Shown in pieces: positions 1 to 64,000 of a stretch of 64,000 nt of DNA. Below the pieces are notes generated by a model. It was not told the DNA's origin, did no database searches, and saw only the letters and a program-made list of their open reading frames with translations. The translations under genes and the position numbers were made by a program. The stretch covers positions 4,804,555 to 4,868,554 of the forward strand of contig NC_020054.1 in assembly GCF_000331105.1 (NCBI RefSeq), given 5' to 3'. This stretch comes from Fibrella aestuarina BUZ 2. Its GTDB lineage: Bacteria > Bacteroidota > Bacteroidia > Cytophagales > Spirosomataceae. Position 1 is the first letter of the stretch, and each line of letters starts with the position of its first letter.

Positions 1-1386
1 AGAGAGAATTTGCAATCTGAAATAGAGGCTCTTGTAGGCTTAAAAGAAGAAGATAATGATGATACAACACAAAGTACTCTAAGCAGCTACATAAAAATAT
101 TAAGCAACTTTTACAATGTGCTCAGTATTGTTTTAGATCAAGAGCAGAGCAACAAAGAGCAATGGGACAAATTCTTATCTTTTTTGCCTAATTTTATAAT
201 ATTTAAATCATTTGAAGATATTTTACCAAACAGTATATCTTTTGAAAAACTCAAAGAGTCACCATTTATCCAAGATCTCGCATCAGTTAGTAGTATTGAT
301 GTTGAACTATTATTATCAAGCGATACTCGCCGTAAAATAAAGCACAAGGGCGACATAAATTTTAACATAAACACCACTTACTCAACATATTGGAACCAAG
401 ACAAGACTGAGTTAAAAATTGATTGGGATTCAAATGATTTAACCTTCTGGGTTGAAGAAGAATCGGAATTATATAGCCCAACTCAGAGAAGCAAGGGGAA
501 ACAATGGCATCTATCATTCTATTTAAAGACTTCAGCTAGGACTATTGACAATAAAACAAATATTCTCTTAGTTGATGAACCAGGCCTGTTTTTACACGCT
601 AAAGCTCAGAGAGACATATATGATAGATTATTAAATACATCTCAAAATCAAAATATACAGTCTTTATTTACAACGCATTCACCATACCTTATTCGTCATG
701 ATGAACTTCAAAGAATAAGGTTAGTCCAGAAAAGCAGTATCAAATTAGGCACACAAATTATTTCAAAACTACATGCTGTCTCTGATAAAGAGACATTGAC
801 CCCGATAATGACTGCTATTGGCTTAGAATTGAACCAAGGTATTCAAAACATTAATCAAGCAAACAACATTGTCGTTGAAGGCCCGTCAGATGTGCATTAT
901 TTTAATGCCTTTTCAACTCTAATTAATGATAAGAGCATAAATTTTGTATTTGGCGGTGGCTCAGGTAATATGGGAAACATTGGCGCCATACTTACCGGAT
1001 GGGGATGTAACGTTGGATACATCTATGATAATGATAAGGGCAAAGCTGATGGAGTGAAAAATTTGAAAAACACTTGGTTTGTTGATGGAAGTCAAATATT
1101 TTCAGTAACAGATATACTGAACGGATCTATAGAAGACATCTTTACAGTAGAAGAGTTCAAGCTCTATATATTGGAGGATGAAGAACAAGAAATATCAGGA
1201 ACAGTGTCTGATTTTATGAAAAGCTCAGGTAAGTTCAAGTCTAAAATCAATAAGGTACTTGCTTCAAAAAAATTCTTAACATCTGTAAATAAAAAATCTG
1301 TCAACTTATCTGAAGAAACCTTAACAAAAATTCGCAACGTTTTTGAAAATCTGAAAAGTATATTCTATAATTCGCATAATAGTTAG
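1..1386 (+). CDS. OLD-family ATPase/TOPRIM nuclease, N-terminus outside window
   Basis: The reading frame is open to the left edge, so the N-terminal part with Walker A is missing. The visible part has an ABC-type signature (SKGKQWHLSF), a Walker B strand (ILLVDEPGLFLH) and an H-switch (FTTHSPYLI). A TOPRIM domain follows, with its acidic residue in VVEGPSD and a D-x-D in YDNDKGK. This order is that of OLD (overcoming lysogenization defect) nucleases, which cleave DNA and often act in phage defence. The gene is AT-rich, unlike the GC-rich core that follows. No UvrD-like helicase lies downstream, so a Gabija pair is not supported on that side. The family call is firm; the cellular role is inferred. 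Confidence 0.8.
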   Translation, partial: RENLQSEIEALVGLKEEDNDDTTQSTLSSYIKILSNFYNVLSIVLDQEQSNKEQWDKFLSFLPNFIIFKSFEDILPNSISFEKLKESPFIQDLASVSSIDVELLLSSDTRRKIKHKGDINFNINTTYSTYWNQDKTELKIDWDSNDLTFWVEEESELYSPTQRSKGKQWHLSFYLKTSARTIDNKTNILLVDEPGLFLHAKAQRDIYDRLLNTSQNQNIQSLFTTHSPYLIRHDELQRIRLVQKSSIKLGTQIISKLHAVSDKETLTPIMTAIGLELNQGIQNINQANNIVVEGPSDVHYFNAFSTLINDKSINFVFGGGSGNMGNIGAILTGWGCNVGYIYDNDKGKADGVKNLKNTWFVDGSQIFSVTDILNGSIEDIFTVEEFKLYILEDEEQEISGTVSDFMKSSGKFKSKINKVLASKKFLTSVNKKSVNLSEETLTKIRNVFENLKSIFYNSHNS

Positions 1387-1485
1387 TGTTTGTTTGAAAC
1401 TACCACAATAAGCTCATCCTGTTTCGATGCCGCTTACTGCTAACACATTATTGTGTCAACATTTGTTTTGACGTGTGAAATTATA

Positions 1486-1932
1486 TCATTTGATAAAGTG
1501 ATCGAAAACATTGATCTGCTCCCGCTTCCGTCGCTCGCTCAAATGAACATACAGCATAGTTGTTTTAATTGAACTGTGGCCCATGTAGGCTTGAAGTGTT
1601 ACCACATCGCCGCCTAGCTCAATGAAGTTAGTGCCAAATGTATGTCGGGCAGTGTGAGTGCTCATCTTAATAGTCCAGCCAAGCGAATCCGCGATTTTGC
1701 GTAATTGTCGGTTGGTGTATTGCTCGGTATACGTGGCAAAAAGCCGACCAGCATTTGCCGTTATAAACCGCTTGGCAATGGGGTATAAAGGAATGGATAT
1801 CGTCTTGTGTTTGCTGTTGCGTGTCTTATGGGCGTTGAACACTAGGCAGTCCTCAAGGATGTCTTCTGCCTTAACGCGTTGAATGTCAGAACAGGCCAGT
1901 GAAGCAGGAGAACAGAAGATATTAGAGGATGC
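1486..1932 (-). pseudogene. Tyrosine recombinase remnant, C-terminal catalytic domain
   Basis: The translation shows the end of a tyrosine recombinase: an HxxR box (HTARH), a second His in MGHSS and the nucleophile Tyr in TMLYVHL. The usual first catalytic Arg motif (TGLRxSD) reads ASLACSD, so that Arg is lost, and no N-terminal arm or core-binding domain is encoded. The frame stays open to 2079 but upstream of about 1932 it reads through non-coding DNA and into the tRNA. It is probably the decayed integrase of the island holding the OLD gene, stranded beside tRNA-Met. Confidence 0.75.
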
Positions 1933-2007
1933 AGTACTTGGCGGCCGGTAAGTGGGGTTATCCCTGATGGCACGTGCATTACTTGCACCGACGGTGCGGT
2001 AGTGCAC

Positions 2008-2046
2008 GAAAACGCCCCGCAACTCAACTAGCTGCGGGGCGTTTTC
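2008..2046. terminator. Rho-independent terminator behind tRNA-Met
   Basis: A 14-bp perfect stem (GAAAACGCCCCGCA with its complement) has a short loop. On the minus strand it lies 3 nt past the 3' end of the tRNA and ends in a run of T, as expected for the tRNA terminator. Confidence 0.75.
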
Positions 2047-2048
2047 TG

Positions 2049-2122
2049 TGGGCCAGCCTGGGCTCGAACCAGGGACCACCTGATTATGAGTCAGGTGCTC
2101 TAACCAACTGAGCTACAAGCCC
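2049..2122 (-). tRNA. tRNA-Met (CAU anticodon)
   Basis: The minus strand folds as a 74-nt cloverleaf. The acceptor begins GGGCTTG, the D-arm is AGCTCAGTTGGTTAGAGC, the anticodon loop is CTCATAA, and the T-arm is CCTGG-TTCGAGC-CCAGG. The acceptor has one T-T mismatch at pair 6-67. CCA is not encoded. The CAU anticodon also fits tRNA-Ile2, which is lysidine-modified by TilS (encoded at 10422-11783), but the body resembles elongator tRNA-Met. Confidence 0.88.
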
Positions 2123-2310
2123 TTGCCTTATCTGACAAAGCAGTAAGACGGCACAAAAATACGCCATTTCGCTAAATTGTGCGCGATTTGATGGAATTTT
2201 ATGGGCGAATGAAGCCTCTTGCCAGATAGCCGCAAGCGGTAATGCGTTAGCCAACAGGGTCTAACGTACCCAAGCCATCCGATCAAGCGCTGCCAACTGG
2301 CCTCCGTCCC

Positions 2311-3573
2311 ATGACCAACCGCAAGAAGTTACTCAACGATCCTGTCTACGGCTTTATCAGCATCTCGTCGCCGCTGCTGTTCGACCTGATCGAACACCCT
2401 TACTTCCAGCGGTTACGGCGTATCAAACAATTGGGGCTGTCGGAATACGTCTACCCCGGCGCGTTGCACACCCGCTTTCACCACGCCCTGGGCGCCATGC
2501 ACCTGATGGGGCAGGCCACCGCCACGCTATGCAGCAAAGGGCACCAACTCTCCGAGGCCGAATGTGAAGCCGCGCAGATCGCCATTCTGCTGCACGACAT
2601 TGGTCACGGCCCCTTCTCGCACGTGCTCGAATGCTGCATTCTGGAAGACGTTCACCACGAGCAGATCTCGCTCATGCTCATGCACGACCTCAACCGGCAG
2701 TTTGGGGGGGCGCTGTCGCTGGCCATCCAGATGTTTGAAGGAACGTACCCACGACCGTTTTTCCATCAGCTGATTTCGAGTCAGCTCGATATGGACCGGA
2801 TGGATTACCTCAACCGCGACTGTTTCTACACGGGCGTGGCCGAGGGCGCCATCGGTGCCGAACGGATCATCAAAATGCTCGACCTGGCCGACGATCAGCT
2901 GGTGGTGGAAGACAAAGGCATCCTGAGCGTCGAGAACTTCCTGAACGCCCGGCGGCTCATGTACTGGCAGGTATACCTCCACAAAACGTCGATCTGCTGC
3001 GAGTCGATGCTGGTGCAGATTCTGCGGCGGGCCCGTTTTCTAGCGCGCAACCCCGACATCGGTCACGAACCCATCGACGCTCTGCCCGACTTCATGCTGT
3101 TTCTGCGGGGCACCATTTCCCTGACCGATTTCATGTCGGACACCACGTACCTGCAGGCCTTTACCCACCTCGACGATTACGACATCTGGGGCTGCGTAAA
3201 AGCCTGGGCCAACCACTCCGACCTTGTGCTCGCCACCCTCTGCCGAATGCTGCTTGATCGGCACCTGTTCAAAATCATGCTGTCGACCGAACCCTTTGCC
3301 CCCACGCTGGTCGACGAACTGGCGCAGCAGCTTCGTAGCAAGGGCCTTTCCGACGACGAACTGTCGTACTTCCTGGTGGAAGGGCAAGCCTCCAACGCCG
3401 CTTACCTGCCCGCCATCGACTCCATCCGGATCAAGTCCAAAAACGGCTACGTGCGCGACATTGCCGACGCCTCCGACCTGGCCAACATCGGTGCTCTCTC
3501 GACCATTGTGCGGCGTCACTATATCTGCTGGGCGCGCGAGCTGGCCTGGGAGGCCAAGGCCAAGCAGGTTTGA
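2311..3573 (+). CDS. HD-domain phosphohydrolase (dGTPase-like)
   Basis: This 420-residue protein begins with the typical PVYGFISI segment. It carries the HD metal-binding set: His around residues 57-58 (TRFHHALG), the His-Asp pair at 95-96 (LLHDIGHGPFSH) and a later Asp in SSQLDMDRMDYL. The family hydrolyses (d)NTPs or related phosphate esters, and members are often called deoxyguanosine triphosphate triphosphohydrolase-like. It sits just upstream of the lpx genes, a common arrangement in Bacteroidota. The substrate cannot be told from sequence. Confidence 0.85.
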   Translation: MTNRKKLLNDPVYGFISISSPLLFDLIEHPYFQRLRRIKQLGLSEYVYPGALHTRFHHALGAMHLMGQATATLCSKGHQLSEAECEAAQIAILLHDIGHGPFSHVLECCILEDVHHEQISLMLMHDLNRQFGGALSLAIQMFEGTYPRPFFHQLISSQLDMDRMDYLNRDCFYTGVAEGAIGAERIIKMLDLADDQLVVEDKGILSVENFLNARRLMYWQVYLHKTSICCESMLVQILRRARFLARNPDIGHEPIDALPDFMLFLRGTISLTDFMSDTTYLQAFTHLDDYDIWGCVKAWANHSDLVLATLCRMLLDRHLFKIMLSTEPFAPTLVDELAQQLRSKGLSDDELSYFLVEGQASNAAYLPAIDSIRIKSKNGYVRDIADASDLANIGALSTIVRRHYICWARELAWEAKAKQV

Positions 3574-3575
3574 GG

Positions 3576-3660
3576 TTTGGTGTATACCGTTTGACGTTAA
3601 CACCCTGGTAAACCAGCATTAGCCAACGCCGTACAGTAAACACCAAACGCCAAACCCTGT
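3576..3660. repeat. Imperfect intergenic inverted repeat (GTTTGG word type)
   Basis: The spacer between the HD gene and lpxD contains GGTTTGGTGTATACCGTTTG near its left side and the imperfect reverse complement, built on CACCAAACGCCAAACC, on its right side. It is one of a set of word-based inverted repeats at gene ends in this window. Confidence 0.5.
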
Positions 3661-3780
3661 ACAGGGGTAACAATAAATTGAATTAATTGGCCATTTATAC
3701 GAATAGTGCAATTTGTTGGTTACCTTGCGACCCTATTGTCGGCCCAGACAACCACTGTTTTTTTCGGGCATGAATCGCAA

Positions 3781-4836
3781 ATGGAGTTTACAGTCAGGCA
3801 GATAGCCGCTCTACTGGATGGGGAAGTAAACGGGGACGACACATTAACAGTCAGCCGTTTAGCCAAAATTGAAGAAGCAACAACGGGCAGCATTTCTTTC
3901 CTTTCCAACCTAAAATACGAGCCCTATCTGTACAGCACTGGCGCATCGGCCGTCATTGTTGACCGCTCCTTTACGCCCCGCGAACCGGTTGCGGCGGCGC
4001 TTATTTTGGTCGAAAACTCCTATTCCGCGTTCACCCGATTATTAGAAGAGTACCATCGGCAGCTTACGTTTGCCCGGGTGGGTATCGAGCAGCCAACGTA
4101 CCTGCACGCGAGTAGCCAACTCGGTGAGCACGTGTATGTTGGCGCATTTGCCTACGTTGGCAAAAACTGCCGCATCGGGTCGAACGTGAAGATTTACCCC
4201 CACGTGTACATTGGCGATAATGTCACAATCGGTGATAATACCGTCATCCACTCGGGGGCCAAACTCATCGATAACACGGTGGTTGGCAAGTTTTGCGTCA
4301 TCCACCCCAACGCCGTCATTGGCTCCGATGGCTTTGGCTTTGCCCCCCAGCCCGATGGCACTTACAAAACCATCCCGCAGTTGGGCAACGTGATCCTCGA
4401 AGACTTCGTCAGCGTGGGCACCAATACCACGATCGACTGCGCCACGATGGGCTCGACGATCATCCGGCAGGGGGCCAAGCTCGACAACCTCATTCAGATT
4501 GGCCACAACGTCGAAATTGGCCGCAATACCGTGATTGCCGCCCAAACCGGCGTGTCGGGTTCGACCAAGATTGGGGAGAACTGCGTGGTGGCGGGGCAGG
4601 TCGGCTTTGCCGGGCACCTGATCATCGCCAACAACACCCGATTTGGCGCCCAAACCGGCGTGTCGAAGTCAGTGAAAGAAGAAGGGCAGTCGCTCAACGG
4701 CTCGCCCGCTTTCGATCTGAAAGACTCCCTGCGCGCGGCGGCCGTTCATCGCCGGCTGCCCGATCTGGAACGGCGACTTATTGACCTTGAAAAAGAAGTG
4801 CAGCGTCAGCAACGTACCGAATCTGGGCAAGCCTAG
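3781..4836 (+). CDS. lpxD: UDP-3-O-acylglucosamine N-acyltransferase LpxD
   Basis: LpxD adds the N-linked hydroxyacyl chain to UDP-3-O-acyl-GlcN in lipid A synthesis. The 351-residue product has the N-terminal uridine-binding domain (MEFTVRQIAALLDG), then left-handed beta-helix hexapeptide repeats (residues ~105-320), then a C-terminal helix. The expected catalytic His lies in IQIGHNV. I start at 3781 because the family N-terminus begins there; an in-frame extension to 3706 has no homology-like content. lpxC-fabZ and lpxA follow on the same strand, forming a lipid A operon. Confidence 0.95.
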   Translation: MEFTVRQIAALLDGEVNGDDTLTVSRLAKIEEATTGSISFLSNLKYEPYLYSTGASAVIVDRSFTPREPVAAALILVENSYSAFTRLLEEYHRQLTFARVGIEQPTYLHASSQLGEHVYVGAFAYVGKNCRIGSNVKIYPHVYIGDNVTIGDNTVIHSGAKLIDNTVVGKFCVIHPNAVIGSDGFGFAPQPDGTYKTIPQLGNVILEDFVSVGTNTTIDCATMGSTIIRQGAKLDNLIQIGHNVEIGRNTVIAAQTGVSGSTKIGENCVVAGQVGFAGHLIIANNTRFGAQTGVSKSVKEEGQSLNGSPAFDLKDSLRAAAVHRRLPDLERRLIDLEKEVQRQQRTESGQA

Positions 4837-4895
4837 GCACCTAGTCGCTCCTGGCAGCTCAACGTTTCTCTTCAGTGACTGCGTACTAAACAAAC

Positions 4896-6290
4896 ATGAA
4901 TATTAAACAGCAAACCATCCAGAAGGCCGTCTCAGTATCGGGCGTAGGCTTGCATACCGGCGTGTCGGCAACGATGACGTTTATGCCCGCCCCGGCCAAT
5001 CATGGGTTCAAATTTCAGCGTATTGATCTGCCGGGCCAACCCACCGTCGACGCCGACGTCGACTTCGTGGTGGATCTGTCGCGCGGCACAACGCTCGAAC
5101 AAAATGGGGCGCGGGTGCACACCGTCGAACATACACTGGCCGCGTTGGTAGGCCTGCAAATCGACAACGCGCTCATTCAGCTCGACGGCCCCGAACCGCC
5201 CATCATGGATGGCTCATCGATCAAGTTCGTCGAGGCGCTTCAGTTTGCCGGTATCGAAGAGCAAAACGCCGATCGTAAGTATTTCGAAGTTAGCGAATTC
5301 GTTCATTACCGCAACCCCGAAAAAGACATCGAGATTGCGGCCCTGCCCCTCAACGACTACCGCCTGACGGTAATGGTCGACTACAACTCGCAGGTAATCA
5401 GCAGCCAACACGCGTCGCTCAACGACCTCACGCTGTTTGCCGACGAAATCGCCTCGTGCCGCACGTTCGTGTTCCTGCACGAGCTGGAAATGCTCTATAA
5501 GCAGAACCTGATCAAAGGCGGCGACCTGAGCAACGCCATCGTGATCGTCGACCGCGACGTCGACGAAGACGAGCTGGATCATCTGGCCAAGATGCTCAAC
5601 AAATCGAAGGTGGGTGTCAACAAGCAGGCGGGGATTCTGAACAACCTGCAGCTGCATTACCCCAACGAGATGGCCCGCCACAAGCTGCTCGACATGCTGG
5701 GCGATCTGGCCCTGATTGGGCGGCCCATCAAGGCGCAGATTCTGGCGGCGCGGCCCGGCCACGCGGCCAACGTGGCGTTTGCCAAGAAAATCAAGAGCCT
5801 GATTCAGAAGAATGCGCAGAATCAGGTACCGCAGTACGACCCGAAACAGCCGCCGATCTTCGACATCAACCGCATCGCACAGCTGCTGCCCCACCGCTAC
5901 CCGTTCCAGATGGTCGACAAGATCATCGCGCTGGACGAAAGCAGTGTCATCGGCATCAAAAACGTGACGATGAACGAGCCGTACTTCCCCGGCCACTTCC
6001 CCGGCAACCCCGTAATGCCGGGCGTGATGCAGCTGGAAGCCATGGCGCAAACGGGTGGCATTCTGGTACTGAGCACCGTGCCCGACCCCGAAAACTACTG
6101 GCCGTACCTGATCGGGATCGAAAATTGCCGGTTCCGCCGCAACGTATTGCCCGGCGACACGGTAATCTTTCGGTGTGAGTTCACCTCGCCCATGAAACGC
6201 GGCATCGTTAAAATGCAGGGACGTGGGTATGTGAACAACAACCTTGTCTGCGAAGCCGACATGATCGCGAGTCTGGTGAAAAAGAAATAG
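4896..6290 (+). CDS. lpxC-fabZ: Bifunctional LpxC deacetylase / FabZ dehydratase
   Basis: This is a 464-residue fusion. The N-terminal ~305 residues are LpxC, the zinc-dependent UDP-3-O-acyl-GlcNAc deacetylase and committed step of lipid A synthesis. Zinc ligands appear in VHTVEHTLAAL and RHKLLDMLGD. From about residue 320 the protein is FabZ, (3R)-hydroxyacyl-ACP dehydratase, with LLPHRYPFQMVD and the active-site His in FPGHFPGNPVMPG. The fusion joins lipid A and fatty-acid synthesis, which compete for the same hydroxyacyl-ACP, and is a known feature of Bacteroidota. Confidence 0.95.
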   Translation: MNIKQQTIQKAVSVSGVGLHTGVSATMTFMPAPANHGFKFQRIDLPGQPTVDADVDFVVDLSRGTTLEQNGARVHTVEHTLAALVGLQIDNALIQLDGPEPPIMDGSSIKFVEALQFAGIEEQNADRKYFEVSEFVHYRNPEKDIEIAALPLNDYRLTVMVDYNSQVISSQHASLNDLTLFADEIASCRTFVFLHELEMLYKQNLIKGGDLSNAIVIVDRDVDEDELDHLAKMLNKSKVGVNKQAGILNNLQLHYPNEMARHKLLDMLGDLALIGRPIKAQILAARPGHAANVAFAKKIKSLIQKNAQNQVPQYDPKQPPIFDINRIAQLLPHRYPFQMVDKIIALDESSVIGIKNVTMNEPYFPGHFPGNPVMPGVMQLEAMAQTGGILVLSTVPDPENYWPYLIGIENCRFRRNVLPGDTVIFRCEFTSPMKRGIVKMQGRGYVNNNLVCEADMIASLVKKK

Positions 6291-6294
6291 TTCA

Positions 6295-6356
6295 CTGTTC
6301 ACCGTTCTCTGTCGGCTGTTGCTCTCTCCCAACAGGCAACTGACGACAGTGAACAG
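6295..6356. repeat. Inverted repeat between lpxC-fabZ and lpxA
   Basis: CTGTTCAC at 6295-6302 is mirrored by GTGAACAG at 6349-6356. Inside these arms CTGTCGGCTGTTGC is nearly complementary to GCAACTGACGACAG, so most of the spacer can fold into one imperfect hairpin. It uses the same GTTCACCG word as the repeat before recN. Confidence 0.55.
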
Positions 6357-6377
6357 CGGACTTTTTTAACAGTACAG

Positions 6378-7169
6378 ATGATTCAACCATTAGCCTACGT
6401 CCATCCCGAAGCTAAGATTGCTCAGAATGTGGTCATTGAGCCTTTCGCCATTATCCACAAGGACGTTGAGATAAAAGAAGGTACCTGGATTGGCTCCCAC
6501 GCGGTGATCAATTCCGGCGCTCGCATTGGCCGTAACTGCAAGGTCTATCCGGGCGCTGTCATTGCGGGCACGCCCCAGGACCTGAAGTTCAAAGGCGAGA
6601 TTACCCAGGCCATCATTGGCGACAACACCACCATTCGTGAATACGCGACCATCAGCCGCGGCACCGAAGAGCACTGGAAAACCGAGATTGGTTCAGACTG
6701 CCTCATCATGGCCTACGCCCACGTGGCGCACGATTGCCGCATCGGCAACCACTGCATCCTGACCAACAACGTGCAGATGGCCGGCCATGTGTACATGGGC
6801 GACTGGGCGATCATCGGCGGGTCGAGCTCGGTGCTTCAGTTTACTAAAATCGGGGCACACGCCATGATTTCGGGCGGGTCACTGGTACGGAAAGACGTAC
6901 CCCCGTTTACCAAAGCGGCCCGCGAACCCCTCTCCTATGCCGGTATTAACTCGGTGGGGCTGCGTCGTCGGGGGTTCACCAACGAGCAAATCAACGAGAT
7001 TCAGGAGATCTATCGGTACGTGTTCCTGCGGGGCCTCAACAACGCCGAGGCGCTCAACCGAATCGAACTCGACATTCCCGCCACGGCCGAACGCGACGAA
7101 ATTCTCAATTTCATCCGCAACTCGGAGCGGGGCATCATGAAAGGCCCCGGCAGCAGCAGCGGGGAGTAA
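6378..7169 (+). CDS. lpxA: UDP-GlcNAc O-acyltransferase LpxA
   Basis: LpxA is the first enzyme of lipid A synthesis and transfers a hydroxyacyl chain from ACP to UDP-GlcNAc. The 263-residue product is close to the family norm. It has hexapeptide repeats over residues ~1-190 and a helical C-terminus with the usual GLRRRGF segment. The catalytic His is in AYAHVAHDC, and NNVQMAGHV follows as in the family. It is the third lpx gene in the row, 87 nt after lpxC-fabZ. Confidence 0.95.
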   Translation: MIQPLAYVHPEAKIAQNVVIEPFAIIHKDVEIKEGTWIGSHAVINSGARIGRNCKVYPGAVIAGTPQDLKFKGEITQAIIGDNTTIREYATISRGTEEHWKTEIGSDCLIMAYAHVAHDCRIGNHCILTNNVQMAGHVYMGDWAIIGGSSSVLQFTKIGAHAMISGGSLVRKDVPPFTKAAREPLSYAGINSVGLRRRGFTNEQINEIQEIYRYVFLRGLNNAEALNRIELDIPATAERDEILNFIRNSERGIMKGPGSSSGE

Positions 7170-7177
7170 TGTTGAAT

Positions 7178-7259
7178 GCACAATGAATAATGGACAATGC
7201 ACAATGAGGTTGCACATCCTGGGTTGGCGCTGGTTCGTTGTCCATTATTCATTGTGCAT
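7178..7259. repeat. Inverted repeat, 21-bp perfect arms (ATTGTNCATT words)
   Basis: Arms at 7178-7198 and 7239-7259 are perfectly complementary. They are composed of the words TGCACAATG and AATAATGGACAATG. The spacer separates lpxA from the ABC transporter gene. There is no T-run directly behind, so it is not a classic terminator. Confidence 0.8.
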
Positions 7260-7276
7260 TGTCCATTCCTTTTTCA

Positions 7277-7906
7277 ATGATCATCACGGCTCAACAGCTT
7301 GGCAAAAAGTACCGCCGCGAATGGATCTTCCGCGGCGTTGATCTGACGCTGTCGGCCGGAAACAGCTACACGTTTGTTGGCCCCAACGGGAGTGGCAAAT
7401 CGACCCTGCTACAGGTCTTGGCCGGTATGCAGCCTTCGTCGGCCGGTACGCTGACTTATACCCACGCCGGACAGCCGCTTGCCGATGAGCACTGGTACCG
7501 CCACATGGTGCTGGCCGCCCCCTACCTCGAACTGATCGAGGAATTGACGCTGACCGAATTGCTCACGTTTCATGGCCGCTTCAAACCTTTTCGGGCCAAC
7601 GCCAACGTACCTGAGCTCATCGACCGCATGCAGTTGAGCCACGCTCGCAACAAAGAGATTAAGTTTTATTCGTCGGGAATGAAGCAGCGGGTGAAGCTGG
7701 GGCTGGCCTTTTTCTCCGATGCCCAGCTGGTCATGCTCGACGAGCCAACGGCCAACCTAGACTGGCAGGGAGCTGCCTGGTACAAAGAACACGTACTCCA
7801 ACTCCCGCCCGACGTCTTGCTGCTGATTGGCTCCAATCAACCCAGCGAATACGACTTTTTCCCCCGTGCACACGCCAACGTCATCGAGGTGACGCAGTGG
7901 AAATAA
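7277..7906 (+). CDS. ABC transporter ATP-binding protein
   Basis: A 209-residue ATPase. Walker A is GPNGSGKST, the signature is a divergent YSSGMKQR in place of LSGGQ, and Walker B is LVMLDEPT. The start at 7277 (MIITAQQLGKKY) is preferred because the upstream in-frame ATG at 7238 lies inside the repeat arm. No permease is adjacent: lpxA is upstream and a convergent gene is downstream. The divergent signature resembles CcmA or gliding-type exporters, but the substrate cannot be assigned. Confidence 0.85.
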   Translation: MIITAQQLGKKYRREWIFRGVDLTLSAGNSYTFVGPNGSGKSTLLQVLAGMQPSSAGTLTYTHAGQPLADEHWYRHMVLAAPYLELIEELTLTELLTFHGRFKPFRANANVPELIDRMQLSHARNKEIKFYSSGMKQRVKLGLAFFSDAQLVMLDEPTANLDWQGAAWYKEHVLQLPPDVLLLIGSNQPSEYDFFPRAHANVIEVTQWK

Positions 7907-7908
7907 GG

Positions 7909-7930
7909 CCAGTCGGGATGCCCCGACTGG
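7909..7930. terminator. Short hairpin behind the ABC ATPase gene
   Basis: CCAGTCGGG and CCCGACTGG form a 9-bp stem with a 4-nt loop, 3 nt after the stop codon. There is no T-run, so its strength as a terminator is unclear. Confidence 0.5.
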
Positions 7931-7974
7931 ATAGTAGGCTGGTAACAGTGCAAAGCCGTTCATGGTAATCAAGG

Positions 7975-8048
7975 CAAACGAACGTACCTGAACAGCAAAA
8001 GCCCGGAGTGTAGTCGTCGGCTTTTTGCTGTTCAGGTACGTTCGTTTG
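7975..8048. terminator. Convergent terminator-like inverted repeat
   Basis: Arms at 7975-8003 and 8019-8048 pair over about 29 bp with one bulge. Each arm contains the ACGTACC heptamer and an A/T tract. It sits between the convergent ABC ATPase and PorE-like genes and probably ends both transcripts. Confidence 0.7.
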
Positions 8049-8060
8049 CTGGCGTTTGCT

Positions 8061-10355
8061 CTACTGAACTGCCAGAATCTTGAATTCTGTCCGTCGGTTC
8101 TGCTGGTGTTCGTTTTCCGAACATTCAACCCCGTCTGTACAGCCGTTTACAATCTCGTTTTCGCCGTAGCCTCTGGCCGATAGCCGTCCTGCCTGAATGC
8201 CCCGCGACACCATGTAATCCATGGCCGCCCGCGCCCGGCTCTCCGACAGCCGCATGTTGAAGGCATCCCCCGAGCGCGCGTCGGTATGTGACCGCAGTTC
8301 GATTTTCATCGTCGGATATTCTTTCAGCAGCGATACCACCCGGTCAAGTTCGCGGGCCGCGTCGGGGCGGATAAAGAATTTACCCAGATCGTAATAGATG
8401 TTTTTCAGCTGAAAGACGTCGCCCTCCCCGTAAATCCCGATCGAGTCCGGGGCGGTTTTCTGGCTGGCCACCACCCGCTTGGGCTGTTTACCGATTTTGG
8501 CTTTCTTGGTCGCGTATCGGTCTTTCTCGGCCGTGAGCGAGTAGCCAGCGTTGGGTTTCACGTTAAACTCATAGCCGCCATCGGGGCCAGTCACCACGGT
8601 CTGCGTGTTTTTGTTCTTGTCGTCGCGCAGCGTCACCTTCACGCCTTCGGCCGGCTTCTGGTTCACCTCAGTTTTTACCACACCCCGGATAATCGTGTTC
8701 TCGCTCTTCTCCAGATAAATCGAGATGTTCATCTCGGGCTTGTTCGACTGGGTCAGGGTTGAGAAACGGGCGCTGTTGGAAGCATAGCCTTCTTTCAGTG
8801 CTTTGAATTCGTATTCCGTATTGATGTCGAGGCACAGGTCGGTTTTACCATCGGGGCTCGTCATTTTCAGTTCCTGGTTTGACCCGTTGCGTACAATCCG
8901 TACGTCGGCCGATTCAATGGGGCGGCCCGTTTTGGCATCAAACACCAGAATGTTCAACTGCTTACAGGCGCGGCGGAATGAATAGATATCATCGTCGCTG
9001 ACGCCCTTACGGCGGTTACTGCTGAAATACCCGGTGGTGCGGCCCCGATCCGTGATTAGCCCGAAATCATCTTTTTCCGAATTGATGGGGTACCCTACGT
9101 TCTGCACGCCCCGGAAAGGGATGCCGTCGCGCATTTCGGCATAGAAAATGTCGAGCCCGCCGATGCCCTCGTGCCCGTCTGACGCGAAGTACAGGTTACC
9201 CGCCGAATCCACGTACGGGAACATCTCGTTGCCCTCCGTATTCAGTTCCTTACCCATGTTTACCGGCGTACCCCACTGCCCGTTGTTAAACTCCACCACA
9301 TACAGGTCCGTGCCGCCATAGCCGCCGGGCATGTCCGACACGAAGTAGAGCTTCTGATCGTCGGGTGAGAAGGCCGGGTGCCCCACCGAATATTCGGGGC
9401 TGTTGAATGGTAACTCCGTTACGTCGTGCCATTTGTTGTTGCGCATCACCGCCGAGTACAGCTTCAGCTTACGGACCCCATCGGTGCTTTTGCCTGACTT
9501 GCCTTTGCTGCCGTTGTTGCGGGTGAAGACAATGAATGTCTGGTCTTTGGTGAAGGTCATCGGGCCTTCGTGGTACTTGGTATTCAGCGTGCGGCTGAAT
9601 TTTTCGGCTTTCGACGTAGGCTTGCTTTCGGCTTCAATCTCAACCGACTGATCGCCCGCCGGGCCGCCACCGCCCAACACCGCCGTACCCGCCGGCCGAA
9701 CGATCTGATCGAAGCCGGGGATGCGCAACTGATTGGTATCGGGGAAGAAATACAGGTCGAGGAAGGGCGTCTGGTTCCAGTTGAACACCCGTTTGATGAC
9801 GCCGCCTTCGTCGCGCGACGACACAAACACCAGACCCGACTTATAGTACATCGGGCTGAAATCGGCCTGCCGGGAGTTGATCGCCAGGTTTTGCACCCGG
9901 AACGACGACGAGTCGAGGTAGAACCGGCTGGGATCCATCAGACCGATCGTGTTTTTCTTACCACGCAGGTCCTGCGTCTGGCGGCGCCCATATTCGCTAT
10001 ACATCTTCTGCCCGTCGCGCGTCTTGCCATTGCTGACGAGGGCCTGCGCGTAGTAGAGATAGATTTCGCTTTCCAGGTCGGGGTAGTTGGCGATCAGTTC
10101 GGCATAGACCCGTTCGGCGTTGCGCGAGTCCTGAAGCTTCCGATAGCAAATACCCAATTTGGTTAAGGCCTCGCGTGATTCTGCCGGTTCAACGCGGCCA
10201 CGAAGGAAATCCTCATACATCCGCACGGCGGTGAGGTAGCTGTAGTTGTCAAACTGCTTATTGGCTGCCCGTAGCCGCATGCTTTGCGCCTGTAGCGTCA
10301 GCGAAGTGGCCAATAGCCCTCCAACAAGGAGCAGAACCCGCAGGTATCGGTTCAT
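8061..10355 (-). CDS. porE: OmpA-family protein with TPR, beta-propeller and CRD (PorE-like)
   Basis: This 764-residue protein has a signal peptide (MNRYLRVLLLVGG... TLQAQ), a TPR region (~25-130), WD40/PD40-type propeller blades (~150-470, with FSPDDQKLYFVSD), a carboxypeptidase-regulatory-like fold (~490-640) and a C-terminal OmpA peptidoglycan-binding domain (LRSHTDARSGD). The order TPR, propeller, CRD, OmpA_C is that of PorE, which links the T9SS to peptidoglycan. Similar architectures exist outside T9SS, so the symbol is provisional. I start at MNRYL because the upstream extension lacks signal-peptide character. Confidence 0.75.
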   Translation of the reverse strand: MNRYLRVLLLVGGLLATSLTLQAQSMRLRAANKQFDNYSYLTAVRMYEDFLRGRVEPAESREALTKLGICYRKLQDSRNAERVYAELIANYPDLESEIYLYYAQALVSNGKTRDGQKMYSEYGRRQTQDLRGKKNTIGLMDPSRFYLDSSSFRVQNLAINSRQADFSPMYYKSGLVFVSSRDEGGVIKRVFNWNQTPFLDLYFFPDTNQLRIPGFDQIVRPAGTAVLGGGGPAGDQSVEIEAESKPTSKAEKFSRTLNTKYHEGPMTFTKDQTFIVFTRNNGSKGKSGKSTDGVRKLKLYSAVMRNNKWHDVTELPFNSPEYSVGHPAFSPDDQKLYFVSDMPGGYGGTDLYVVEFNNGQWGTPVNMGKELNTEGNEMFPYVDSAGNLYFASDGHEGIGGLDIFYAEMRDGIPFRGVQNVGYPINSEKDDFGLITDRGRTTGYFSSNRRKGVSDDDIYSFRRACKQLNILVFDAKTGRPIESADVRIVRNGSNQELKMTSPDGKTDLCLDINTEYEFKALKEGYASNSARFSTLTQSNKPEMNISIYLEKSENTIIRGVVKTEVNQKPAEGVKVTLRDDKNKNTQTVVTGPDGGYEFNVKPNAGYSLTAEKDRYATKKAKIGKQPKRVVASQKTAPDSIGIYGEGDVFQLKNIYYDLGKFFIRPDAARELDRVVSLLKEYPTMKIELRSHTDARSGDAFNMRLSESRARAAMDYMVSRGIQAGRLSARGYGENEIVNGCTDGVECSENEHQQNRRTEFKILAVQ

Positions 10356-10421
10356 GTAGTAAGCGTTTTTTCTATGGGTATTCCGACTATTGCTGTAGTC
10401 CATCAAATTAAGTGCCAAAAT

Positions 10422-11783
10422 TCAGGTTGTTGGAGTCAAACTCAACCGAACAATCTGTTCGGTCGTTTCGGTAATCCGGCTTCGATGCGCTGTACGCACA
10501 CCGATCACCCACATCACTTCGCCGCCCGCTTCCAGCACCCAGACCGACGATCGTTGCGGCGCGGGCACTTTGGCGTTGGTCAGCAAATCGCTCACCAGTT
10601 GCGTACCCGCCAGCCCCAGTGGCCTGAACCGGTCGCCGGGTTGCCAGCGGCGCAGTAGCCAGGGTAGCAAGAGTTGTGCCGCATCGAACAGGGCCACCGT
10701 TGAGGGCGTTTTTAGGTTGCCATCCCAATTCGTCCGGTCAAATCGTTCGGCGGTAACGTACCCAGCGCCCGGTAAGTCGATGGGCTGCGCCGGCCACGCG
10801 GTCACCCGAATCGGCTGGGGAAGCGGGTCAGCCTGGGGAAGGAGCCAGATAGCGCCCCGCTCATGCACAAGCCGATGCGTAGCCGATTGGATTACCTGCC
10901 CATTTTTGACGAACGTATCCCCCTCGGCGTCAACTGAATGCCAAAATTGTTGTAAGGCCTGCGCCGAAAACCCATAGGGTCGGAGCCACTCGCCTAGCCG
11001 GAAGAGCGGTTCCGACAACGCTTTCACGGCCGCCACGTCCATTTTTACGCCCGTCGGTTGCGGTTGGGCAACTGCCGCCCAGGACGCGGTCATCGTTTCC
11101 TGCACAATCGCATCGGCAGCACGCAGGTAACCCACCGTTCGGGGCAGGTGAGCCAACAACCCCGGATTGATCGTTTTCAACACCGGCACTACCTGATGCC
11201 GGATTCGGTTTCGGGCGTATTTGTCGGTGGCGTTGGAGGTGTCTTCTCGCCAGGGCAGGCCCCGCTCCTGGGCATAGGCTTCGATCTGCTCACGGCTCGC
11301 AAACCACAGCGGCCGCACCACGCCCTGCTCCGTCCGGATGGGAATACCCGTCAGGCCAGTGAGGCCGGTGCCTCGCGTCAGGTTCAACAGCATGGTCTCC
11401 AGCACGTCGTCGGCCTGGTGGGCAGTAGCCACGGCAACGTACCCGTGCGCCGGGCAGAGCTGCGCAAACCAGCCATAGCGCAACTGCCGGGCCGTTACCT
11501 GCACCGACTCGCCCCGCCGGGCCGCTTCGGCTTCGGTGTCGAACCGTATCTGGTGAAACGGAACCCCGTAGTCGTTGGCCCTGTTTTCGACAAAAACGGC
11601 GTCGGCCTCCGATTCGGCCCCGCGCAGGGCGAAGTTCACGTGGGCGATCCCGAACGTAAAGCCATGCTGATGCAGCAGGTCGGTCAGCACCATCGAATCG
11701 ATGCCTCCGCTGACGGCCACCAGCAGCCGATCCGTTTTGTTGAAGAGGCGGTGCTCGTTAATAAATGCTAAAAAGCCTTCCAT
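10422..11783 (-). CDS. tilS: tRNA(Ile)-lysidine synthase TilS
   Basis: TilS converts C34 of the CAU-anticodon tRNA-Ile2 to lysidine so that it reads AUA. The 453-residue protein has the PP-loop motif SGGIDSMVL near residue 25, then the N-type ATPase fold with ATAHQADDVLETMLLNL and the GTGL segment. A C-terminal TilS substrate-binding domain follows (RRWQPGDRFRPLGLAGTQLVSD). Length and domain order are as in the full-length family. It is divergent from the OstA-like gene. Confidence 0.93.
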   Translation of the reverse strand: MEGFLAFINEHRLFNKTDRLLVAVSGGIDSMVLTDLLHQHGFTFGIAHVNFALRGAESEADAVFVENRANDYGVPFHQIRFDTEAEAARRGESVQVTARQLRYGWFAQLCPAHGYVAVATAHQADDVLETMLLNLTRGTGLTGLTGIPIRTEQGVVRPLWFASREQIEAYAQERGLPWREDTSNATDKYARNRIRHQVVPVLKTINPGLLAHLPRTVGYLRAADAIVQETMTASWAAVAQPQPTGVKMDVAAVKALSEPLFRLGEWLRPYGFSAQALQQFWHSVDAEGDTFVKNGQVIQSATHRLVHERGAIWLLPQADPLPQPIRVTAWPAQPIDLPGAGYVTAERFDRTNWDGNLKTPSTVALFDAAQLLLPWLLRRWQPGDRFRPLGLAGTQLVSDLLTNAKVPAPQRSSVWVLEAGGEVMWVIGVRTAHRSRITETTEQIVRLSLTPTT

Positions 11784-11798
11784 CCGCCAGGTACGTTC

Positions 11799-11806
11799 TA
11801 ACTTTG
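11799..11806 (+). promoter_or_regulatory. Candidate -7 box TAACTTTG
   Basis: TAACTTTG matches the Bacteroidota TAnnTTTG element and lies about 92 nt upstream of the OstA-like start. No clear TTG -33 box is seen at the right distance. Confidence 0.35.
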
Positions 11807-11904
11807 TCGGTCATTTGTCGTTGGTCATTCGTCGTCATGTGTTGCCTAAACACCGCCTGATCCCTTCGTCCGCCCATGACCAATGACCCACTACCTAATG
11901 ACAC
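11803..11904. repeat. GTCATT-word repeat region
   Basis: The left part holds direct GTCAT / GGTCATT words (GGTCATTTGTCG, GGTCATTCGTCG). The right part holds their inverted forms (CATGACCAATGACCC, CTAATGACAC). The right part overlaps the potential upstream start codon of the OstA-like gene at 11883. Confidence 0.45.
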
Positions 11905-13790
11905 AAGTGCAAAAATATAGCCTTTCTGTCCGTTTAATCGCGCTGCTCACCTTGCTGTTGGGCGGCGTCAGCCCGTTGTGGGCGCAGGTGGGGCGCCCGC
12001 CGGCCGCCGGTGGCACCGAGCAGGTCGAAATCCTAAACGCTGACAGTCTGGAGGTATTGCAAACGCCGGGCAACGTGACCCGCCGTCTGGTAAATAACGT
12101 GCGGCTACGGCACAAAGGGGCGCTGATGTACTGCAACCTCGCCATTCAGAACGCCACGTCCAACGTGATCGAGGCGTACGGTAACGTCCGGATTTTGCAG
12201 GGCGATACCATTACCGTACGCGGCGACACCATGTATTATTATGGCAACACGCGCTCATCAACCCTGTTGGGACGGGTGTCGCTCAAGGACCGGAAAATGA
12301 CCTTGACTACTGCCCGCCTCGACTACGACCTGGCCAACGGTATCGCGCACTATCCGGTAAAGGGCCGCATCGTAGATAAGGAAAATATCCTGACGAGCGA
12401 CGAAGGTTACTACGACACCCGGCTGAAGCAGTTCACGTTTATCCGCAACGTGCGGCTCGTCAGCCCGAAAAGCCTGCTCACGGCCGATTCACTGCTTTAC
12501 AACAGCTTTACAAAGGTCGCCACCTTCCAGGGGCCAACCCGGATCGTCAACGAAGACGGCACCCTGCTGGCGCGCAATGGTACGTATAATACCGTCACAC
12601 GCGTCTCAAATTTCCGACAGCGCGCTACGGCCTACACCGACAAATACACGCTCACCGGCGACACGCTGAATTTCGACAACCAAACCGAACTGGGCATTGC
12701 CCGGGGCAACGTGGTGCTGGTTGGGAAAGAGAACAACACCGTTATCACCGGCGATCAAGGACGCTACAACGGCAAAGCGGGCGTATCGCGGGTGACGGGC
12801 CACGCCGTATTGCGATCCGTCGTCAGCAAAGACACGCTTTACATGCGGGCCGATACGCTTTTCTCCTACGATACGCCGTCGGGCGCGAAAGAAAAACGCC
12901 CCCGCAAACTGATTGGGCAGCGAAACGTGCTGGTGTACAAATCGGACCTGCAAAGCCGCTGCGACTCGCTAGTGTACTCCGTTTCGGATTCGACCTTTTA
13001 TTTCTACAAGAAGCCCATCGTCTGGAGCCAAAGCTATCAGATGGAGGCCGACACCCTGACCGCCAAGCTGAAAAACAACCGCATCAATACCATGCTGCTG
13101 CGGGGCAAGTCGTTTGTGGTGTCGCAGGATACGCTCAAATACTTTAACCAGATTAAAGGCCGGTCGATCACGGCTACCTTCCGCGACGTGCGCGATACGC
13201 TGCGCCCGCCGGTGGCCAAACGCGCCGTGAAGGCGGGAAGCCGAACGGCCGCCCGCACCGCGAGTGCGCCCAAAGCGCCGCGATCGACCACGGCCGTAGG
13301 GGGCCCACCCAAGGTAGAAGAGAAAACGGTTTTGGATCGCGTGGTGGTTGAAGGCAACGGTCAGAGCATTTATTTCGTAATAGACGATAAGAACGTGTTT
13401 ACGGGTATGAACCGCGTGGATTGCAGCAAGATGACCATCGACTTCAAGAAGAATCGCGTAGGTACCATCCGATTCTATGGACAACCCGACGGGACGCTGA
13501 TTCCGCCCAAACAGTTGACTGAAGACAAGAAAAAGCTCGACGGTTTCCGTTGGCGCGAGAAAGAAAAACCCACAAAAGAGCAGGTATTGGGGCAACCGGA
13601 GCCTAAACCAAAGCCCGCTGCCCAAACCACAGCGGGGCCAATTACTGTCTCGACGGCCATACCGGCTTCGATCAATGCGGCTTCACTTCAGAAAGAAGTT
13701 AATACAACTGGCCTGCCGGTAAATAGGAACGGCATTAAAATTGACGCCCTGAATAAACCATTCACCCCCAAATCGGGTCAAAAGCAGTAA
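11898..13790 (+). CDS. OstA/LptD-N-like outer-membrane biogenesis protein
   Basis: A 630-residue exported protein with signal peptide (SVRLIALLTLLLGG... WAQ). Several OstA-like beta-strand repeats cover residues ~40-400, in the form D-T-hydrophobic-Y-NV-x-L. A low-complexity Pro/Lys-rich tail follows. OstA folds occur in LptA, LptC and the N-domain of LptD, where they carry LPS across the periplasm. It lacks an obvious LptD barrel. An upstream ATG at 11883 is possible but lies in repeat DNA. It is divergent from tilS. Confidence 0.75.
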   Translation: MTQVQKYSLSVRLIALLTLLLGGVSPLWAQVGRPPAAGGTEQVEILNADSLEVLQTPGNVTRRLVNNVRLRHKGALMYCNLAIQNATSNVIEAYGNVRILQGDTITVRGDTMYYYGNTRSSTLLGRVSLKDRKMTLTTARLDYDLANGIAHYPVKGRIVDKENILTSDEGYYDTRLKQFTFIRNVRLVSPKSLLTADSLLYNSFTKVATFQGPTRIVNEDGTLLARNGTYNTVTRVSNFRQRATAYTDKYTLTGDTLNFDNQTELGIARGNVVLVGKENNTVITGDQGRYNGKAGVSRVTGHAVLRSVVSKDTLYMRADTLFSYDTPSGAKEKRPRKLIGQRNVLVYKSDLQSRCDSLVYSVSDSTFYFYKKPIVWSQSYQMEADTLTAKLKNNRINTMLLRGKSFVVSQDTLKYFNQIKGRSITATFRDVRDTLRPPVAKRAVKAGSRTAARTASAPKAPRSTTAVGGPPKVEEKTVLDRVVVEGNGQSIYFVIDDKNVFTGMNRVDCSKMTIDFKKNRVGTIRFYGQPDGTLIPPKQLTEDKKKLDGFRWREKEKPTKEQVLGQPEPKPKPAAQTTAGPITVSTAIPASINAASLQKEVNTTGLPVNRNGIKIDALNKPFTPKSGQKQ

Positions 13791-13893
13791 ATCGCAGGCA
13801 GAATTAACAATTTTTTAAGTACGAACGCGTTGACATTCCCCTTTCACACAGGTACGTTTGTAGTAAGCAATGGTAACGCATTGATTGTCAAGC

Positions 13894-14544
13894 ATGAAAC
13901 AAACTTTACAGATATATGGGTGTTTACTGGGCCTCTTGGTGGCCACTTCGTTGCGGGCGCAGGATCCCGGGCGGAGTCGGCTTAACCTGGGCCGCAAGGC
14001 ACCTGCCAACTCACCAACCGCCACCACGTCGGTCAGCAAGCCCCAGCGATTGTTGGTGCCCCGCCCCTATGTGATGGCCCCGATGGACCGCCTGCTGACG
14101 CTGGGCAAGAACTCGGCCATCCGCGATTACTACCGCTCGATTCTGATTGCTCCGAGCGCCCAGTCGACCCGCACCGCCAGCAGCACTCGGGCCACCGCGG
14201 CCGAGACGCCTTCGATGCCGATCGTTGAGCGAAACCTCTCGGAGAATACGCTGCATTCGGAAGAGCGGATGTACGCCAGCGACCACCTCACGGTATCGAA
14301 TATCTACCCGAACCCGGCCAACGACTTCGCCGACATTGATTACGCGATGAGCAGTGGCGTAGGTAGTGCCAGCATCACCCTGCTGAATATTTTGGGATCG
14401 CCCATTGCCGAGTACACCCTCGACCGCAATGAACGCAAGGTGCGCCTTCAAACCCGTGACCTGCCCACAGGCTACTACTTTTACCAACTCTCGGTAGAAG
14501 GCACCAAAGTCGCCACCAAGAAGCTACTGGTAAAGCATCAATAA
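13894..14544 (+). CDS. Secreted protein with T9SS type A sorting domain
   Basis: The 216-residue product has an N-terminal signal peptide (MKQTLQIYGCLLGLLVATSLRAQ) and a low-complexity middle. Its C-terminal ~80-residue domain is typical of T9SS cargo: IYPNPANDFADIDY, then LNILGSPIAEYTL, then LPTGYYFYQLSVEG ending in KKLLVKH. This C-terminal signal sends a protein through the type IX translocon and is often cleaved. The middle region carries no recognisable enzyme, so its role outside the cell is unknown. Its transcript runs into the long perfect inverted repeat at 14548-14670. Confidence 0.85.
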   Translation: MKQTLQIYGCLLGLLVATSLRAQDPGRSRLNLGRKAPANSPTATTSVSKPQRLLVPRPYVMAPMDRLLTLGKNSAIRDYYRSILIAPSAQSTRTASSTRATAAETPSMPIVERNLSENTLHSEERMYASDHLTVSNIYPNPANDFADIDYAMSSGVGSASITLLNILGSPIAEYTLDRNERKVRLQTRDLPTGYYFYQLSVEGTKVATKKLLVKHQ

Positions 14545-14547
14545 GGT

Positions 14548-14670
14548 AGTCTGGTCAGTCGTGCTAAACTAAGTACGAAGTCTGGAAAGACGTTTTAAGC
14601 GGAAGCGGCGTAAGCAATACAGAACAGACTTTCCAGACTTCGTACTTAGTTTAGCACGACTGACCAGACT
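14548..14670. repeat. Long perfect inverted repeat, 42-bp arms
   Basis: Arms at 14548-14589 and 14629-14670 are perfectly complementary over 42 bp and separated by 39 nt. The arms start AGTCTGGTCAGTCG and reach CGAAGTCTGGAAAG, with AGTCTGG repeated directly within each arm. It begins 4 nt after the stop codon of the T9SS cargo gene. It is the longest of the intergenic inverted repeats here. Confidence 0.9.
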
Positions 14671-14695
14671 CTTAAAGAACGTTAATCCCTGCACC

Positions 14696-14740
14696 AGAAT
14701 GGCTACCGGCACGTTAACTAGCCGGTAGCCATTCTTTTTT
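14696..14740 (+). terminator. Strong rho-independent terminator before bamD
   Basis: A 15-bp perfect stem (AGAATGGCTACCGGC and its complement) with a 10-nt loop is followed by a run of T. It insulates bamD from the upstream gene; the bamD -7 element starts directly behind the T-run. Confidence 0.85.
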
Positions 14741-14741
14741 G

Positions 14742-14749
14742 TATATTTG
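14742..14749 (+). promoter_or_regulatory. bamD promoter -7 box TATATTTG
   Basis: TATATTTG matches TAnnTTTG exactly. It ends only 7 nt before the bamD ATG, so the transcript should have almost no leader. No good TTG -33 box is visible, as the terminator stem occupies that position. Confidence 0.55.
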
Positions 14750-14756
14750 CACCCTT

Positions 14757-15656
14757 ATGCGAAATCGCCGTATCCTTGTTTATTGTCTGGGCCTTTTGCT
14801 CGTAAGCCTATCGGCCTGTTCTGACTTCTCGAAGATCCAGAAAAACGGCACCGACGACGACAAGTACAAAGCCGCGCTGAAGTACTACAACAAGCAGGAC
14901 TGGTATCGGGCCGGGGTTCTGTTTGAAGAGATTATCCCGAAACTGCGGGGCAGTGCCGAGCAGGAGTTGTCGCAGTTCAATTACGCCTACACCCAGTACA
15001 ATCAGGGCCTGTATGAGCCAGCCGCTCAGCTCTTTAAGCGGTTCTACGAAACGTTTGCCCGCAGCGAGCAGGCCCCCGAGGCGATGTACATGTATGCCGT
15101 TTCGCTGTACAAAAGCACGCCGAGCTTCAACCTCGATCAGTCGGGTACCATCGGTGCCATGTCGGCCCTGCAGGATTTCGTGAACACGTACCCGGAGAGC
15201 GAACACGTCAAAGATTGCACCGACCTGATTCTAAACCTGCGGAAGCGACTCGAACGCAAAGCATACGAACGGGCTAAGCAGTATTACAAAGTGAGTGGTT
15301 TCAGCATCGCCAACTACAAATCGGCGGTGGTGGCCATCAACAATTTCCAGCGTGAGTTTCCCGATTCGGAATTCAACGAAGAATTGGCCTATCTGAAAGT
15401 AGACGCGCAGTATAGCCTGGCTAAAAACTCGCTCGATACGAAGCAGAAGGAACGTTATCAGGAGTCGTTGGCGTTTTATCAGGCATTCAAGGAGAAGTAC
15501 CCCAACAGCAAGTACCTCAAGCAGGCCGACAAGATGGTCGAGGGCAGCCAGAAGGAACTCGACCGGATTGCCAAAGAAGAGAAGGCTCGCGAAGAACTTA
15601 AAAAGCAACAACAACCCGCCCCCAACGCACCCGCCAAGGTGACTTCAGGGCAGTAA
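14757..15656 (+). CDS. bamD: Outer-membrane assembly lipoprotein BamD
   Basis: BamD is the lipoprotein partner of BamA in inserting beta-barrel proteins into the outer membrane. The 299-residue product has a lipoprotein signal (VYCLGLLLVSLSAC, lipidated Cys in SACSD) and tandem TPR motifs throughout (YKAALKYYNKQDWYRAGVLF, and YTQYNQGLYEPAAQLFKRF). The C-terminus is charged and Gln/Lys-rich. The start at 14757 gives a clean signal peptide. It leads the conserved run bamD-rpoZ-coaBC-DUF4835-recN. Confidence 0.92.
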   Translation: MRNRRILVYCLGLLLVSLSACSDFSKIQKNGTDDDKYKAALKYYNKQDWYRAGVLFEEIIPKLRGSAEQELSQFNYAYTQYNQGLYEPAAQLFKRFYETFARSEQAPEAMYMYAVSLYKSTPSFNLDQSGTIGAMSALQDFVNTYPESEHVKDCTDLILNLRKRLERKAYERAKQYYKVSGFSIANYKSAVVAINNFQREFPDSEFNEELAYLKVDAQYSLAKNSLDTKQKERYQESLAFYQAFKEKYPNSKYLKQADKMVEGSQKELDRIAKEEKAREELKKQQQPAPNAPAKVTSGQ

Positions 15657-15662
15657 TCGATT

Positions 15663-15986
15663 ATGGCAACGTCAAATCCGTCAATCATCACGCGCGACAC
15701 CGACAAGATCGCAGCAGTAACGGGCAATCTGTACGAGTCGGTCTCGCTTATTTCGAAGCGTGCCCGTCAGATCTCGACCCGCAATAAGGAAGAACTGAGC
15801 AACAAACTGTCGGAGTTTGTATCGGCGGTCGATAACCTCGAAGAAGTGTTCGAAAACCGCGAGCAGATCGAGATTTCGAAATTCTACGAGCGCCTGCCCA
15901 AGCCGACGACGCTGGCCACCGACGAGTTTTTGCAGGGCAAAGTGTACCACCGGTACCCCGAAGAAGGCGAAGCCGCGGCCCAGTAA
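15663..15986 (+). CDS. rpoZ: RNA polymerase omega subunit
   Basis: A 107-residue protein of the RpoZ/Rpb6-like family. It begins PSIITRDTDKIAAVTGNLYESVSLISKRARQI, in which the helix with SLISKRARQI is the conserved omega segment that clamps the beta-prime C-terminus. It lies 6 nt after bamD, which implies co-transcription. The position between bamD and coaBC is usual for Bacteroidota, where omega is often annotated only as a hypothetical protein. Confidence 0.88.
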   Translation: MATSNPSIITRDTDKIAAVTGNLYESVSLISKRARQISTRNKEELSNKLSEFVSAVDNLEEVFENREQIEISKFYERLPKPTTLATDEFLQGKVYHRYPEEGEAAAQ

Positions 15987-16067
15987 GCGTTTCACCCGCC
16001 TAGCCAAAAGCAAGCAACCAGACCGCAGGTACTACCCGCGTCGGGTTTCTTGCTTTTTTTGTTGTCG

Positions 16068-17297
16068 ATGAATTCACTCCACAAAAAACGCATTCTGCTT
16101 GGTGTGTCGGGCAGTATTGCTGCCTACAAAGCGGCCTTGCTGGTGCGGTTGCTGGTCAAAGCCGGGGCCGAGGTGCAGGTTGTCATGACCGAGTCGGCAA
16201 CGGCTTTCATTACCCCCCTCACGCTGGCGACCTTGTCGAAACGGCCCGTGCTGTCGCGGTTTGTAGCCGACGACACCGGTACCTGGAACAACCACGTCGA
16301 GTTGGGGCTCTGGGCCGATGCCCTCGTGATCGCCCCGGCTTCGGCCCGAACGCTGGCCCGCTGCGCCACCGCCCTCTGCGACGACCTGCTGTCGGCGGTG
16401 TACCTGTCGGCCAAGTGCCCCGTGTTTCTGGCGCCCGCCATGGACCTCGACATGTATCGCCACCCGGCCACGGTCGACAACCTGAACCGGCTGCGGTCGT
16501 TTGGCAACCACATCATCGACGCCACCCACGGCGAGCTGGCGAGCGGGTTGGTGGGTGAAGGTCGCCTGGCTGAGCCCGAAACGATTGTACAAACGCTAGA
16601 ACGGCACTTCAGCCGGCGCCCCGAGCTGGTCGGCAAATCTATCCTGATTACGGCAGGCCCCACGCAGGAGCCCATCGATCCGGTCAGGTACGTTAGTAAC
16701 CACTCGACCGGCAAAATGGGCTTCGCCATTGCGCACGCTTTTGCCCGCGCCGGTGCCAACGTGACACTCGTAGCGGGTCCAACGTACCTGGCTACCCCCG
16801 ACGAGGCCATCCGACGCATCAACGTGCGGTCGGCGCAGGAGATGTTCCAATCGACGGCCGATGCCTTCCCTACCGCCGACGTTACGATCCTCAACGCGGC
16901 CGTGGCTGATTATACACCGGCCTACCCGGCCGACAAAAAGATCAAGAAAAACGACGCGCAGTTTGCCATCGAACTAACAAAAACGGTCGATATCGCCGCC
17001 ACGTTGGGTGCCCAGAAACGACCCGATCAGTTGATGATGGGGTTTGCGCTTGAAACCGATAATGAGCGCGCCAACGCGCTGGGCAAACTGCACCGCAAAA
17101 ACCTGGACTGGATTGTGTTGAACTCCCTGCGCGATTCGGGCGCGGGCTTTGGACACGACACCAACAAGATTACCGTTATTAGCAGGCAGGAGATCGTCCA
17201 CGAATTTGACCTCAAACGCAAAGACGAAGTGGCCGATGATTTGCTGACGATTATCGCAGAGCAGTTGATGACGAAACTGCCTCCAAAAAACGAATGA
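16068..17297 (+). CDS. coaBC: Phosphopantothenoylcysteine synthetase/decarboxylase CoaBC
   Basis: This bifunctional enzyme joins Cys to 4'-phosphopantothenate and decarboxylates the product in coenzyme A synthesis. The 409-residue protein has an N-terminal flavoprotein decarboxylase domain (GVSGSIAAYKAA; catalytic His region NHVELGLWAD; PAMDLDMY). The synthetase domain follows (ITAGPTQEPIDPVRYVSNHS, STGKMGFAIA, KKIKKND). I start at MNSLHKK, directly before the flavin fold. The 82-nt gap after rpoZ holds an imperfect hairpin with a T-run (16007-16060) that may attenuate transcription. coaX lies at 23.8 kb. Confidence 0.93.
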   Translation: MNSLHKKRILLGVSGSIAAYKAALLVRLLVKAGAEVQVVMTESATAFITPLTLATLSKRPVLSRFVADDTGTWNNHVELGLWADALVIAPASARTLARCATALCDDLLSAVYLSAKCPVFLAPAMDLDMYRHPATVDNLNRLRSFGNHIIDATHGELASGLVGEGRLAEPETIVQTLERHFSRRPELVGKSILITAGPTQEPIDPVRYVSNHSTGKMGFAIAHAFARAGANVTLVAGPTYLATPDEAIRRINVRSAQEMFQSTADAFPTADVTILNAAVADYTPAYPADKKIKKNDAQFAIELTKTVDIAATLGAQKRPDQLMMGFALETDNERANALGKLHRKNLDWIVLNSLRDSGAGFGHDTNKITVISRQEIVHEFDLKRKDEVADDLLTIIAEQLMTKLPPKNE

Positions 17298-18217
17298 AAA
17301 GAGCGATGAAACGCTACCTGTTTCTCTTTGCCTGCCTGCTGCTCGCCTACGTTGCCCCGGCGCAGGAACTGAACTGCACGGTGAACCTCAACTCCGATCA
17401 GTTGGTGGCCGTGCAGAAAACCGACTTCTCGTATTTCAGCCAGTTGAAAACGGTCATCAGCGACCTGATGAACAACCGCCGCTGGACCAACGATCAGTTT
17501 GGGCAGAACGAAAAAATCAACTGCACGCTGACGGTCAACCTGCTGCGCTCCGAGACGCAGGGCGTTTTTCAGGGCAACGCGCAGCTGACGGTAAGCCGGC
17601 CGGTTTATGGCACCAATTACCAGACCATTATTCTGAGCTACGTCGATCGGGGCTTCAACTTTTCGTGGTTGCCGACGCAGCCCATTTTTTACCGCGAAAA
17701 CCAGTTTTCCGACGACCTGACCCAGATGCTGGCTTTCTACGCCAACATCATTCTGGCGGTCGATTACGATTCGTTTTCGCGGCAGGGCGGCAATCCCTAC
17801 ATCCAGCGGGCCTATCAGGTCGTGAACCTGGCGCAGGCGTCGAGCCCCAACCAGAGCGACTGGTCAAATACCGACAACGGACGGCGCAACCGGTTCTGGC
17901 TGGTCGAGAATCTGCAAAGCCAGCAGGTGATTCCCTTCCGCGACGGGTTCTACAACTACCACCGGCTGGGGCTCGATGCCTTCGCCAGCAACCCGGTTCA
18001 GGCTCGAAAATACACGATGGATTTGCTGACCAACATGCGGCAGATTACCTTGCAAAAGCCCGGCGCGGTGCTGTTGAACTCCTTCTTCGACGCCAAATCC
18101 GATGAGTTGCTGAACATCATGGCCGAGGGCACGCGCGACGAACGCAGGCGGGCGTTTGACCTGCTCTCGTTCCTCGACCCCAGTAAAACCGAGAATTACC
18201 GACGACTGCTGAACTAA
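17294..18217 (+). CDS. DUF4835 family protein (PorD-like)
   Basis: A 307-residue exported protein with signal peptide (MKRYLFLFACLLLAYVAPAQ) and the family hallmark ELNCTVNLNSDQL, followed by NEKINCTLTVNL. The ATG overlaps the coaBC stop (ATGA), so translation is probably coupled; a second ATG at 17306 is also plausible. DUF4835 proteins have been linked to type IX secretion under the name PorD. I recall that link but cannot check it here. The position between coaBC and recN is conserved in the phylum. Confidence 0.8.
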   Translation: MKRAMKRYLFLFACLLLAYVAPAQELNCTVNLNSDQLVAVQKTDFSYFSQLKTVISDLMNNRRWTNDQFGQNEKINCTLTVNLLRSETQGVFQGNAQLTVSRPVYGTNYQTIILSYVDRGFNFSWLPTQPIFYRENQFSDDLTQMLAFYANIILAVDYDSFSRQGGNPYIQRAYQVVNLAQASSPNQSDWSNTDNGRRNRFWLVENLQSQQVIPFRDGFYNYHRLGLDAFASNPVQARKYTMDLLTNMRQITLQKPGAVLLNSFFDAKSDELLNIMAEGTRDERRRAFDLLSFLDPSKTENYRRLLN

Positions 18218-18223
18218 CACGTT

Positions 18224-18315
18224 CTCTGTTCACCGTTGCCCATCTTCAGCTGGCCACTTAAGCGTAAAAGTTTGGCGAAAGTAGCGTAACTGAGGACGGT
18301 CAACGGTGAACAGAG
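18224..18315. repeat. Inverted repeat before recN, 15-bp arms
   Basis: CTCTGTTCACCGTTG at 18224-18238 is perfectly complementary to 18301-18315. It has the same GTTCACCG word as the repeat between lpxC-fabZ and lpxA. It separates the DUF4835 gene from recN. Confidence 0.7.
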
Positions 18316-18342
18316 AGCCGAAAATGCTTGTTCTTTTTTCGT

Positions 18343-20007
18343 ATGCTATCGCACTTATTGATCAAGAATTACGCGCTGATTGAGCAGTTGGAGATGGTGC
18401 CTGATGGGGCCCTGAATATCATTACGGGCGAAACCGGAGCGGGCAAATCCATAATGCTGGGTGCTATTGGGTTGTTGCTCGGTCACCGGGCCGACACGCG
18501 GGTGCTGTATGACCCTTCCCAAAAGTGCGTGATCGAGGGATCGTTCAACGTGACTGGGTACGTGATCGAAACCATTTTTGAGGAAGAAGAACTGGATTAC
18601 GCCGAGCTGTGCATCGTGCGGCGGGAAATCAGCCCCAGCGGAAAATCGCGGGCGTTTGTCAACGACACGCCGGTGAACCTGGAAACCCTGCGGCGCGTGA
18701 CGAGTCAGTTGATGGACATCCACTCGCAGCACGATTCGGTCATGCTGGGATCCAACGAGTACCAGTTGCAGATTGTGGACACCTACGCGCAGGACGACGA
18801 CCGGCTACGTACCTACCGGGCCGATTACCAGACCTACCGCGACCGGCAGATGACCTACGATCACCTCCAGAACGAGGCCGGGGCCATGCGCCGCGAGTTT
18901 GACTACAACAATTTTCTGTACCAGGAACTGCTGAAAGCCAACCTTCAGGCCGACGAGCAGGAATTGCTGGAGCAGGAATTGAACGTGCTGGAAAACGCGG
19001 GCGAGATCAAGGAGCGGCTGCTGATGGCCTTCGAATACCTCGACAACCCCGAACAGTCGGTCGTGTCGCAGTTGAAAAGCGCGGTCGGCTGCCTCAATCA
19101 GGTCACGAAGGTTGCCGAGCAGTACAAAGCGTTGCAGGAGCGCGCCCAAAGTGCCCTGATCGAACTCCGTGATCTGGCCGACGAGATCAGCACCGAGCAG
19201 GAAAGCGTTGATATTGATGACAGCCGCGCCGAAGTGGTGCGTGAACGGCTCAGCCTCATTTACCAGCTTCAGACCAAGCATCAGGCGAGCAACATTGCCG
19301 CGCTGATCGCGCTGCGCGATGAACTGGGCCAGAAAGTGAGTCAGGTGCTCAACCTCGACGATGAACTGGCCAAGGCCAAGGCAAAAGCCGAAGCGGCCCA
19401 GAAGAAGATGCTGACGTCGGCCGAGGCACTCTCGAAAGCCCGGATGGCGGTGCTGAAACCCATCGAAAAAGAGATCAAAGGCCTGCTCGACGATCTGGGG
19501 ATGCCCAATGCCTCATTGCAGATCAGCGCCGAAAAAGGTCGCCCGACTCCTTCGGGTATCGATACGGTGTCGTTCCTGTTTTCGGCCAACAAAGGCGTCA
19601 AACCGCAGCAGTTGAAGAACGTCGCGTCGGGCGGTGAATTTTCGCGGTTGATGATGGCGATCAAATACATTCTGGCCAGCAAACGCTCGTTGCCGACCAT
19701 CATCTTTGACGAAATCGACACGGGCGTTTCGGGCGAAATCGCCATCAAAATGGGCCACATGATGCGCGATATGGCCCATACGCACCAGTTGATCGCCATC
19801 ACGCACCTGCCCCAGATTGCTGCTCAGGGTACGGCGCACTATTTCGTCTACAAAGACCATTCCGCCGCCAAAACGGTCAGCCGGGTACGTCGGTTGTCGT
19901 TTGAAGAGCGGGTGCAGGAGATTGCGCAGATGATCGGTGGCAAAACTCCGTCGCCCAGCGCTGTCAGTTCGGCCCGCGAGATCCTGGAACAGAACGCGGT
20001 GGCCTAA
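18343..20007 (+). CDS. recN: DNA repair protein RecN
   Basis: RecN is an SMC-like ATPase acting in double-strand break repair. The 554-residue protein has Walker A (GETGAGKS) near residue 36, a central coiled-coil region (~150-360, rich in Glu, Gln and Leu), the signature region VASGGEFSRLMMAIK and Walker B in IIFDEIDTGVSG. Length and layout match the family. I start at MLSHLLIKNYALIEQ, the canonical N-terminus. It closes the bamD cluster. Confidence 0.95.
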   Translation: MLSHLLIKNYALIEQLEMVPDGALNIITGETGAGKSIMLGAIGLLLGHRADTRVLYDPSQKCVIEGSFNVTGYVIETIFEEEELDYAELCIVRREISPSGKSRAFVNDTPVNLETLRRVTSQLMDIHSQHDSVMLGSNEYQLQIVDTYAQDDDRLRTYRADYQTYRDRQMTYDHLQNEAGAMRREFDYNNFLYQELLKANLQADEQELLEQELNVLENAGEIKERLLMAFEYLDNPEQSVVSQLKSAVGCLNQVTKVAEQYKALQERAQSALIELRDLADEISTEQESVDIDDSRAEVVRERLSLIYQLQTKHQASNIAALIALRDELGQKVSQVLNLDDELAKAKAKAEAAQKKMLTSAEALSKARMAVLKPIEKEIKGLLDDLGMPNASLQISAEKGRPTPSGIDTVSFLFSANKGVKPQQLKNVASGGEFSRLMMAIKYILASKRSLPTIIFDEIDTGVSGEIAIKMGHMMRDMAHTHQLIAITHLPQIAAQGTAHYFVYKDHSAAKTVSRVRRLSFEERVQEIAQMIGGKTPSPSAVSSAREILEQNAVA

Positions 20008-20073
20008 CGGCAACGTAACCGGATGCTCCGTTGCCGCCGGCCATCAACCTTACCATTATTGACCATTACTGGA

Positions 20074-20541
20074 ATGAAAATCCCCCACTACCCTATCGCG
20101 CTGGCCCTGTTGACGCTGGCCTGCGGCCCGTCTGATTCAGACAAGAAAGAAGGCACCGAGCAGGCTGCTTCTGTTGAGCAACTCGAGAAAGACGTATTCG
20201 CCGTTCACGACGAGGTGATGCCCCGCATCAGCGAGATCATGAAACTGAAAAAAGACCTGAACGGCAAACTGGTCACGCTCGACAGCCTCAAACAGGCTTC
20301 ACCCAGCGAGGCAGTCCGCATCGACGAGCAGAAAGAACAGGGGCGGCTGATTGTACGCCACCTGACCGAAGCCGACAGCCTGATGATGGACTGGATGCAC
20401 CGCTACAATGGCGACACGCTCAAAGCCCTCCCGGAAGCCGACGCCGTGCGTTACCTCAACAGTCAGAAAGAAATCATCAACGATGTTAAGAAAAAGATTA
20501 ACCAGAGTGTGGGCGATGCTCAGTCGTACCTCAAGCAGTAA
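20074..20541 (+). CDS. Putative lipoprotein, helical
   Basis: A 155-residue protein beginning with a lipoprotein signal (IALALLTLACGPSDSD, lipidated Cys in LACG). A mostly helical, charged body follows, with Leu/Lys/Asp-rich segments and a C-terminal QKEIINDVKKKINQ helix. It is recognised only as a small Bacteroidota lipoprotein of unknown function. Its 3' end overlaps the start of the SCO-type gene, so the two are likely translated together and may both serve respiratory or copper functions; that link is inference. Confidence 0.7.
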   Translation: MKIPHYPIALALLTLACGPSDSDKKEGTEQAASVEQLEKDVFAVHDEVMPRISEIMKLKKDLNGKLVTLDSLKQASPSEAVRIDEQKEQGRLIVRHLTEADSLMMDWMHRYNGDTLKALPEADAVRYLNSQKEIINDVKKKINQSVGDAQSYLKQ

Positions 20542-21184
20542 CGCCCCGCTGGGCCGTGTTGCGCTGGGTACGTTGCTCGTAGGTACGTTACTGGCTTGCT
20601 CGCAGGCGGGCGACCAACTGCCCATTCTGGGCGAGCGGGAAGCGGTTACCAAGCAGGTTGACGGGAAAACCGTGACTGATACCGTGTATCACACCATCCC
20701 CGACTTCAGCTTCGTCAGTCAGTATGGCGACACGGTTACGGCGGCGGCGGTCAAGGACAAAATCTACGTGGCCGATTTCTTCTTCACGACCTGCCCCACC
20801 ATCTGCCCGAAGATGAAAACGCAGCTCAAGCGGGTTTACGAGCGGTTCCAGACCAACCCCAACGTGCTCTTGCTGTCGCATACCATCGACCCGGAACATG
20901 ACTCGGTGGCGGTACTGCGCGAATTTGCGGGCGAACTGGGCGTAAAAGGAAAGAATTGGCTCTTTGTCACGGGCGACCGCGATAAGATCTATGAGATTGG
21001 CGAAAAGAGCTACATGGTTACCGCGCAGAAAGACGCGTCGGCCCCCGGCGGTGTAGTCCACAGTGGTGCCTTCATTCTGGTCGATACACAGCGCCGCATC
21101 CGCGGTATCTACGACGGCACCACCGAAAAAGGTGTCGATCAGCTCATGACCGATATGGACAAGCTGTTAAAGGAGGATGAATAA
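20516..21184 (+). CDS. SCO1/SenC family copper chaperone
   Basis: SCO proteins deliver copper to the CuA site of cytochrome oxidase or act as thiol reductases. The 222-residue product has a lipoprotein-like leader (VALGTLLVGTLLACSQ) and a thioredoxin fold with the copper motif CPTICPKM and the distal ligand His in VVHSGAFILVD. An ATG at 20516 overlaps the previous gene by 26 nt; upstream in-frame codons would read through the neighbour. A cytochrome c gene follows, consistent with respiration. Confidence 0.9.
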   Translation: MLSRTSSSNAPLGRVALGTLLVGTLLACSQAGDQLPILGEREAVTKQVDGKTVTDTVYHTIPDFSFVSQYGDTVTAAAVKDKIYVADFFFTTCPTICPKMKTQLKRVYERFQTNPNVLLLSHTIDPEHDSVAVLREFAGELGVKGKNWLFVTGDRDKIYEIGEKSYMVTAQKDASAPGGVVHSGAFILVDTQRRIRGIYDGTTEKGVDQLMTDMDKLLKEDE

Positions 21185-21362
21185 TAGAGAATGTACGATG
21201 AACAATGTGCAATTTTCAATGAACAGTGTGCGACGTTCAATGTTGAATCAGTTCGCCAGTAGGATATAATGAAGCGTCGCTTACTCCTTCATAGGCTATT
21301 TGCCTCACTTGGCTGGTCAGCCGTCACTGCCCCCTTGTGCATTGTACATTGTACATTATTCA
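21184..21362. repeat. Word repeat whose right arm lies inside the cytochrome c gene
   Basis: Downstream of the SCO gene the words GAATGTACGATGAACAATG and CAATGAACAGTGTGCG appear. Their inverted forms (TTGTGCATTGTACATTG, TACATTATTCATTC) lie at about 21333-21365, inside the signal-peptide codons of the following cytochrome gene. Confidence 0.65.
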
Positions 21363-21739
21363 TTCTATCCGCCTGCCAGTCGGACGATGAAACGAAGCGG
21401 CAGAAATACATTACGGAGGGTATTATGCTGTATCGAAACAACTGCGCCAACTGCCATCAGGTGGACGGCGCCGGCTTGGCGGGGCTGTATCCGCCGCTTG
21501 CTAACTCCGATTACCTGAAAGCCAACAAAAATGCCGTGATCTGTTCGATCCGGCACGGGCAGCAAGGGCCTATCGTGGTGAATGGCAAAACCTACAACCG
21601 CCCGATGCCGGCTCAGTTGCAGTTCAGCGCCCTTGAAGTAGCCGAGATTACGACCTATATCTACAGCCAGTGGGGCGATGATAAACGCCTCGTAACCGGC
21701 AAAGAAGCCGAAGCCATCCTGGCAACCTGTAAGAAGTAA
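21269..21739 (+). CDS. Class I cytochrome c lipoprotein
   Basis: A 156-residue protein with one haem-binding CANCH and the downstream Met ligand region (NRPMPAQL). It is exported as a lipoprotein, with the Cys in LSACQSDD. It presumably carries electrons in the periplasm near the SCO-served oxidase. The hydrophobic core of the signal peptide (CIVHCTLFIL) is encoded by the intergenic repeat words ATTGTACATT, a striking origin for a signal peptide. The C-terminal codons and stop lie in the left arm of the next inverted repeat. Confidence 0.88.
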   Translation: MKRRLLLHRLFASLGWSAVTAPLCIVHCTLFILSACQSDDETKRQKYITEGIMLYRNNCANCHQVDGAGLAGLYPPLANSDYLKANKNAVICSIRHGQQGPIVVNGKTYNRPMPAQLQFSALEVAEITTYIYSQWGDDKRLVTGKEAEAILATCKK

Positions 21740-21818
21740 GTTCAACGTCCAAGGTCCAACGTGGCTGACGCAATCAGAGAACGCGTCAGCCACGTTGGAC
21801 CTTGGACGTTGAACTTAC
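21736..21818. repeat. Perfect inverted repeat, 36-bp arms, convergent genes
   Basis: Arms at 21736-21771 and 21783-21818 pair perfectly with an 11-nt loop. They contain TTCAACGTCCAAGG and GTGGCTGACGC. The left arm includes the stop codon of the cytochrome gene; the right arm ends just before the lptC stop. It probably ends both transcripts. The same words recur at 28296-28359. Confidence 0.9.
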
Positions 21819-21819
21819 C

Positions 21820-22356
21820 TTAAAATCCTCCTTCCAGGTTGAAGACACCGGTGGGTTTGCGGATGGAATAGCGCGAAAAATCCTGATTGGCGTCCAGCCC
21901 CAGTCCATACAGTCGCTCGCCCGTTAGCTGACTCGACACGACAACCCGGCTTTCGGTAAATACCTTCTTGGTGTTGGGGTTCCAGTGCAACAGGTTCGTC
22001 TGTAGCTTCTCCCGCTTCTGCTTGTTGATGACCACCACGTGGCCCATCACCGTGTACAGATCTTTGATTTTGTCGTACCGCCCCGAATCAGACCGGAGCG
22101 TCGTCACGACCTGCTGCCCAGTGGGGTCGTAGAAATCAACGAATACCTCTTTGGGGTACTTCCGGTCATCGTTTGTGTAACGGAGTTGTTTAGCTGTCGT
22201 CAGCTTCACTTTCAGGGCCGCGGCCTCGCTGTAGAGCAGCTTCACGTTCTGAATCTCCTCGATTGGCCCCTTGTACTCAACCCGCGCCGGTTTCTTCTCT
22301 TCTTCGCAGGCAAGTAGTGTAATGCACAATGTACAATGTACAATGTACAATGCCAT
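21820..22356 (-). CDS. lptC: LPS export periplasmic lipoprotein LptC
   Basis: LptC bridges the inner-membrane LptBFG complex to periplasmic LptA. The 178-residue product has the LptC fold (VKLLYSEAAALKVKL, EVFVDFYDPTGQ, LRSDSGRYD, LYTVMGHVVV, LLHWNPNTKKVFT). The signal peptide MALYIVHCTLCITLLAC is a lipoprotein signal encoded by repeat DNA. A longer frame to 22473 would begin inside the upstream repeat and is not needed. It follows the barrel protein gene on the same strand. Confidence 0.85.
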   Translation of the reverse strand: MALYIVHCTLCITLLACEEEKKPARVEYKGPIEEIQNVKLLYSEAAALKVKLTTAKQLRYTNDDRKYPKEVFVDFYDPTGQQVVTTLRSDSGRYDKIKDLYTVMGHVVVINKQKREKLQTNLLHWNPNTKKVFTESRVVVSSQLTGERLYGLGLDANQDFSRYSIRKPTGVFNLEGGF

Positions 22357-22445
22357 CCGGCCGACAAAAACGCCTGCCGACCTTAGTCGAACATACTTAT
22401 GCCAATACCCATTGTGCATCGTGAATCGTCCATTATGCATTAAGC
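22319..22445. repeat. Inverted repeat spanning the lptC start
   Basis: Repeated ACAATGT words at 22319-22352 (AATGCACAATGTACAATG) face inverted forms at 22409-22445 (CCATTGTGCATCGTG, GTCCATTATGCATT). The left arm is the DNA that encodes the LptC signal peptide; the right arm abuts the stop of the barrel protein gene. Confidence 0.75.
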
Positions 22446-23726
22446 CTAGTCGATCACCGTTTTGCGGAACCACCAGTCGTTGAGCGAGAAGCCCAGCGCC
22501 ACTTTGAAGTACCGCTCCCGAATCTGCGAACCAGCCAGTGAGCCGCGCTGACCACCAACGAGGGCCAGATTGATGTGATTTACGAAATAAGCGCCCACCG
22601 GGATTGAGAAACCAAGGCTACCATTGATGTCGGTAATCTGCGTGCCATCGACCTGATAGGGCATTTGGTTGTATTGAAAGCCAGCCCGGTACGTAATCAG
22701 ATCGCGGTAGCGCGTCGAGGCGGGTTTGGGCGTATATTCAACGCCAACCGCCGTATGCAGGCCGTCGCGCAGGTTACCCGGCTGATCGGTCACCGTGCGA
22801 AACTGCGACCAGCTCTGGAAGCCTACCTCAGCCCCAATAGCCAACTGATTGTTTTTTTCGTACGTAATCCCAAACTGAAGCTGCTGCGGCACCATCGACC
22901 GGGCGGCCGTGTTCGACCGCAACGTATCGTCGCCCGACACCAGACTGCCGTTGAGTTGTTGCTGGAACACGTCAGTTTCGGTGGCGCTCAGGTTGGTGCG
23001 GGGCGCAAACGTAAGGCCGATGTTCAGCGCGCGGTCTTTGCCCAGATTTGGCCGCCAGGCGGCACCGAAGTTCACGGCAATATCAGAGTAATTCACCCGG
23101 TTCACCCGGGCTACCGTGATGTCTTCACTGGAGTTGATCAGCACCCGCGACGTGGAGTTGGTGGTGATGTTGCCAAACAAGAAGGACGCTTCAGCACCCA
23201 GGTAAATGTTTTTTCCCAGCCGTACGCCGTTGCTGATCGACGCCCGGTTCAGCCCCCCTTTTCCGCTGTAGATCAGTTCGGTTTCGTAGATCGAATTGGG
23301 TACGCGGCCGTAGGTTTTGGTCTGGTAGTCGACGTAGCTGTACGGGCGCAGGCTGATGGCCGTGTTCCAGCGCGACGAGAGCGGGAACGCCAGTGCCAGA
23401 TAGCTCAGGTTACCGCCAAAATCGCGCTGTGTCTGCTGCTCGCCCGACCGAATCTGGCTGAGCGCCTTCTGTTGGCCCAGCAGCCCCACCTCGAAGATGG
23501 TAAACCGCGACCGCCGGGCCAGCAGGGCCGGGTTCTGGCTGTTCAGGTAGAACGGGCTCGCATAACTGACGCCGATACCGCCCATGCCCAGGTTAGTGAC
23601 GTTGGCGGAGGGCAGCAGTTCGCCCAGACCCAGTGCCGAATAAGGTGAGTTGCCGAGGCCCTGCGCCGATGCGTTCCCGGCGATCAGCAGGCTAAGGCCA
23701 GCGACGAATAAGAATGACTTTTTCAC
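22446..23726 (-). CDS. Outer-membrane beta-barrel protein
   Basis: A 426-residue protein with a clear signal peptide (MKKSFLFVAGLSLLIAGNASAQ) and a body of alternating polar and hydrophobic strands rich in Gly, Tyr and Asn. It starts GLGNSPYSALGLGEL and ends in an aromatic strand (FSLNDWWFRKTVID). The layout resembles FadL/PorP-like Bacteroidota barrels. Its place between coaX and lptC is common in the phylum. The ligand or function is not known. Confidence 0.75.
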   Translation of the reverse strand: MKKSFLFVAGLSLLIAGNASAQGLGNSPYSALGLGELLPSANVTNLGMGGIGVSYASPFYLNSQNPALLARRSRFTIFEVGLLGQQKALSQIRSGEQQTQRDFGGNLSYLALAFPLSSRWNTAISLRPYSYVDYQTKTYGRVPNSIYETELIYSGKGGLNRASISNGVRLGKNIYLGAEASFLFGNITTNSTSRVLINSSEDITVARVNRVNYSDIAVNFGAAWRPNLGKDRALNIGLTFAPRTNLSATETDVFQQQLNGSLVSGDDTLRSNTAARSMVPQQLQFGITYEKNNQLAIGAEVGFQSWSQFRTVTDQPGNLRDGLHTAVGVEYTPKPASTRYRDLITYRAGFQYNQMPYQVDGTQITDINGSLGFSIPVGAYFVNHINLALVGGQRGSLAGSQIRERYFKVALGFSLNDWWFRKTVID

Positions 23727-23757
23727 AAATAGAAGCGTATCACGTGCTGGTTACACG

Positions 23758-24537
23758 TCAGTGATTCTGACGCGACAGGTTGTATAAAAGAATCTGATTC
23801 AGGCCCAGCAGCACCAGATCAGGCACTGCAAATATACCCGGTTTCAGGCGGTTTACGAACAACGGAGCATCGCCACCGCAGACGATGACCCGTAAATGCG
23901 GATATTGGTTGGTATATCGGTCGATCAGGCCGTTCAATTCAAGCGCCATGCCGTTCATCGCGCCACTCAGCAGCGCATCGCGGGTGTTGCGGGCCGTGAT
24001 GGGGGGCCACTCGCCCAGAGCCGGCAATTCGGGCAGGGGCAGGCGGGCAGTGAAGGTGTGCATGGCCCGCAGGCGCATCTGCAACCCCGGCGCAATGAGC
24101 CCCCCCTCGAACGTACCTGAGGCCTCGCCCGCCGACACGAAATCGGCGGTGATACACGTACCCAGATCAAGCACCAGGCAGGGCTCGCCGGGGCAGACAG
24201 CCGCTACCCCCGCCGCCGCCGCCAGCCGGTCAGCACCCAGCGTTTGCGGCGTTTCATAGCCATTTTTGACCGGTACGGGCAGGGTGGGCGACAGCAGCAG
24301 CCAGTCGGCGCCGCCGTCGAAGTCGTCCAGGGCGAGCCGCAGTTCGTCGGCCGGGCGGCTGGTCGAGGAGACAATGACGTGCTGCGGCGGCTGGCGCTGA
24401 AGGGCGTCGCGCAGGTCGTCGGGCGAGGCATACCGGGCGGTTTTCTGCAACTGATTGCCAGCAAACCAACCGGCTTTGATGCGGGTATTGCCCCAGTCAA
24501 TGGCGAGGTTCACAGCAGGGTCAAGCTTCGTGGTCAT
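23758..24537 (-). CDS. coaX: Type III pantothenate kinase
   Basis: CoaX phosphorylates pantothenate, the first step of coenzyme A synthesis. The 259-residue protein has the ASKHA-fold motifs: LAIDWGNTRIKAGWF at the N-terminus (phosphate 1), TLGADRLAAAAGV, LDLGTCITADFV (phosphate 2) and IVCGGDA toward the C-terminus. Type III enzymes are not feedback-inhibited by CoA. The downstream enzyme CoaBC is encoded at 16.1 kb. A GTCATT-type inverted repeat lies upstream. Confidence 0.92.
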   Translation of the reverse strand: MTTKLDPAVNLAIDWGNTRIKAGWFAGNQLQKTARYASPDDLRDALQRQPPQHVIVSSTSRPADELRLALDDFDGGADWLLLSPTLPVPVKNGYETPQTLGADRLAAAAGVAAVCPGEPCLVLDLGTCITADFVSAGEASGTFEGGLIAPGLQMRLRAMHTFTARLPLPELPALGEWPPITARNTRDALLSGAMNGMALELNGLIDRYTNQYPHLRVIVCGGDAPLFVNRLKPGIFAVPDLVLLGLNQILLYNLSRQNH

Positions 24538-24542
24538 TGGTG

Positions 24543-24600
24543 GTCATTGGTGGTCATTCATTGTTTCTGCGATTAATGACAACGAATGACCACCAATGAC
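24543..24600. repeat. Inverted repeat, GTCATTGGTGGTCATT arms
   Basis: 16-bp arms at 24543-24558 and 24585-24600 are perfectly complementary, and additional GTCATT words lie on both sides. It sits between the divergent coaX and RsmI-like genes, so it cannot be a simple terminator for either. Confidence 0.75.
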
Positions 24601-24671
24601 AGCGAAGCTAAATGACACCAATGCCCGATGACGATTAATCCTTCCATTTTTAACAAACTTTGTGACTCCTT

Positions 24672-25373
24672 ATGCCAACGCTCTATCTGATTCCGACCCC
24701 GCTGGCGCCCGACACGGCCGCCCAGGTACTGACGCCCCCCATCGCCGACGTGATTGCCCATACCGACTGCTTTTTTGTGGAAGAACTGCGCACGGCTCGG
24801 CGGTTTATTAGTAGCCTGAGCACGGGGCGCGTCATCGATGACACAACGTTCTACGAGCTCCACAAAGACACGCCCGAAGCCGATACCAAACGGCAACTGA
24901 CCGATCTGCTGGCGAAGGACCGCGATGCCGGCGTACTCTCCGAGGCGGGTTGCCCCGGCGTGGCCGACCCCGGCGCCGTGGCCGTGCGGCTGGCCCATCA
25001 GCTGGGCTTCCGGGTCGAGCCCATGGTGGGGCCGTCGTCGATTCTGCTAGCGCTGATGGCCTCGGGCATGAGCGGGCAATCGTTTGCGTTTCACGGCTAC
25101 CTGCCCATCGATCGGGCCGAACGTACCCAGCTCCTGAAACAACTGGAAACCGACGCCCGCCGGAAAGGACAAACGCAGTTGTTTATGGAAACGCCCTACC
25201 GCAACAACGCCCTGCTGGCCGATCTGCTCGCGGTTGGCCAGCCCGACACCCGCCTGTGCATTGCCTGCCACGTGACGGCCCCCGACGCCCTCATTCAGAC
25301 CAAAACGTTGAAGCAGTGGAAAGCCGCCCCCCCAGACCTCCACAAAAAACCAACGATCTTTGTATTGGGTTAA
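24672..25373 (+). CDS. RsmI-like SAM-dependent methyltransferase
   Basis: A 233-residue member of the tetrapyrrole methylase superfamily. Family signs are LYLIPTPLAPDT at the N-terminus, VEELRTARRFIS, the SEAGCPGVADPGA loop, VGPSSILLALMASG and METPYRNN. RsmI methylates the 2'-O of C1402 in 16S rRNA. This protein is the shorter Bacteroidota relative lacking the C-terminal RsmI domain, so the rRNA target is probable rather than shown. It is divergent from coaX. Confidence 0.82.
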   Translation: MPTLYLIPTPLAPDTAAQVLTPPIADVIAHTDCFFVEELRTARRFISSLSTGRVIDDTTFYELHKDTPEADTKRQLTDLLAKDRDAGVLSEAGCPGVADPGAVAVRLAHQLGFRVEPMVGPSSILLALMASGMSGQSFAFHGYLPIDRAERTQLLKQLETDARRKGQTQLFMETPYRNNALLADLLAVGQPDTRLCIACHVTAPDALIQTKTLKQWKAAPPDLHKKPTIFVLG

Positions 25374-25454
25374 CCAACGAGTGAAAGCGTGCCAGAGCAT
25401 GTGGGTCGGCCTACTACTCTTTCACCCATTCGCTGTTCACTCATTGAGTTTTCG

Positions 25455-25462
25455 TACTTTTG
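25455..25462 (+). promoter_or_regulatory. Candidate -7 box TACTTTTG
   Basis: TACTTTTG matches TAnnTTTG and ends 10 nt before the ATG of the metallo-beta-lactamase gene, giving a transcript with little or no leader. No TTG box lies at the usual 19-21 nt distance. Confidence 0.45.
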
Positions 25463-25472
25463 CCCCCGTATT

Positions 25473-26114
25473 ATGGTACACGCGTTTGAGTTCTCGCCGT
25501 TTCAGGAAAACACGTACGTCATCGCCGACGAAACGACCCGCGAGGCGGTTATTATTGATCCCGGTTGCTACGAGCAGGCCGAAAAAGAGCAACTGGCCGA
25601 GTTTATCGCCAGCCAGAACCTGACCGTTCGCTACCTGCTGCTGACCCACGCTCACCTCGACCATGTGTTTGGGGCGGCCTTTGTCAAGCGCAAATACGGC
25701 GTCGAGCTGTACCTCAACGAAAACGACGTACCCATCCTGACCGACGTACCCAACCGCTGCCGGGCCTTCGGCCTGCGCGGCTGCGAACTGGTCGAGCGCG
25801 ACCAGAATCTGGCCGAAGGCGATATCATCCGGTTTGGCAACATCGAACTGGCCGTGATCGAAACGCCGGGGCATGCGCCGGGACACGTAGCCTTCATCAA
25901 CCACGCCGAACGGTATGTGATTGGCGGCGATGTGCTGTTCCGGGGTAGCGTAGGCCGCACTGATCTGCCCTACGGCGACTTCGACACGCTGCTGACCAGC
26001 ATTCAAACGAAATTCTACACGCTCCCCGACGATTATGTGGTGTATGCAGGCCATATGCAACCCACCACCATCGGCCAGGAAAAGCGGTCAAATCCATTTA
26101 CCAAAGGAATGTAG
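25473..26114 (+). CDS. MBL-fold metallohydrolase (glyoxalase II-like)
   Basis: A 213-residue metallo-beta-lactamase-fold hydrolase. The metal motif is THAHLDHVFG, with further ligands in TPGHAPGHVAF and GGDVLFRGSVGRTD, and a C-terminal His in VYAGHMQPTT. The family includes hydroxyacylglutathione hydrolases and related thioesterases, and the substrate here is unknown. I start at MVHAFEFSPFQENTYVI, the usual family N-terminus; the longer frame reads non-coding sequence. Confidence 0.88.
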   Translation: MVHAFEFSPFQENTYVIADETTREAVIIDPGCYEQAEKEQLAEFIASQNLTVRYLLLTHAHLDHVFGAAFVKRKYGVELYLNENDVPILTDVPNRCRAFGLRGCELVERDQNLAEGDIIRFGNIELAVIETPGHAPGHVAFINHAERYVIGGDVLFRGSVGRTDLPYGDFDTLLTSIQTKFYTLPDDYVVYAGHMQPTTIGQEKRSNPFTKGM

Positions 26115-26178
26115 AATGTACAATGGGACTTCTTGCCAACGTACCTATCCGTGCTTATCCATCCATTGTACATTCTAC
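26111..26178. repeat. Inverted repeat, GTAGAATGTACAATGG arms
   Basis: 16-bp perfect arms at 26111-26126 and 26163-26178, built of the ATTGTACATT word. The stop codon of the MBL gene (26112-26114) lies in the left arm. An extra ATCGTACATT follows the right arm before pssA. Confidence 0.8.
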
Positions 26179-26201
26179 ATCGTTCATCGTACATTAAAAC
26201 T

Positions 26202-26912
26202 ATGCTCAAACACGTACCCAACGCCATGACCTGCGGCAACCTGCTTTGCGGGTGTCTGGGCATTCTCTTCACCATGCAGGGCGAGCTCGTCACGGCTGCC
26301 TGGCTCATCATTCTGGCGGGAGTGCTCGACTTTGGCGACGGATTCGTGGCACGGGCCGTGGGGGCATCGGGGCCGTTTGGCAAAGAGCTCGATTCGCTCG
26401 CCGACGTGGTTACGTTTGGCGTGCTGCCTTCGTTCATCCTTCTCCAATTGCTGCGCGGCGACACACCGGGCCAGCCCATCACATTCGGCTGGCCGCTGCT
26501 GTCATTTGCCATCGCGGTTTGTGGGGCGCTGCGGCTGGCGCGGTTCAACATCGATACCCGACAGACCGACCAGTTTCTGGGCGTACCCATTCCGGCCAAT
26601 GCCATCACGGCGGCCTCGTTTCCGATGATCGTGGCCTTCCAGCCGCAGTACGCGCCCATCGTACTGAGCCCCATCTTTCTGTACGGCTACATCGTGATCA
26701 TGTCGCTGCTGATGGTGTCGGAGCTGCCTTTGATGGCATTCAAATTCAAGTCGTTTGGCTGGGCGGCCAACCAGATCAAATACAGTTTCCTCTTCGCCTC
26801 GGTGCTGCTGATCGTCCTCCTCCACTACGCCGCCATTCCGCTGATTATCCTGCTGTACATCCTGCTGTCTGTGCTGACAAACCAGCGGGAAGGCTCCCCA
26901 GCCAGCCACTAA
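26202..26912 (+). CDS. pssA: CDP-diacylglycerol--serine O-phosphatidyltransferase
   Basis: PssA makes phosphatidylserine, the precursor of phosphatidylethanolamine. The 236-residue integral membrane protein has the CDP-alcohol phosphotransferase motif DG-x2-AR-x8-G-x3-D-x3-D in GDGFVARAVGASGPFGKELD plus SLAD. About seven hydrophobic segments follow. The start at 26202 (MLKHVPNAMTCGNLLCG) is the family N-terminus. The preceding in-frame codons come from the repeat arm. purS follows on the same strand. Confidence 0.92.
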   Translation: MLKHVPNAMTCGNLLCGCLGILFTMQGELVTAAWLIILAGVLDFGDGFVARAVGASGPFGKELDSLADVVTFGVLPSFILLQLLRGDTPGQPITFGWPLLSFAIAVCGALRLARFNIDTRQTDQFLGVPIPANAITAASFPMIVAFQPQYAPIVLSPIFLYGYIVIMSLLMVSELPLMAFKFKSFGWAANQIKYSFLFASVLLIVLLHYAAIPLIILLYILLSVLTNQREGSPASH

Positions 26913-26977
26913 CCAACGTAAACGCCTCCACGAAGCGCTGCTTCACGCAATCAATAATTCACTCTTTTACGTATATC

Positions 26978-27229
26978 ATGAAATTCTTCGCTGAAATCGA
27001 CATCATGCCCCAGAAAGAAATTCTGGACCCCCAGGGTAAAGCCGTTAAGCTGGGTTTGCACAACCTGAATATGGATACCATCGACAACGTCAGGATTGGC
27101 AAACATATCCGGCTGGAAGTCGACGCGGCCAGCGAAGAAGACGCCCGCACGACGATCGACGCCGCCTGTCGTCAGTTGCTGGCCAACCTGATCATGGAAG
27201 AATACAGTTTTACGCTGAAGGCGGCGTAA
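26978..27229 (+). CDS. purS: Phosphoribosylformylglycinamidine synthase subunit PurS
   Basis: PurS is the small bridging subunit of the PurLQS complex in de novo purine synthesis. The 83-residue protein starts MKFFAEIDIMPQKEILDPQG and contains GKAVKLGLHNL and VRIGKHIRLEV, as is typical. I start at 26978 because a long upstream in-frame extension is out-of-frame pssA sequence. purL and purQ are not in the window. Confidence 0.92.
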   Translation: MKFFAEIDIMPQKEILDPQGKAVKLGLHNLNMDTIDNVRIGKHIRLEVDAASEEDARTTIDAACRQLLANLIMEEYSFTLKAA

Positions 27230-27233
27230 TCCA

Positions 27234-27266
27234 AAACCTGATAGGTCTTGACGACCTATCAGGTTT
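27234..27266 (+). terminator. Hairpin terminator after purS
   Basis: AAACCTGATAGGTC (27234-27247) pairs with its perfect complement at 27253-27266 over a 5-nt loop, directly after the purS stop. It probably ends the pssA-purS transcript, although only a short T-stretch closes it. Confidence 0.7.
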
Positions 27267-27280
27267 GACCCTCATCAACA

Positions 27281-28291
27281 ATGACACCGATTTATGCACG
27301 CATCACGGGGTTGGGCTTTTACGTACCCGACAACGTGGTCACCAACGATGACCTGACGCAGTACATGGAAACCTCCGACACCTGGATTCAGGAGCGGACG
27401 GGCATCCGGCAGCGTCGGTATTTTACGTACGGCAAAGACACCAACGCCAGCATGGCCACCGCCGCCAGCCGCATGGCACTCGACCGGGCGGGTTTGCAAG
27501 CCGCTGACGTTGATCTGATCGTCTACGCCACCATTACGCCCGATTACTATTTTCCCGGTTCGGCGTTTCTGATGCAGCGCGAGCTGGGTCTGGAAGGCAC
27601 CGCCGTGATCGACATCCGCCAGCAGTGTTCGGGTTTCGTGTATGCGCTGTCGATCGCTGATCAGTTTATCCGGGGCGGCATGTACAAAACCGTACTCGTC
27701 GTGGGCTCCGAAATCCAGTCGACGTACCTGAACAAGAGCACCGAGGGCCGCAACGTAGCCGTGATTTTCGGAGACGGGGCTGGCGCTGCCGTTCTACAGG
27801 CTACCACCGACCCCGAACACCGGATTCTGAGCACGCATCTGCACGCCGACGGTCGCTATGCCGAAGACCTGATGGTGAAAGAGCCCGGTAGCAGCAGTCA
27901 CGCCGAGCGTTGGGTAACCCCCGAAACCCTGACCGACAACCAGTATGGCGTGACCATGAACGGCAACGCGGTCTTCAAGCATGCCGTGGTGCGCTTCATG
28001 GAAGTAATCAACGAAGCGCTGGAGGCTAACGGCAAAACCGCCGACGACCTCGACCTGCTCGTGCCGCATCAGGCCAATATTCGCATCTCTGACTACGTAC
28101 GGCAGCAGTTAAATCTGCCCGAAAGCAAAGTCTACAACAACATCGATCGCTACGGCAATACCACTGCCGCGTCCATCCCCATCGCCCTTACCGAGGCTTA
28201 CGAGGCAGGCCTGCTCCAACCCGGCAACCTGATTTGTCTCGCCGCGTTCGGCAGCGGCTTCACCTGGGCTTCGGCGCTGATTCGCTGGTAA
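27281..28291 (+). CDS. fabH: 3-oxoacyl-ACP synthase III (FabH)
   Basis: FabH condenses acetyl-CoA with malonyl-ACP to start fatty-acid synthesis. The 336-residue protein has the active-site Cys in IRQQCSGFVYAL, the His in VPHQANIRI and the Asn in RYGNTTAASIP. N-terminal ITGLGFYVPDNVVTN and TSDTWIQERTGI are canonical. Bacteroidota often carry several FabH-like proteins, some in aryl-polyene or flexirubin clusters. None of those partner genes is nearby. Confidence 0.9.
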   Translation: MTPIYARITGLGFYVPDNVVTNDDLTQYMETSDTWIQERTGIRQRRYFTYGKDTNASMATAASRMALDRAGLQAADVDLIVYATITPDYYFPGSAFLMQRELGLEGTAVIDIRQQCSGFVYALSIADQFIRGGMYKTVLVVGSEIQSTYLNKSTEGRNVAVIFGDGAGAAVLQATTDPEHRILSTHLHADGRYAEDLMVKEPGSSSHAERWVTPETLTDNQYGVTMNGNAVFKHAVVRFMEVINEALEANGKTADDLDLLVPHQANIRISDYVRQQLNLPESKVYNNIDRYGNTTAASIPIALTEAYEAGLLQPGNLICLAAFGSGFTWASALIRW

Positions 28292-28295
28292 AGAA

Positions 28296-28359
28296 GTTCA
28301 ACGTCCAATGTTGGCTGACGCGTCTACAATCGTGCGTCAGCCAACATTGGACGTTGAAC
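28296..28359. repeat. Perfect inverted repeat, 26-bp arms
   Basis: Arms at 28296-28321 and 28334-28359 pair perfectly with a 12-nt loop. They share GTTCAACGTCCAA and GGCTGACGC with the repeat at 21736-21818. It lies between the convergent fabH and AraC-family genes and is likely a two-way terminator. Confidence 0.9.
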
Positions 28360-28367
28360 ATTGAACG

Positions 28368-29213
28368 TCAAATTAGTCCTTTCCGGTACGCGCTGGGGGT
28401 TTGGCCGGTTAGGGCTTTGAAGGTTTTGTTGAAATGCGATAGGTTGGTATACCCCACGTCGGTGCCGATCGTCGCGATGGGCTGATCGGTGTGCAGCCGC
28501 TGCCGGGCCTGACTGACGCGGTATTCGTTGACAAAGTCGGTGAAGGTCAGGTGGGTCATTCGCTTGAAATAACGGCAGAACGCAGGCACCGTCAGGTTGG
28601 CCAGATCGGCCACCGTACGCAGGTCAATGGCCTCGGTATAATGCTCGGCAACGTACCTGTAGATCCGGTTGATGCGCTGTTCTTCCTTCGGGTCGACCGC
28701 AAACTGAATGCCCTCGGCCTGTAGGGGCTGAATGTCGGGCGCCTGCCCCATTCGCTGAAACACCGTCAGCAGAGTTAGTAGTCGGTCGAAACCCGACTGG
28801 TAGGGCAGTTGCCGTAACAGTGGCCCCACCGCCCGCTTGGTATCAGGCCCAAAGGCTAAGCCTTGTCCGGCCCGTTCAAACAACCGCCGCACCGCCTCCA
28901 TCTCGGGTTTAAGCAAAAAATCGGGACCCATAAAATCGTCGCGCAGCTGCACCACCACCTCTTCATACGGTCCTTCTTTGTCGTAGCTGAAGTTCAGGTG
29001 AGGTACGTTCGGGCCGATGAACACCAGTTCCCCGTCGTCGTAGGCCGATACGTGCTGCCCCACATGCCGCCGCCCGTTGCCTTCCGGGATATAGACGATC
29101 TCATATTCTGGATGATAATGCCAGTAGACCCAGCAGGTTTGCGGCTGCGTCAGGTGCACAATCTTAAACGAACTATCGGGCTGGGGATCTATCTTTTCGA
29201 ATTGCAGGCGCAT
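28368..29213 (-). CDS. AraC-family transcriptional regulator
   Basis: A 281-residue regulator with an N-terminal cupin-like sensor (WVYWHYHPEYEIVYI, then VGQHVSAYDDGELVFIGPNVPH) and a C-terminal double helix-turn-helix of the AraC type (LRTVADLANLTVPAFCRYFK; IATIGTDVGYTNLSHFNKTF; GQTPSAYRKG). Such proteins usually sense a small molecule, often a sugar, and activate nearby transport or catabolic genes. The divergent neighbour is an MFS transporter, a plausible target. Confidence 0.9.
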   Translation of the reverse strand: MRLQFEKIDPQPDSSFKIVHLTQPQTCWVYWHYHPEYEIVYIPEGNGRRHVGQHVSAYDDGELVFIGPNVPHLNFSYDKEGPYEEVVVQLRDDFMGPDFLLKPEMEAVRRLFERAGQGLAFGPDTKRAVGPLLRQLPYQSGFDRLLTLLTVFQRMGQAPDIQPLQAEGIQFAVDPKEEQRINRIYRYVAEHYTEAIDLRTVADLANLTVPAFCRYFKRMTHLTFTDFVNEYRVSQARQRLHTDQPIATIGTDVGYTNLSHFNKTFKALTGQTPSAYRKGLI

Positions 29214-29352
29214 AGTGAGCAGAAAAAGGGGGCATGGTTACTGTTGCCTAGTTAACACCAAAACGGACAAAAAGCGCCTTTTGGCCCTCAATTTGATTAA
29301 TGTAGCATCAGAAAGCGTAAATCCGGTAGCAGTAACATGCCCAACAGCACGC

Positions 29353-29360
29353 TACCTTTG
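29353..29360 (+). promoter_or_regulatory. MFS gene -7 box TACCTTTG
   Basis: TACCTTTG matches TAnnTTTG and ends 5 nt before the MFS ATG, so the transcript would be leaderless or nearly so. No TTG lies at the usual spacing upstream. Confidence 0.5.
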
Positions 29361-29365
29361 ATACT

Positions 29366-30550
29366 ATGAATACGACCGCTTCACGACCCCAAAACCCCTT
29401 CGTCCGTAACGTAGCCACTTTCTTCGGCAGCGCACAGGCGCGGGCTGTCGGGCTGGTATTTGCGTCGGACAGTGTGCTGTTTGGCAGTTGGGTATCGCAC
29501 ATCCCGCATGTGAAAGCGAGCCTGCACCTCGACGACGCCCAACTGGGTATGACGCTCTTTGCAATGCCCGCCGGTTTGCTGACGATGAACCCGCTCACGG
29601 GCTGGCTCATTGGGCGGCTGGGGCCGGTGCAGGCCTGTTTCTGGGCCGCTATTTTCCTATGTCTGTTTATGTGCATTCCCGTCAATGCCCCCAACGTGTG
29701 GGTGCTGGTTGGCGGGTTGTATGGTGTCGGCCTGAGCGCCGCCCTCATTAACGTGGGTATGAACACGCTGGCTACCGACGTAGAAAAAGCGCATGGTATC
29801 TCCATCATGTCGTCGTGCCACGGTATGTGGAGCGTAGGCGGTATGGTTGGCTCGGCCGTGGCCGGGGTAGCGATTGCGCAGCATGTACCACCGGGTGTGC
29901 ACGTAGCCCTCATGGCCCTGCTGGTGTTGGGCCTGACTTTCCTGATCCGGCCGGCCTTGCAAAGCATCCCGCTGACCGTTCCCGAAAAGGCCTCTTCGTT
30001 TGTGCGCCCCAACATCGACCTGTTCCTGATGATTCTGATCGGACTGGCGCTAGCGATGGGCGAAGGCGTTGCGTTTGACTGGAGCGCCGTTTACCTGCGC
30101 GAAACCCTTGGCGCGAGCAGTCAGGTAGCGGCGTTGGGCTTCGGTGCCTTCTCGCTGACGATGACGCTGGGCCGTTTCACTGGCGATGTCATCATTCCCC
30201 ATATCGGCGGGCGTCGCTGGCTGTTCATCGGCGGTATCGTCGGGGCAGTGGGTCTGTTGCTGGCGGTGCTGTTCCCCTACCCGCCCGTGGCGCTGATCGG
30301 CTTTGCGCTGCTGGGCGCTGGCTGCTCGCTGGGTGCGCCCATCCTCTACGGTGCTGCCCTGCGCGTGCCGGGCATTGCGCCTGCCGCTGGTCTGGCTACG
30401 TTTGCCACTTTCAGTTTCATTGGTTTTCTGGCTGGGCCGCCCATTATCGGGTTTGTGGCCGACGCCTTCGGGCTTCCCTGGGGGCTGGTTTTTGTCGCTG
30501 CAACCTTGCTCATCTCGGCCGGCCTGAGCCGAATCGTTAATTTGTTTTAG
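29366..30550 (+). CDS. MFS transporter (YbjJ-like)
   Basis: A 394-residue transporter with about twelve hydrophobic segments. The first loop region (FGSWVSHIPHVKASLHLDDA) and GMTLFAMPAGLLTMNPLTG match the YbjJ/FucP-like branch of the major facilitator superfamily. The substrate is unknown. It is divergent from the AraC regulator and followed by a HAD phosphatase; together these could be a small sugar-handling unit, which is inference. Confidence 0.87.
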   Translation: MNTTASRPQNPFVRNVATFFGSAQARAVGLVFASDSVLFGSWVSHIPHVKASLHLDDAQLGMTLFAMPAGLLTMNPLTGWLIGRLGPVQACFWAAIFLCLFMCIPVNAPNVWVLVGGLYGVGLSAALINVGMNTLATDVEKAHGISIMSSCHGMWSVGGMVGSAVAGVAIAQHVPPGVHVALMALLVLGLTFLIRPALQSIPLTVPEKASSFVRPNIDLFLMILIGLALAMGEGVAFDWSAVYLRETLGASSQVAALGFGAFSLTMTLGRFTGDVIIPHIGGRRWLFIGGIVGAVGLLLAVLFPYPPVALIGFALLGAGCSLGAPILYGAALRVPGIAPAAGLATFATFSFIGFLAGPPIIGFVADAFGLPWGLVFVAATLLISAGLSRIVNLF

Positions 30551-30565
30551 TCATCAATTGTCATC

Positions 30566-30642
30566 GGTTGTCATTCGCTGCGCTGTCATTCGTTGTAAGT
30601 CAATGGCTTTTACCATGAATGACAGCGCAGCGAATGACAACC
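30566..30642. repeat. Perfect inverted repeat, 26-bp arms (GTCATTCGCTGCGC)
   Basis: Arms at 30566-30591 and 30617-30642 are perfectly complementary, with further GTCAT words on both sides. It lies between the co-directional MFS and HAD genes. Confidence 0.85.
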
Positions 30643-30656
30643 AATGACTTTTTCTC

Positions 30657-31313
30657 ATGCTCAAAGCAGTCATCTTCGATATGGACGGCGTCATCGCCGA
30701 TACCAATTCCCACCACGAAATTGCCTGGCGGAAATACTACGAGCTGCATGGCCGTACGCTCTCAAACGACGAGTTTGTCGAGTACATTTCGGGAAAACAC
30801 AACCGGCAGATCGTGAGTCACCTGTTTCCAGGGCAGGATCTGCCGCTGGACGACGTCGACCGGCTAGGGTACGAAAAGGAAGCCCTGTTCCGCGAACTCT
30901 ACGCCCCCGACATCAAGCCCGTGCCGGGTATTCCCGACTTTCTGGCCATGCTGAAAGCGCACGGCATCAAAACCGCCGTGGCGACGTCGGCACCCGTCGA
31001 GAACCTTGATTTTGTAATCGATACGCTGCAACTCCGCCCGTTCTTCGACGAACTGTTGCACGAAAAGCTGGTCACGCGCCCCAAACCCAACCCCGAAATT
31101 TACCTGAAGGCCATGGCAATGCTGGGCGTTTCGGCCGAAGACTCCATCGTCTTTGAAGACTCGATGACGGGCATCCGGGCGGGGCGGGCGTCGGGCGCTA
31201 AAGTCGTCGGTGTCGCCACAACCCACAGCCCGGCCGAGCTCGCCGAACTGACCAACGATGTCATCACCGATTTTACCGAAATGACCTGGGAACGGCTGAC
31301 CAAGCCGAGGTGA
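30657..31313 (+). CDS. HAD-superfamily hydrolase (beta-phosphoglucomutase-like)
   Basis: A 218-residue HAD hydrolase of subfamily IA with a helical cap. Motif I is VIFDMDGVIAD, motif II is the Thr/Ser in VATSAPVEN, the motif III Lys is in TRPKPNPEIY, and motif IV is IVFEDSMTGIRAG. The family includes beta-phosphoglucomutases and sugar or glycolate phosphatases. The exact substrate is open. It follows the MFS gene on the same strand. Confidence 0.87.
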   Translation: MLKAVIFDMDGVIADTNSHHEIAWRKYYELHGRTLSNDEFVEYISGKHNRQIVSHLFPGQDLPLDDVDRLGYEKEALFRELYAPDIKPVPGIPDFLAMLKAHGIKTAVATSAPVENLDFVIDTLQLRPFFDELLHEKLVTRPKPNPEIYLKAMAMLGVSAEDSIVFEDSMTGIRAGRASGAKVVGVATTHSPAELAELTNDVITDFTEMTWERLTKPR

Positions 31314-31333
31314 AAGAAATAGTTTGGCGTTTA

Positions 31334-31394
31334 TAGTTTGGGGTTAAAATTGGCGCAAGCGAGAATGTGGCAGCCAACTTTAACCCTCAAACTT
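31334..31394. repeat. Imperfect inverted repeat (GTTTGGGGTTAAA words)
   Basis: AGTTTGGGGTTAAAATTGGC on the left pairs with GCCAACTTTAACCCTCAAAC on the right with one bulge. It lies between the convergent HAD and MOSC genes and overlaps the MOSC stop codon. Confidence 0.65.
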
Positions 31395-31893
31395 ATTTTA
31401 TCAAGTTGACCGCATCGCCTACCTGCACGGTGCCGCCCTGCACTACGCGGGCGGTGATGCCGCCGTGGCCGCGCAGGGCGTTGTACCCGCCTTCACCCAG
31501 GGCTGTCTCCATCTTTGAGCAGGGATAGCATTCGCCTGTGTATTCCAGCACGACGTCATCGCCAAGGCTAAACCGTTGTCCTTTCAGTGCGAGCAGGTTG
31601 ATACCCGACACCACCAGGTTACGGCGTAGCAGCGCCGGGTCAATGGGCAACGTACCGGGCTGCCCGCCCGTCAGGAACGACGCAATAACCGGCAGATGCT
31701 CGGCCTGAATCAGCGTTACGTCGCGCTTGCCGCTTTGCCCGCTGTAGTGATCGCCCACCAGACCGCCATTCGCATCAACCCGTACCGATGAAACGGCCGT
31801 GACAGGTACGTTCCGCGCCGGGCGAATCCCGATCCAGGTTACCCGACCGGACTGCGGAATCACCGTAAACAGGTCTTTAATGTTAGCAGGCAT
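31393..31893 (-). CDS. MOSC-domain protein
   Basis: A 166-residue protein with a stand-alone MOSC domain. The conserved Cys lies in GECYPCSKMETAL, followed by NALRGHGGITARVV and GTVQVGDAV. MOSC domains bind the molybdenum cofactor and transfer sulfur or reduce N-hydroxylated compounds (as in YiiM-type proteins). The N-terminal RVTWIGIRPARNVPV is typical of that group. It is convergent with the HAD gene, and its specific substrate is unknown. Confidence 0.87.
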   Translation of the reverse strand: MPANIKDLFTVIPQSGRVTWIGIRPARNVPVTAVSSVRVDANGGLVGDHYSGQSGKRDVTLIQAEHLPVIASFLTGGQPGTLPIDPALLRRNLVVSGINLLALKGQRFSLGDDVVLEYTGECYPCSKMETALGEGGYNALRGHGGITARVVQGGTVQVGDAVNLIK

Positions 31894-31907
31894 AAGAAAT
31901 CAGTATG

Positions 31908-31974
31908 CCGTATACAGTGATCAGTATGCAGTTGGCGCAAGCAGTGCGCACGGCCTACTGATCACTATACACGG
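31908..31974. repeat. Imperfect inverted repeat (GTGATCAGTATGC words)
   Basis: CCGTATACAGTGATCAGTA on the left pairs with TACTGATCACTATACACGG on the right with two mismatches. The spacer lies between the MOSC gene and a lipoprotein gene on the same strand. Confidence 0.6.
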
Positions 31975-31975
31975 T

Positions 31976-32419
31976 CTAGATGGCCGGAACAAACTCCAGG
32001 TTGACGGGCGTATCGACGCCATCGACTTTGGTGGTCTGCCGGATGGCAAAGCGCGTGCGGCTTAGGGCGATAATGGGGAAGATTCCTTTGAAGCCCGTCA
32101 CGTTCACGTCGAGAGAGGCATTGTCTTCAACCAGGTACCACGTGCCGCCGTTGATGATCTGTTTGCTGCTTCGATCAATAGCCCGCGCCACGTTGTTGCT
32201 AGTGAACTGAATGTCGGCGTAGTTAAGGGCCAGCGCCTGCACGCCCAGCCGATTCAGGGCGATGGTGCCACCGCTAGTGTCGTTGATACGGTCGAGTCGC
32301 CAGTTGTTAGCCGCCAGCAATTCGGTACGGCCTTCGAGCGTAACGACTCCGTTGTCATTCTTGCAGGAAACGGCACCCACAAACAGGGCGACTATCAGTA
32401 TCAATCGGGCAAAATGCAT
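31976..32419 (-). CDS. Putative lipoprotein
   Basis: A 147-residue protein with a lipoprotein signal (ARLILIVALFVGAVSCKND). The body has beta-rich segments such as LLAANNWRLDRINDTSG and GGTWYLVEDNASLDVNV, resembling the lipocalin-like or META-type small lipoproteins of Bacteroidota. No function can be assigned. It is divergent from a second putative lipoprotein gene. Confidence 0.7.
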   Translation of the reverse strand: MHFARLILIVALFVGAVSCKNDNGVVTLEGRTELLAANNWRLDRINDTSGGTIALNRLGVQALALNYADIQFTSNNVARAIDRSSKQIINGGTWYLVEDNASLDVNVTGFKGIFPIIALSRTRFAIRQTTKVDGVDTPVNLEFVPAI

Positions 32420-32508
32420 AGGTGTATGTTGAGGTTGATTACGCGAAAAACGAACAAATTTCCGATTTGGCGTATATTAGTGTAACAACTCGATTATTCC
32501 GCTGTGCC

Positions 32509-33045
32509 ATGAATCGGTTCTTTTTATCCATAGGTCTGCTGGTGGGCTGCCTGGGCTGCGTCTCGAACCGCCCCATGAAGGGCCACACGCCCACTGATCC
32601 GTCGGAATATTACGTGCAGGCGTCGCCGCTGGAAGAACTGAACCGGCGCATCCTGCCCGACCCCATTGGCGGGCTGGGCCACAGTAACGACATCCAACTG
32701 CGCGTCACCGACATCCGGCTCACCAACCAGTATACCGTCCTCTACATGCTGTTCGATCACGGCGTGGGGCAAAACGCAGGTGGGTCAACCCAGATCTCGA
32801 TCGACCCGAAAGCGAAGCTGGTAAGCCGGGATGGCAAGTCCACGTTTGCCTTCGTCAAAGCCGAAGGCATCCCGCAAACGCCTGAACACCTCGACGTTCA
32901 GGCTGCCGACAAGGCCCGGTTTATCCTCTATTTTGAGCGCCTGACACCCGGTCTCAACGAGTTTGCCCTCTTCGAGTGCGAAGACACCGCCACGACCACC
33001 TGCTGGAACATCACCGACATGCACGTCGAAAATCCGGCTCAATAG
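32509..33045 (+). CDS. Putative lipoprotein
   Basis: A 178-residue protein with a lipoprotein signal (FFLSIGLLVGCLGCVSN). The mature part has beta-type segments (IQLRVTDIRLTNQYTVLYMLF; QISIDPKAKLVSRDGKSTF; LNEFALFECEDTA). Family unknown. I place the start at 32509 because the 29 upstream in-frame residues contain no signal-peptide features and the Met at 32509 begins the hydrophobic leader. The gene ends before a strong convergent terminator. Confidence 0.7.
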   Translation: MNRFFLSIGLLVGCLGCVSNRPMKGHTPTDPSEYYVQASPLEELNRRILPDPIGGLGHSNDIQLRVTDIRLTNQYTVLYMLFDHGVGQNAGGSTQISIDPKAKLVSRDGKSTFAFVKAEGIPQTPEHLDVQAADKARFILYFERLTPGLNEFALFECEDTATTTCWNITDMHVENPAQ

Positions 33046-33079
33046 ACCGGATCATCAGTAATCGCATCAGGCCTCTTTA

Positions 33080-33130
33080 AAAACGGTACGCCCGACTTTC
33101 ATCAAAATCGAAAGTCGGGCGTACCGTTTT
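33080..33130. terminator. Convergent terminator, 21-bp stem
   Basis: AAAACGGTACGCCCGACTTTC (33080-33100) pairs perfectly with 33110-33130 over a 9-nt loop. A-tracts on one side and T-tracts on the other make it a two-way terminator between the lipoprotein gene and porX. Confidence 0.9.
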
Positions 33131-33142
33131 GGCTTTATATTC

Positions 33143-34705
33143 CTACCGTTTTGGTGTCAGGTAGGCGAAGGGAATGATGATCTCTTCAAGTGACACACCA
33201 CCGTGCTGGAATGTATCGCGGTAGTAGTTGACGTAGTAGTTGTAGTTGTTCGGATACGCGAAGAAGTAATATTCCGTCGTAAACACGTAGGCCGTCGAGA
33301 CGTTGGGCTTGGGCAGGAAAAACCGTTCCGGCTTCCGGGCCACAAACAGGTGAGCGTCGTCGAAACCGAGGTTTTTACCTTGCTTGTAACGCAGGTTGGT
33401 GTTGGTTTCGCGGTACCCCACAATCTTGGCTGGTTTCTGCACCCGAATCATGCCGTGGTCGGTCGTAATCACCAGGCGACCACCTTTGTCGGCGATTTTC
33501 TTCAGCAGGTCAAACAAGGGCGAGTGCAGGAACCACGAGCGCGTCAGGCTGCGGTAGCCCGACTCATCCGGAGCCAACTCTTTGATCATGGCCATGTCGG
33601 TACGGGCGTGGCTCAGCATATCCACGAAGTTGTACACGACCACGTTCAACTGATTCTGCATCAGGTTATTGACGTTATCGACCAGCGATTTCCCCTGGTT
33701 GATGTTCAGAATCTTGTTGTACGACATCTTCACGTTCAGCCGTGCCTTGTCGAGTTGCCGCTTCAGGAATTCGTCTTCGTGGTTGTTGAGGCCCGCTTCT
33801 TCGTTGTCGTCGTTCACCCAGATGTCGGGGTGCTGCCGCTCCATCTCGCTGGGCATCAGTCCCGAGAAAATCGAGTTCCGGGCAAAGCTTGTGGTCGTGG
33901 GCAGGATCGAGTAATACGACGACTCCTCCTGTACCGTGTAGAAATCGGCGATGATCGGCTCGATTACCTTCCACTGATCGTAGCGCAGGTTATCGATCAG
34001 GACGAAGAACAGCGGCGCTTCCGACGACGACAGCAGCGGGAACACCTTCTTCCGCATCAGGTTGTTCGACATCAGCGGCTTGTCGATTTTCGGGTCGTTG
34101 AGCCAGTCTTCGTAGTTCTCCATGATGAACTTGCAGAAGTTAGCATTCGCCTCGCTTTTCTGCATGTTCAACACCTCCGACATGCTGTTGTCCTGCGCGC
34201 TGTCGAGTTCCAGTTCCCAGTAAATCAGCTTCTTATACACATCGGTCCATTCCGCGTGGTCCATCCGGTCATTGAACTGCATGGCCAGGTTCCGGAAATC
34301 CTGCTGATAGCCAATGTTGGTGCGCTCCGTCACCAGCCGTTTGTTGTCGAGGTTTTTCTTCAGCGACAGCAGCAACTGACTGGGGTTGATGGGTTTGATG
34401 AGGTAATCGGCAATTTTCGACCCGATTGCCTCTTCCATGATGTGCTCTTCTTCACTTTTGGTGATCATCACCACCGGCAGGTTGGGCCGCATCTGCTTGA
34501 TCTGCGCGAGCGTTTCGAGGCCGGTCATACCGGGCATCATCTCGTCGAGCAGCACCAGGTCAAACTGGGCTTGCTCAACTTGATCGAGCGCATCGGCCCC
34601 CGAGTTGACGGGCGTAACGGCGTATCCTTTGTTTTTCAGGAAAAGTATATGGGGCTTTAACAGATCAATTTCGTCGTCAGCCCAGAGAATCGTGTAGTTC
34701 TGCAT
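33143..34705 (-). CDS. porX: T9SS response regulator PorX (receiver + PglZ domain)
   Basis: A 520-residue protein with an N-terminal CheY-like receiver (YTILWADDEIDLLKPH; phospho-acceptor Asp in DLVLLDEMMPGMTGLE; Lys in YLIKPINPSQLL). A linker leads to a C-terminal PglZ/alkaline-phosphatase-like domain (FVLIDNLRYDQWKVIEP, TTDHGMIRV). This pairing defines PorX, which with the PorY kinase and SigP controls type IX secretion genes in Bacteroidota. No kinase gene is adjacent. The other T9SS-linked genes lie at 8-18 kb. Confidence 0.92.
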   Translation of the reverse strand: MQNYTILWADDEIDLLKPHILFLKNKGYAVTPVNSGADALDQVEQAQFDLVLLDEMMPGMTGLETLAQIKQMRPNLPVVMITKSEEEHIMEEAIGSKIADYLIKPINPSQLLLSLKKNLDNKRLVTERTNIGYQQDFRNLAMQFNDRMDHAEWTDVYKKLIYWELELDSAQDNSMSEVLNMQKSEANANFCKFIMENYEDWLNDPKIDKPLMSNNLMRKKVFPLLSSSEAPLFFVLIDNLRYDQWKVIEPIIADFYTVQEESSYYSILPTTTSFARNSIFSGLMPSEMERQHPDIWVNDDNEEAGLNNHEDEFLKRQLDKARLNVKMSYNKILNINQGKSLVDNVNNLMQNQLNVVVYNFVDMLSHARTDMAMIKELAPDESGYRSLTRSWFLHSPLFDLLKKIADKGGRLVITTDHGMIRVQKPAKIVGYRETNTNLRYKQGKNLGFDDAHLFVARKPERFFLPKPNVSTAYVFTTEYYFFAYPNNYNYYVNYYRDTFQHGGVSLEEIIIPFAYLTPKR

Positions 34706-34859
34706 GGAAGGAATAAACAGTTGGCGTTCGGAGTTTGGCGGTTGTTGCTACCCATCTGTCGCCCCAACTGGAACGGGACAGGCGGCTGATTCAACGCGGC
34801 AAACCATGCTTGTTTAAACAGCTAACGCCTCCTTCTGTTCGTGGCGTTCGATTTTAATA

Positions 34860-35762
34860 CTATTTAACAGTATGGACAGGCCTGAAAACCGCGTCGGCTA
34901 TCGCGTTGAGTGACAGCAAATCAGCTAATGAATCACCCAGTTCGGGCAACGTACCCAGCGATTCGCGTAGCAACGTACCTACCTGCTGAAACACTCGTGC
35001 GGGGCTTTCTCCCGCCAGCCGCATCGCCCGAATTGACGTTGGCCCCGCCGCGCCACTCCCCGCCGATTTGGCCAGTTTCTGCCCCGACGCATCCAGCAGC
35101 AACGGATGGTGCCAGACCTGCGCCTCCAGGAACGTACCTGAATCTGCGATGGATTTGTCCGGGGAGAACGTACCCCGCTTCAGCCGTTCGGCCAGTTCGC
35201 GCTGCATCCGGGTCGAGTTGTACAGGTCCTGCCCACGCACCAGATGCGTGACGCCAAAGTCGATGTCGTCGGTGAGTGAGGCAATCTGATAAGCGGGCAG
35301 CCCATCGCGGCGGCGCACCACAAAATCGCCCCCATCATCGGCCCGAAACCGCCAGGCTACATCGAGCGCATCGAGGGGCAGGTGCTGGGTACGTATCGCG
35401 GCTGGGTACGTATCACCGAACTGGACCAACTGCTTCCGCGACCAGCCACAGGCATAGACCGCCTCCGCCGCTGCCAATTGGCCCAGCGTCGCCTCGTAGC
35501 GCGCCAGCCGGTGCCGTTGCGACCAGTTGGCCTCAAAGTCGTCGGGGCCGCTGGGGCCAAGGTCGTAGTCCAGCCCCAACCAATCGAGTGTGTAGAAAAT
35601 GTCGGCCACGTATTCGGGGCGCTTCCGATCGGCATCAAGGTCGTCGATGCGCAACAGCACCCGACCGCCCCGCTGCCGCGCCGCCAGCCACGTTAGCACG
35701 AAATTGACGGCGTTACCGATGTGCAGATACCCAGAAGGCGTTGGCGCAATACGAGTCAGCAT
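34860..35762 (-). CDS. Glutamyl-tRNA synthetase-like protein (GluQ-RS type)
   Basis: A 300-residue truncated class I synthetase. The HIGH-like motif is SGYLHIGNAVNF, the KMSKS-like motif is GQKLAKSAG, and catalytic-core segments are LRIDDLDADRKRPEYV and HLVRGQDLYNST. It lacks the anticodon-binding domain of full GluRS, which fits GluQ-RS, the enzyme that glutamylates queuosine on tRNA-Asp. The zinc-ligand Cys set of classical GluQ-RS is incomplete (only YACGWSR is seen), so the substrate remains uncertain. Confidence 0.8.
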   Translation of the reverse strand: MLTRIAPTPSGYLHIGNAVNFVLTWLAARQRGGRVLLRIDDLDADRKRPEYVADIFYTLDWLGLDYDLGPSGPDDFEANWSQRHRLARYEATLGQLAAAEAVYACGWSRKQLVQFGDTYPAAIRTQHLPLDALDVAWRFRADDGGDFVVRRRDGLPAYQIASLTDDIDFGVTHLVRGQDLYNSTRMQRELAERLKRGTFSPDKSIADSGTFLEAQVWHHPLLLDASGQKLAKSAGSGAAGPTSIRAMRLAGESPARVFQQVGTLLRESLGTLPELGDSLADLLSLNAIADAVFRPVHTVK

Positions 35763-35766
35763 AATT

Positions 35767-35857
35767 TAATGTATGATGCACGACGAATAATGTACAATGC
35801 TTGCTAGGCCAATGGCAACAACTTCACTGTACATTCTTCATTGTGCATTATACATTA
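35767..35857. repeat. Inverted repeat overlapping the kdsB 3' end
   Basis: TAATGTATGATGCACGACG on the left and its imperfect complement (CATTGTGCATTATACATTA) on the right have about 30-bp arms with a few mismatches. The right arm encodes the last residues and stop of KdsB. Confidence 0.7.
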
Positions 35858-36581
35858 TCTTCTCCAGGTCCTCCGGCGTGTCGATACCCACGGTTTCCAA
35901 TTCGGTTTCGACGACGCGGATGCGGAAGCCGTTTTCGAGCCAGCGAAGCTGTTCCAACGCTTCGGCCCGTTCGAGCGATGAGGGCGGTAGTTGTGTGATC
36001 TGCGCCAGCACGTCGGTGCGGTAGGCGTAGAGGCCAATGTGTTTGAAATAGGTATGGTGCTGAAGCCACTCGGCCTGCGGGCGATCGCGCTGGTACGGGA
36101 TGGGTTGCCGGCTGAAATAGAGCGCTTCAGCAACGATACCGGCGCTGATCACCACCTTGGGCGAATTGGGGTTGAGCAACACGGCGGGGTCGGTGATACG
36201 CTTGATGAGCGTAGCCAGTTCGGTCGTGCCATCGAGGACCGCCGTCAGCCGGTCGATCTGCTCAGGCTGAATAAACGGTTCGTCGCCCTGGATATTCACC
36301 ACGTATTGGTACGCGCCGTCCACCTGTGCCACCACCTCCTGGCAACGATCGGTGCCGCTTTGGTGGTGGGGGCTCGTCATCACCACGGTCGCGCCAAACG
36401 CCGCCACGTGTTCGCGGATGCGCTCGTCGTCGGTCGCCACCACCACGTCGGTCAGCGAGGTGGCCTGCCGGGCTTGCTCTACCACCCGCCGGATCATGCT
36501 TTTTCCGTGAATATCGACGAGCGCTTTCCCGGGAAAACGGGTCGACCCGTAGCGCGCCGGAATTATACCAAGAATCTCCAT
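35838..36581 (-). CDS. kdsB: 3-deoxy-manno-octulosonate cytidylyltransferase
   Basis: KdsB activates Kdo as CMP-Kdo for the LPS inner core. The 247-residue protein has the nucleotide-binding N-terminus IIPARYGSTRFPGKAL, then VVATDDERI, VNIQGDEPFI and HIGLYAYR, all canonical. I start at MEILGIIPARYGS rather than six residues earlier. The last residues (MYNAQ) are encoded by the arm of an intergenic repeat. It is the last core gene before the prophage integrase. Confidence 0.94.
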   Translation of the reverse strand: MEILGIIPARYGSTRFPGKALVDIHGKSMIRRVVEQARQATSLTDVVVATDDERIREHVAAFGATVVMTSPHHQSGTDRCQEVVAQVDGAYQYVVNIQGDEPFIQPEQIDRLTAVLDGTTELATLIKRITDPAVLLNPNSPKVVISAGIVAEALYFSRQPIPYQRDRPQAEWLQHHTYFKHIGLYAYRTDVLAQITQLPPSSLERAEALEQLRWLENGFRIRVVETELETVGIDTPEDLEKIMYNAQ

Positions 36582-36700
36582 GAAGGCGTTTTCTTGCAAA
36601 TATGCCCGAACTTATAACTACAGAACGTTATGGAACTAAGCGTTCTGCAAGGGCCTTTTTTGCGGTGTTTTGGTGATACTGTGGAACGTTAAGTTCCATG

Positions 36701-38149
36701 TTATTCTTCGGTTTGTTTCAGTGGTGTTTCAGTGGGATCACCCTGTTGACCGGCTTCTGATTTTGTCCGCCGCCGCATGTAGACGTCATCATTGGCGGAA
36801 TCGACCACGGTCTGCTTAAACCGGGAAACGTACCGTTGGGTATAGTCGAGGCGGCTATGCTGCAACGTCATCTGTACCTTTCGGATATCCCCACTGGCCT
36901 CGTAGAGGTCGTCGGCAAATTTGTGCCTGGCCGTGTGCATGGTGATGCGGGGGTTGACGCCAAACTCTTTGGCGATCTGCTTCAGCAAGATACCGATGTA
37001 GGAGATCCGCTTCGAAATCTCCGGCCCCAGATCCTCTTCGCTCAGGAAGCGCAGGCGCTGGGGCAGAAACGGAAATACGAATTCGTCCGGTGCTTTGTCC
37101 GCCAGATACGGGGCTAGTTTATCGAGCAGATACGGCTCGACCAGCACGCTTTTCATCTTATCCCGTTTATCACTGATGTAGTGCAGCCGCGTCACCTGAG
37201 CGGATTCCCCATTGACAATGGCCCACACTTTTTCAAACTGTTCCGCCCGCAGCGAGATCAGGTCACCGATTCGGATGCCATGCAGGTAGTAGGATGCCAG
37301 ATAGGCGATCCGTACCGCTTCCCGGGTACGATCCGCCCGTTTCAGTTGAGGCACCGGCGTATTCTCCCAGCGCATCAGTTCGGCATCGGTCAAGCGCTCA
37401 ACCTCGGTATCCGTACGGGGGAGGCGTAGGCCTCGCGTGGGATCGCTCTCGCTGGGTAATTTGTATTTGACAATATACGCCGTCACGTGCTGGCGGAATC
37501 GGTGAAGCCGATCGGAGACTGAGTTCCGGCGGCGGGCCGGGGTGTAGCGCGAGTTTACTGCGGGTTTGTTGAGTAACCAGCTTTCCCATTCCAGCACGAC
37601 ATCTTCCGTGAGCTGACTGAAGTGAATCGCGGGTCGATCAGGATCAAAGGCCGGGTCGAGTTCGCCGGGCAGGGGCTTACGTGGTTTCTTCTTGGGCGTA
37701 TCATAATCGAAGAGAAACTTGCGTAGGCTGTTGAGCATGGCCTGATGACAGCTCACCAGGCCGCGGTTCTTGTTGCGGCGCCAACGGTCAATTTGGGCCT
37801 CGACAAAATCGCTGAACGTGGTTTCCTGCTGGCCCAGCAATTTGTCTTTCACCTGCTGGGCGGTGTACACGGCGTGCGGGTTGGCCTGAACTAACCTTTT
37901 TTTCAAGGTCTCGATTCGATCATCCCAGGCTTTCAGCGTCGTGTTCAGCAGCGCCTGATTCGGATGGGAACGCCGTATCCAGTTCCTCTTCTGGGCGTTG
38001 CCCTCGGCATTGAAATATTTTTCCTGAACGTAAACGGTGGTATCGACGTATTTCGATTTCCGCTGGCTGGTGATACGCATCATCACCAGTTGCTGGCCAT
38101 CGGACTGTCGCACGGTGGTATTGAGGAAAAACGCGTGTGTAATCGCCAT
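36701..38149 (-). CDS. int: Prophage tyrosine recombinase (integrase)
   Basis: A 482-residue integrase, complete by motif. It has an N-terminal arm-type domain (residues ~1-100), a SAM-like core-binding domain (~130-250) and a catalytic domain with Arg in HGIRIGDLISL, Lys in DKRDKMKSV, HxxR in HTARHKF, His in LQHSRLDY and Tyr in YTQRYVSRF. It lies 9 nt downstream of the repressor gene on the same strand, so the two share a transcript. It marks the left end of the prophage, about 120 nt from kdsB. Confidence 0.93.
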   Translation of the reverse strand: MAITHAFFLNTTVRQSDGQQLVMMRITSQRKSKYVDTTVYVQEKYFNAEGNAQKRNWIRRSHPNQALLNTTLKAWDDRIETLKKRLVQANPHAVYTAQQVKDKLLGQQETTFSDFVEAQIDRWRRNKNRGLVSCHQAMLNSLRKFLFDYDTPKKKPRKPLPGELDPAFDPDRPAIHFSQLTEDVVLEWESWLLNKPAVNSRYTPARRRNSVSDRLHRFRQHVTAYIVKYKLPSESDPTRGLRLPRTDTEVERLTDAELMRWENTPVPQLKRADRTREAVRIAYLASYYLHGIRIGDLISLRAEQFEKVWAIVNGESAQVTRLHYISDKRDKMKSVLVEPYLLDKLAPYLADKAPDEFVFPFLPQRLRFLSEEDLGPEISKRISYIGILLKQIAKEFGVNPRITMHTARHKFADDLYEASGDIRKVQMTLQHSRLDYTQRYVSRFKQTVVDSANDDVYMRRRTKSEAGQQGDPTETPLKQTEE

Positions 38150-38158
38150 GATCTACGC

Positions 38159-39202
38159 TTACAGTGGCCCGTCGAGACGGTGAGGCAGGTGAAAAAACAG
38201 GCTGATGTCGTCTTTAGGCACGGAGATATAGGCGCCAGCCCCTTCCTGATAAGGTGCCAGCAGGATACTGGGTTCTGCGGTGGCCAGCGTGTTGCGCTCA
38301 ATGCGCCGGACCAGGAACCGACCATGCTTGGTCAGCAGGGCAACCAACCCCTCGTCGAGCAGGTGGTAAACGCTTTCCTGCAGGAGCTGAGCCAGCACCC
38401 AGTCGCCGGCCACCAGCTTGGGCTCCATGCGATCGTAGGCCCCGATTTCGAGCGCGTAAAAATCCGTGATCTTACCGGCCAGTTTCCCACCGACGACGCG
38501 CTTCATCAAGCGGCTATCGACGTATTGAATCGCGCGATCGGGTTCCCGGCTGCCGGTGGCGGGGTGAAACGGGGCTTTTAACTCGTCCATGCGTTCGGGC
38601 GTGAGCTCGGCCCGCAGCGACACCGATACGCGGGGGATGGGGAACGAGCCGGTATCGCTACCAGGCAGGGGCAGTACGACGTCGTCGACGCCGAAGATAT
38701 CGACCTCGGTAACGGTTCGATTGAGCAGCTTGGAGAATGCCTGCACGAGTTCTTTCCTGATCTTTTTCCCGATCTGGCGCGTCGCCCGCTCGTACCGATT
38801 ATAGCTCGACCTCCCTTTCTCCATCAGGTCGGCTACCTGCGCCGACTTGAGGTTATTACGCTCACGGAAGCGGCGCAGGCGAGTGCCGTCCCATTCCCGT
38901 TTATCCTCTGACCGGCCTATGCTCAGGCTCAACGGCAGTTCGGTACCTTCCGTGGTCAGCCAGTCGACGGGGATGTTCACCGCATCGGCGATCTGGGTGA
39001 GCGTTTTGCGGGTTACGGTCGTCTTGGGCTTGGGTCGCTGGAGGCGCGACATCGTGGCTGGGCTGATACCGACCTGATCGGCGAAGTGGCCTGGTCGCAT
39101 ATCGAGCAGGTCCAGGAGCAGGTGCATCTTGGCGGCGACTATGTCGGCCGATACGCGGTTCTGATCGTCGTTACTGGATGGGGTTGTTGAGTTAGCAGGC
39201 AT
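38159..39202 (-). CDS. Prophage repressor, two HTH domains + inactive S24-like domain
   Basis: A 347-residue DNA-binding protein. HTH 1 (~25-85) contains DQVGISPATMSRLQRP; HTH 2 (~108-165) contains SAQVADLMEKGRSSYNRYER. The C-terminal half has the LexA/CI S24 fold (FYALEIGAYDRMEPKLVAGD, later FLVRRIER). Where active S24 proteins read GDSM, this reads YDRM, and the usual Lys before R is Arg, so both catalytic residues seem lost and RecA-driven self-cleavage is unlikely. It probably represses the divergent early genes through the palindromic operators nearby. Confidence 0.8.
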   Translation of the reverse strand: MPANSTTPSSNDDQNRVSADIVAAKMHLLLDLLDMRPGHFADQVGISPATMSRLQRPKPKTTVTRKTLTQIADAVNIPVDWLTTEGTELPLSLSIGRSEDKREWDGTRLRRFRERNNLKSAQVADLMEKGRSSYNRYERATRQIGKKIRKELVQAFSKLLNRTVTEVDIFGVDDVVLPLPGSDTGSFPIPRVSVSLRAELTPERMDELKAPFHPATGSREPDRAIQYVDSRLMKRVVGGKLAGKITDFYALEIGAYDRMEPKLVAGDWVLAQLLQESVYHLLDEGLVALLTKHGRFLVRRIERNTLATAEPSILLAPYQEGAGAYISVPKDDISLFFHLPHRLDGPL

Positions 39203-39233
39203 GAGGTGGCTCCTGAAAAAAAGGCGTAAAAAA

Positions 39234-39252
39234 ATCGCTCACTTGATAGCAA
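39234..39252. promoter_or_regulatory. Variant operator between repressor and Cro-like gene
   Basis: Read on the minus strand this is TTGCTATCAAG followed by a TG insertion and AGCGAT. The first 11 bases are identical to the operator at 50892. It lies in the divergent control region. Confidence 0.6.
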
Positions 39253-39269
39253 CTCTGCGTTGCATTTTT

Positions 39270-39277
39270 TACTTTTG
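39270..39277 (+). promoter_or_regulatory. Candidate early promoter -7 box TACTTTTG
   Basis: TACTTTTG matches TAnnTTTG. The TTG inside the variant operator at 39243 lies 24 nt upstream, somewhat far for a -33 box. It would drive the Cro-like gene starting at 39346. Confidence 0.5.
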
Positions 39278-39345
39278 AAAGTAATAATTAACAGACAGCG
39301 GAAAGAAAGGCGTTTTGTCTTATCAAACCAGACATTTTTCGACAA

Positions 39346-39630
39346 ATGGACAGATTTTTTGGGCGACTGGGTTATCGGCTGGGCTTACGGCGAATCGCTG
39401 ACAAGTCCGGGGTCAATTACCATACCGTGAGTAGACTGCTCAAGGGCGGGCCACCAGCGGGCGGCACGAAGGTGCGTTTGTCCACGCATAACGTCGAGAT
39501 CCTCGACAATGTCGAGACGATGATGGACGAGCGAATTCAGGAGTTGCTGGACGAGATAAAGGAGATCAACGCGCACAAACCTGTATTACGGCAATGGAAG
39601 AAAGCCTTGTTGGGCGAGGTAACGCCCTAA
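39346..39630 (+). CDS. Cro-like HTH protein
   Basis: A 94-residue protein with a helix-turn-helix at about residues 14-35 (LRRIADKSGVNYHTVSRLLK) and a helical C-terminus rich in Glu and Lys. It is the first gene transcribed away from the repressor, the position of cro or cII in lambdoid phages. It probably competes with the repressor for operators or activates another early gene. Which of the two cannot be told from sequence. Confidence 0.65.
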   Translation: MDRFFGRLGYRLGLRRIADKSGVNYHTVSRLLKGGPPAGGTKVRLSTHNVEILDNVETMMDERIQELLDEIKEINAHKPVLRQWKKALLGEVTP

Positions 39631-39656
39631 AGCAACTCCCTCCTATACCAGCCCAG

Positions 39657-40040
39657 ATGGGGTTTCTGGCTCCGGAGGTAATAGCTTATTTTCAGGAGCT
39701 GAGCGGCATTGTGGTCGCTGTGCAGCAGGAATTGCTTGACATGAAGGTGCTGACCGTTGGCGGAGCCGATGGTACGTTGTCGCGCTATCAGGCTATGGAG
39801 TTCTTAGGCCTCAAGCATGCGAAATTCAATCTGATCAAGGAGCAGCTGACGAAGGCCGGTTCGCCCGGACGCCCCCGTTATACGCTGCAATCCTGCATGG
39901 CTTGGTTGCAGCAAAAGAAACCCATTAGCCAGGTCGATATGGCCCGGCGACTGGACCACGCCTTACTGGCTGGCAACAAAGAGAGCCAACGTGCGTCGCT
40001 TCGCCGGCCGCAACCGCATGCCGTTTTTTCGGCGCAGTGA
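39657..40040 (+). CDS. Winged-helix protein, excisionase-like
   Basis: About 127 residues from the ATG at 39657. The centre (LSRYQAMEFLGLKHAKFNLI, then SPGRPRYTLQSCMAWLQQ) fits a MerR/excisionase-type winged helix that binds DNA. An earlier ATG at 39594 overlaps the previous gene and adds residues that look like out-of-frame translation, so I prefer the later start. In this position it may be an excisionase or an early regulator. Its stop is immediately followed by an operator palindrome. Confidence 0.55.
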   Translation: MGFLAPEVIAYFQELSGIVVAVQQELLDMKVLTVGGADGTLSRYQAMEFLGLKHAKFNLIKEQLTKAGSPGRPRYTLQSCMAWLQQKKPISQVDMARRLDHALLAGNKESQRASLRRPQPHAVFSAQ

Positions 40041-40058
40041 ATTGCTATTAAGAGCAAT
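40041..40058. promoter_or_regulatory. Operator palindrome ATTGCTATTAAGAGCAAT
   Basis: An 18-bp imperfect palindrome directly after the stop of the winged-helix gene. It matches the sites at 41064, 43170 and 50892 and probably binds the prophage repressor or Cro-like protein. Confidence 0.75.
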
Positions 40059-40089
40059 TAATCCGATTACGCGTACCAATAAAATCAAT

Positions 40090-40203
40090 ATGCAGTCTAT
40101 GAACACGTCGCACATCCCAACACCTACTCTGTCGCCGCCGCCTCGACGACGTCCCGATTTTTCACCTGCAACCCGGTCCGGCTCGTATGGTGAAGAAAGA
40201 TGA
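40090..40203 (+). CDS. Possible 37-residue leader ORF
   Basis: An ATG 31 nt after the operator opens a 37-codon frame, Pro/Ser/Arg-rich (TPTLSPPPRRRPDFS). Its stop overlaps the start of the next gene. It could be a leader peptide or simply untranslated leader; no family is recognised. Confidence 0.3.
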   Translation: MQSMNTSHIPTPTLSPPPRRRPDFSPATRSGSYGEER

Positions 40204-40543
40204 AATGATGGCCGACCTCGTTTACTTCGAGGCGACCCAGTTCGGGGTCAATGAACGCATTTTCGTCCGGGAACTCGCCGCCCGCGCCGCCAACGAACAG
40301 CCCGTTTTCATCTTCGCCGACATCGTCGATCGTCGCCCTTATCGGCAGCGTGAAGTCGAGTTAAACCGGTACTACACAACCCAGGCCGACGCCTGGGCGG
40401 CGGTGGTACGCGTACGGCTCGAACTGCTGATGGAAGCCTTAGCCTCGTTCTATCATCATCGCCCCCCGAAGCCCGGCGCTATTCACGATCCAGTCACAAC
40501 CAGCCCCCTGCAATGGACACGAATCGCATGCATGAACTCTTAG
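40187..40543 (+). CDS. Hypothetical phage protein
   Basis: A 118-residue protein, mainly helical, with an acidic segment (FIFADIVDRRPYRQREVELN) and a Trp/Ala-rich helix (YYTTQADAWAAVVRVRLELL). No family recognised. It lies in the early operon downstream of the operator at 40041 and overlaps the next gene by 31 nt, as do many genes in this phage. Confidence 0.6.
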   Translation: MVKKDEMMADLVYFEATQFGVNERIFVRELAARAANEQPVFIFADIVDRRPYRQREVELNRYYTTQADAWAAVVRVRLELLMEALASFYHHRPPKPGAIHDPVTTSPLQWTRIACMNS

Positions 40544-40989
40544 ATGAGTTGCAGGTCTGGATAACCGATTTCAGGTCCGAATTGCCGCCATACGTACCGC
40601 TGGAGGCCACCGAGCGCGTGAGTCATACCCGGCCAATCCAGAGTCTGGGGCAACTGCTGAAAACGTTGAAAACGACGCCGGTGGTGCCCCAGTACCCGCC
40701 GCTGGCCAACGTGACAACGACGCCGATCGGCACGACGCTTGCCTACGAACGGCTCGATTACTGGGTGGCCGATATCGGGAAGCTCGATCCAGATGATCTG
40801 GACGCCTGGGATCGCCACCGCGCCGCGCTGATGGTCTTCGTACAGAACGGTCATAGCCTGCAGGCCGCCGAGGCGATGGAGCTGTTGCTTCAGCACGCAG
40901 CAACGCAGTATATCGGCTACGATCGCTACGCGAAAAAGAAGAAGTTTTTTTACCTCCCGTTTCCTGACGACGCAGATGCGGCTACCTGA
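40513..40989 (+). CDS. Hypothetical phage protein
   Basis: A 158-residue protein starting MDTNRMHELLDELQVWITDF, with an acidic centre (DIGKLDPDDLDAWDRHRAAL) and a Lys/Phe-rich C-terminus (YDRYAKKKKFFYLPFPDD). No domain recognised. It is the last gene before the operator at 41064 and the replication initiator, so it may act in early regulation or replication; that is inference from position only. Confidence 0.6.
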   Translation: MDTNRMHELLDELQVWITDFRSELPPYVPLEATERVSHTRPIQSLGQLLKTLKTTPVVPQYPPLANVTTTPIGTTLAYERLDYWVADIGKLDPDDLDAWDRHRAALMVFVQNGHSLQAAEAMELLLQHAATQYIGYDRYAKKKKFFYLPFPDDADAAT

Positions 40990-41063
40990 CGCTCAGGCCA
41001 TCCTGACCGCTGTGGCCGTCGTGTCGCAGCGGTCAGGTACGGCGAGCCGATCCGGTAGCGTAT

Positions 41064-41081
41064 ATTGCTCTTGATAGCAAT
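41064..41081. promoter_or_regulatory. Operator palindrome ATTGCTCTTGATAGCAAT
   Basis: Reverse complement of the operator type at 40041, placed 10 nt before the initiator ATG at 41092. Its TTG can be misread as the start codon of the gene. Repressor bound here would block transcription or initiation directly. Confidence 0.75.
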
Positions 41082-41091
41082 TTTAGCCCTA

Positions 41092-42198
41092 ATGAGTGAT
41101 TATGATATTTTTAAACTGAACCGGCGCTGGTGGAATTTTTATTCGCGCTACCCCGGGAAGCGGAATCCATCGATGGGGCTGCTCTACTACTGGCTGGTCG
41201 AATCGGCCAATCAGGAGCGGTGGCCCGCCCAGTTCGAGATGGCCCCGAAAACGGCGATGGATGCCATCGGGGTGCAGAGTCGGACGACCTACGACAAGCT
41301 GCTGGACCAACTCTCGGCCTGGGGCTTCATTACGGTAAAACGGAGAGGCCTCAACCAGCACGTGCCGCAACTGATCGCTTTGTCAAAAAATGATAAAGCA
41401 AGTGACGAAGCAATCCATGCTGTGTTTGATCGTGCCTTATCAAATTTTGATAAAGCAGCTGACAAAGCGGCTGGCGAGGCAACGGATACCGAAGCCGATC
41501 CGAAGCCGGACGATGAGCCTGCTGGTTTGCCAACTGCCTTACCAGAAAATGATAAAGCAGATGATAGACCGACTGAAAATGCTTTGCCAGAAAATGATAA
41601 AGCAGATGATAAAGCAGACGGGTTTGCTTTGTCAAATTTTGATAAAGCGGCGGGGGGTGTACCTATAGAGTTAAAACATGTAAACCCTGAACACACACAA
41701 TCTCCCGCGGGTGAGCGTGCGGATGGGCGTGAGCCGGTCGATGGAATTGACCCGGCGTTTCTGACCGATCCGGCTGAGCCCAAGCCCGGTGATGGCCAGC
41801 CCCCAAAAGCCCCCCCCGGTTCCGGCGCCCCCCCCCGGATTGATCCGTACCGGGGCATCAAGGAGCGAGCCGAGGCGTGTAACGTCCCGTTTTCGCGCTG
41901 GTTCAAGGCTTACGACTACAACGCAACCATGAATCAGGCCATGCAGGCCTGGATCGCACTGACCGATGACGAGCGGGAGTTGGCGATGCAACATACCCCG
42001 GAGTATGTCCGGTCAAAACCGCAAAAGCAATTCCGAGGCTACCCCGTCAACTACCTGATTGAGAAGAAATTCAACGACGAAATCGTGTACCGCAATGCAA
42101 AAGAAAACCCCAAGTCTAACCCCGGAACAGGCAGCCGAGCCAAACTCAACCGATCAACCACTCAGCGAGACGACATCAGCATCGACGGCGACTTCTAA
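41092..42198 (+). CDS. DnaD/phage O-like replication initiator
   Basis: A 368-residue protein. The N-terminal winged-helix domain (~1-95: LYYWLVESANQERWPAQFEM, then RTTYDKLLDQLSAWGFITVK) is of the DnaD/replication-protein type. A repetitive acidic linker (~95-190) reads LSNFDKAADK and LPENDKADD in turn. The C-terminal region (~255-340) resembles the DnaD tail. The start is set at MSDYDIFKLN because upstream codons lie in the operator. The linker DNA contains five palindromic repeats that may be the origin. A DnaC-like gene follows. Confidence 0.75.
   Translation: MSDYDIFKLNRRWWNFYSRYPGKRNPSMGLLYYWLVESANQERWPAQFEMAPKTAMDAIGVQSRTTYDKLLDQLSAWGFITVKRRGLNQHVPQLIALSKNDKASDEAIHAVFDRALSNFDKAADKAAGEATDTEADPKPDDEPAGLPTALPENDKADDRPTENALPENDKADDKADGFALSNFDKAAGGVPIELKHVNPEHTQSPAGERADGREPVDGIDPAFLTDPAEPKPGDGQPPKAPPGSGAPPRIDPYRGIKERAEACNVPFSRWFKAYDYNATMNQAMQAWIALTDDERELAMQHTPEYVRSKPQKQFRGYPVNYLIEKKFNDEIVYRNAKENPKSNPGTGSRAKLNRSTTQRDDISIDGDF
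41377..41655. repeat. Five palindromic iterons inside the initiator gene
   Basis: Units begin at 41377, 41434, 41536, 41581 and 41626. Each fits GCYTTRYCA-N4-TGATAAAGCR, an imperfect palindrome whose right half TGATAAAGC is invariant. They are in frame with each other and encode the repeated DKA linker. Placement inside an O-like initiator gene recalls the lambda origin. Confidence 0.7.
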
Positions 42199-43153
42199 CT
42201 GGTCGAACCGCACCGAAGACGGTCGATTACTGCCGCAGGCAATGGACCCCAAGCTCGCTGCTGAATCGCAGGAAATTCACCAGAAGGCGCGTATGAAAGC
42301 CCAGGGCACGCCTAAACCGGTAGCTAACTCAGGTGCAGCGGCCGAAGCCCCGACGCTCACCGAGTTTCAGAAAGAGTACCGCCGCAATCTTAACCAGCCG
42401 CTAACCCAGACGCCGTTCGAGAAAGCGATGGCCGCGCTGGAGCGTCGCTACCCGGTCGACGAGGTCTACGTCAGCCCGATCACGTACGAGGAGGCCAGTA
42501 AGCTGTTCAAGACGATCATGCGTGGAGAGCTCGCCCGTATCGGCCGGACGCCGTATTACACAGCCGCCGACAGTGTCGTCATCAAAGGCTTGTTGCTCTG
42601 GCTGTTACGTGATCGCACCTCGCCTTACGATCTACACCGGGGGATCTTCCTGCATGGTCAACCCGGTTTGGGTAAGTCGCTGATTTTTCGGGCGCTGAAA
42701 ATTCTGGCGGCCAACGTACCGCTCCCCGACCGACTATTCAACATGGCTTCGACGAAAGGGCTGCTGGGCGACATCAGCATCACGAAGGAATTCGGATCGC
42801 TGACCCGCTATAAATCGGGTTGCTGGCTGCTCGACGACCTGATGGACGAGAAAGACGGCGAGTCGGCTGCTTACGCCGAACGCATGGACGTGCTGGACTG
42901 GCTGCTGACCGAGCGGGCTAAGGTGTTCGTCGAAAAAGGGCTGTTTACGCTGTTTACGTCCAACAAAGGCAAAGACGATATCGAGCTACACTACGGCACC
43001 CGCATCGCTGATCGCTTCGAGGAGCTGGTGACGTTCGTCGAACTAACCGGGGCCACCAAACGCCCGGTTCAGACTGGTGTGCCATCGCCAACCAATGCAA
43101 CGCCTGAGAGCAATGAAGGCAACAATGATGCTAATTTGACTCTCAATAGCTAA
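42095..43153 (+). CDS. DnaC/DnaI-like helicase loader ATPase
   Basis: A 352-residue AAA+ ATPase. Walker A is LHGQPGLGKS (~residue 190), Walker B is CWLLDDLMDE, and sensor 1 is LFTLFTSNKG, followed by the Arg-finger region TRIADRFEEL. It probably loads the host helicase at the phage origin with the upstream O-like protein. The N-terminal ~100 residues are low complexity. The start at 42095 overlaps the initiator by 104 nt; a later ATG at 42242 is possible. Confidence 0.85.
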   Translation: MQKKTPSLTPEQAAEPNSTDQPLSETTSASTATSNWSNRTEDGRLLPQAMDPKLAAESQEIHQKARMKAQGTPKPVANSGAAAEAPTLTEFQKEYRRNLNQPLTQTPFEKAMAALERRYPVDEVYVSPITYEEASKLFKTIMRGELARIGRTPYYTAADSVVIKGLLLWLLRDRTSPYDLHRGIFLHGQPGLGKSLIFRALKILAANVPLPDRLFNMASTKGLLGDISITKEFGSLTRYKSGCWLLDDLMDEKDGESAAYAERMDVLDWLLTERAKVFVEKGLFTLFTSNKGKDDIELHYGTRIADRFEELVTFVELTGATKRPVQTGVPSPTNATPESNEGNNDANLTLNS

Positions 43154-43169
43154 AATTATTTTCATTATT

Positions 43170-43187
43170 GTTGCTATTGAGAGCAAT
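43170..43187. promoter_or_regulatory. Operator palindrome GTTGCTATTGAGAGCAAT
   Basis: Same operator class as at 40041, 41064 and 50892. Its TTG at 43171 lies 21 nt upstream of a TAnnTTTG box, so it overlaps the -33 region of a promoter. This gives a direct means of repression. Confidence 0.8.
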
Positions 43188-43194
43188 TAATTAG

Positions 43195-43202
43195 TACTTT
43201 TG
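43195..43202 (+). promoter_or_regulatory. Promoter -7 box TACTTTTG
   Basis: TACTTTTG matches TAnnTTTG, with TTG at 43171-43173 as a -33 box (21-nt spacing). It lies 19 nt before the small gene at 43222 and should start the long early operon up to about 53.5 kb. Confidence 0.7.
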
Positions 43203-43221
43203 AACAAGAAACAACATCAAT

Positions 43222-43368
43222 ATGAGTACCCGCAAGCCCCTCGTTTACAAGCCGGACACGCCCCAGAAGCCGATGTCCGATATGAACAGAAACCTGCTGT
43301 TTCTGCTTTACGGCGGTATCGCACTAGTCATTGCTGCCTGCGGGCTTCACTCCTGCGCCTACAGTTAG
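43222..43368 (+). CDS. Small membrane protein, 48 residues
   Basis: MSTRKPLVYKPDTP at the N-terminus is followed by one membrane span (LLFLLYGGIALVIAACG) and a short Cys-containing tail. It is the first gene after the operator-promoter pair and is spaced 4 nt from the next start. No family recognised. The frame lies between well-defined signals, which supports that it is translated. Confidence 0.6.
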   Translation: MSTRKPLVYKPDTPQKPMSDMNRNLLFLLYGGIALVIAACGLHSCAYS

Positions 43369-43372
43369 TGGC

Positions 43373-43825
43373 ATGACCGATCGGGAAACCCAGTTTCAAA
43401 TCGTTTGCGTACGCTGGTTCCGCGAACTCGCCTATCGCCCTTTCGCCCGTCTGCTGTACCACGTTCCCAACGGTGGGAAGCGAACCAAAGCGGAAGCGGG
43501 TATTTTCAAGGCGATGGGCGTTCAGCCTGGCACTCCCGATCTGCACCTTGCCCTGGCCCGCTGCGGGTATCACTCTCTCTACATCGAGCTAAAGGCAAAG
43601 GGCAACGACCTCGATCCGGAGCAGTTTACCCAGATCGAGCTACTCCAGGCCCAGGGCCATCTGGTCCGCGTGATCTGGGATGACCTCGATGCCTTCATTG
43701 CGCTGGTCACGGCTTACATCAACAATGCGCCGTTGGACCAGATCGTCTACCCGCAACCACCCGGCCGAAGCGCCGGAGCCCTCTTATCACTGGCGCGTTC
43801 TCAGCGAAAACGTCGCCGCTTCTAA
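43373..43825 (+). CDS. VRR-NUC domain nuclease
   Basis: A 150-residue protein with the virus-type replication-repair nuclease fold. It shows VPNGGKRTKAEAGIFKAMG, the metal motif GTPDLHLALA, the ExK in LYIELKAKG, and Gln/Glu in PEQFTQIELLQ. Such nucleases cut branched DNA such as Holliday junctions or flaps in phage replication and repair. The start at 43373 is preferred over an upstream non-ATG extension. Confidence 0.85.
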   Translation: MTDRETQFQIVCVRWFRELAYRPFARLLYHVPNGGKRTKAEAGIFKAMGVQPGTPDLHLALARCGYHSLYIELKAKGNDLDPEQFTQIELLQAQGHLVRVIWDDLDAFIALVTAYINNAPLDQIVYPQPPGRSAGALLSLARSQRKRRRF

Positions 43826-43832
43826 CCTCAAC

Positions 43833-44678
43833 ATGGGTGAATTGTCCAAAATCGAATGGCTCCGACCTCGTCGGGCCGATGGCACGGCTATGCCCGGCCA
43901 CACCGCCAATTTGTGGTGGGGCTGTGAGCATGTCCACGCCGGTTGCGACAACTGTTACGCCGAACGCTGGTCGAAACGCTACGAACCCGTAGGCCTGTGG
44001 GACAAGGAAACCCCGCGCCGCATGATGATCAAAGGCGTCTGGGATCAGCTTAGAAGCTGGCAACGGCACGCCGCCGCGCTCGGCGAGATTCACCGGGTCT
44101 TTACCGGCAGTATGATGGATATCGCCGAGAAATCACAGATGCTGGTCGACCGAGAGGGCGCAAAAATCGTGTTGCCGGGAGGCTTCGAGATTCCGATGAT
44201 GACGGCGGATCTGCGGGTTCGCTATTTCGAGCAGGTCGTGCCGGCAACGCCCAATCTGGAACATCTGCTCTTATCGAAACGCCCGAGCAACTACAACAAA
44301 GTCGTTCCACAGACCTGGCTCACCAAGCCGCCCGTCAACGTCATGTTCGGGGCTTCGGTGGTCAGCCCTAAAACGTTAACGCTGGTTGATCAGCTTCGGC
44401 GCGTGAAGGGTCGGCGGTTTCTCAGCATCGAACCCCAGCTGGAGCTGATCGACGCGATCGATCTGACCGGTATCGACTGGGTGATCAACGGCGGTGAGTC
44501 TGGCCCGCTACGTCGCCCGTTCAACACGGACTGGGCCCGCCGCCTGCGCGATATCTGCCGCGAGCAGGGCGTTCCTTTCTTTTTCAAGCAGGTCGACAAA
44601 GTGCTTCCGATTCCCGACGACCTGCTGATCCACGAGTTCCCCGTTCTCCCCTATCAACCCTTGCAACATGCCGCTTAA
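43833..44678 (+). CDS. Phage Gp37/Gp68 family three-Cys protein (DUF5131)
   Basis: A 281-residue protein with the family motif NLWWGCEHVHAGCDNCYAER, a Cys-x7-Cys-x2-Cys pattern that may bind an Fe-S cluster or metal. LLLSKRPSNYNKVVP, VMFGASVVSPKTL, FLSIEPQLELI and WVINGGESGPLRRPF follow, all typical. The biochemical role is not established. In many genomes it is paired with a TcmP partner; no such gene is seen here. I start at the ATG 52 codons into the longer frame, where homology begins. Confidence 0.85.
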   Translation: MGELSKIEWLRPRRADGTAMPGHTANLWWGCEHVHAGCDNCYAERWSKRYEPVGLWDKETPRRMMIKGVWDQLRSWQRHAAALGEIHRVFTGSMMDIAEKSQMLVDREGAKIVLPGGFEIPMMTADLRVRYFEQVVPATPNLEHLLLSKRPSNYNKVVPQTWLTKPPVNVMFGASVVSPKTLTLVDQLRRVKGRRFLSIEPQLELIDAIDLTGIDWVINGGESGPLRRPFNTDWARRLRDICREQGVPFFFKQVDKVLPIPDDLLIHEFPVLPYQPLQHAA

Positions 44679-45051
44679 CGACGATCAAATCAGCGCACTA
44701 GCCGCTGACAACATGGGGGCGATGGCCTTTTTGCTGGAGCTGAACCACAGCCGCTACAACGCTGATCGGGCCATTATCCTGGCCGCACTGACGCAAATGC
44801 CGACCGTGAAAGGCCCCGATCTGTACGTCCTGTGGTCGACGCTCTGCGACCGCAACGTGGATACGGTCGTGCACCTGGTTCGCCATTGCCCCTTCGAGGT
44901 GCTGGCCCAGGCCTGCGCCCGGTACGACCAGTCGAGCCGTGAGCTGGTGGCACCTTATCTGCCGCTCAGCCATCGTTCCCGGCCCAATCCGACTACACTC
45001 GTTCGTAAACCCATCACTCAACCCAATGGCTCATCCACTCACCGTCCCTGA
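44668..45051 (+). CDS. Hypothetical phage protein
   Basis: A 127-residue protein with a helical N-terminal half (LNDDQISALAADNMGAMAFL; YNADRAIILAALTQM) and a Pro/Ser/Thr-rich tail. No family recognised. It overlaps the Gp37/Gp68 gene by 11 nt and the next gene by 26 nt, so it is part of a tightly coupled operon. Confidence 0.6.
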   Translation: MPLNDDQISALAADNMGAMAFLLELNHSRYNADRAIILAALTQMPTVKGPDLYVLWSTLCDRNVDTVVHLVRHCPFEVLAQACARYDQSSRELVAPYLPLSHRSRPNPTTLVRKPITQPNGSSTHRP

Positions 45052-45640
45052 TTCGCTGAAGCATCTGACAGTTCAGAAAGGCTACCCCGTTCCGTACTTC
45101 GTCGCTTATCCGACGAAAGACGAGCAGGGCCAGCCGGCGGCTGATTTCCGCTATGCGGACCCGCTCAAACTGGTCAACAGCATTCGCGGCGACAAATGCT
45201 TTGTCTGCGGCAAACCGCTGGCCAAGGATCGATACCTGATCGCGGGCCCGGAGGGCTTGAAGAACCGGATACATACCGACATGCCGATGCACGAGGCCTG
45301 CGCCCGGTTCTCGCTCACCACCTGCCCGCACCTGGTGTATGAACGCGCCGATCGCCGAACCAGCAACGAGGTAGCCACCCAGCAGATCGAAGGCCAGGCC
45401 CTGCAAAAACCCGGCGAATTCTATCTGGTACGGCTTTTCAATTACGGCTTCATCCTCGATGGCGGGGCGGTGTACATCAATTTTCAACCGTCTGCCGTCG
45501 AGCGCTGGCACTACGTCGATGGCCGGCTCGTCGCTGACGGACAGGGCTGGCAACGACGGCCCGACTTCCTGCAATGGATGCGCCCCGCCATGGTGCCGCG
45601 CAATCACCTGATCGCAAAACTGAAACGCCTGTATCTATGA
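45026..45640 (+). CDS. Phage protein with Cys/His metal site
   Basis: A 204-residue protein. A CxxC (DKCFVCGKPLAKDRYL) and a later His/Cys pair (MPMHEACARFSLTTCPHL) make a likely zinc site in residues ~60-110. Similar CxxCG...HxxCA...CP patterns occur in uncharacterised phage proteins. The C-terminal half is Trp/Tyr-rich. The start is placed at MAHPLTVPDSLKHL (45026). No function can be stated. Confidence 0.65.
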   Translation: MAHPLTVPDSLKHLTVQKGYPVPYFVAYPTKDEQGQPAADFRYADPLKLVNSIRGDKCFVCGKPLAKDRYLIAGPEGLKNRIHTDMPMHEACARFSLTTCPHLVYERADRRTSNEVATQQIEGQALQKPGEFYLVRLFNYGFILDGGAVYINFQPSAVERWHYVDGRLVADGQGWQRRPDFLQWMRPAMVPRNHLIAKLKRLYL

Positions 45641-46083
45641 AAACCGCCCAATTTGTACGCACGCTCTCAGTCGGTGATGGCTGGCGGTCTGATGCGACGG
45701 TTCATCTGTATAAGCTCAGTGAGCCGCATTCGTACACCCCTCCGCCGTTCGAGGCCAAGCCTGCCCGCGGACCCGGTCACATCGTTCCCCAGGGCACGAA
45801 ACAGCCGGTATTGACTCATTATCTGGCGGTCAGTTCGCACCCGTTCAACCGCATCACCAGTCAGCCCGAAACCATCGTGATCTGCACGGATGAAACGGGC
45901 CGCCCGCCGTCGATCCATCGAATGGCCATTCAGGCGAAGCGTCCTTACGAAATGGCCTTTGCCGACGTGCTGAATGACCTTGGTTACGCCCAGGTGTTCC
46001 TTGATCTGGCAACCGGGCCAGATACACAGGTTACAATACCCCTCTCAGTTCAAACCCAATCCCCCGACACGCCATGTCAGTAG
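45637..46083 (+). CDS. Hypothetical phage protein
   Basis: A 148-residue protein beginning MKTAQFVRTLSVGDGWRSDA. It contains YLAVSSHPFNRITSQPETIVIC, consistent with a small beta-rich fold. No domain recognised. Its ATG overlaps the preceding stop (ATGA), and its end overlaps the next start by 10 nt, so translation is likely coupled along the operon. Confidence 0.6.
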   Translation: MKTAQFVRTLSVGDGWRSDATVHLYKLSEPHSYTPPPFEAKPARGPGHIVPQGTKQPVLTHYLAVSSHPFNRITSQPETIVICTDETGRPPSIHRMAIQAKRPYEMAFADVLNDLGYAQVFLDLATGPDTQVTIPLSVQTQSPDTPCQ

Positions 46084-47084
46084 CGCTCACTCCGATTGAT
46101 AACGAACGTATGTATCTGGTCGTCAATCCTGACGGAACGGCTGAGCCCTCGACGCTCACCACCGACTACCAGTCCACAATGGCCCTGCTTTCCCTCTACG
46201 ACCAACACGGCATCGGTAAGCCAGTCGCCGAAACCTTCGAGGATGGGGCGCAGATCCTTCCGGTTCGGGTAACGATTCAGCCAGACGGTACCGCTGACGA
46301 CGCCCTGGCGGCCGCAGGGGCAGCGGTCGGTTCCGACGAAACGGTGCTTTACCTTGCCCGGCTCCTGGCCACCGTCAGCATGTCCATCCGTGAACTAACC
46401 TGGGACCGCTACGTCGATGACGGTGAGGGCGGGTACGAGTTTTTTGGCTGGTTGCCCCGAACCGATGGCCAGCGTGATTTCCTGCTGATCATGGTCTATC
46501 CCGGCGTAGGGTTGTCTTTCACGACGAGTTCGGCGAAGTACTCGAAGCGGATCGCACAGGCGCTTGGTCTGGACGATACGCCGCATAACCCGTGCACGCC
46601 CATCGCTGACTTATTCGGGCGGGCGGATGAGATCGAACACCGCCTCAATAACGGTGCAGCACCTCCGGTCGATGAGTCGAAAAAGGAAGTACTGGATACG
46701 GTTATTTCGGAAATCATCGCCGCTCATACCGAGCCGTTGCGGTACCGCCAGGCGACGTATGCCACGTACCCGTTGGAGGACCAGCCCCTGGGCAAAATTC
46801 GCCTGACCTGTGGCGAAGGGCCGGGCGAAGGTATCTGGGTCGCCCGGCCGGCCGGAGCCGATCACGTCGTGTTGCAAAACGACGCGCTCAACTTTTACCC
46901 GAACAAAAGTATCGGCGTCATCCTGCCGACAACCGGCAACAATTACGACGCCACGAACCTGCTCAACGAGGGCGTCCTTGATCTGCATCCCGAAGCCTGG
47001 CAGCAATACCTCGAGCACGGCCTGATCGACGCCAGTGGCCGCTGGCTTGGCCCTTCACAACCCGTAACTTCTAGCCAATCCTAA
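46074..47084 (+). CDS. Hypothetical phage protein, 336 residues
   Basis: The N-terminal part resembles the short DUF3846-like style of phage proteins (MYLVVNPDGTAEPSTL), but I cannot confirm that. The middle has an acidic, aromatic region (WDRYVDDGEGGYEFFGWL), and the C-terminal part has VVLQNDALNFYPNKSIGVILP. No catalytic motif is evident. It directly precedes the RNA ligase gene with a 3-nt gap. Confidence 0.6.
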   Translation: MSVALTPIDNERMYLVVNPDGTAEPSTLTTDYQSTMALLSLYDQHGIGKPVAETFEDGAQILPVRVTIQPDGTADDALAAAGAAVGSDETVLYLARLLATVSMSIRELTWDRYVDDGEGGYEFFGWLPRTDGQRDFLLIMVYPGVGLSFTTSSAKYSKRIAQALGLDDTPHNPCTPIADLFGRADEIEHRLNNGAAPPVDESKKEVLDTVISEIIAAHTEPLRYRQATYATYPLEDQPLGKIRLTCGEGPGEGIWVARPAGADHVVLQNDALNFYPNKSIGVILPTTGNNYDATNLLNEGVLDLHPEAWQQYLEHGLIDASGRWLGPSQPVTSSQS

Positions 47085-47087
47085 CGC

Positions 47088-47960
47088 ATGCTGTCCATGA
47101 ATCTGGTAGACCTCATTGCTGAGTACGGCAAGGACCGGCTCAACTCGCTCACTAAGTTTCCATCCATTCTGACGCTCCATGGCATAGGCGACCGGGGGCG
47201 ACTAACAGACCAATTGACAACGACGTTCGATCCGGACGAGCCGTTGCTGGTTCGGGAAAAAGTCGATGGTACCAACGTCCGTATCCTGATCACGAGCCCT
47301 ACTGCCTACACGGTCGATTATATCGTTGGCTCCCGGGAGTCGCTGCTGCACCGGGCCGGCGAAACGATGTACGACCCGTCGGTGGGTATCGTTGACTGGC
47401 TTCAGGAATTACGGATCCTGCCGTTGCTGGCCCAGTTGAAACCAGTCACGCATGACGTCGCCCTGCGCGTTGTCTACGGTGAACTGTATGGGGGCAACGT
47501 CGGCGCCAGCGCGAAGCAGTACGGGAAGCAGCACGCTGACTTTCGGATCTTCGACGTGACGGACTATCGCCCAGACCAGCTTAAGGAGCTATTAGCCTAC
47601 ACCCCCGCCGAGCTGTCACAGTGGCGGGAACGGGAAACGTACGAAGGCATTGTGTACGGCCAGCCCTTTCTGACCCACCAACAGGTAAGAGACTTGCTGG
47701 GTCCGACCGTTTTCAAAGGCATACCAATTCTCAAGACGAACCGGGCGTGCCACTGGATCGGCACCGACGCCCAACCGATGAGCCATGCTGATGTACTGGA
47801 GCGGCTACGGGCGACACTGCCGCTGTCGCGCTGCATCATCGGTGGCGACGCGTTGGGCAAAGCCGAGGGGGTCATCCTGACCGACGCTACCCGATCCAAG
47901 ATCGTCAAGGTCCGTTTCGAGGACTACGAGCGGACCCTGCGCAGCTCGACGCACCGCTGA
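47088..47960 (+). CDS. ATP-dependent RNA ligase (Rnl2-like)
   Basis: A 290-residue covalent nucleotidyltransferase. Motif I holds the adenylated Lys58 in REKVDGTNVRI. Other motifs are VVYGELYGG and FRIFDV (III/IIIa), EGVILTD (IV) and SKIVKVRFEDYERT (V). The motifs fit the RNA_ligase family that includes T4 Rnl2. Phage RNA ligases repair tRNAs cut by host anticodon nucleases. No polynucleotide kinase is seen beside it. A second ATG at 47097 could be the true start. Confidence 0.82.
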   Translation: MLSMNLVDLIAEYGKDRLNSLTKFPSILTLHGIGDRGRLTDQLTTTFDPDEPLLVREKVDGTNVRILITSPTAYTVDYIVGSRESLLHRAGETMYDPSVGIVDWLQELRILPLLAQLKPVTHDVALRVVYGELYGGNVGASAKQYGKQHADFRIFDVTDYRPDQLKELLAYTPAELSQWRERETYEGIVYGQPFLTHQQVRDLLGPTVFKGIPILKTNRACHWIGTDAQPMSHADVLERLRATLPLSRCIIGGDALGKAEGVILTDATRSKIVKVRFEDYERTLRSSTHR

Positions 47961-47997
47961 TCACACCTCATCATCAGTATCAAATCGCCCCCGAACA

Positions 47998-48213
47998 ATG
48001 GCAATCAACGATCAGAAAATTGAGCCCAACGACCGGGTTCAAGTCACGCTCACAGACCGGTTCGGCAAAACGAACGGCTTTTCCGGTACGGTCATCCGCT
48101 GGAACCCGGCGGGTACACTGAAGGTCCAGAGCGACCATGCCGGCAGTAAGCAACGCATTAAGAATGTGTCATCCGACAACGTGCGCCTCATCGCCAAAGC
48201 TCCTAAGTCATGA
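47998..48213 (+). CDS. Small SH3/KOW-like phage protein
   Basis: A 71-residue, Lys-rich protein with a beta-barrel pattern: DRVQVTLTDRFGKTNGFSGT, then VIRWNPAGTLKVQSDHAGSK, then NVRLI. It could bind nucleic acid, but this is inferred from charge and pattern only. Its stop overlaps the next start (ATGA). Confidence 0.6.
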   Translation: MAINDQKIEPNDRVQVTLTDRFGKTNGFSGTVIRWNPAGTLKVQSDHAGSKQRIKNVSSDNVRLIAKAPKS

Positions 48214-48560
48214 CCCACCACCTTAGCTACAACATCCGGGTGAGCGTCAGCGTCGAAGCCGCCCCGGTTTTTCAACTCGAATACCGATCGACGATCCGGA
48301 TCGGTCGGCTTCGACTCTATTACTGGGCCATGATCCGGGAACAGGAAGCGCTGCCCGCCGACGGCGTCGAGCTGACGCGTACCCTGGCCAGCGTCGGCCA
48401 GTTTATGCTCGATCAGGAGCTGCAATCGGAAAGTCGGCTCACCCGGCGACGCGCTCGTCAACTCGCTATTCGGAAGCGACGCCAGTACTGGCAGCGGCTT
48501 ACCCACTGGCTCAAGGCCTTCACAACGTCCCCTTCCCCATTTATCTCTAATCCGTTTTAA
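48210..48560 (+). CDS. Hypothetical phage protein, basic
   Basis: A 116-residue protein with a beta-type N-terminal half (YNIRVSVSVEAAPVFQLEYR) and a strongly basic helix (RLTRRRARQLAIRKRRQYWQ) that may contact nucleic acid. No family recognised. It is coupled to the preceding gene by a 4-nt overlap and is 1 nt from the DUF4494 gene. Confidence 0.6.
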   Translation: MTHHLSYNIRVSVSVEAAPVFQLEYRSTIRIGRLRLYYWAMIREQEALPADGVELTRTLASVGQFMLDQELQSESRLTRRRARQLAIRKRRQYWQRLTHWLKAFTTSPSPFISNPF

Positions 48561-48561
48561 T

Positions 48562-49092
48562 ATGCCAACCTGGTTTTATGGCGCCATCGCCTTCCAACAA
48601 ACCGACGACTCCGTAGCCGTCGACACTCAAAAAGACGGCTCGCCCGAAGCGCCGAAGATGAAAAAGGTCACCGAAGCGTATCTGTTCGATGCGGTTTCGT
48701 ATACCGATGCGGAGGCCCGGCTTTACGCCTGGATTGCCGATAACACCCCCGATTTCGAGATCACGGCCCTGCGGCCGATGCGACTCAGCGACGTCTTCCA
48801 GATCGATAAGGAAGTTGGCGAAGGCATCGATGGGGAGACCTGGTACCGCTGCAAGACCTATTACATGACCGAAGACGACAAGGGCCGGTCGAAGAAGGTC
48901 GCCAGCGCCATGCTGATCAACGCGCATAACGTGCAGCAGGCGGTCGAGCGACTGACCGAAAAGCTGAGCACCATGCTGGTCCCGGTCGTGATCACCGACG
49001 TCAATACGACCCCGATCCTGGACGTGGTACCGTACGCAGCCATCGACCTGCCGCAGCCGAAGCCTGCACAACCCGAAGCAACGCCGGTTTAG
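48562..49092 (+). CDS. DUF4494 family protein
   Basis: A 176-residue protein with the DUF4494 pattern: WFYGAIAFQQTDD, KKVTEAYLFDAVSYTDAEAR, FEITALRPMRLSDVF, WYRCKTYYMTEDDKGRSKK and a C-terminal AHNVQQAVERL. The family is common in Bacteroidota phages and mobile elements; its function is unknown. It overlaps the tail of a convergent minus-strand ORF by 4 nt. Confidence 0.82.
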   Translation: MPTWFYGAIAFQQTDDSVAVDTQKDGSPEAPKMKKVTEAYLFDAVSYTDAEARLYAWIADNTPDFEITALRPMRLSDVFQIDKEVGEGIDGETWYRCKTYYMTEDDKGRSKKVASAMLINAHNVQQAVERLTEKLSTMLVPVVITDVNTTPILDVVPYAAIDLPQPKPAQPEATPV

Positions 49093-49313
49093 GCCGGCCG
49101 CTGGGAGTAGGCCAGTACGCGCAGTAGTACTTCCCGCTGCGTGTCAGCGCCCGGCAGATTAGCCCGAATCCGGGCTTTGGCCAACTCGATCATCTCAGGC
49201 ATGTTGTTGGTAGACTCGAAGGAGAAATACTGAACGTACCCTGCCTCGCCTAGGTCGAGCTGGTCTACCGCTGCAAACAATTCGTCATCTGTCACAGCCC
49301 CAAAATTACGCAT
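49089..49313 (-). CDS. Small minus-strand ORF in the early operon
   Basis: A 74-residue frame reading MRNFGAVTDDELFAAVDQLD and ending in EVLLRVLAYSQRP. Composition and periodicity look protein-like and helical, and the plus strand has no other gene in this 220-nt slot. Its ATG abuts the ATG of the plus-strand gene at 49314, with no room for a promoter between them. It may be a real antisense-oriented gene or a remnant. Confidence 0.4.
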   Translation of the reverse strand: MRNFGAVTDDELFAAVDQLDLGEAGYVQYFSFESTNNMPEMIELAKARIRANLPGADTQREVLLRVLAYSQRPA

Positions 49314-49847
49314 ATGGATCTGTCCCTTGAGAAACGGACCTACGAGTTATTACGTGATATCGCGTTGCCTAACAAATACATGCGGGCAGGTACCCGGAAA
49401 ACCGGGGCGGAATGGATTGCCCTGGGCTACGCTCAGTCAGGTACTCGTCAGGTCCTGTGCCCGCGCTGGTTTCGGGACCTCACCACCGCGCCAACGGTAA
49501 TTCAAGACCCGCTGAAGGCGTTCTGCCGGGATGTACTGGCCGAGCATGGGCTGTACTCCCTTACGTTCATTGATGCCGCTGCCGAGTGCGTTCGGCGCGC
49601 CCAGACGATTCCACCCCCGCCGCCGGTCAGAGCCGCTGTTCCGGTTTGTGAGATGACCTGCTCGACTCGGCTTTTCAATATCCTGTGTGGCCGTTTCAGC
49701 CGTGATAAAAGGGGCTTTACGCTGGTCGACTGCCTAGCCAACGGCTTAACGAAAACGCAATTTATGCGGTGCAACAACGCAGGAAAGGCGACCCTGACCG
49801 AACTGGAGAATCTGCTTAAAACAAACGACTTGGAACTACCCCTTTAA
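49314..49847 (+). CDS. Phage protein with RNAP alpha-CTD-like HhH domain
   Basis: A 177-residue protein. The C-terminal ~55 residues (STRLFNILCGRF, FTLVDCLANGLTKTQFMR, then NNAGKATLTELENLL) match the helix-hairpin-helix pattern of the RNA polymerase alpha C-terminal domain, which binds UP elements and activators. The N-terminal region (YELLRDIALPNKYMRAGT) and a Pro stretch are not recognised. It could modify host transcription. The call rests on pattern, not on a profile search. Confidence 0.55.
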   Translation: MDLSLEKRTYELLRDIALPNKYMRAGTRKTGAEWIALGYAQSGTRQVLCPRWFRDLTTAPTVIQDPLKAFCRDVLAEHGLYSLTFIDAAAECVRRAQTIPPPPPVRAAVPVCEMTCSTRLFNILCGRFSRDKRGFTLVDCLANGLTKTQFMRCNNAGKATLTELENLLKTNDLELPL

Positions 49848-49919
49848 CCTGATCGCCAAACGCAATCTGTGCCAGCGGCGATACTCAATCAATCCAGAAC
49901 TTTTATCATAAACGCAACC

Positions 49920-50357
49920 ATGGACCAACCAACTTACAAACTGGCCGATCACCTGCATTTCGACCGCACCGGCACCCAGAATTTTTTTGATGTGCCGCAG
50001 GCCTGGGTCGATACCATCAATAAGACGATCGGCGAACTGGCCGGAGCGGCTATTCAGGCGAAAGCCGTCGATGTGCCGCTCACCGACCAAGACCTGACGC
50101 TAATGATGGTCCCCATCCGGGACCATCTGGAGCAGCAGTACGGCCCCTTTACGTTCCCCCAGCTGCTGTCCGTTACCAACGCGATCACGTTTTATTACGC
50201 CTCGCTGATGGGCTTTAACGGAGGCTATGAACGCGGGCGAATTGCGGGGCTGACCGCCAATGTAATCAGCAGTATTTCGATCAAAGGCGTGGATCTTGTC
50301 AACGCTCAAAACCGGCCAGGCTCAGGCCCATTTACGCCGCCCAAAGCCGAAGCATAG
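49920..50357 (+). CDS. Hypothetical phage protein
   Basis: A 145-residue protein starting MDQPTYKLADHLHFDRTGTQ. Its hydrophobic central segment (PQLLSVTNAITFYYASLMGF, NGGYERGRIAGLTANVI) may pack as helices. No family recognised. The ATG at 49920 is preferred to the upstream non-ATG extension. Confidence 0.6.
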   Translation: MDQPTYKLADHLHFDRTGTQNFFDVPQAWVDTINKTIGELAGAAIQAKAVDVPLTDQDLTLMMVPIRDHLEQQYGPFTFPQLLSVTNAITFYYASLMGFNGGYERGRIAGLTANVISSISIKGVDLVNAQNRPGSGPFTPPKAEA

Positions 50358-50382
50358 ACCATAAAAAGACTGATAAACAGTA

Positions 50383-50410
50383 GTTTACCTCACAATTTAG
50401 CGGTAAATTA
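50383..50410. promoter_or_regulatory. Possible operator, TTTACC-N12-GGTAAA
   Basis: AGTTTACC and GGTAAATT form an inverted repeat with one mismatch, 34 nt before the gene at 50444. It differs from the TTGCTAT-type operators. It may be a second regulatory site. Confidence 0.35.
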
Positions 50411-50443
50411 TAGTAGTAAAGTAAGCCGCTTAATCATATCCGC

Positions 50444-50776
50444 ATGCAGGAAACCCTAGAACGAATCGGCCCTATAGCGAGTGAACAACGGTTCGTTTCA
50501 TCGCTCGATCTACCAGAAGCCATCGGGCTGTTTCAGGCAGCATTTGGCTACGAACCGGACCCGGCGGACTGCTTTCAGGTTAACGGCACCCCGCCGGGTC
50601 GGTTGGTTCGCGTGCATTGTCTCCTTATTCAGGGATCACATCATTCGCTGCTGATCTACAGCAACGGAAACATGATGGCCTCCCGTCAGGACGGTGAGCA
50701 GACGCACGCCGGCTTCAATGCGGTGAACGTGCTAGCGTACCTGGACAGTCTCGGTGTAAAATTTTCTACCACTTAA
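50444..50776 (+). CDS. Hypothetical phage protein
   Basis: A 110-residue protein with SLDLPEAIGLFQAAFGYEPD near the N-terminus and a beta-rich core (RLVRVHCLLIQGSHHSLLIY). No family recognised. It stands slightly apart from its neighbours, with 86 nt before and 217 nt after, and so may have its own promoter. Confidence 0.55.
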   Translation: MQETLERIGPIASEQRFVSSLDLPEAIGLFQAAFGYEPDPADCFQVNGTPPGRLVRVHCLLIQGSHHSLLIYSNGNMMASRQDGEQTHAGFNAVNVLAYLDSLGVKFSTT

Positions 50777-50891
50777 CGAACCTGTTCGCCGCTGCGGCAT
50801 GAGGCATTAGCCTAGTTGCCGGGCGGAGGCGCTCTGAACGAAAAAACCCTCGTGATCGTGAGCCCAGACCAAGAGCCTGTCCGGGGCAACA

Positions 50892-50909
50892 GTTGCTATC
50901 AAGAGCAAT
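50892..50909. promoter_or_regulatory. Operator palindrome GTTGCTATCAAGAGCAAT
   Basis: Same class as the sites at 40041, 41064 and 43170. It lies 84 nt upstream of the zinc-finger protein gene at 50994. No clear TAnnTTTG box follows at the expected distance. Confidence 0.75.
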
Positions 50910-50993
50910 TAGGACCAGGTCTACCAGCCTATCACAGAGCTTATACTACGTCATCGCTCAACCTCCTGCCGTAGCGGCGAACGGCTAAAACAC

Positions 50994-51404
50994 ATGTCAA
51001 AGAACGCATCCGATTTTCAAACAGGCGACCAGGTGGTGTACACACCCGGGCATGCCAACGGCGACACTGGCCATCCCGACGCCGAAGTGGGCTTTGTTAC
51101 CTCGACCAATGCCGTCACCGTCTTTGTCGACTATAATCGGCAGGGACGCGGAAAGCCGACTTCACCGGGCGACCTCACGCTGCTGCGTCGGGGTGGCGAC
51201 GCCCCGCTCAACAAGGGCCAGTATAACGGCACGTGCTACCGCTCGGCCTGCGATCGCCACCCGGCACCGTGGTACAACCACTCGACCGGCCACTATTACT
51301 GTACGACCTGCGCCTTCGACATCAACCAGGCCAATCACGCCGATGCGATGCGCCTGTTCGGCCATGAGCTGTGTACGCGGGGTGAACACGTCGAGGTGTC
51401 ATGA
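50994..51404 (+). CDS. Zinc-finger-like phage protein
   Basis: A 136-residue protein. The N-terminal half is SH3/KOW-like (FQTGDQVVYTPGHANG, VGFVTSTNAVTVFVDY). The C-terminal half has a Cys/His metal site (CYRSACDRHPAPWYNHSTGH, YYCTTCAFDIN). It may bind nucleic acid. It leads a block of four overlapping genes under the operator at 50892. Confidence 0.62.
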   Translation: MSKNASDFQTGDQVVYTPGHANGDTGHPDAEVGFVTSTNAVTVFVDYNRQGRGKPTSPGDLTLLRRGGDAPLNKGQYNGTCYRSACDRHPAPWYNHSTGHYYCTTCAFDINQANHADAMRLFGHELCTRGEHVEVS

Positions 51405-52024
51405 AGGAAACCCAACTCGGCGACGTCGTCGTGAAGTATTTCACCGCCCCCGGTCAGGAAGTATTCTGTGAGGTACCCTGCTCGGGCATCATCGATATTA
51501 TGCTCAAAAGCGGACCAATCCTGACCGCAATCGAGCTGAAAACTACGTTCGGGTTGGCCGTGATCGAACAGGCCCATAAGAACCGCATGTACGCCCATTA
51601 CAGCTACGTCGCGGTACCAACGCCGAAACGGCATGGGCCCGTCAATCACTTCGCCACCCGCATCTGCACCGAGTTCGGAATCGGTATCCTAACCGTCAAC
51701 GTGGATAACGGGGGCGTCCAGGAAGTGCTGGCCCCGAAGCTGCGCCGGCGCATCGTTACTCCGACTCTGCCCGAGTTCTGCAAGCTCAATCAGGCCGGGG
51801 TGCAGCACGGCCGCTGGACGTCGTTCGGCTGGTTCGTCGACGACATGAAAACCCAGTTACGGCGCCATCCGGAGGGGCTTACCCACAAGCAATTATTCGA
51901 GTACTGCGCCCGGCATTACCACACCCCGTCTTCGCTCAAAAGCTGCATTCAGCGGTATATCGGGAGTGGGGTCGTAGAAGGCATCAAGTATGAAAAAGGT
52001 CTATTCAAACTCGTTCAGCCATGA
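51401..52024 (+). CDS. PD-(D/E)XK nuclease-like protein with winged-helix tail
   Basis: A 207-residue protein. Residues ~20-75 fit a restriction-endonuclease-like core: Glu24 (FCEVPCSG), Asp32 (IIDIML) and Glu45-x-Lys47 (AIELKTT), then FGLAVIEQAHKNRMYAHYSY. The C-terminal ~70 residues (LRRHPEGLTHKQLFEYCA, SLKSCIQRYIGSG) look like a winged helix. It may cut DNA or serve in repair or defence. The ATG overlaps the preceding stop. Confidence 0.65.
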   Translation: MKETQLGDVVVKYFTAPGQEVFCEVPCSGIIDIMLKSGPILTAIELKTTFGLAVIEQAHKNRMYAHYSYVAVPTPKRHGPVNHFATRICTEFGIGILTVNVDNGGVQEVLAPKLRRRIVTPTLPEFCKLNQAGVQHGRWTSFGWFVDDMKTQLRRHPEGLTHKQLFEYCARHYHTPSSLKSCIQRYIGSGVVEGIKYEKGLFKLVQP

Positions 52025-52473
52025 ATCAATTCGAATTTCAGGACCGTGTCGACGGTTCGATCAACGATTACCGCGACGGTGCCATTGATGGTGCCGAGTT
52101 CCGCGAGGCTATTGTCGATACTTTATTGGAAGCGGCACTGCCCGTATTGCAGCCAATCACCCTGGAGGAGGTCGAAGCCAAACGGTCCGCCTGGGCCCGC
52201 GCCACCTTTCCCGGCACAACGCCCCTGTCTTCACTTCGTCACCTTGAACGCGAAATCGAGGAAATCGAAGCCGACATCGTCGCGGGTAAAGACCCCACCG
52301 TTGAATACGCCGACGCGCTCTCAATGCTACTCGACTCGGCCGGGCAGGCTGGTATAGGCCCCCGGGCGTTGATCGACGCGATGCACGCCAAGCTGCTGAT
52401 CAACCAGACCCGAGACTGGACGCAGAACCCAGACGGCTCCTACGCGCACATCGAACCACAACCGTCATGCTGA
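52021..52473 (+). CDS. dATP/dGTP pyrophosphohydrolase-like (MazG-type fold)
   Basis: A 150-residue protein. The C-terminal 95 residues show the all-alpha NTP pyrophosphohydrolase pattern: WARATFPGTTPLSSLRHLER, EIEEIEADI, EYADALSMLLDSAGQ, LIDAMHAKLLINQTRDW and a closing DGSYAHI. This fits the DUF550 dATP/dGTP pyrophosphohydrolase family, with Glu/Asp metal ligands in EIEEIE and EYAD. In a phage it would adjust the dNTP pool or remove modified nucleotides. It overlaps both neighbours. Confidence 0.72.
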   Translation: MNQFEFQDRVDGSINDYRDGAIDGAEFREAIVDTLLEAALPVLQPITLEEVEAKRSAWARATFPGTTPLSSLRHLEREIEEIEADIVAGKDPTVEYADALSMLLDSAGQAGIGPRALIDAMHAKLLINQTRDWTQNPDGSYAHIEPQPSC

Positions 52474-53015
52474 CTGCGCCCACTCCCGAGAACACTGGCA
52501 AAATCCAGCATGGCAAACGATGGATGCCGATCATGTACGTGACCTACTTCGGCATTTTACAGGCCATCGCCCAGCAGCATGGCTATGCTCTGGCGGTGCA
52601 CGGCTCGGTGGTCCGGGACTTCGATCTAGTCATGGTCCCTTTTGCACCGAAGGTCAGTCCGCACGACTTCGTACTTGAGGACATCCGCCAAGCGATTGGC
52701 AATACAGGACCCACCTCAGAAGTATTCGATCAGGTTGGGCAGGATTGTCACGGCCGGACGCTGTACGCTATCGAATGCGGCAGCGGAGGCTACTTCGATA
52801 TCTGCTTCACGCCCACTGTCGAGCAGGTTCTGGCACTGATCGAAACGGACGCCCGCCGGGCCAAAGAAATCCAGCACATTCTAAAGCAGACAAGCAGCGA
52901 TGAGCCGATCCAACCACAGCAAGTCGTCGCGGACGACGATCCGGTGAAGCAAGCTTCGTATCACTATAAAGAATATATGCGCCTGATGGCTACGCTATGG
53001 GAAAAGCCAAAGTAA
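52467..53015 (+). CDS. Phage nucleotidyltransferase-like protein
   Basis: A 182-residue protein. The segment YFGILQAIAQQHGYALAVHG followed by SVVRDFDLVMVPF has the HGS...RDxDL pattern of minimal nucleotidyltransferase folds and is common in tailed-phage proteins of unknown role. YFDICFTP follows. Activity is not established. It overlaps the pyrophosphohydrolase-like gene by 7 nt and the next gene by 19 nt. Confidence 0.6.
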   Translation: MLTAPTPENTGKIQHGKRWMPIMYVTYFGILQAIAQQHGYALAVHGSVVRDFDLVMVPFAPKVSPHDFVLEDIRQAIGNTGPTSEVFDQVGQDCHGRTLYAIECGSGGYFDICFTPTVEQVLALIETDARRAKEIQHILKQTSSDEPIQPQQVVADDDPVKQASYHYKEYMRLMATLWEKPK

Positions 53016-53518
53016 CCCCTCACACCGGCCTGCGGAACGGCGGCCTGTTCTGCTTCCACTGCGGTATGGCCGAAACCCTGCCGTACCCCTTACTCGTCCC
53101 TCAAATGCTGGCGATTTCGAAAGATTTCGAGAAGCGCCACAAGCATTGCAAAAAGACATGGACCGAACCAGTCAACACTCCCGAGGGTAAGACCGAGCGC
53201 GAGAACGTAACATGGTGGCTGACCAATGGTGAGCATGGTTCCAGCTCGAAAACGATGCTGTATTACTTGGCAGATGGCGACCCGGTAACGCCACGATCCC
53301 ATCAACACCCACTTGATCCTGATGATTTCCGGCGCGGTCACCTCCTGCTTGAAGCCGTACCCCAGCTGAGGGAAAAGCTCGACCGGATGCGGGGCGTTTC
53401 GCCGGTCTGGAATAACCTGGTCGAGCACTGGCCCCGGCTGACCCAGCTACTACTGGAGCAGCTACAGACCCGCCAAGACAACGGTATGTATAACCTGATG
53501 AAAACCCTTGGCTGCTGA
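52997..53518 (+). CDS. Conserved phage protein with zinc-ribbon-like start
   Basis: A 173-residue protein. LFCFHCG near residue 20 and KRHKHCKKTW near residue 50 suggest a metal site. EHGSSSKTMLYYLADGD and DPDDFRRGHLLLEAVPQLRE follow, a combination recurring in uncharacterised tailed-phage proteins, and the C-terminus is helical. It is the last gene of the long early operon before a low-density region. Confidence 0.62.
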   Translation: MGKAKVTPHTGLRNGGLFCFHCGMAETLPYPLLVPQMLAISKDFEKRHKHCKKTWTEPVNTPEGKTERENVTWWLTNGEHGSSSKTMLYYLADGDPVTPRSHQHPLDPDDFRRGHLLLEAVPQLREKLDRMRGVSPVWNNLVEHWPRLTQLLLEQLQTRQDNGMYNLMKTLGC

Positions 53519-53739
53519 TATGCCTTCACACGACTCACTCGTAACGATTTGAACGTACTATGTGAGGATACAGTGGTTATCCGATCGGTTAGCGATATCT
53601 TCAGAATGCTCGTCAAACGGTCTCTTTGGAGTCGAAAGGCCCCATTATCGGCCGCGAAAGTTATAGCGCAACGGACATGCGACTCATTAAATGTAACGTC
53701 ACTGGTGAAACTGCTGAAGATGCCTTCCTTAACCAGTAA

Positions 53740-53976
53740 GTAACACATTGTCTACTATGGAACGTTGGCCTACTGCGTCTCGACGATCCAGTCCATAAAG
53801 TGCTAACCGAACGCGAACTGTTAAAAACGTTTGGCGGGGTGGCCGGCCGTAGTTTCGGCTTGAAAAGTGGCGGCGATTGTGCCACGCTGAAGGCCGTGGT
53901 GGGGTTGTTAACCGGAAACACTTGCACATTTGAGGCCAGAAGGGCGGCAACCTTCACATCATTCTCTGCGAGCTGA
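53740..53976 (+). pseudogene. Possible relic ORF
   Basis: An open frame without a usable ATG reads VGLLRLDDPVHKVLTERELL, then KTFGGVAGRSFGLKSGGD and CATLKAVVGLLTGNTC. Composition is protein-like, but the start is missing and stops lie just upstream. It may be the tail of a lost gene. No family recognised. Confidence 0.3.
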
Positions 53977-53978
53977 TT

Positions 53979-54031
53979 GGTGCCTAAAAGGAGCTTCCTG
54001 TAGAAATGACAGGAAGCTCCTTTTAGGCACC
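53979..54031. terminator. Terminator, 22-bp perfect stem
   Basis: Arms at 53979-54000 and 54010-54031 (GGTGCCTAAAAGGAGC and on) pair perfectly with a 9-nt loop. A TTTT tract is in the right arm. It probably ends the early transcript. Confidence 0.8.
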
Positions 54032-54140
54032 AGAATCACTTAGTATCTTCAAGATTGTTGGCATAATTTTCGCAATAGTTCGAGTAAAATCGCTAAGTAA
54101 TAACAGACACACCTTGATTGCTACAACATCGCTTTGAAAT

Positions 54141-54395
54141 ATGATTAAAATACATAACTTTGAATTACTAACACATAATCATATGATATACAAATTTACA
54201 TTTACAAGAAAATGGGTTTTTAGTTACCTCAGTAAGCGGTATATGTACGAAATGACACCGACAGCCACTCCAGATGAGGAAATTGATCGCTACTGCCGAA
54301 GCCTTATTGACATTCCTCCTACAGCTGTAATGCTGAAGCAATTGAATGTACCTGAGTACTATGAAGTAACGATCATTTACCAGTTAGCACATTAG
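54141..54395 (+). CDS. Small hypothetical protein, AT-rich
   Basis: 84 residues: MIKIHNFELL at the start, FTFTRKWVFSYLSKRYMYEM in the middle and VPEYYEVTIIYQL at the end. Base composition is much richer in AT than the early operon. An ATG at 54183 would give a 70-residue product. No family recognised. Confidence 0.45.
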   Translation: MIKIHNFELLTHNHMIYKFTFTRKWVFSYLSKRYMYEMTPTATPDEEIDRYCRSLIDIPPTAVMLKQLNVPEYYEVTIIYQLAH

Positions 54396-54567
54396 CTGCA
54401 CGCTGATCGTCAGTCAGTGTATAAATCCAATTTATCTTGATTCGATTAAAGTTGCGCTTGAGCTAATTGACGACCCATTCATAACGCGATAGGACAACGA
54501 TCTAAAAATCACCTGAATTAAATTCCTTCATTTACTTACCTATACGTACAAATTCAAAATACTTAGA

Positions 54568-54575
54568 TACATTTG
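54568..54575 (+). promoter_or_regulatory. Candidate -7 box TACATTTG
   Basis: TACATTTG matches TAnnTTTG and lies 19 nt before the small gene at 54595. No TTG is at the right -33 distance. Confidence 0.4.
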
Positions 54576-54594
54576 CTTATTCTATCCTAAACAT

Positions 54595-54726
54595 ATGCCT
54601 TCTCGTCAGAAAGCTACGCAGGGCGTCTCTCAACCTATAGATTGGGTAAACGCGCTTACTTGGATGAGTGTCCTGATAATGACAAGTATCTCTGGCTGTC
54701 TGCTTGGGTGGGTGCTCCTGTCTTGA
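54595..54726 (+). CDS. Small membrane protein, 43 residues
   Basis: MPSRQKATQGVSQPIDWVNA is followed by one span (LTWMSVLIMTSISGCLLGWV) and a short tail. It has a TAnnTTTG box just upstream. The product resembles other short single-span phage proteins in form only; no family recognised. Confidence 0.45.
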   Translation: MPSRQKATQGVSQPIDWVNALTWMSVLIMTSISGCLLGWVLLS

Positions 54727-55072
54727 GAGGTCGATCCATCTTTATTTAAACGTTTTTAGGATCATCAGCCGTGATCCATTCATGTAGCAATGTACTAGCC
54801 TGACATCAGGCCTGGTATGTGAGGTCCATGCTGTTCTTTAGTTGGATAAAGTGTAATGGGTAAAGCTTTGGGGCAATTGACCTGAAGCTTTTTTGTTTGC
54901 CTTGTCCCTATCGGTACGCCTGTCTCAACCTTTTGTGCGGCCCCCTAGTCAAAAACAGATAAATGGCGTTCGCTCACTTTGCTGACTTTTTTAGCAACAG
55001 TAAAAACCCAGCATACTTATTTAAAAGTTAGTTGATTTAAAGCCACATGTTCGACTAACTCCATCAATAAAC
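54727..55072. other. Gap with a weak hairpin
   Basis: 346 nt without a gene that I can support. AAAGCTT and AAGCTTT at 54862-54891 could form a 7-bp stem followed by T residues, a possible weak terminator. Otherwise I see nothing. Confidence 0.4.
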
Positions 55073-55273
55073 ATGACTGCTCAACAGATTGTCACCAATG
55101 ACAAACTGCGTAACGAGTTTAGTTCTATCACGGAAGCCCTTCGGTTTATCTACCGCTCTGATCGTCCTGCTGATTGGGCGCGAATCCTGGGAGACAAAGG
55201 TAAGGTTTGGGTACTCCCCGTTCGGTATGCTCACCTTTTAATCGCTATCGGCTATAAATACGCCTGTAAATAG
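55073..55273 (+). CDS. Small hypothetical protein
   Basis: 66 residues starting MTAQQIVTNDKLRNEFSSIT, with a helical, Arg/Asp-rich centre (ALRFIYRSDRPADWARILGD). No family recognised. The ATG follows an AT-rich leader. It is isolated from its neighbours. Confidence 0.45.
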   Translation: MTAQQIVTNDKLRNEFSSITEALRFIYRSDRPADWARILGDKGKVWVLPVRYAHLLIAIGYKYACK

Positions 55274-55571
55274 GGCATTTCAACTCGGCTCGTGAAAGCA
55301 ATACTGCTTCACCCCATTTAGAAAAGTAATCTTGTCATTTAAACAACGATCTTATTCCCAATCATCTCCATCGGCTACCAAACCGAACTACTTACATACA
55401 GTTCGGTTTGGCAACAGCCATCCGAAAACAAAGAGTCTTAGTTGTCACTGCACTCACTAGGTCAAATAAAATTATATTATTCACATAGTCTGATATGTGG
55501 CAATCGTACTTATTTTGGTTGCATATTTATATTCTGCTCTATATAATAACCGTAGACAAACTCAATAGCAA

Positions 55572-55931
55572 ATGAGCGAATCTATACACTGCCCAAAATC
55601 TAATGATACTCAGACGACCATTATAAAAACCGAATTGGGCAATGGTAAGGCCGTCAGCAGGCCGCAGGCGGAATCACTTGATCGCATTGAAAAGGGCGAG
55701 TTGTGGCGCACTCATTTCATAGATTTATACCAAAGTGGTCAGCACCATGAGGCGGCTAAACTGCTTGAAAAAGAACACCCAATGCTTTATGTAAACTTGG
55801 GGTTAGAGGGCGCTTACATAAGCATCAAGAAAAAAATGACAGCCCACACGAATGGCGAGCGGGTTGGCTTTTTATTCGTTGCATTTATCATCGCTATTAT
55901 GGTCGTGTTAGTTATCAAATCCAGCCATTAA
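55572..55931 (+). CDS. Tail-anchored small membrane protein
   Basis: A 119-residue protein with a soluble, charged N-terminal part (WRTHFIDLYQSGQHHEAAKL, a TPR-like helix pair) and a C-terminal membrane span (VGFLFVAFIIAIMVVLVI) ending in KSSH. No family recognised. A TTGCTATTG half-operator lies on the minus strand directly before its ATG (55563-55571), so it may belong to the prophage regulon. Confidence 0.5.
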   Translation: MSESIHCPKSNDTQTTIIKTELGNGKAVSRPQAESLDRIEKGELWRTHFIDLYQSGQHHEAAKLLEKEHPMLYVNLGLEGAYISIKKKMTAHTNGERVGFLFVAFIIAIMVVLVIKSSH

Positions 55932-56253
55932 CGTAACCAAGTTCGGCCTCCGCAGTTGGCATGACTAGCCTACTTTTAACAGTCGTTCTTATGCTCGGCC
56001 ATATTGAGCATTACTTTGTGGTATTACTTCTCCCGCAACATCCAAGATGTTCCAAGATCAAGTATTCATTGTCGCAGCAAGTGAAGTCTTCTTATAAAGA
56101 GTGCTCTCAACATAGGCTTATTGCTATGTTTACGACCGGGTGTTCAATCAATTTATAATTACTATCGATAGCACTTTTTTGGTATCGCCACTGCTTACCC
56201 TTATCTTTACTTCAGATAAAGCAACGCTTCATCGTCTACATATTGATGTTTAG

Positions 56254-56289
56254 AAACGCGCCGGCCACTGACCAGCGCGTTTTTTTTGC
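56254..56289 (+). terminator. Rho-independent terminator before terminase genes
   Basis: AAACGCGC pairs with GCGCGTTT at 56275-56282 and is followed by a run of T. It separates the small-gene region from the terminase transcript. Confidence 0.8.
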
Positions 56290-56341
56290 CCTCCCCGCTC
56301 GCGTTACGTAGTTCTCGCTAATTGCTGTCGTTAACATTTTT

Positions 56342-56379
56342 TTGCTATCATGTCACAGGTTGTTGATTCGTGATAGCAA
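56342..56379. promoter_or_regulatory. Paired half-operators TTGCTATCA / TGATAGCAA
   Basis: TTGCTATCA (56342-56350) and TGATAGCAA (56371-56379) are perfect inverted copies separated by 20 nt. They enclose the -33 box of the terminase promoter. The half-site is identical to that in the operator at 50892. Confidence 0.7.
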
Positions 56380-56392
56380 CTGTCTATCTTTG
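56363..56392 (+). promoter_or_regulatory. Terminase promoter TTG-N19-TATCTTTG
   Basis: TTG at 56363 and TATCTTTG at 56385-56392, with 19-nt spacing, fully match the Bacteroidota TTG/TAnnTTTG promoter. The ATG at 56416 follows after a short leader. It is the best promoter match in the window. Confidence 0.8.
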
Positions 56393-56415
56393 TTTCATTC
56401 CATTCACTTCACTCT

Positions 56416-56880
56416 ATGGATCGCCGTTTTTACGGCGGTTTTACGGCGATGGGTAACCCAGAGCAGATCATCAAAGCCGGGGAGGCGACGCGTTTTTCTT
56501 CCGACAACCAGCCGGAGGATTCACCGCGTAACACAGGACCTATTTCTAAGTATTTACGCGAGATCGGAGACGCCACCGAGTTGGTGATGACACTGAAGAT
56601 TACGAAGCCTGACAAGAACGGCGTACCGACCACCAAAGAATCGACACACCGAATCGAAACCATTGGCGGGGCAACGATCAAAAAGATGCTCGCAACCCGA
56701 CTGTATCAACAGGCCATCAACGGGGATACGACAGCTGCCAAGATCATTCTCGATCGCACCGAGGGCCGCGTGCCCCAGCAGCTCAATCTGGGTAATAGCG
56801 ATGGCTCTCCACTCGATATCCGGGATATGTCGAGCCTTACGATTGAACAACTACGGGCCATCGCTAACGGTGAAGCATGA
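56416..56880 (+). CDS. Terminase small subunit-like (DUF5681-type)
   Basis: A 154-residue protein with the N-terminal style of DUF5681 (AGEATRFSSDNQPEDSPRNT) and a helical C-terminal part (MLATRLYQQAINGDTTAAKI, ILDRTEGRVPQQ) common to terminase small subunits that recognise phage DNA. Codons 3-11 form a hairpin (CGCCGT/ACGGCG at 56422-56437). An alternative ATG at 56449 (MGNPEQIIKAG) would place that hairpin in the leader. It overlaps the large terminase gene by 4 nt. Confidence 0.75.
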   Translation: MDRRFYGGFTAMGNPEQIIKAGEATRFSSDNQPEDSPRNTGPISKYLREIGDATELVMTLKITKPDKNGVPTTKESTHRIETIGGATIKKMLATRLYQQAINGDTTAAKIILDRTEGRVPQQLNLGNSDGSPLDIRDMSSLTIEQLRAIANGEA

Positions 56881-58331
56881 GCAACCGGGGCGAACATATC
56901 GCCGCGGCCAAAGCCGAACTCGAGCGCCGGGAAGCCCGGTGTGAGTTGGCCCGTCGTTCATTCGCCGAGGCCGTCAAGCTCTGGAAAGAGGGCTATTCCA
57001 TGCAGTGGTTTCATGAGCTGATCTGCGCCCAGTTGCAGGCCGTTCAGGAACGCAAGATTCAGAAGCTAATGATTTTCGTGCCACCTCAGCATGGTAAATC
57101 GGAGCTATCGACCCGGAAGTTTCCCGCCTGGGTACTGGGTAAGGATCCTGATCAGAAAATGGTGCTGGGTACGTACTCGGCCTCACTGGCTGCCGGCTTC
57201 AACCGCGATATCCAGAAGGTGATGGGTACGAAGGCGTATCAGGAAACCTTTCCAGGTACGGTGCTGCCGGGGCGTGGTGAAGGCGTGGCCAACACCGAAC
57301 AGTTCGAAATCCTTGGCCATGAAGGTGGGCTGGTCAGCGTGGGTCGCGGCGGGTCGTTGACGGGAAAGCCCGCCGATCTGGGGATCATCGATGACCCGTT
57401 AAAAGATCGGCAGGAGGCGCAGAGCCCCGTTATCCGGGAAGCCCTTTGGAGTTGGTACCAGGACGTATTCGAAACCCGGCTGCACAACGGTTCAGCGCAG
57501 GTACTGATCCAGACCCGGTGGGATGAGGAAGACCTCGGCGGTCGGCTGCTGGTCCGCGATGGCTACTACGACGCGCTCACCAACCCGACCGGGTGGACGG
57601 TGATTTCCCTGCCTGGCCTGCGCACCGAAGCGCCGAACCCACTCGATCCCCGTCAGGTCGGCGAAGCGCTCTGGCCCGAGCGGCACAGCCGGGAAAAGCT
57701 CGAAAAGGTCAAGAAAGACAACGAGCTAACGTTCAACTCGCTTTATCAGCAGGACCCCCGCCCCAGCACCGAAGCGCTCGTGTACCCGAACTGGCAGCCG
57801 ATCGACCGTATTCCCCCCTGCGAGCAGGTGTACTATGGAAAAGACTTCGGCTACAGCAATGACCCCACGACGCTGGTCAAGATCCACCAGAACGGCAACA
57901 AGCTCTACCTGGAGGAATGCTATTACAAAGTGGGGCTGACCAACCGCCAGATTGTCCAACACATGCATGCCGTTGGGGTCGGCCCCTACGATCCGGTCTA
58001 TGCCGACAGCGCCGAACCCAAAAGCATCGATGACCTGAAACAGGGCTTTTGGCAGGAGGACGGCACGTTTCAAGCCGGTTTCAACGTCATCCCCGCCGAG
58101 AAAGGCCCCGACTCCCTGCTGGCCGGCATCAATAAGCTGAAGGAGTTCGAGGTGTATTACCACGTCAACTCCCACAACCTGGCCCGCGAGCAGAAGCGCT
58201 ACCAGTGGGTCATGATGAACGGCAAGGCCACCAACGTACCCATCGACAGCAATAACCACTTACTGGATGGCGTTCGGTACGCCGTCTTTACTCGTTTCCG
58301 CAAACCTGACCGCTGGTTCGGGGCCTCTTAA
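56877..58331 (+). CDS. terL: Terminase large subunit
   Basis: The motor and nuclease that packages phage DNA. The 484-residue protein has Walker A (VPPQHGKSE, ~residue 70), a Walker B-like strand with Asp pair (ADLGIIDDPL), a coupling region (QTRWDEEDLGGRLL) and an RNase H-like nuclease with Asp in YGKDFGYSNDP, then YADSAEPKSIDDL and NNHLLDGVRYAV. Length is usual. It follows the small subunit and precedes the portal gene. Confidence 0.93.
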   Translation: MSNRGEHIAAAKAELERREARCELARRSFAEAVKLWKEGYSMQWFHELICAQLQAVQERKIQKLMIFVPPQHGKSELSTRKFPAWVLGKDPDQKMVLGTYSASLAAGFNRDIQKVMGTKAYQETFPGTVLPGRGEGVANTEQFEILGHEGGLVSVGRGGSLTGKPADLGIIDDPLKDRQEAQSPVIREALWSWYQDVFETRLHNGSAQVLIQTRWDEEDLGGRLLVRDGYYDALTNPTGWTVISLPGLRTEAPNPLDPRQVGEALWPERHSREKLEKVKKDNELTFNSLYQQDPRPSTEALVYPNWQPIDRIPPCEQVYYGKDFGYSNDPTTLVKIHQNGNKLYLEECYYKVGLTNRQIVQHMHAVGVGPYDPVYADSAEPKSIDDLKQGFWQEDGTFQAGFNVIPAEKGPDSLLAGINKLKEFEVYYHVNSHNLAREQKRYQWVMMNGKATNVPIDSNNHLLDGVRYAVFTRFRKPDRWFGAS

Positions 58332-58354
58332 CCGATCAACTACCTCCTCTTTCG

Positions 58355-58570
58355 ATGTCAATCAGTCTATCCGTCTTTATCCTGCTACTCGTCATCGCTG
58401 ACGTCGTCGCCATCGTGGCCACCGTGTTTATCGCCATCGATCCCGAATCCCGGGAGAATCGTACCCGCTTCTGGCTGCTGATCATCCTTGCCTCGAATGA
58501 ACTGGGCAACCTGATTTTTATCCTGCTTACCTACCACCACTACGTCACTCAACATGCTCTCACTACTTAA
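58355..58570 (+). CDS. Small two-span membrane protein
   Basis: 71 residues with two hydrophobic spans (LSVFILLLVIADVVAIVATV and FWLLIILASNELGNLIFILL) joined by a polar loop (DPESRENRTR). It sits between terL and the portal gene and overlaps the portal start by 17 nt. Its size and topology would allow a holin-like or exclusion role, but nothing specific supports either. Confidence 0.6.
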   Translation: MSISLSVFILLLVIADVVAIVATVFIAIDPESRENRTRFWLLIILASNELGNLIFILLTYHHYVTQHALTT

Positions 58571-59948
58571 ACGGGCCTTCCCCACCCGAGGCAGCACCGC
58601 CATCGAGGCGCAGGTCATTTCTGACCAATCCGGCTTTGCCACCTCCCTGCCCAATTCCGGCTTACTTTCGGGCCGCTCCTGGCTCACCATCGCGGCGAGT
58701 GATCTACGCAAAACCAAAAAGGCGTATATCAACCCGTACATCTTTATCGTCGCCAACTGGAAGGCGTCGCGCTTCTCGCAGGCAACGCCCCTGCTCTACG
58801 AAGTCAAAAATGAAAAAGCGTACCGGCTGTGGACCCAGCGCAAAGGCTATGATCGCCTCGACGACGTGGAGCACCGCCGCAAAGCGCTGGAAGAAATCGC
58901 CTTCGAAGATGCGGGTTGTGAGCAACTACTGACCCGGCCCAACCCAACCCAGACGTGGGCCGAATTGATGTATGGCCACTCGATCTATCACGACTTCGGT
59001 AACTCGCTCATCCGGAAGATCACGCCCGGCAAGGGCCTCAACGCCGACAAGGCCAAAGAACTGTGGCTGTTGCCTACGGCGCGCTGGCAAGGGGTAACGG
59101 CCTCGCTGGCGGGCTACGAGTATTACATCGATAATCAGGGGCAAAAGCTGCCAGCCGCCGAGGTGTGCCACATCCGTCGGTTCAACCCGATGTTTAACGA
59201 CGACGATACCGCGCTGTGGGGCTTATCGAAACTGGTGTCGTCGCAGCAGCTCGTCGACCGGTCCAATGCCGCCCTCGAGGCCGAGTATGCGTTGATGATC
59301 AACCAGGGTAAAAAGACGATCATCTTCCCTAAAAGCGAAAAAGGGGTGGGTCTCAACCCTCAAGAATTCGCCAACATGACCCTGGCGATGGAAACGGTCC
59401 GGCGTAAGCTCAAACACACCAAAACGGGGGACTTCGCCAATTTCAACACCGAACTCGGCTTGCTCGAAATCGGCATGTCGGCCGCTGATCTGGGTATCGG
59501 CGATACTCACGGGTTGACTAAGGAAGACTTGTGTGCGCTCTGGGGTTTCAACACCCTGGCGGTGTTCTCCCCGATGGACAATGCGAAGTATAGCAACCTG
59601 CAGGAGGCCACCAAGATGTCGTTGCGGCAGGGCATTTTGCCCGACCTGTACCTGACGTATGATAAGCTGTCTCAGTTCATCTTGGGGAAACGTGACCTCA
59701 AGAAGCGCAAGGTCATTCTTCAGCCAAACACCGACGTCTTTCCTGAACTCCAGCCAGATTACAAATCCATCAAGGAGAAGGCCGACGGCATGATCCTAAC
59801 TCCCAACGAGCGGCGGGAAATGTTCGGCTGGGGCCGCCTAGACTTTGAGGGTATGGATACCCCCATGGTCCCGTCCGGCTGGATTCCGCTTACCGACCTG
59901 GTCAACCCTGCCCAACAGCAAGACGCGCTGCCCGACGACGAGTATTGA
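58554..59948 (+). CDS. Phage portal protein (HK97-type)
   Basis: A 464-residue portal protein, the ring at the capsid vertex through which DNA enters. Typical segments are KAYINPYIFIVANWKASRF, LLTRPNPTQTWAELMYGH, YHDFGNSLIRKITPG, VCHIRRFNPMFNDDD and GLSKLVSSQQLVDRSNAAL. The late TPNERREMFGWGRLD is a common portal C-terminal motif. It should be followed by a head protease and major capsid gene, but neither is found. Confidence 0.88.
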   Translation: MLSLLKRAFPTRGSTAIEAQVISDQSGFATSLPNSGLLSGRSWLTIAASDLRKTKKAYINPYIFIVANWKASRFSQATPLLYEVKNEKAYRLWTQRKGYDRLDDVEHRRKALEEIAFEDAGCEQLLTRPNPTQTWAELMYGHSIYHDFGNSLIRKITPGKGLNADKAKELWLLPTARWQGVTASLAGYEYYIDNQGQKLPAAEVCHIRRFNPMFNDDDTALWGLSKLVSSQQLVDRSNAALEAEYALMINQGKKTIIFPKSEKGVGLNPQEFANMTLAMETVRRKLKHTKTGDFANFNTELGLLEIGMSAADLGIGDTHGLTKEDLCALWGFNTLAVFSPMDNAKYSNLQEATKMSLRQGILPDLYLTYDKLSQFILGKRDLKKRKVILQPNTDVFPELQPDYKSIKEKADGMILTPNERREMFGWGRLDFEGMDTPMVPSGWIPLTDLVNPAQQQDALPDDEY

Positions 59949-61084
59949 GCAACCAGCCCCTATGTAGGCGGCTAGTTAGGGGCCAGTCAAAACTTTTTTC
60001 AGGTTTTTGAAAATTATTTTTCTGAGTAGTTATACCAGCATTGAACTAAGCGCTGATTGGGAACCGAACCTGGTCATTACTTGTCGTTTTCTTGTAGCTT
60101 AGTAAGCGAAGACAGTTTAGTTCTTGCTACTGAGCCCAGTGTTCAGTCCGGGCTTTGTTGAATCGGTTAGCTCGAGTCTGGTTGCCACAATGGCTTATGA
60201 AGCCACTAAATCAGCCAGAAGCATGAAACAGCAAGTAGTTCGAGCGTTGTTGGTGGGGTCTCTCATGTGGTTGTTCACGGCAACACTTCATCGAACGGGA
60301 CCAGAGCTGTGCTCAGGACAAGGTGAGAGACGGGGGCCCGAAGCCCCCATCCCACCCATTTCGAAGCAAAGCCCCCGATCTGCATAGATCGGGGGCTTTG
60401 TACTTTCTAGTTCATCTGCTGCTGTTAAGCCATTTCCTCTGCGAATTACCATTAGTATGCTTTAATGCGATATATTGGCAATAAACGAAGTTGTATACAT
60501 GACTGAACGAATCGAAACTTCGTTCAGTGAAGCTGCCCTCTTAGAAGGGGGCCGACTTTGTTTCGCTAATGCTAAAACGCATTTCGAGTGCGCTCAACAC
60601 ATCGCGCAATTTGATTATATGTATCTTATGAAACACTATAACTAAACTATGTTCAGCGGATTTGATAAAAAGCCCCCCCCTGCACGTTTAATTCTCCTGG
60701 CATGATAGACAACTCGTTTGACTACAGCGGTATTGATACCCAACGTGACTGTATGGACAGGGTGTAAGAATAGGACATTCGTAACTGTCTGATCTTGATC
60801 TCAAGTCCAAATCGTCGAATTTTGCCGCTGACTATCTTTCATACTATCGCATAGGACCCCTTGTGGTGGAGTAGCGTAAAGATTATCAGTAACGTTCCAG
60901 TCGATTCGCGACTGCTGTCCTTGTACCGAATAGACGACGTTGTTACAATCATCTTATACACTAGCAAGTTAGTAGCATTGCCAACGATTAAGTGCAGAGC
61001 GGGCACTTGATTATAAACTTCGGTCATCAGAGTTTACGCTATATTACTATTTCCCCATCAAATCATAATTTTCTTCACACTTAC
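59949..61084. other. Long non-coding stretch after the portal gene
   Basis: About 1.1 kb without a convincing gene. It contains a GGGGGC/GCCCCC hairpin (60332-60348), a strong terminator (60368-60399) and a 10-bp stem ACTGAACGAA/TTCGTTCAGT (60502-60528). Short frames (60124-60387 and 60839-61027 minus) lack support. GC content drops along the stretch. Confidence 0.55.
60368..60399 (+). terminator. Rho-independent terminator, 14-bp stem
   Basis: AAAGCCCCCGATCT pairs perfectly with 60386-60399 over a 4-nt loop and ends in TTT. It is the first strong terminator after the portal gene. Confidence 0.8.
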
Positions 61085-62770
61085 ATGAAAAATAGAACTA
61101 TTATAAATTCGCTATTCGTTATTGTAATTTTTATATTAATATTTGCAATTTATTATTTTGAAATAGGACTACCAATAGTAACCTTTGTATTTTTCAGCTT
61201 TGTACTAATTGAACTTATCTCTGAGTATATTGGAGTAAATAATTTATTAAAATTTAATAAGCGATCAAAACATGATTTAAGTGTTGTTGTACACATTTCG
61301 CTGCCATTTTACTCCAACAAAACCTTCATTGGCAAAATAATTAGAGAACTCAACTTGTTTATTGCAATTCTCAACAACGCGCTATCTTGGCCATATTTAG
61401 TTTATTTTATACATTTAAGAAGAGATATTAATGTAGACGAAAATAGGATGAACTTCATTTCATCTATAAAATTAAACTCTCTGCAAGTATACTACACATT
61501 GTATTATTTATTATTTAGTTTGCTATTATTATTATTATTTCATTATCAATTGATTGACAGTACTTATATAGTTATTTATTCTATTACCCTTATACTCGCC
61601 ATTTCTTGCTACTTGTGTATTTTCATATTAAGTACGGAAAAATTTGCAGACATTTTTAAAAGTAGCCCAAGAAGTATTATTGGCCGTGTACTTATTGTTT
61701 GCACAGGCATTATTGTGAGCATATTTATTAATTTTGCCATTGTTCTTTCATTTTACAACAAAAACACTATAAATTTAGGCGTTATTACAATTTTATTCAA
61801 CGAATTTATCAAGCAAGAAAGCCTAGGATTATTATGGAAAGGTCAATTTTCTGATTTAAAATTATTAAATCTTATTATTGACTTAATTGGATTACTTTTT
61901 GCATCTACGATACTAGATGCTATAAAAAATATTAAAAGTTTCAAGCGCAATCATGTAGATTTTGGTCGTATTGCTAGCGCATATATATTCAAAAAAAAAT
62001 ACAATGACAGCTTAAGCTGGTTAAAGAAAATCAACCAGAGCAATCAAGATAAACCATATTGGTATATGTATATGAGTAACTTGATAGGACTTAATCAAAT
62101 TGATAAATCTCTTGCTTATCTTTATTATATCCCTATACACATTAGCGAAAGCGACTTTCCAGAAGATCAAAAATATTTTCAACTAATTAATACTTTAAAA
62201 TCTTATAACATAAATCAATCATTAATTCTAGACGTATTCAAAAGATGGGTTCAAATATGTAAATGTGATGCTCTTCTTTTTTGCTTTATTTTTTATTCTT
62301 CAATTAACGATAGCGATGATATAAGCAAGCTTTATTTAGACGAGCTTGAATCAATCGATAATGCTGATGTGCCATTTTCAAATCTTGTAGCAAAGGCAAG
62401 AGATTTGAGCACTATAGGACTTGCAGATTTATTGAATGAACAATTAGTTGTTCATCAAAAGTATTTAGATGCCTTTACCTTATGTATAATGAACTTGACA
62501 TTAGTAAACATATATCACACACTTGGCTACCAGAAAGAAATTATATCTAGCATGATAAAAGATGTTAGTATAACTTCTGTATCTCTAGTCAAAGAAAACG
62601 ATCTATTCCTTACCTCATGTTTGATGGCTGGTATATTGTCTGAATTTGAGAAAGAAAGCTCTCATTACGAAACCTTTCTATATGTATACAATGAAACAAA
62701 AGGTAAGCTGTCTAGTATAGATAACCTTTCAGCACTAGATAATATAACAAATTTCATTAGTGTTAAATAG
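61085..62770 (+). CDS. AT-rich multi-spanning membrane protein
   Basis: A 561-residue protein. About six hydrophobic segments lie in residues 1-290, among them LFVIVIFILIFAIYYF, TFVFFSFVLIELI, YLLFSLLLLLLFHYQL, LILAISCYLCIFIL and IVCTGIIVSIFINFAIV. The soluble C-terminal half is helical and may hold TPR-like repeats (ASAYIFKKKYNDSLSWLKKI). No family recognised. Its strong AT bias against a GC-rich background points to recent transfer. Lying between portal and further phage-like genes, it may be a cargo (moron) gene. I start at MKNRTIINSL; upstream codons lack support. Confidence 0.65.
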   Translation: MKNRTIINSLFVIVIFILIFAIYYFEIGLPIVTFVFFSFVLIELISEYIGVNNLLKFNKRSKHDLSVVVHISLPFYSNKTFIGKIIRELNLFIAILNNALSWPYLVYFIHLRRDINVDENRMNFISSIKLNSLQVYYTLYYLLFSLLLLLLFHYQLIDSTYIVIYSITLILAISCYLCIFILSTEKFADIFKSSPRSIIGRVLIVCTGIIVSIFINFAIVLSFYNKNTINLGVITILFNEFIKQESLGLLWKGQFSDLKLLNLIIDLIGLLFASTILDAIKNIKSFKRNHVDFGRIASAYIFKKKYNDSLSWLKKINQSNQDKPYWYMYMSNLIGLNQIDKSLAYLYYIPIHISESDFPEDQKYFQLINTLKSYNINQSLILDVFKRWVQICKCDALLFCFIFYSSINDSDDISKLYLDELESIDNADVPFSNLVAKARDLSTIGLADLLNEQLVVHQKYLDAFTLCIMNLTLVNIYHTLGYQKEIISSMIKDVSITSVSLVKENDLFLTSCLMAGILSEFEKESSHYETFLYVYNETKGKLSSIDNLSALDNITNFISVK

Positions 62771-63019
62771 ATAGATTATAGTGCATTTACAATGAGATTA
62801 ATGGTTATAAGATGCATAAGATCGGTTACAATAAAAGATAAAGATGATAGGCTAGATTGTAGCCTCTAATAATTAGTTATGTACTCTACGAGTCCTTTTT
62901 TTCTATAGGCGTTAATTCGAATTATACGAGCAAATCGACAATTACCATCCTTTGAAGTTACCTGATCAAGCTCACTAGCCAGCATTGGGATATATCTTTA
63001 CTTAAGGCTATACTTATCC

Positions 63020-63721
63020 ATGCATTTCGATCCCAAACGCGATTCATTCCTAAACCCGATGCGGACTCAATTACTAGACCTCTATACCAAGCAGGCGAAG
63101 GCGTTTGTCGCCGTGCGGCAGAAACTGGGCCAGGGCAACCGGGGCGGCCCCTTCCTGCCCGCGCCCCACGAAGCCTACGCGAGCCAGCCCCGCCCCCTGC
63201 TGATCGTGGGCCAGGAAACCAACGGCTGGGGGGAACACCTCGACGACATTGCCGCCCAGATGGCGGTTTACGACGGCTTTGCCGTCGGGCAGCGCTACAA
63301 CGCTAAACCGTTCTGGAACATGACCCGGCAAGTGGAGCGGCTATTGGGCCACGCGCCGCACTCCTGCGCCTGGGCGAACCTGAGTCGCTTCGACATCGAG
63401 GGCAAGCGGGCCCAGGGCGAGCAGGCCGCCGTTATCGCCACGCTGGATCACCTGCTGCTGGACGAGGTCCGTATCCTCACCCCTAAGGTCTGTCTGTTCT
63501 ACACCGGGCCGGAGCTGGACCACCGGCTCCAGAGCGTCTTTACCGGATTAACTTATTACCCCGTCGACGGCTACACGCCCCGGCAGTTTGCCCGGTTGAG
63601 TCACCCCGCCCTGCCGCTACTCAGTTTCCGCACGTATCACCCCCGGTACCTGCGCCAGAGCCGGATGGAGGCGGGCGTGCTGGCGACGCTGGCGCGCCTG
63701 ACCCAAGCCGAGCCGGTATGA
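63020..63721 (+). CDS. Uracil-DNA glycosylase superfamily-like protein
   Basis: A 233-residue GC-rich gene. LLIVGQETNGWGEH resembles the GQEP/GQDP water-activating motif of uracil-DNA glycosylases, and LLSFRTYHPRYLRQS resembles their C-terminal His motif. KPFWNMTRQVERLLG and CAWANLSRFD fit between. The distant match makes base-excision activity plausible but unproven; it could be an uncharacterised branch of the fold. Its stop overlaps the start of the next gene. Confidence 0.5.
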   Translation: MHFDPKRDSFLNPMRTQLLDLYTKQAKAFVAVRQKLGQGNRGGPFLPAPHEAYASQPRPLLIVGQETNGWGEHLDDIAAQMAVYDGFAVGQRYNAKPFWNMTRQVERLLGHAPHSCAWANLSRFDIEGKRAQGEQAAVIATLDHLLLDEVRILTPKVCLFYTGPELDHRLQSVFTGLTYYPVDGYTPRQFARLSHPALPLLSFRTYHPRYLRQSRMEAGVLATLARLTQAEPV

Positions 63722-64000
63722 GTCTACAACGGGGCGATACGGTCTATCTCCGCTACGTCGGCAACATCCCGACCTGGAGCCGGGACGTGTTTACGGCCCT
63801 CATAAGCGGGGTGGGTGACCGCTACGTCACCGTCGCGATTCGAGGGGAGGCCGTGCGGTTCGAGCGGAGAAGCCTGCGCCACGACAACCGGGGCCGTAGC
63901 CCGGCGTACCAACTCTTTCTCACGCGTGAAGCCTGTGACTTGGAAGTGGAGGCCGCCGAATTAAGAAGTTTGATGAGCCGCACGGACTTTGTTAACTTAC
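63718..64000 (+). CDS. Hypothetical phage-like protein, runs off window
   Basis: Starts MSLQRGDTVYLRYVGNIPTW at an ATGA overlap with the previous gene and stays open to the window end (94 codons). The first ~50 residues look like a small beta-barrel of the SH3 type (SGVGDRYVTVAIRGEAVRFE). No family recognised. The tight overlap is like that of the early phage operon. Confidence 0.6.
   Translation, partial: MSLQRGDTVYLRYVGNIPTWSRDVFTALISGVGDRYVTVAIRGEAVRFERRSLRHDNRGRSPAYQLFLTREACDLEVEAAELRSLMSRTDFVNL

Follow-up and report, generated by a model that had tools for sequence, protein, structure and literature searches.

The window, as we call the whole 64,000-nucleotide stretch analysed here (G000:C2:4804555-4868554), is part of the 6.94-Mb genome of Fibrella aestuarina BUZ 2. 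It contains a prophage with genes for an integrase, a repressor, a replication initiator candidate, a DnaC-like helicase loader, a terminase and a portal protein (Table 1). The initiator candidate is laid out as an N-terminal domain of the DNA-binding type, a linker that bears repeats and a C-terminal domain. The start of the loader gene (42095) overlaps the initiator end, and its PHROGs matches bear out the earlier suggestion that a DnaC-like loader follows the initiator.

A search for att repeats of the left prophage end gave nothing beyond two matches, one of 17 bp and one of 14 bp, both at unlikely places. Beyond the window, the region from the portal gene to the major head gene (G000:C2:4868600-4934000) holds very large ORFs together with transposase-like and host-like genes, and a second tape-measure gene lies at G000:C2:4916982. 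Two of the host-like genes encode what we take to be proteins resembling UvrA and TerC. Because these large, transposase-like and host-like ORFs separate the portal from the major head gene, the window prophage may be split or composite.

Table 1. Prophage genes and features of the initiator gene, in window coordinates
Feature	Position	Strand	Basis
Prophage integrase	36701..38149	-	PF00589 2.4e-14
Prophage repressor-like HTH protein	38159..39202	-	PF13560 2.2e-9; phrog_2328
Replication initiator candidate, 368 aa	41092..42198	+	ORF list, ATG at 41092; homologues exist
N-terminal winged-helix-like domain, predicted DNA binder	41092..41370	+	AlphaFold2 model and winged-helix matches
Unit 1, palindrome, ALSKNDKA	41377..41399	.	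8/9 arm pairs
Unit 2, palindrome, ALSNFDKA	41434..41456	.	8/9 (10/11) arm pairs
Half site TGACAAAGC	41460..41468	+	12 bp past right arm of unit 2; sequence
Unit 3, palindrome, ALPENDKA	41536..41558	.	7/9 arm pairs
Unit 4, palindrome, ALPENDKA	41581..41603	.	7/9 arm pairs
Half site TGATAAAGC	41607..41615	+	12 bp past right arm of unit 4; sequence
Unit 5, palindrome, ALSNFDKA	41626..41648	.	8/9 (10/11) arm pairs
Possible equivalent of the AT-rich AGTATA box seen in the family, CTATAGAGTTAAAACATGTAAACC	41663..41686	+	Position after array; weak, by eye
DnaC-like helicase loader	42095..43153	+	phrog_3277 and phrog_50, both 8.1e-6
Prophage terminase large subunit	56877..58331	+	phrog_38 2.1e-73
Prophage portal protein	58554..59948	+	phrog_12 1.9e-15

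The initiator candidate and its five repeat units

The preliminary description had called the initiator DnaD/O-like, and our searches do not support that assignment. The window initiator matched no Pfam family at E<=1 and had only a chance-level PHROGs match (0.13) to another family. The AlphaFold2 model of its N-terminal domain (pLDDT 92.5, pTM 0.82; of the 71 alignment rows behind it one, L013 at 15% identity, represents a wrongly chosen stretch) has four helices and no assigned strand of at least 3 residues, and it resembles winged-helix proteins generically, with no solved structure distinctive. Membership of the lambda O family found no support in the same Pfam and PHROGs results, which gave no sign of O kinship, and membership of the DnaD family found none either, since neither library gave a DnaD match and the fold matches were only generic. 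No RepA_N domain was detected: Pfam gave no match, and a profile search against sequences with solved structures gave only an unrelated hit (E 0.065). Among viral library entries, matches better than E 0.001 were limited to two uncharacterised phage proteins, and the best hit of assigned function was a replication protein of Tenacibaculum phage Gundel_1 (E 0.014).

Five repeat units are indeed present in the linker, inside the initiator ORF (41092-42198), as had been described. They are not, however, 30-bp units with an N4 spacer; each is a 23-bp imperfect palindrome of the form GCYTTRYCA-N5-TGATAAAGC (9-5-9), and the array extends from 41377 to 41648 with start-to-start steps of 57, 102, 45 and 45. 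The right half, TGATAAAGC, is identical in 5/5 units and so is invariant, as was claimed, and the arms of the two LSNF copies extend to 11-1-11. The encoded peptides had been said to alternate between LSNFDKA and LPENDKA, but their order is LSKNDKA, LSNFDKA, LPENDKA, LPENDKA, LSNFDKA. The GC content of the units is 30-39%, compared to 54% for the whole gene, and the AT profile shows a weak AT-rich stretch next to the array.

The five units had been chosen beforehand for their palindromic look, a selection that the following nulls leave uncorrected. Of their 55 arm pairs 42 are complementary, compared to a mean of 31.6 (sd 2.7) when synonymous codons were reshuffled over the whole ORF; 42 pairs were reached in 1 of 20000 such reshuffles. 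The same count was reached in 1/20000 draws when the unit codons were drawn according to codon usage in the loader and the remainder of the initiator. When the reshuffle was confined to the five units the mean was 40.5 pairs (p 0.083, not significant), and the palindrome excess is therefore mainly a matter of which codons the units use at all. In a scan of the 6.94-Mb genome allowing up to 2 mismatches, the palindrome pattern clustered at the window array and at one other place only; besides these clusters there were three single matches, each at 2 mismatches, and the reversed control pattern gave 2+2. Other clusters of TGATAAAGC in the window genome (L207, L208, L006) were rejected as arrays by eye.

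A repeat word conserved across the initiator family

Searches with the whole window protein recovered only distant relatives: one gave matches in 23 of 222 genomes of the taxonomic family (its own included), another gave 26 proteins (itself included), and there was no relative in the genome contigs searched. Relatives were recruited by the N-terminal domain alone, using queries that end before the linker; the seeds of these queries came partly from full-protein searches, while the recruits were linker-blind. The window protein's own domain found no relative in the viral contigs searched, and no relative of the domain was present in the plasmids searched. Domain-only recruitment from viral sequences kept 80 of 408 relatives, and further rounds kept 33/33, 80/131, 58/58, 80/375 and 1/1. 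The pool for the profile step also included loci from the full-protein search, whose domain matches were refound by the domain alone. The profile pass yielded 281 unique domain-linker pairs, of which 237 had a score of at least 100 and 235 of those had a linker of at least 90 nt (44 were dropped for the lower score and 2 for short linkers). At 85% domain identity the 235 core sequences gave 121 representatives. The initiator family occurs in Bacteroidota genomes and phage contigs, and its N-terminal domain is uncommon in chromosomes: at E<1e-30 it was found in 11 of the 222 genomes of the taxonomic family and in 3 of 395 genomes of a phylum-wide sample, counts that include its own genome.

The word AAAGC occurs 619 times in the first 96 nt of the 121 linkers, compared to a mean of 344 and a maximum of 374 in 200 synonymous shuffles, and to a maximum of 313 under a codon-usage null that drew only codons downstream of the 96 nt. 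Pairs of the word spaced 11 or 12 bp numbered 432, compared to 114 expected (maximum 141 in shuffles), the commonest spacings being 12 bp (343 times), 11 bp (138) and 23 bp (44). Among the 1024 5-mers AAAGC ranks first in the linker with a z of 26, while the best word before or after the linker reaches about 6. It is absent from 5/121 linkers. Because the 11-bp steps shift the frame, the same word is read as DKA (AAA-GCA), as IKH or TKQ (A-AAG-CA) and as EST or QST (AA-AGC). Frames 0, 2 and 1 hold 301, 181 and 137 copies, respectively, and within 130 nt the word stands in all three frames in 88 of the 121 linkers and in at least two in 107. The persistence of AAAGC in three frames while residues change is in agreement with the earlier suggestion of selection at the DNA level.

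In most family members the repeats are direct, 11-12 bp long and headed by a single palindrome; only in the window and in a handful of relatives (L013, L014, L016) is the palindrome multiplied. A strict three-word array pattern was present in 49 of the 50 phage records examined out of several hundred, among the matches listed, and the reversed control gave 0. There were two exceptions: in G635 the pattern occurs at a great distance from the initiator, and a single record had no match. Danklef_1, a Polaribacter phage, and seven phage contigs each have exactly one chain of at least three words, which lies within the initiator gene, and the control forms no chain in them. The member in Danklef_1 is gp43, whose chain comprises 9 repeats under a relaxed word.

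Downstream of the array, an AGTATA box is found in 91/121 linkers; it starts 11 nt past the start of the last AAAGC in 79 of the 91 and stands in another frame in 5. AT content at the box climbs from 57-66% to 80%. In ten hand-picked relatives the next gene encodes a DnaC-like loader (5), DnaB or a primase-helicase (2) or a protein of no known function (3), and a Walker A motif is present in 108 of 220 next ORFs. In Danklef_1 the detrended minimum of GC skew is at 29912 and the array at 29332; this was the only one of eight phages (Danklef_1 and the seven contigs) where a skew extremum lies close to the array.

The first unit was readable in 104 of the 121 representatives, and the 17 without a recognisable first unit were left out. 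In shuffles that ignore kinship, inner pair 7-17 was expected to be complementary in 38 of the 104 (maximum 52 of 2000 shuffles) and was so in 83, and inner pair 8-16 was expected in 46 (maximum 59 of 2000) and was found in 77; both pairs were matched in 66. Three different combinations were fully matched: T-A and C-G in the S..D class (34 members), G-C and T-A in the V..T class (19), and C-G and C-G in the P..G class (10), with both pairs matched in all members of each. The palindrome arms thus change together as the amino acids vary between these classes, and the core idea of the preliminary description stands up to the check proposed there, whether palindromes are kept while residues vary. 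On the other hand, the S..N class (12) has one of the two inner pairs matched and the LKEN types none or one, never both. Relatives that keep the peptide repeat and lose the palindrome had been named as counter-evidence, and some S..N and LKEN types come close to this, having a similar peptide without the full inner match.

In a tree of 173 domains, whose branches are poorly supported, a minimum of 9 changes is required for the matched classes (104 rows), and 69/173 rows are without the full inner match. A tree-based sign test, with too few independent pairs, gave about 3 same and 0 opposite for GT and about 1 same for TC. In the P..G class the trinucleotide GGC also precedes AAAGC in frames 1 and 2, which fits a concerted change of the whole array. 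Since AAAGC is read in three frames and the arms of the first unit change together, the conserved entity is the DNA and not the peptide, and on these sequence comparisons we consider conservation of the repeat at the DNA level in this initiator family close to certain.

Noncoding arrays in Fibrella and Emticicia

The second cluster in the window genome is an array at G000:C2:4944231-4944402 (L206 2232-2403), 98 kb downstream and outside the window. It has four palindrome units, clustered over 4944231-4944386 with steps of 45, 44 and 44 bp, has stops in all six frames, and shows no remnant of the N-terminal domain among the ORFs of at least 70 aa examined there. Roughly 118 bp of it can be aligned with the coding array, and an AT-rich stretch follows. 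The array is located past phage head and tail genes between divergent ORFs, neither of which has a PHROGs match. Because host-like genes and transposase-like ORFs lie in the interval and the search for att sites found none, the two arrays need not belong to one prophage. Four congeners without the N-terminal domain had no array, only background palindrome matches; in one of the four, G112, the C-terminal part of the initiator has a relative.

Two Emticicia genomes (G105 and G106) contain 12 further palindrome loci, most of them followed by AAAGC words, and no ORF of at least 90 aa runs over a unit at any of the 12. In each genome a noncoding array lies on the same contig as the initiator: in G106 directly before terS-terL, 56 kb from the initiator, and in G105 before a portal-like ORF, 45 kb from it. 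Host-like genes lie between initiator and array in both, and no att sites were found. A split like that considered for the window prophage was observed at G106:C22:369000-383000 (L482), where genes that look host-like by eye lie between the terminase and the portal of the Emticicia prophage.

PHROGs identified terS beside two of the arrays, L432 and L435, the latter among host genes. L425 is the chromosomal place of L435 in the other Emticicia species, with an apparently decayed terS, and L424 and L427 look decayed by eye. In G099 a decayed-looking remnant occupies the place orthologous to an Emticicia element, so there is no clean empty site. The terS elements also contain a 35-50-bp piece (L435 query 1781-1832) that accounts for a large share of the matches in the two Emticicia genomes (87 and 50), is often tandem and reads KVTNMVGTFL as a peptide.

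It could be speculated that the array is a portable origin code read in trans by a phage initiator. The Emticicia elements of about 1 kb that combine an array with terS, which can be recognised in L435 and seems decayed in L424, L425 and L427, stand at several chromosomal places with no initiator or integrase nearby; they would then be minimal satellites that borrow the initiator of a helper and direct packaging through a small terminase of their own, and the noncoding array of the window genome would be a borrowed or second origin of the same kind. We regard this proposal as unlikely. No paper on satellites of this kind was found in a literature search covering few subscription journals.

A candidate origin inside the initiator gene and its alternatives

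Origins located inside initiator genes are already known from lambda, the Bacillus phage SPP1 and the plasmid pSK41. In lambda and lambdoid phages, according to the accessible part of the source, the origin lies midway along the initiator gene O and consists of inverted-repeat iterons plus an AT-rich tract; the iterons are 19-bp imperfect inverted repeats, and extra iterons add residues to O (PMC7466680). SPP1 gp38, as far as the available text goes, binds repeats in its own gene 38 (oriL) and at a second, intergenic origin (oriR), both with an AT-rich unwinding element, and the helicase loader is gp39 (PMC6316719). The available portion of a paper on pSK41 places the origin inside rep, an initiator gene of the RepA_N type (PMC5703833).

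In the initiator family described here the repeats lie inside the coding region, between the DNA-binding domain and the C-terminus, and are almost certainly under selection at the DNA level. A helicase loader or helicase gene adjoins the initiator in the window and in 7 of the 10 hand-picked relatives. From this arrangement we think it probable that the linker of the prophage initiator doubles as the replication origin of the phage. The N-terminal domain would bind the repeats within its own gene, the initiator and the DnaC-like protein of the next gene would bring the replicative helicase to the AT-rich DNA that adjoins the array, and unwinding would start beside the repeats. A noncoding copy could act as a second origin or, like SPP1 oriR, as a fork-stalling site. 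Against this reading count the non-significant result of reshuffling codons within the units, the unmatched inner pairs of the S..N and LKEN types, the sign test with its too few pairs, the five linkers that lack AAAGC, the GC skew that agrees in 1 of 8 phages, the weak AT-rich stretch of the window, and the next genes that have no known function (3 of 10) or no Walker A motif.

By analogy, the initiator-embedded iteron origin is best read as a kind and not as a homology family, with this candidate built like lambda O, SPP1 gene 38 and pSK41 rep. As in lambda O, the iterons are in the middle of the initiator gene, and in the window 5/5 units are imperfect inverted repeats. In contrast to lambda O, the unit of the family is an 11-12-bp direct repeat running through three frames, and mostly only its head is palindromic. 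The lambda-like origin first proposed for this gene is thus supported as regards the DNA-level repeat and the loader context, whereas the palindromic, lambda-like iteron is only a local form. Similarity to SPP1 lies in the repeats within the initiator gene and perhaps, in the window genome, in a second noncoding array. However, second arrays were seen only in the window genome and the two Emticicia genomes, not in Danklef_1 or the seven phage contigs, and the SPP1 origins are about 13 kb apart while the arrays here are 98, 45 and 56 kb apart. DnaD-type phage replication proteins share the helical N-terminus of DNA-binding type and the place before a helicase loader, but the window initiator has no DnaD match by Pfam or PHROGs.

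One alternative is that the array is an operator, the protein binding its own gene and distant copies in order to regulate transcription and not the start of replication. Danklef_1 gp43 is annotated as a transcriptional regulator, and the noncoding array of the window genome lies between divergent ORFs, albeit ones with no PHROGs match. Against it, the array of the family lies within the coding region, roughly 280 bp beyond the start codon and followed by an AT-rich box, and the next gene is a loader or helicase in seven of the ten relatives sampled; we consider an operator improbable. The array could also be a packaging or late replication site (pac-like or fork-stalling), the copy in the initiator gene being secondary. 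The G106 array directly before terS-terL and the copy that carries terS are consistent with this, but Danklef_1 and the seven phage contigs have no array chain outside the initiator gene, and none precedes the Danklef terS, which makes this explanation highly improbable.

The two remaining explanations concern the linker itself. Copy number differs between relatives, as it would if tandem units arose by slippage in a neutral linker and were kept by drift. However, bases between the words diverge while AAAGC and the 11/12-bp spacing are kept across the family, and the 11-bp steps shift the frame, which in-frame duplication would not do; we give drift very little credence. Selection on the peptide, with LSNFDKA and DKA repeats serving the protein as a linker or partner motif, would explain why many relatives have ALSNFDKA, or a peptide close to it, after the domain, yet one DNA word is read there as three different sets of residues, and a peptide cannot explain the arrays in the window genome and Emticicia because those are noncoding. 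The three-frame reading and the noncoding copies rule out the peptide repeat as sole cause, and the probability that we assign to peptide selection is close to negligible.

No published report of an embedded origin in this initiator family was found, with subscription journals mostly outside the coverage of the search, and the accessible part of the Danklef phage paper reports none (PMC8776804). What distinguishes the candidate origin from the known cases is the extreme overlap, one 5-base word running with an 11-12-bp rhythm through all three frames of the linker, in an initiator family whose window member is matched by no Pfam or PHROGs model. The word serves as a legible address of candidate origins in phages, the cultivated Danklef_1 among them, the family offers a natural covariation set for how initiator and iterons evolve together, and through the noncoding arrays the idea of second or borrowed origins can be put to a direct test. 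Linker repeats are also present in initiator-like genes whose N-terminal domains differ (L012, L025, L029 and L010), where they read QNEPS, SQNE, KNATA and RYQ/KVSK; these are perhaps iterons of their own.
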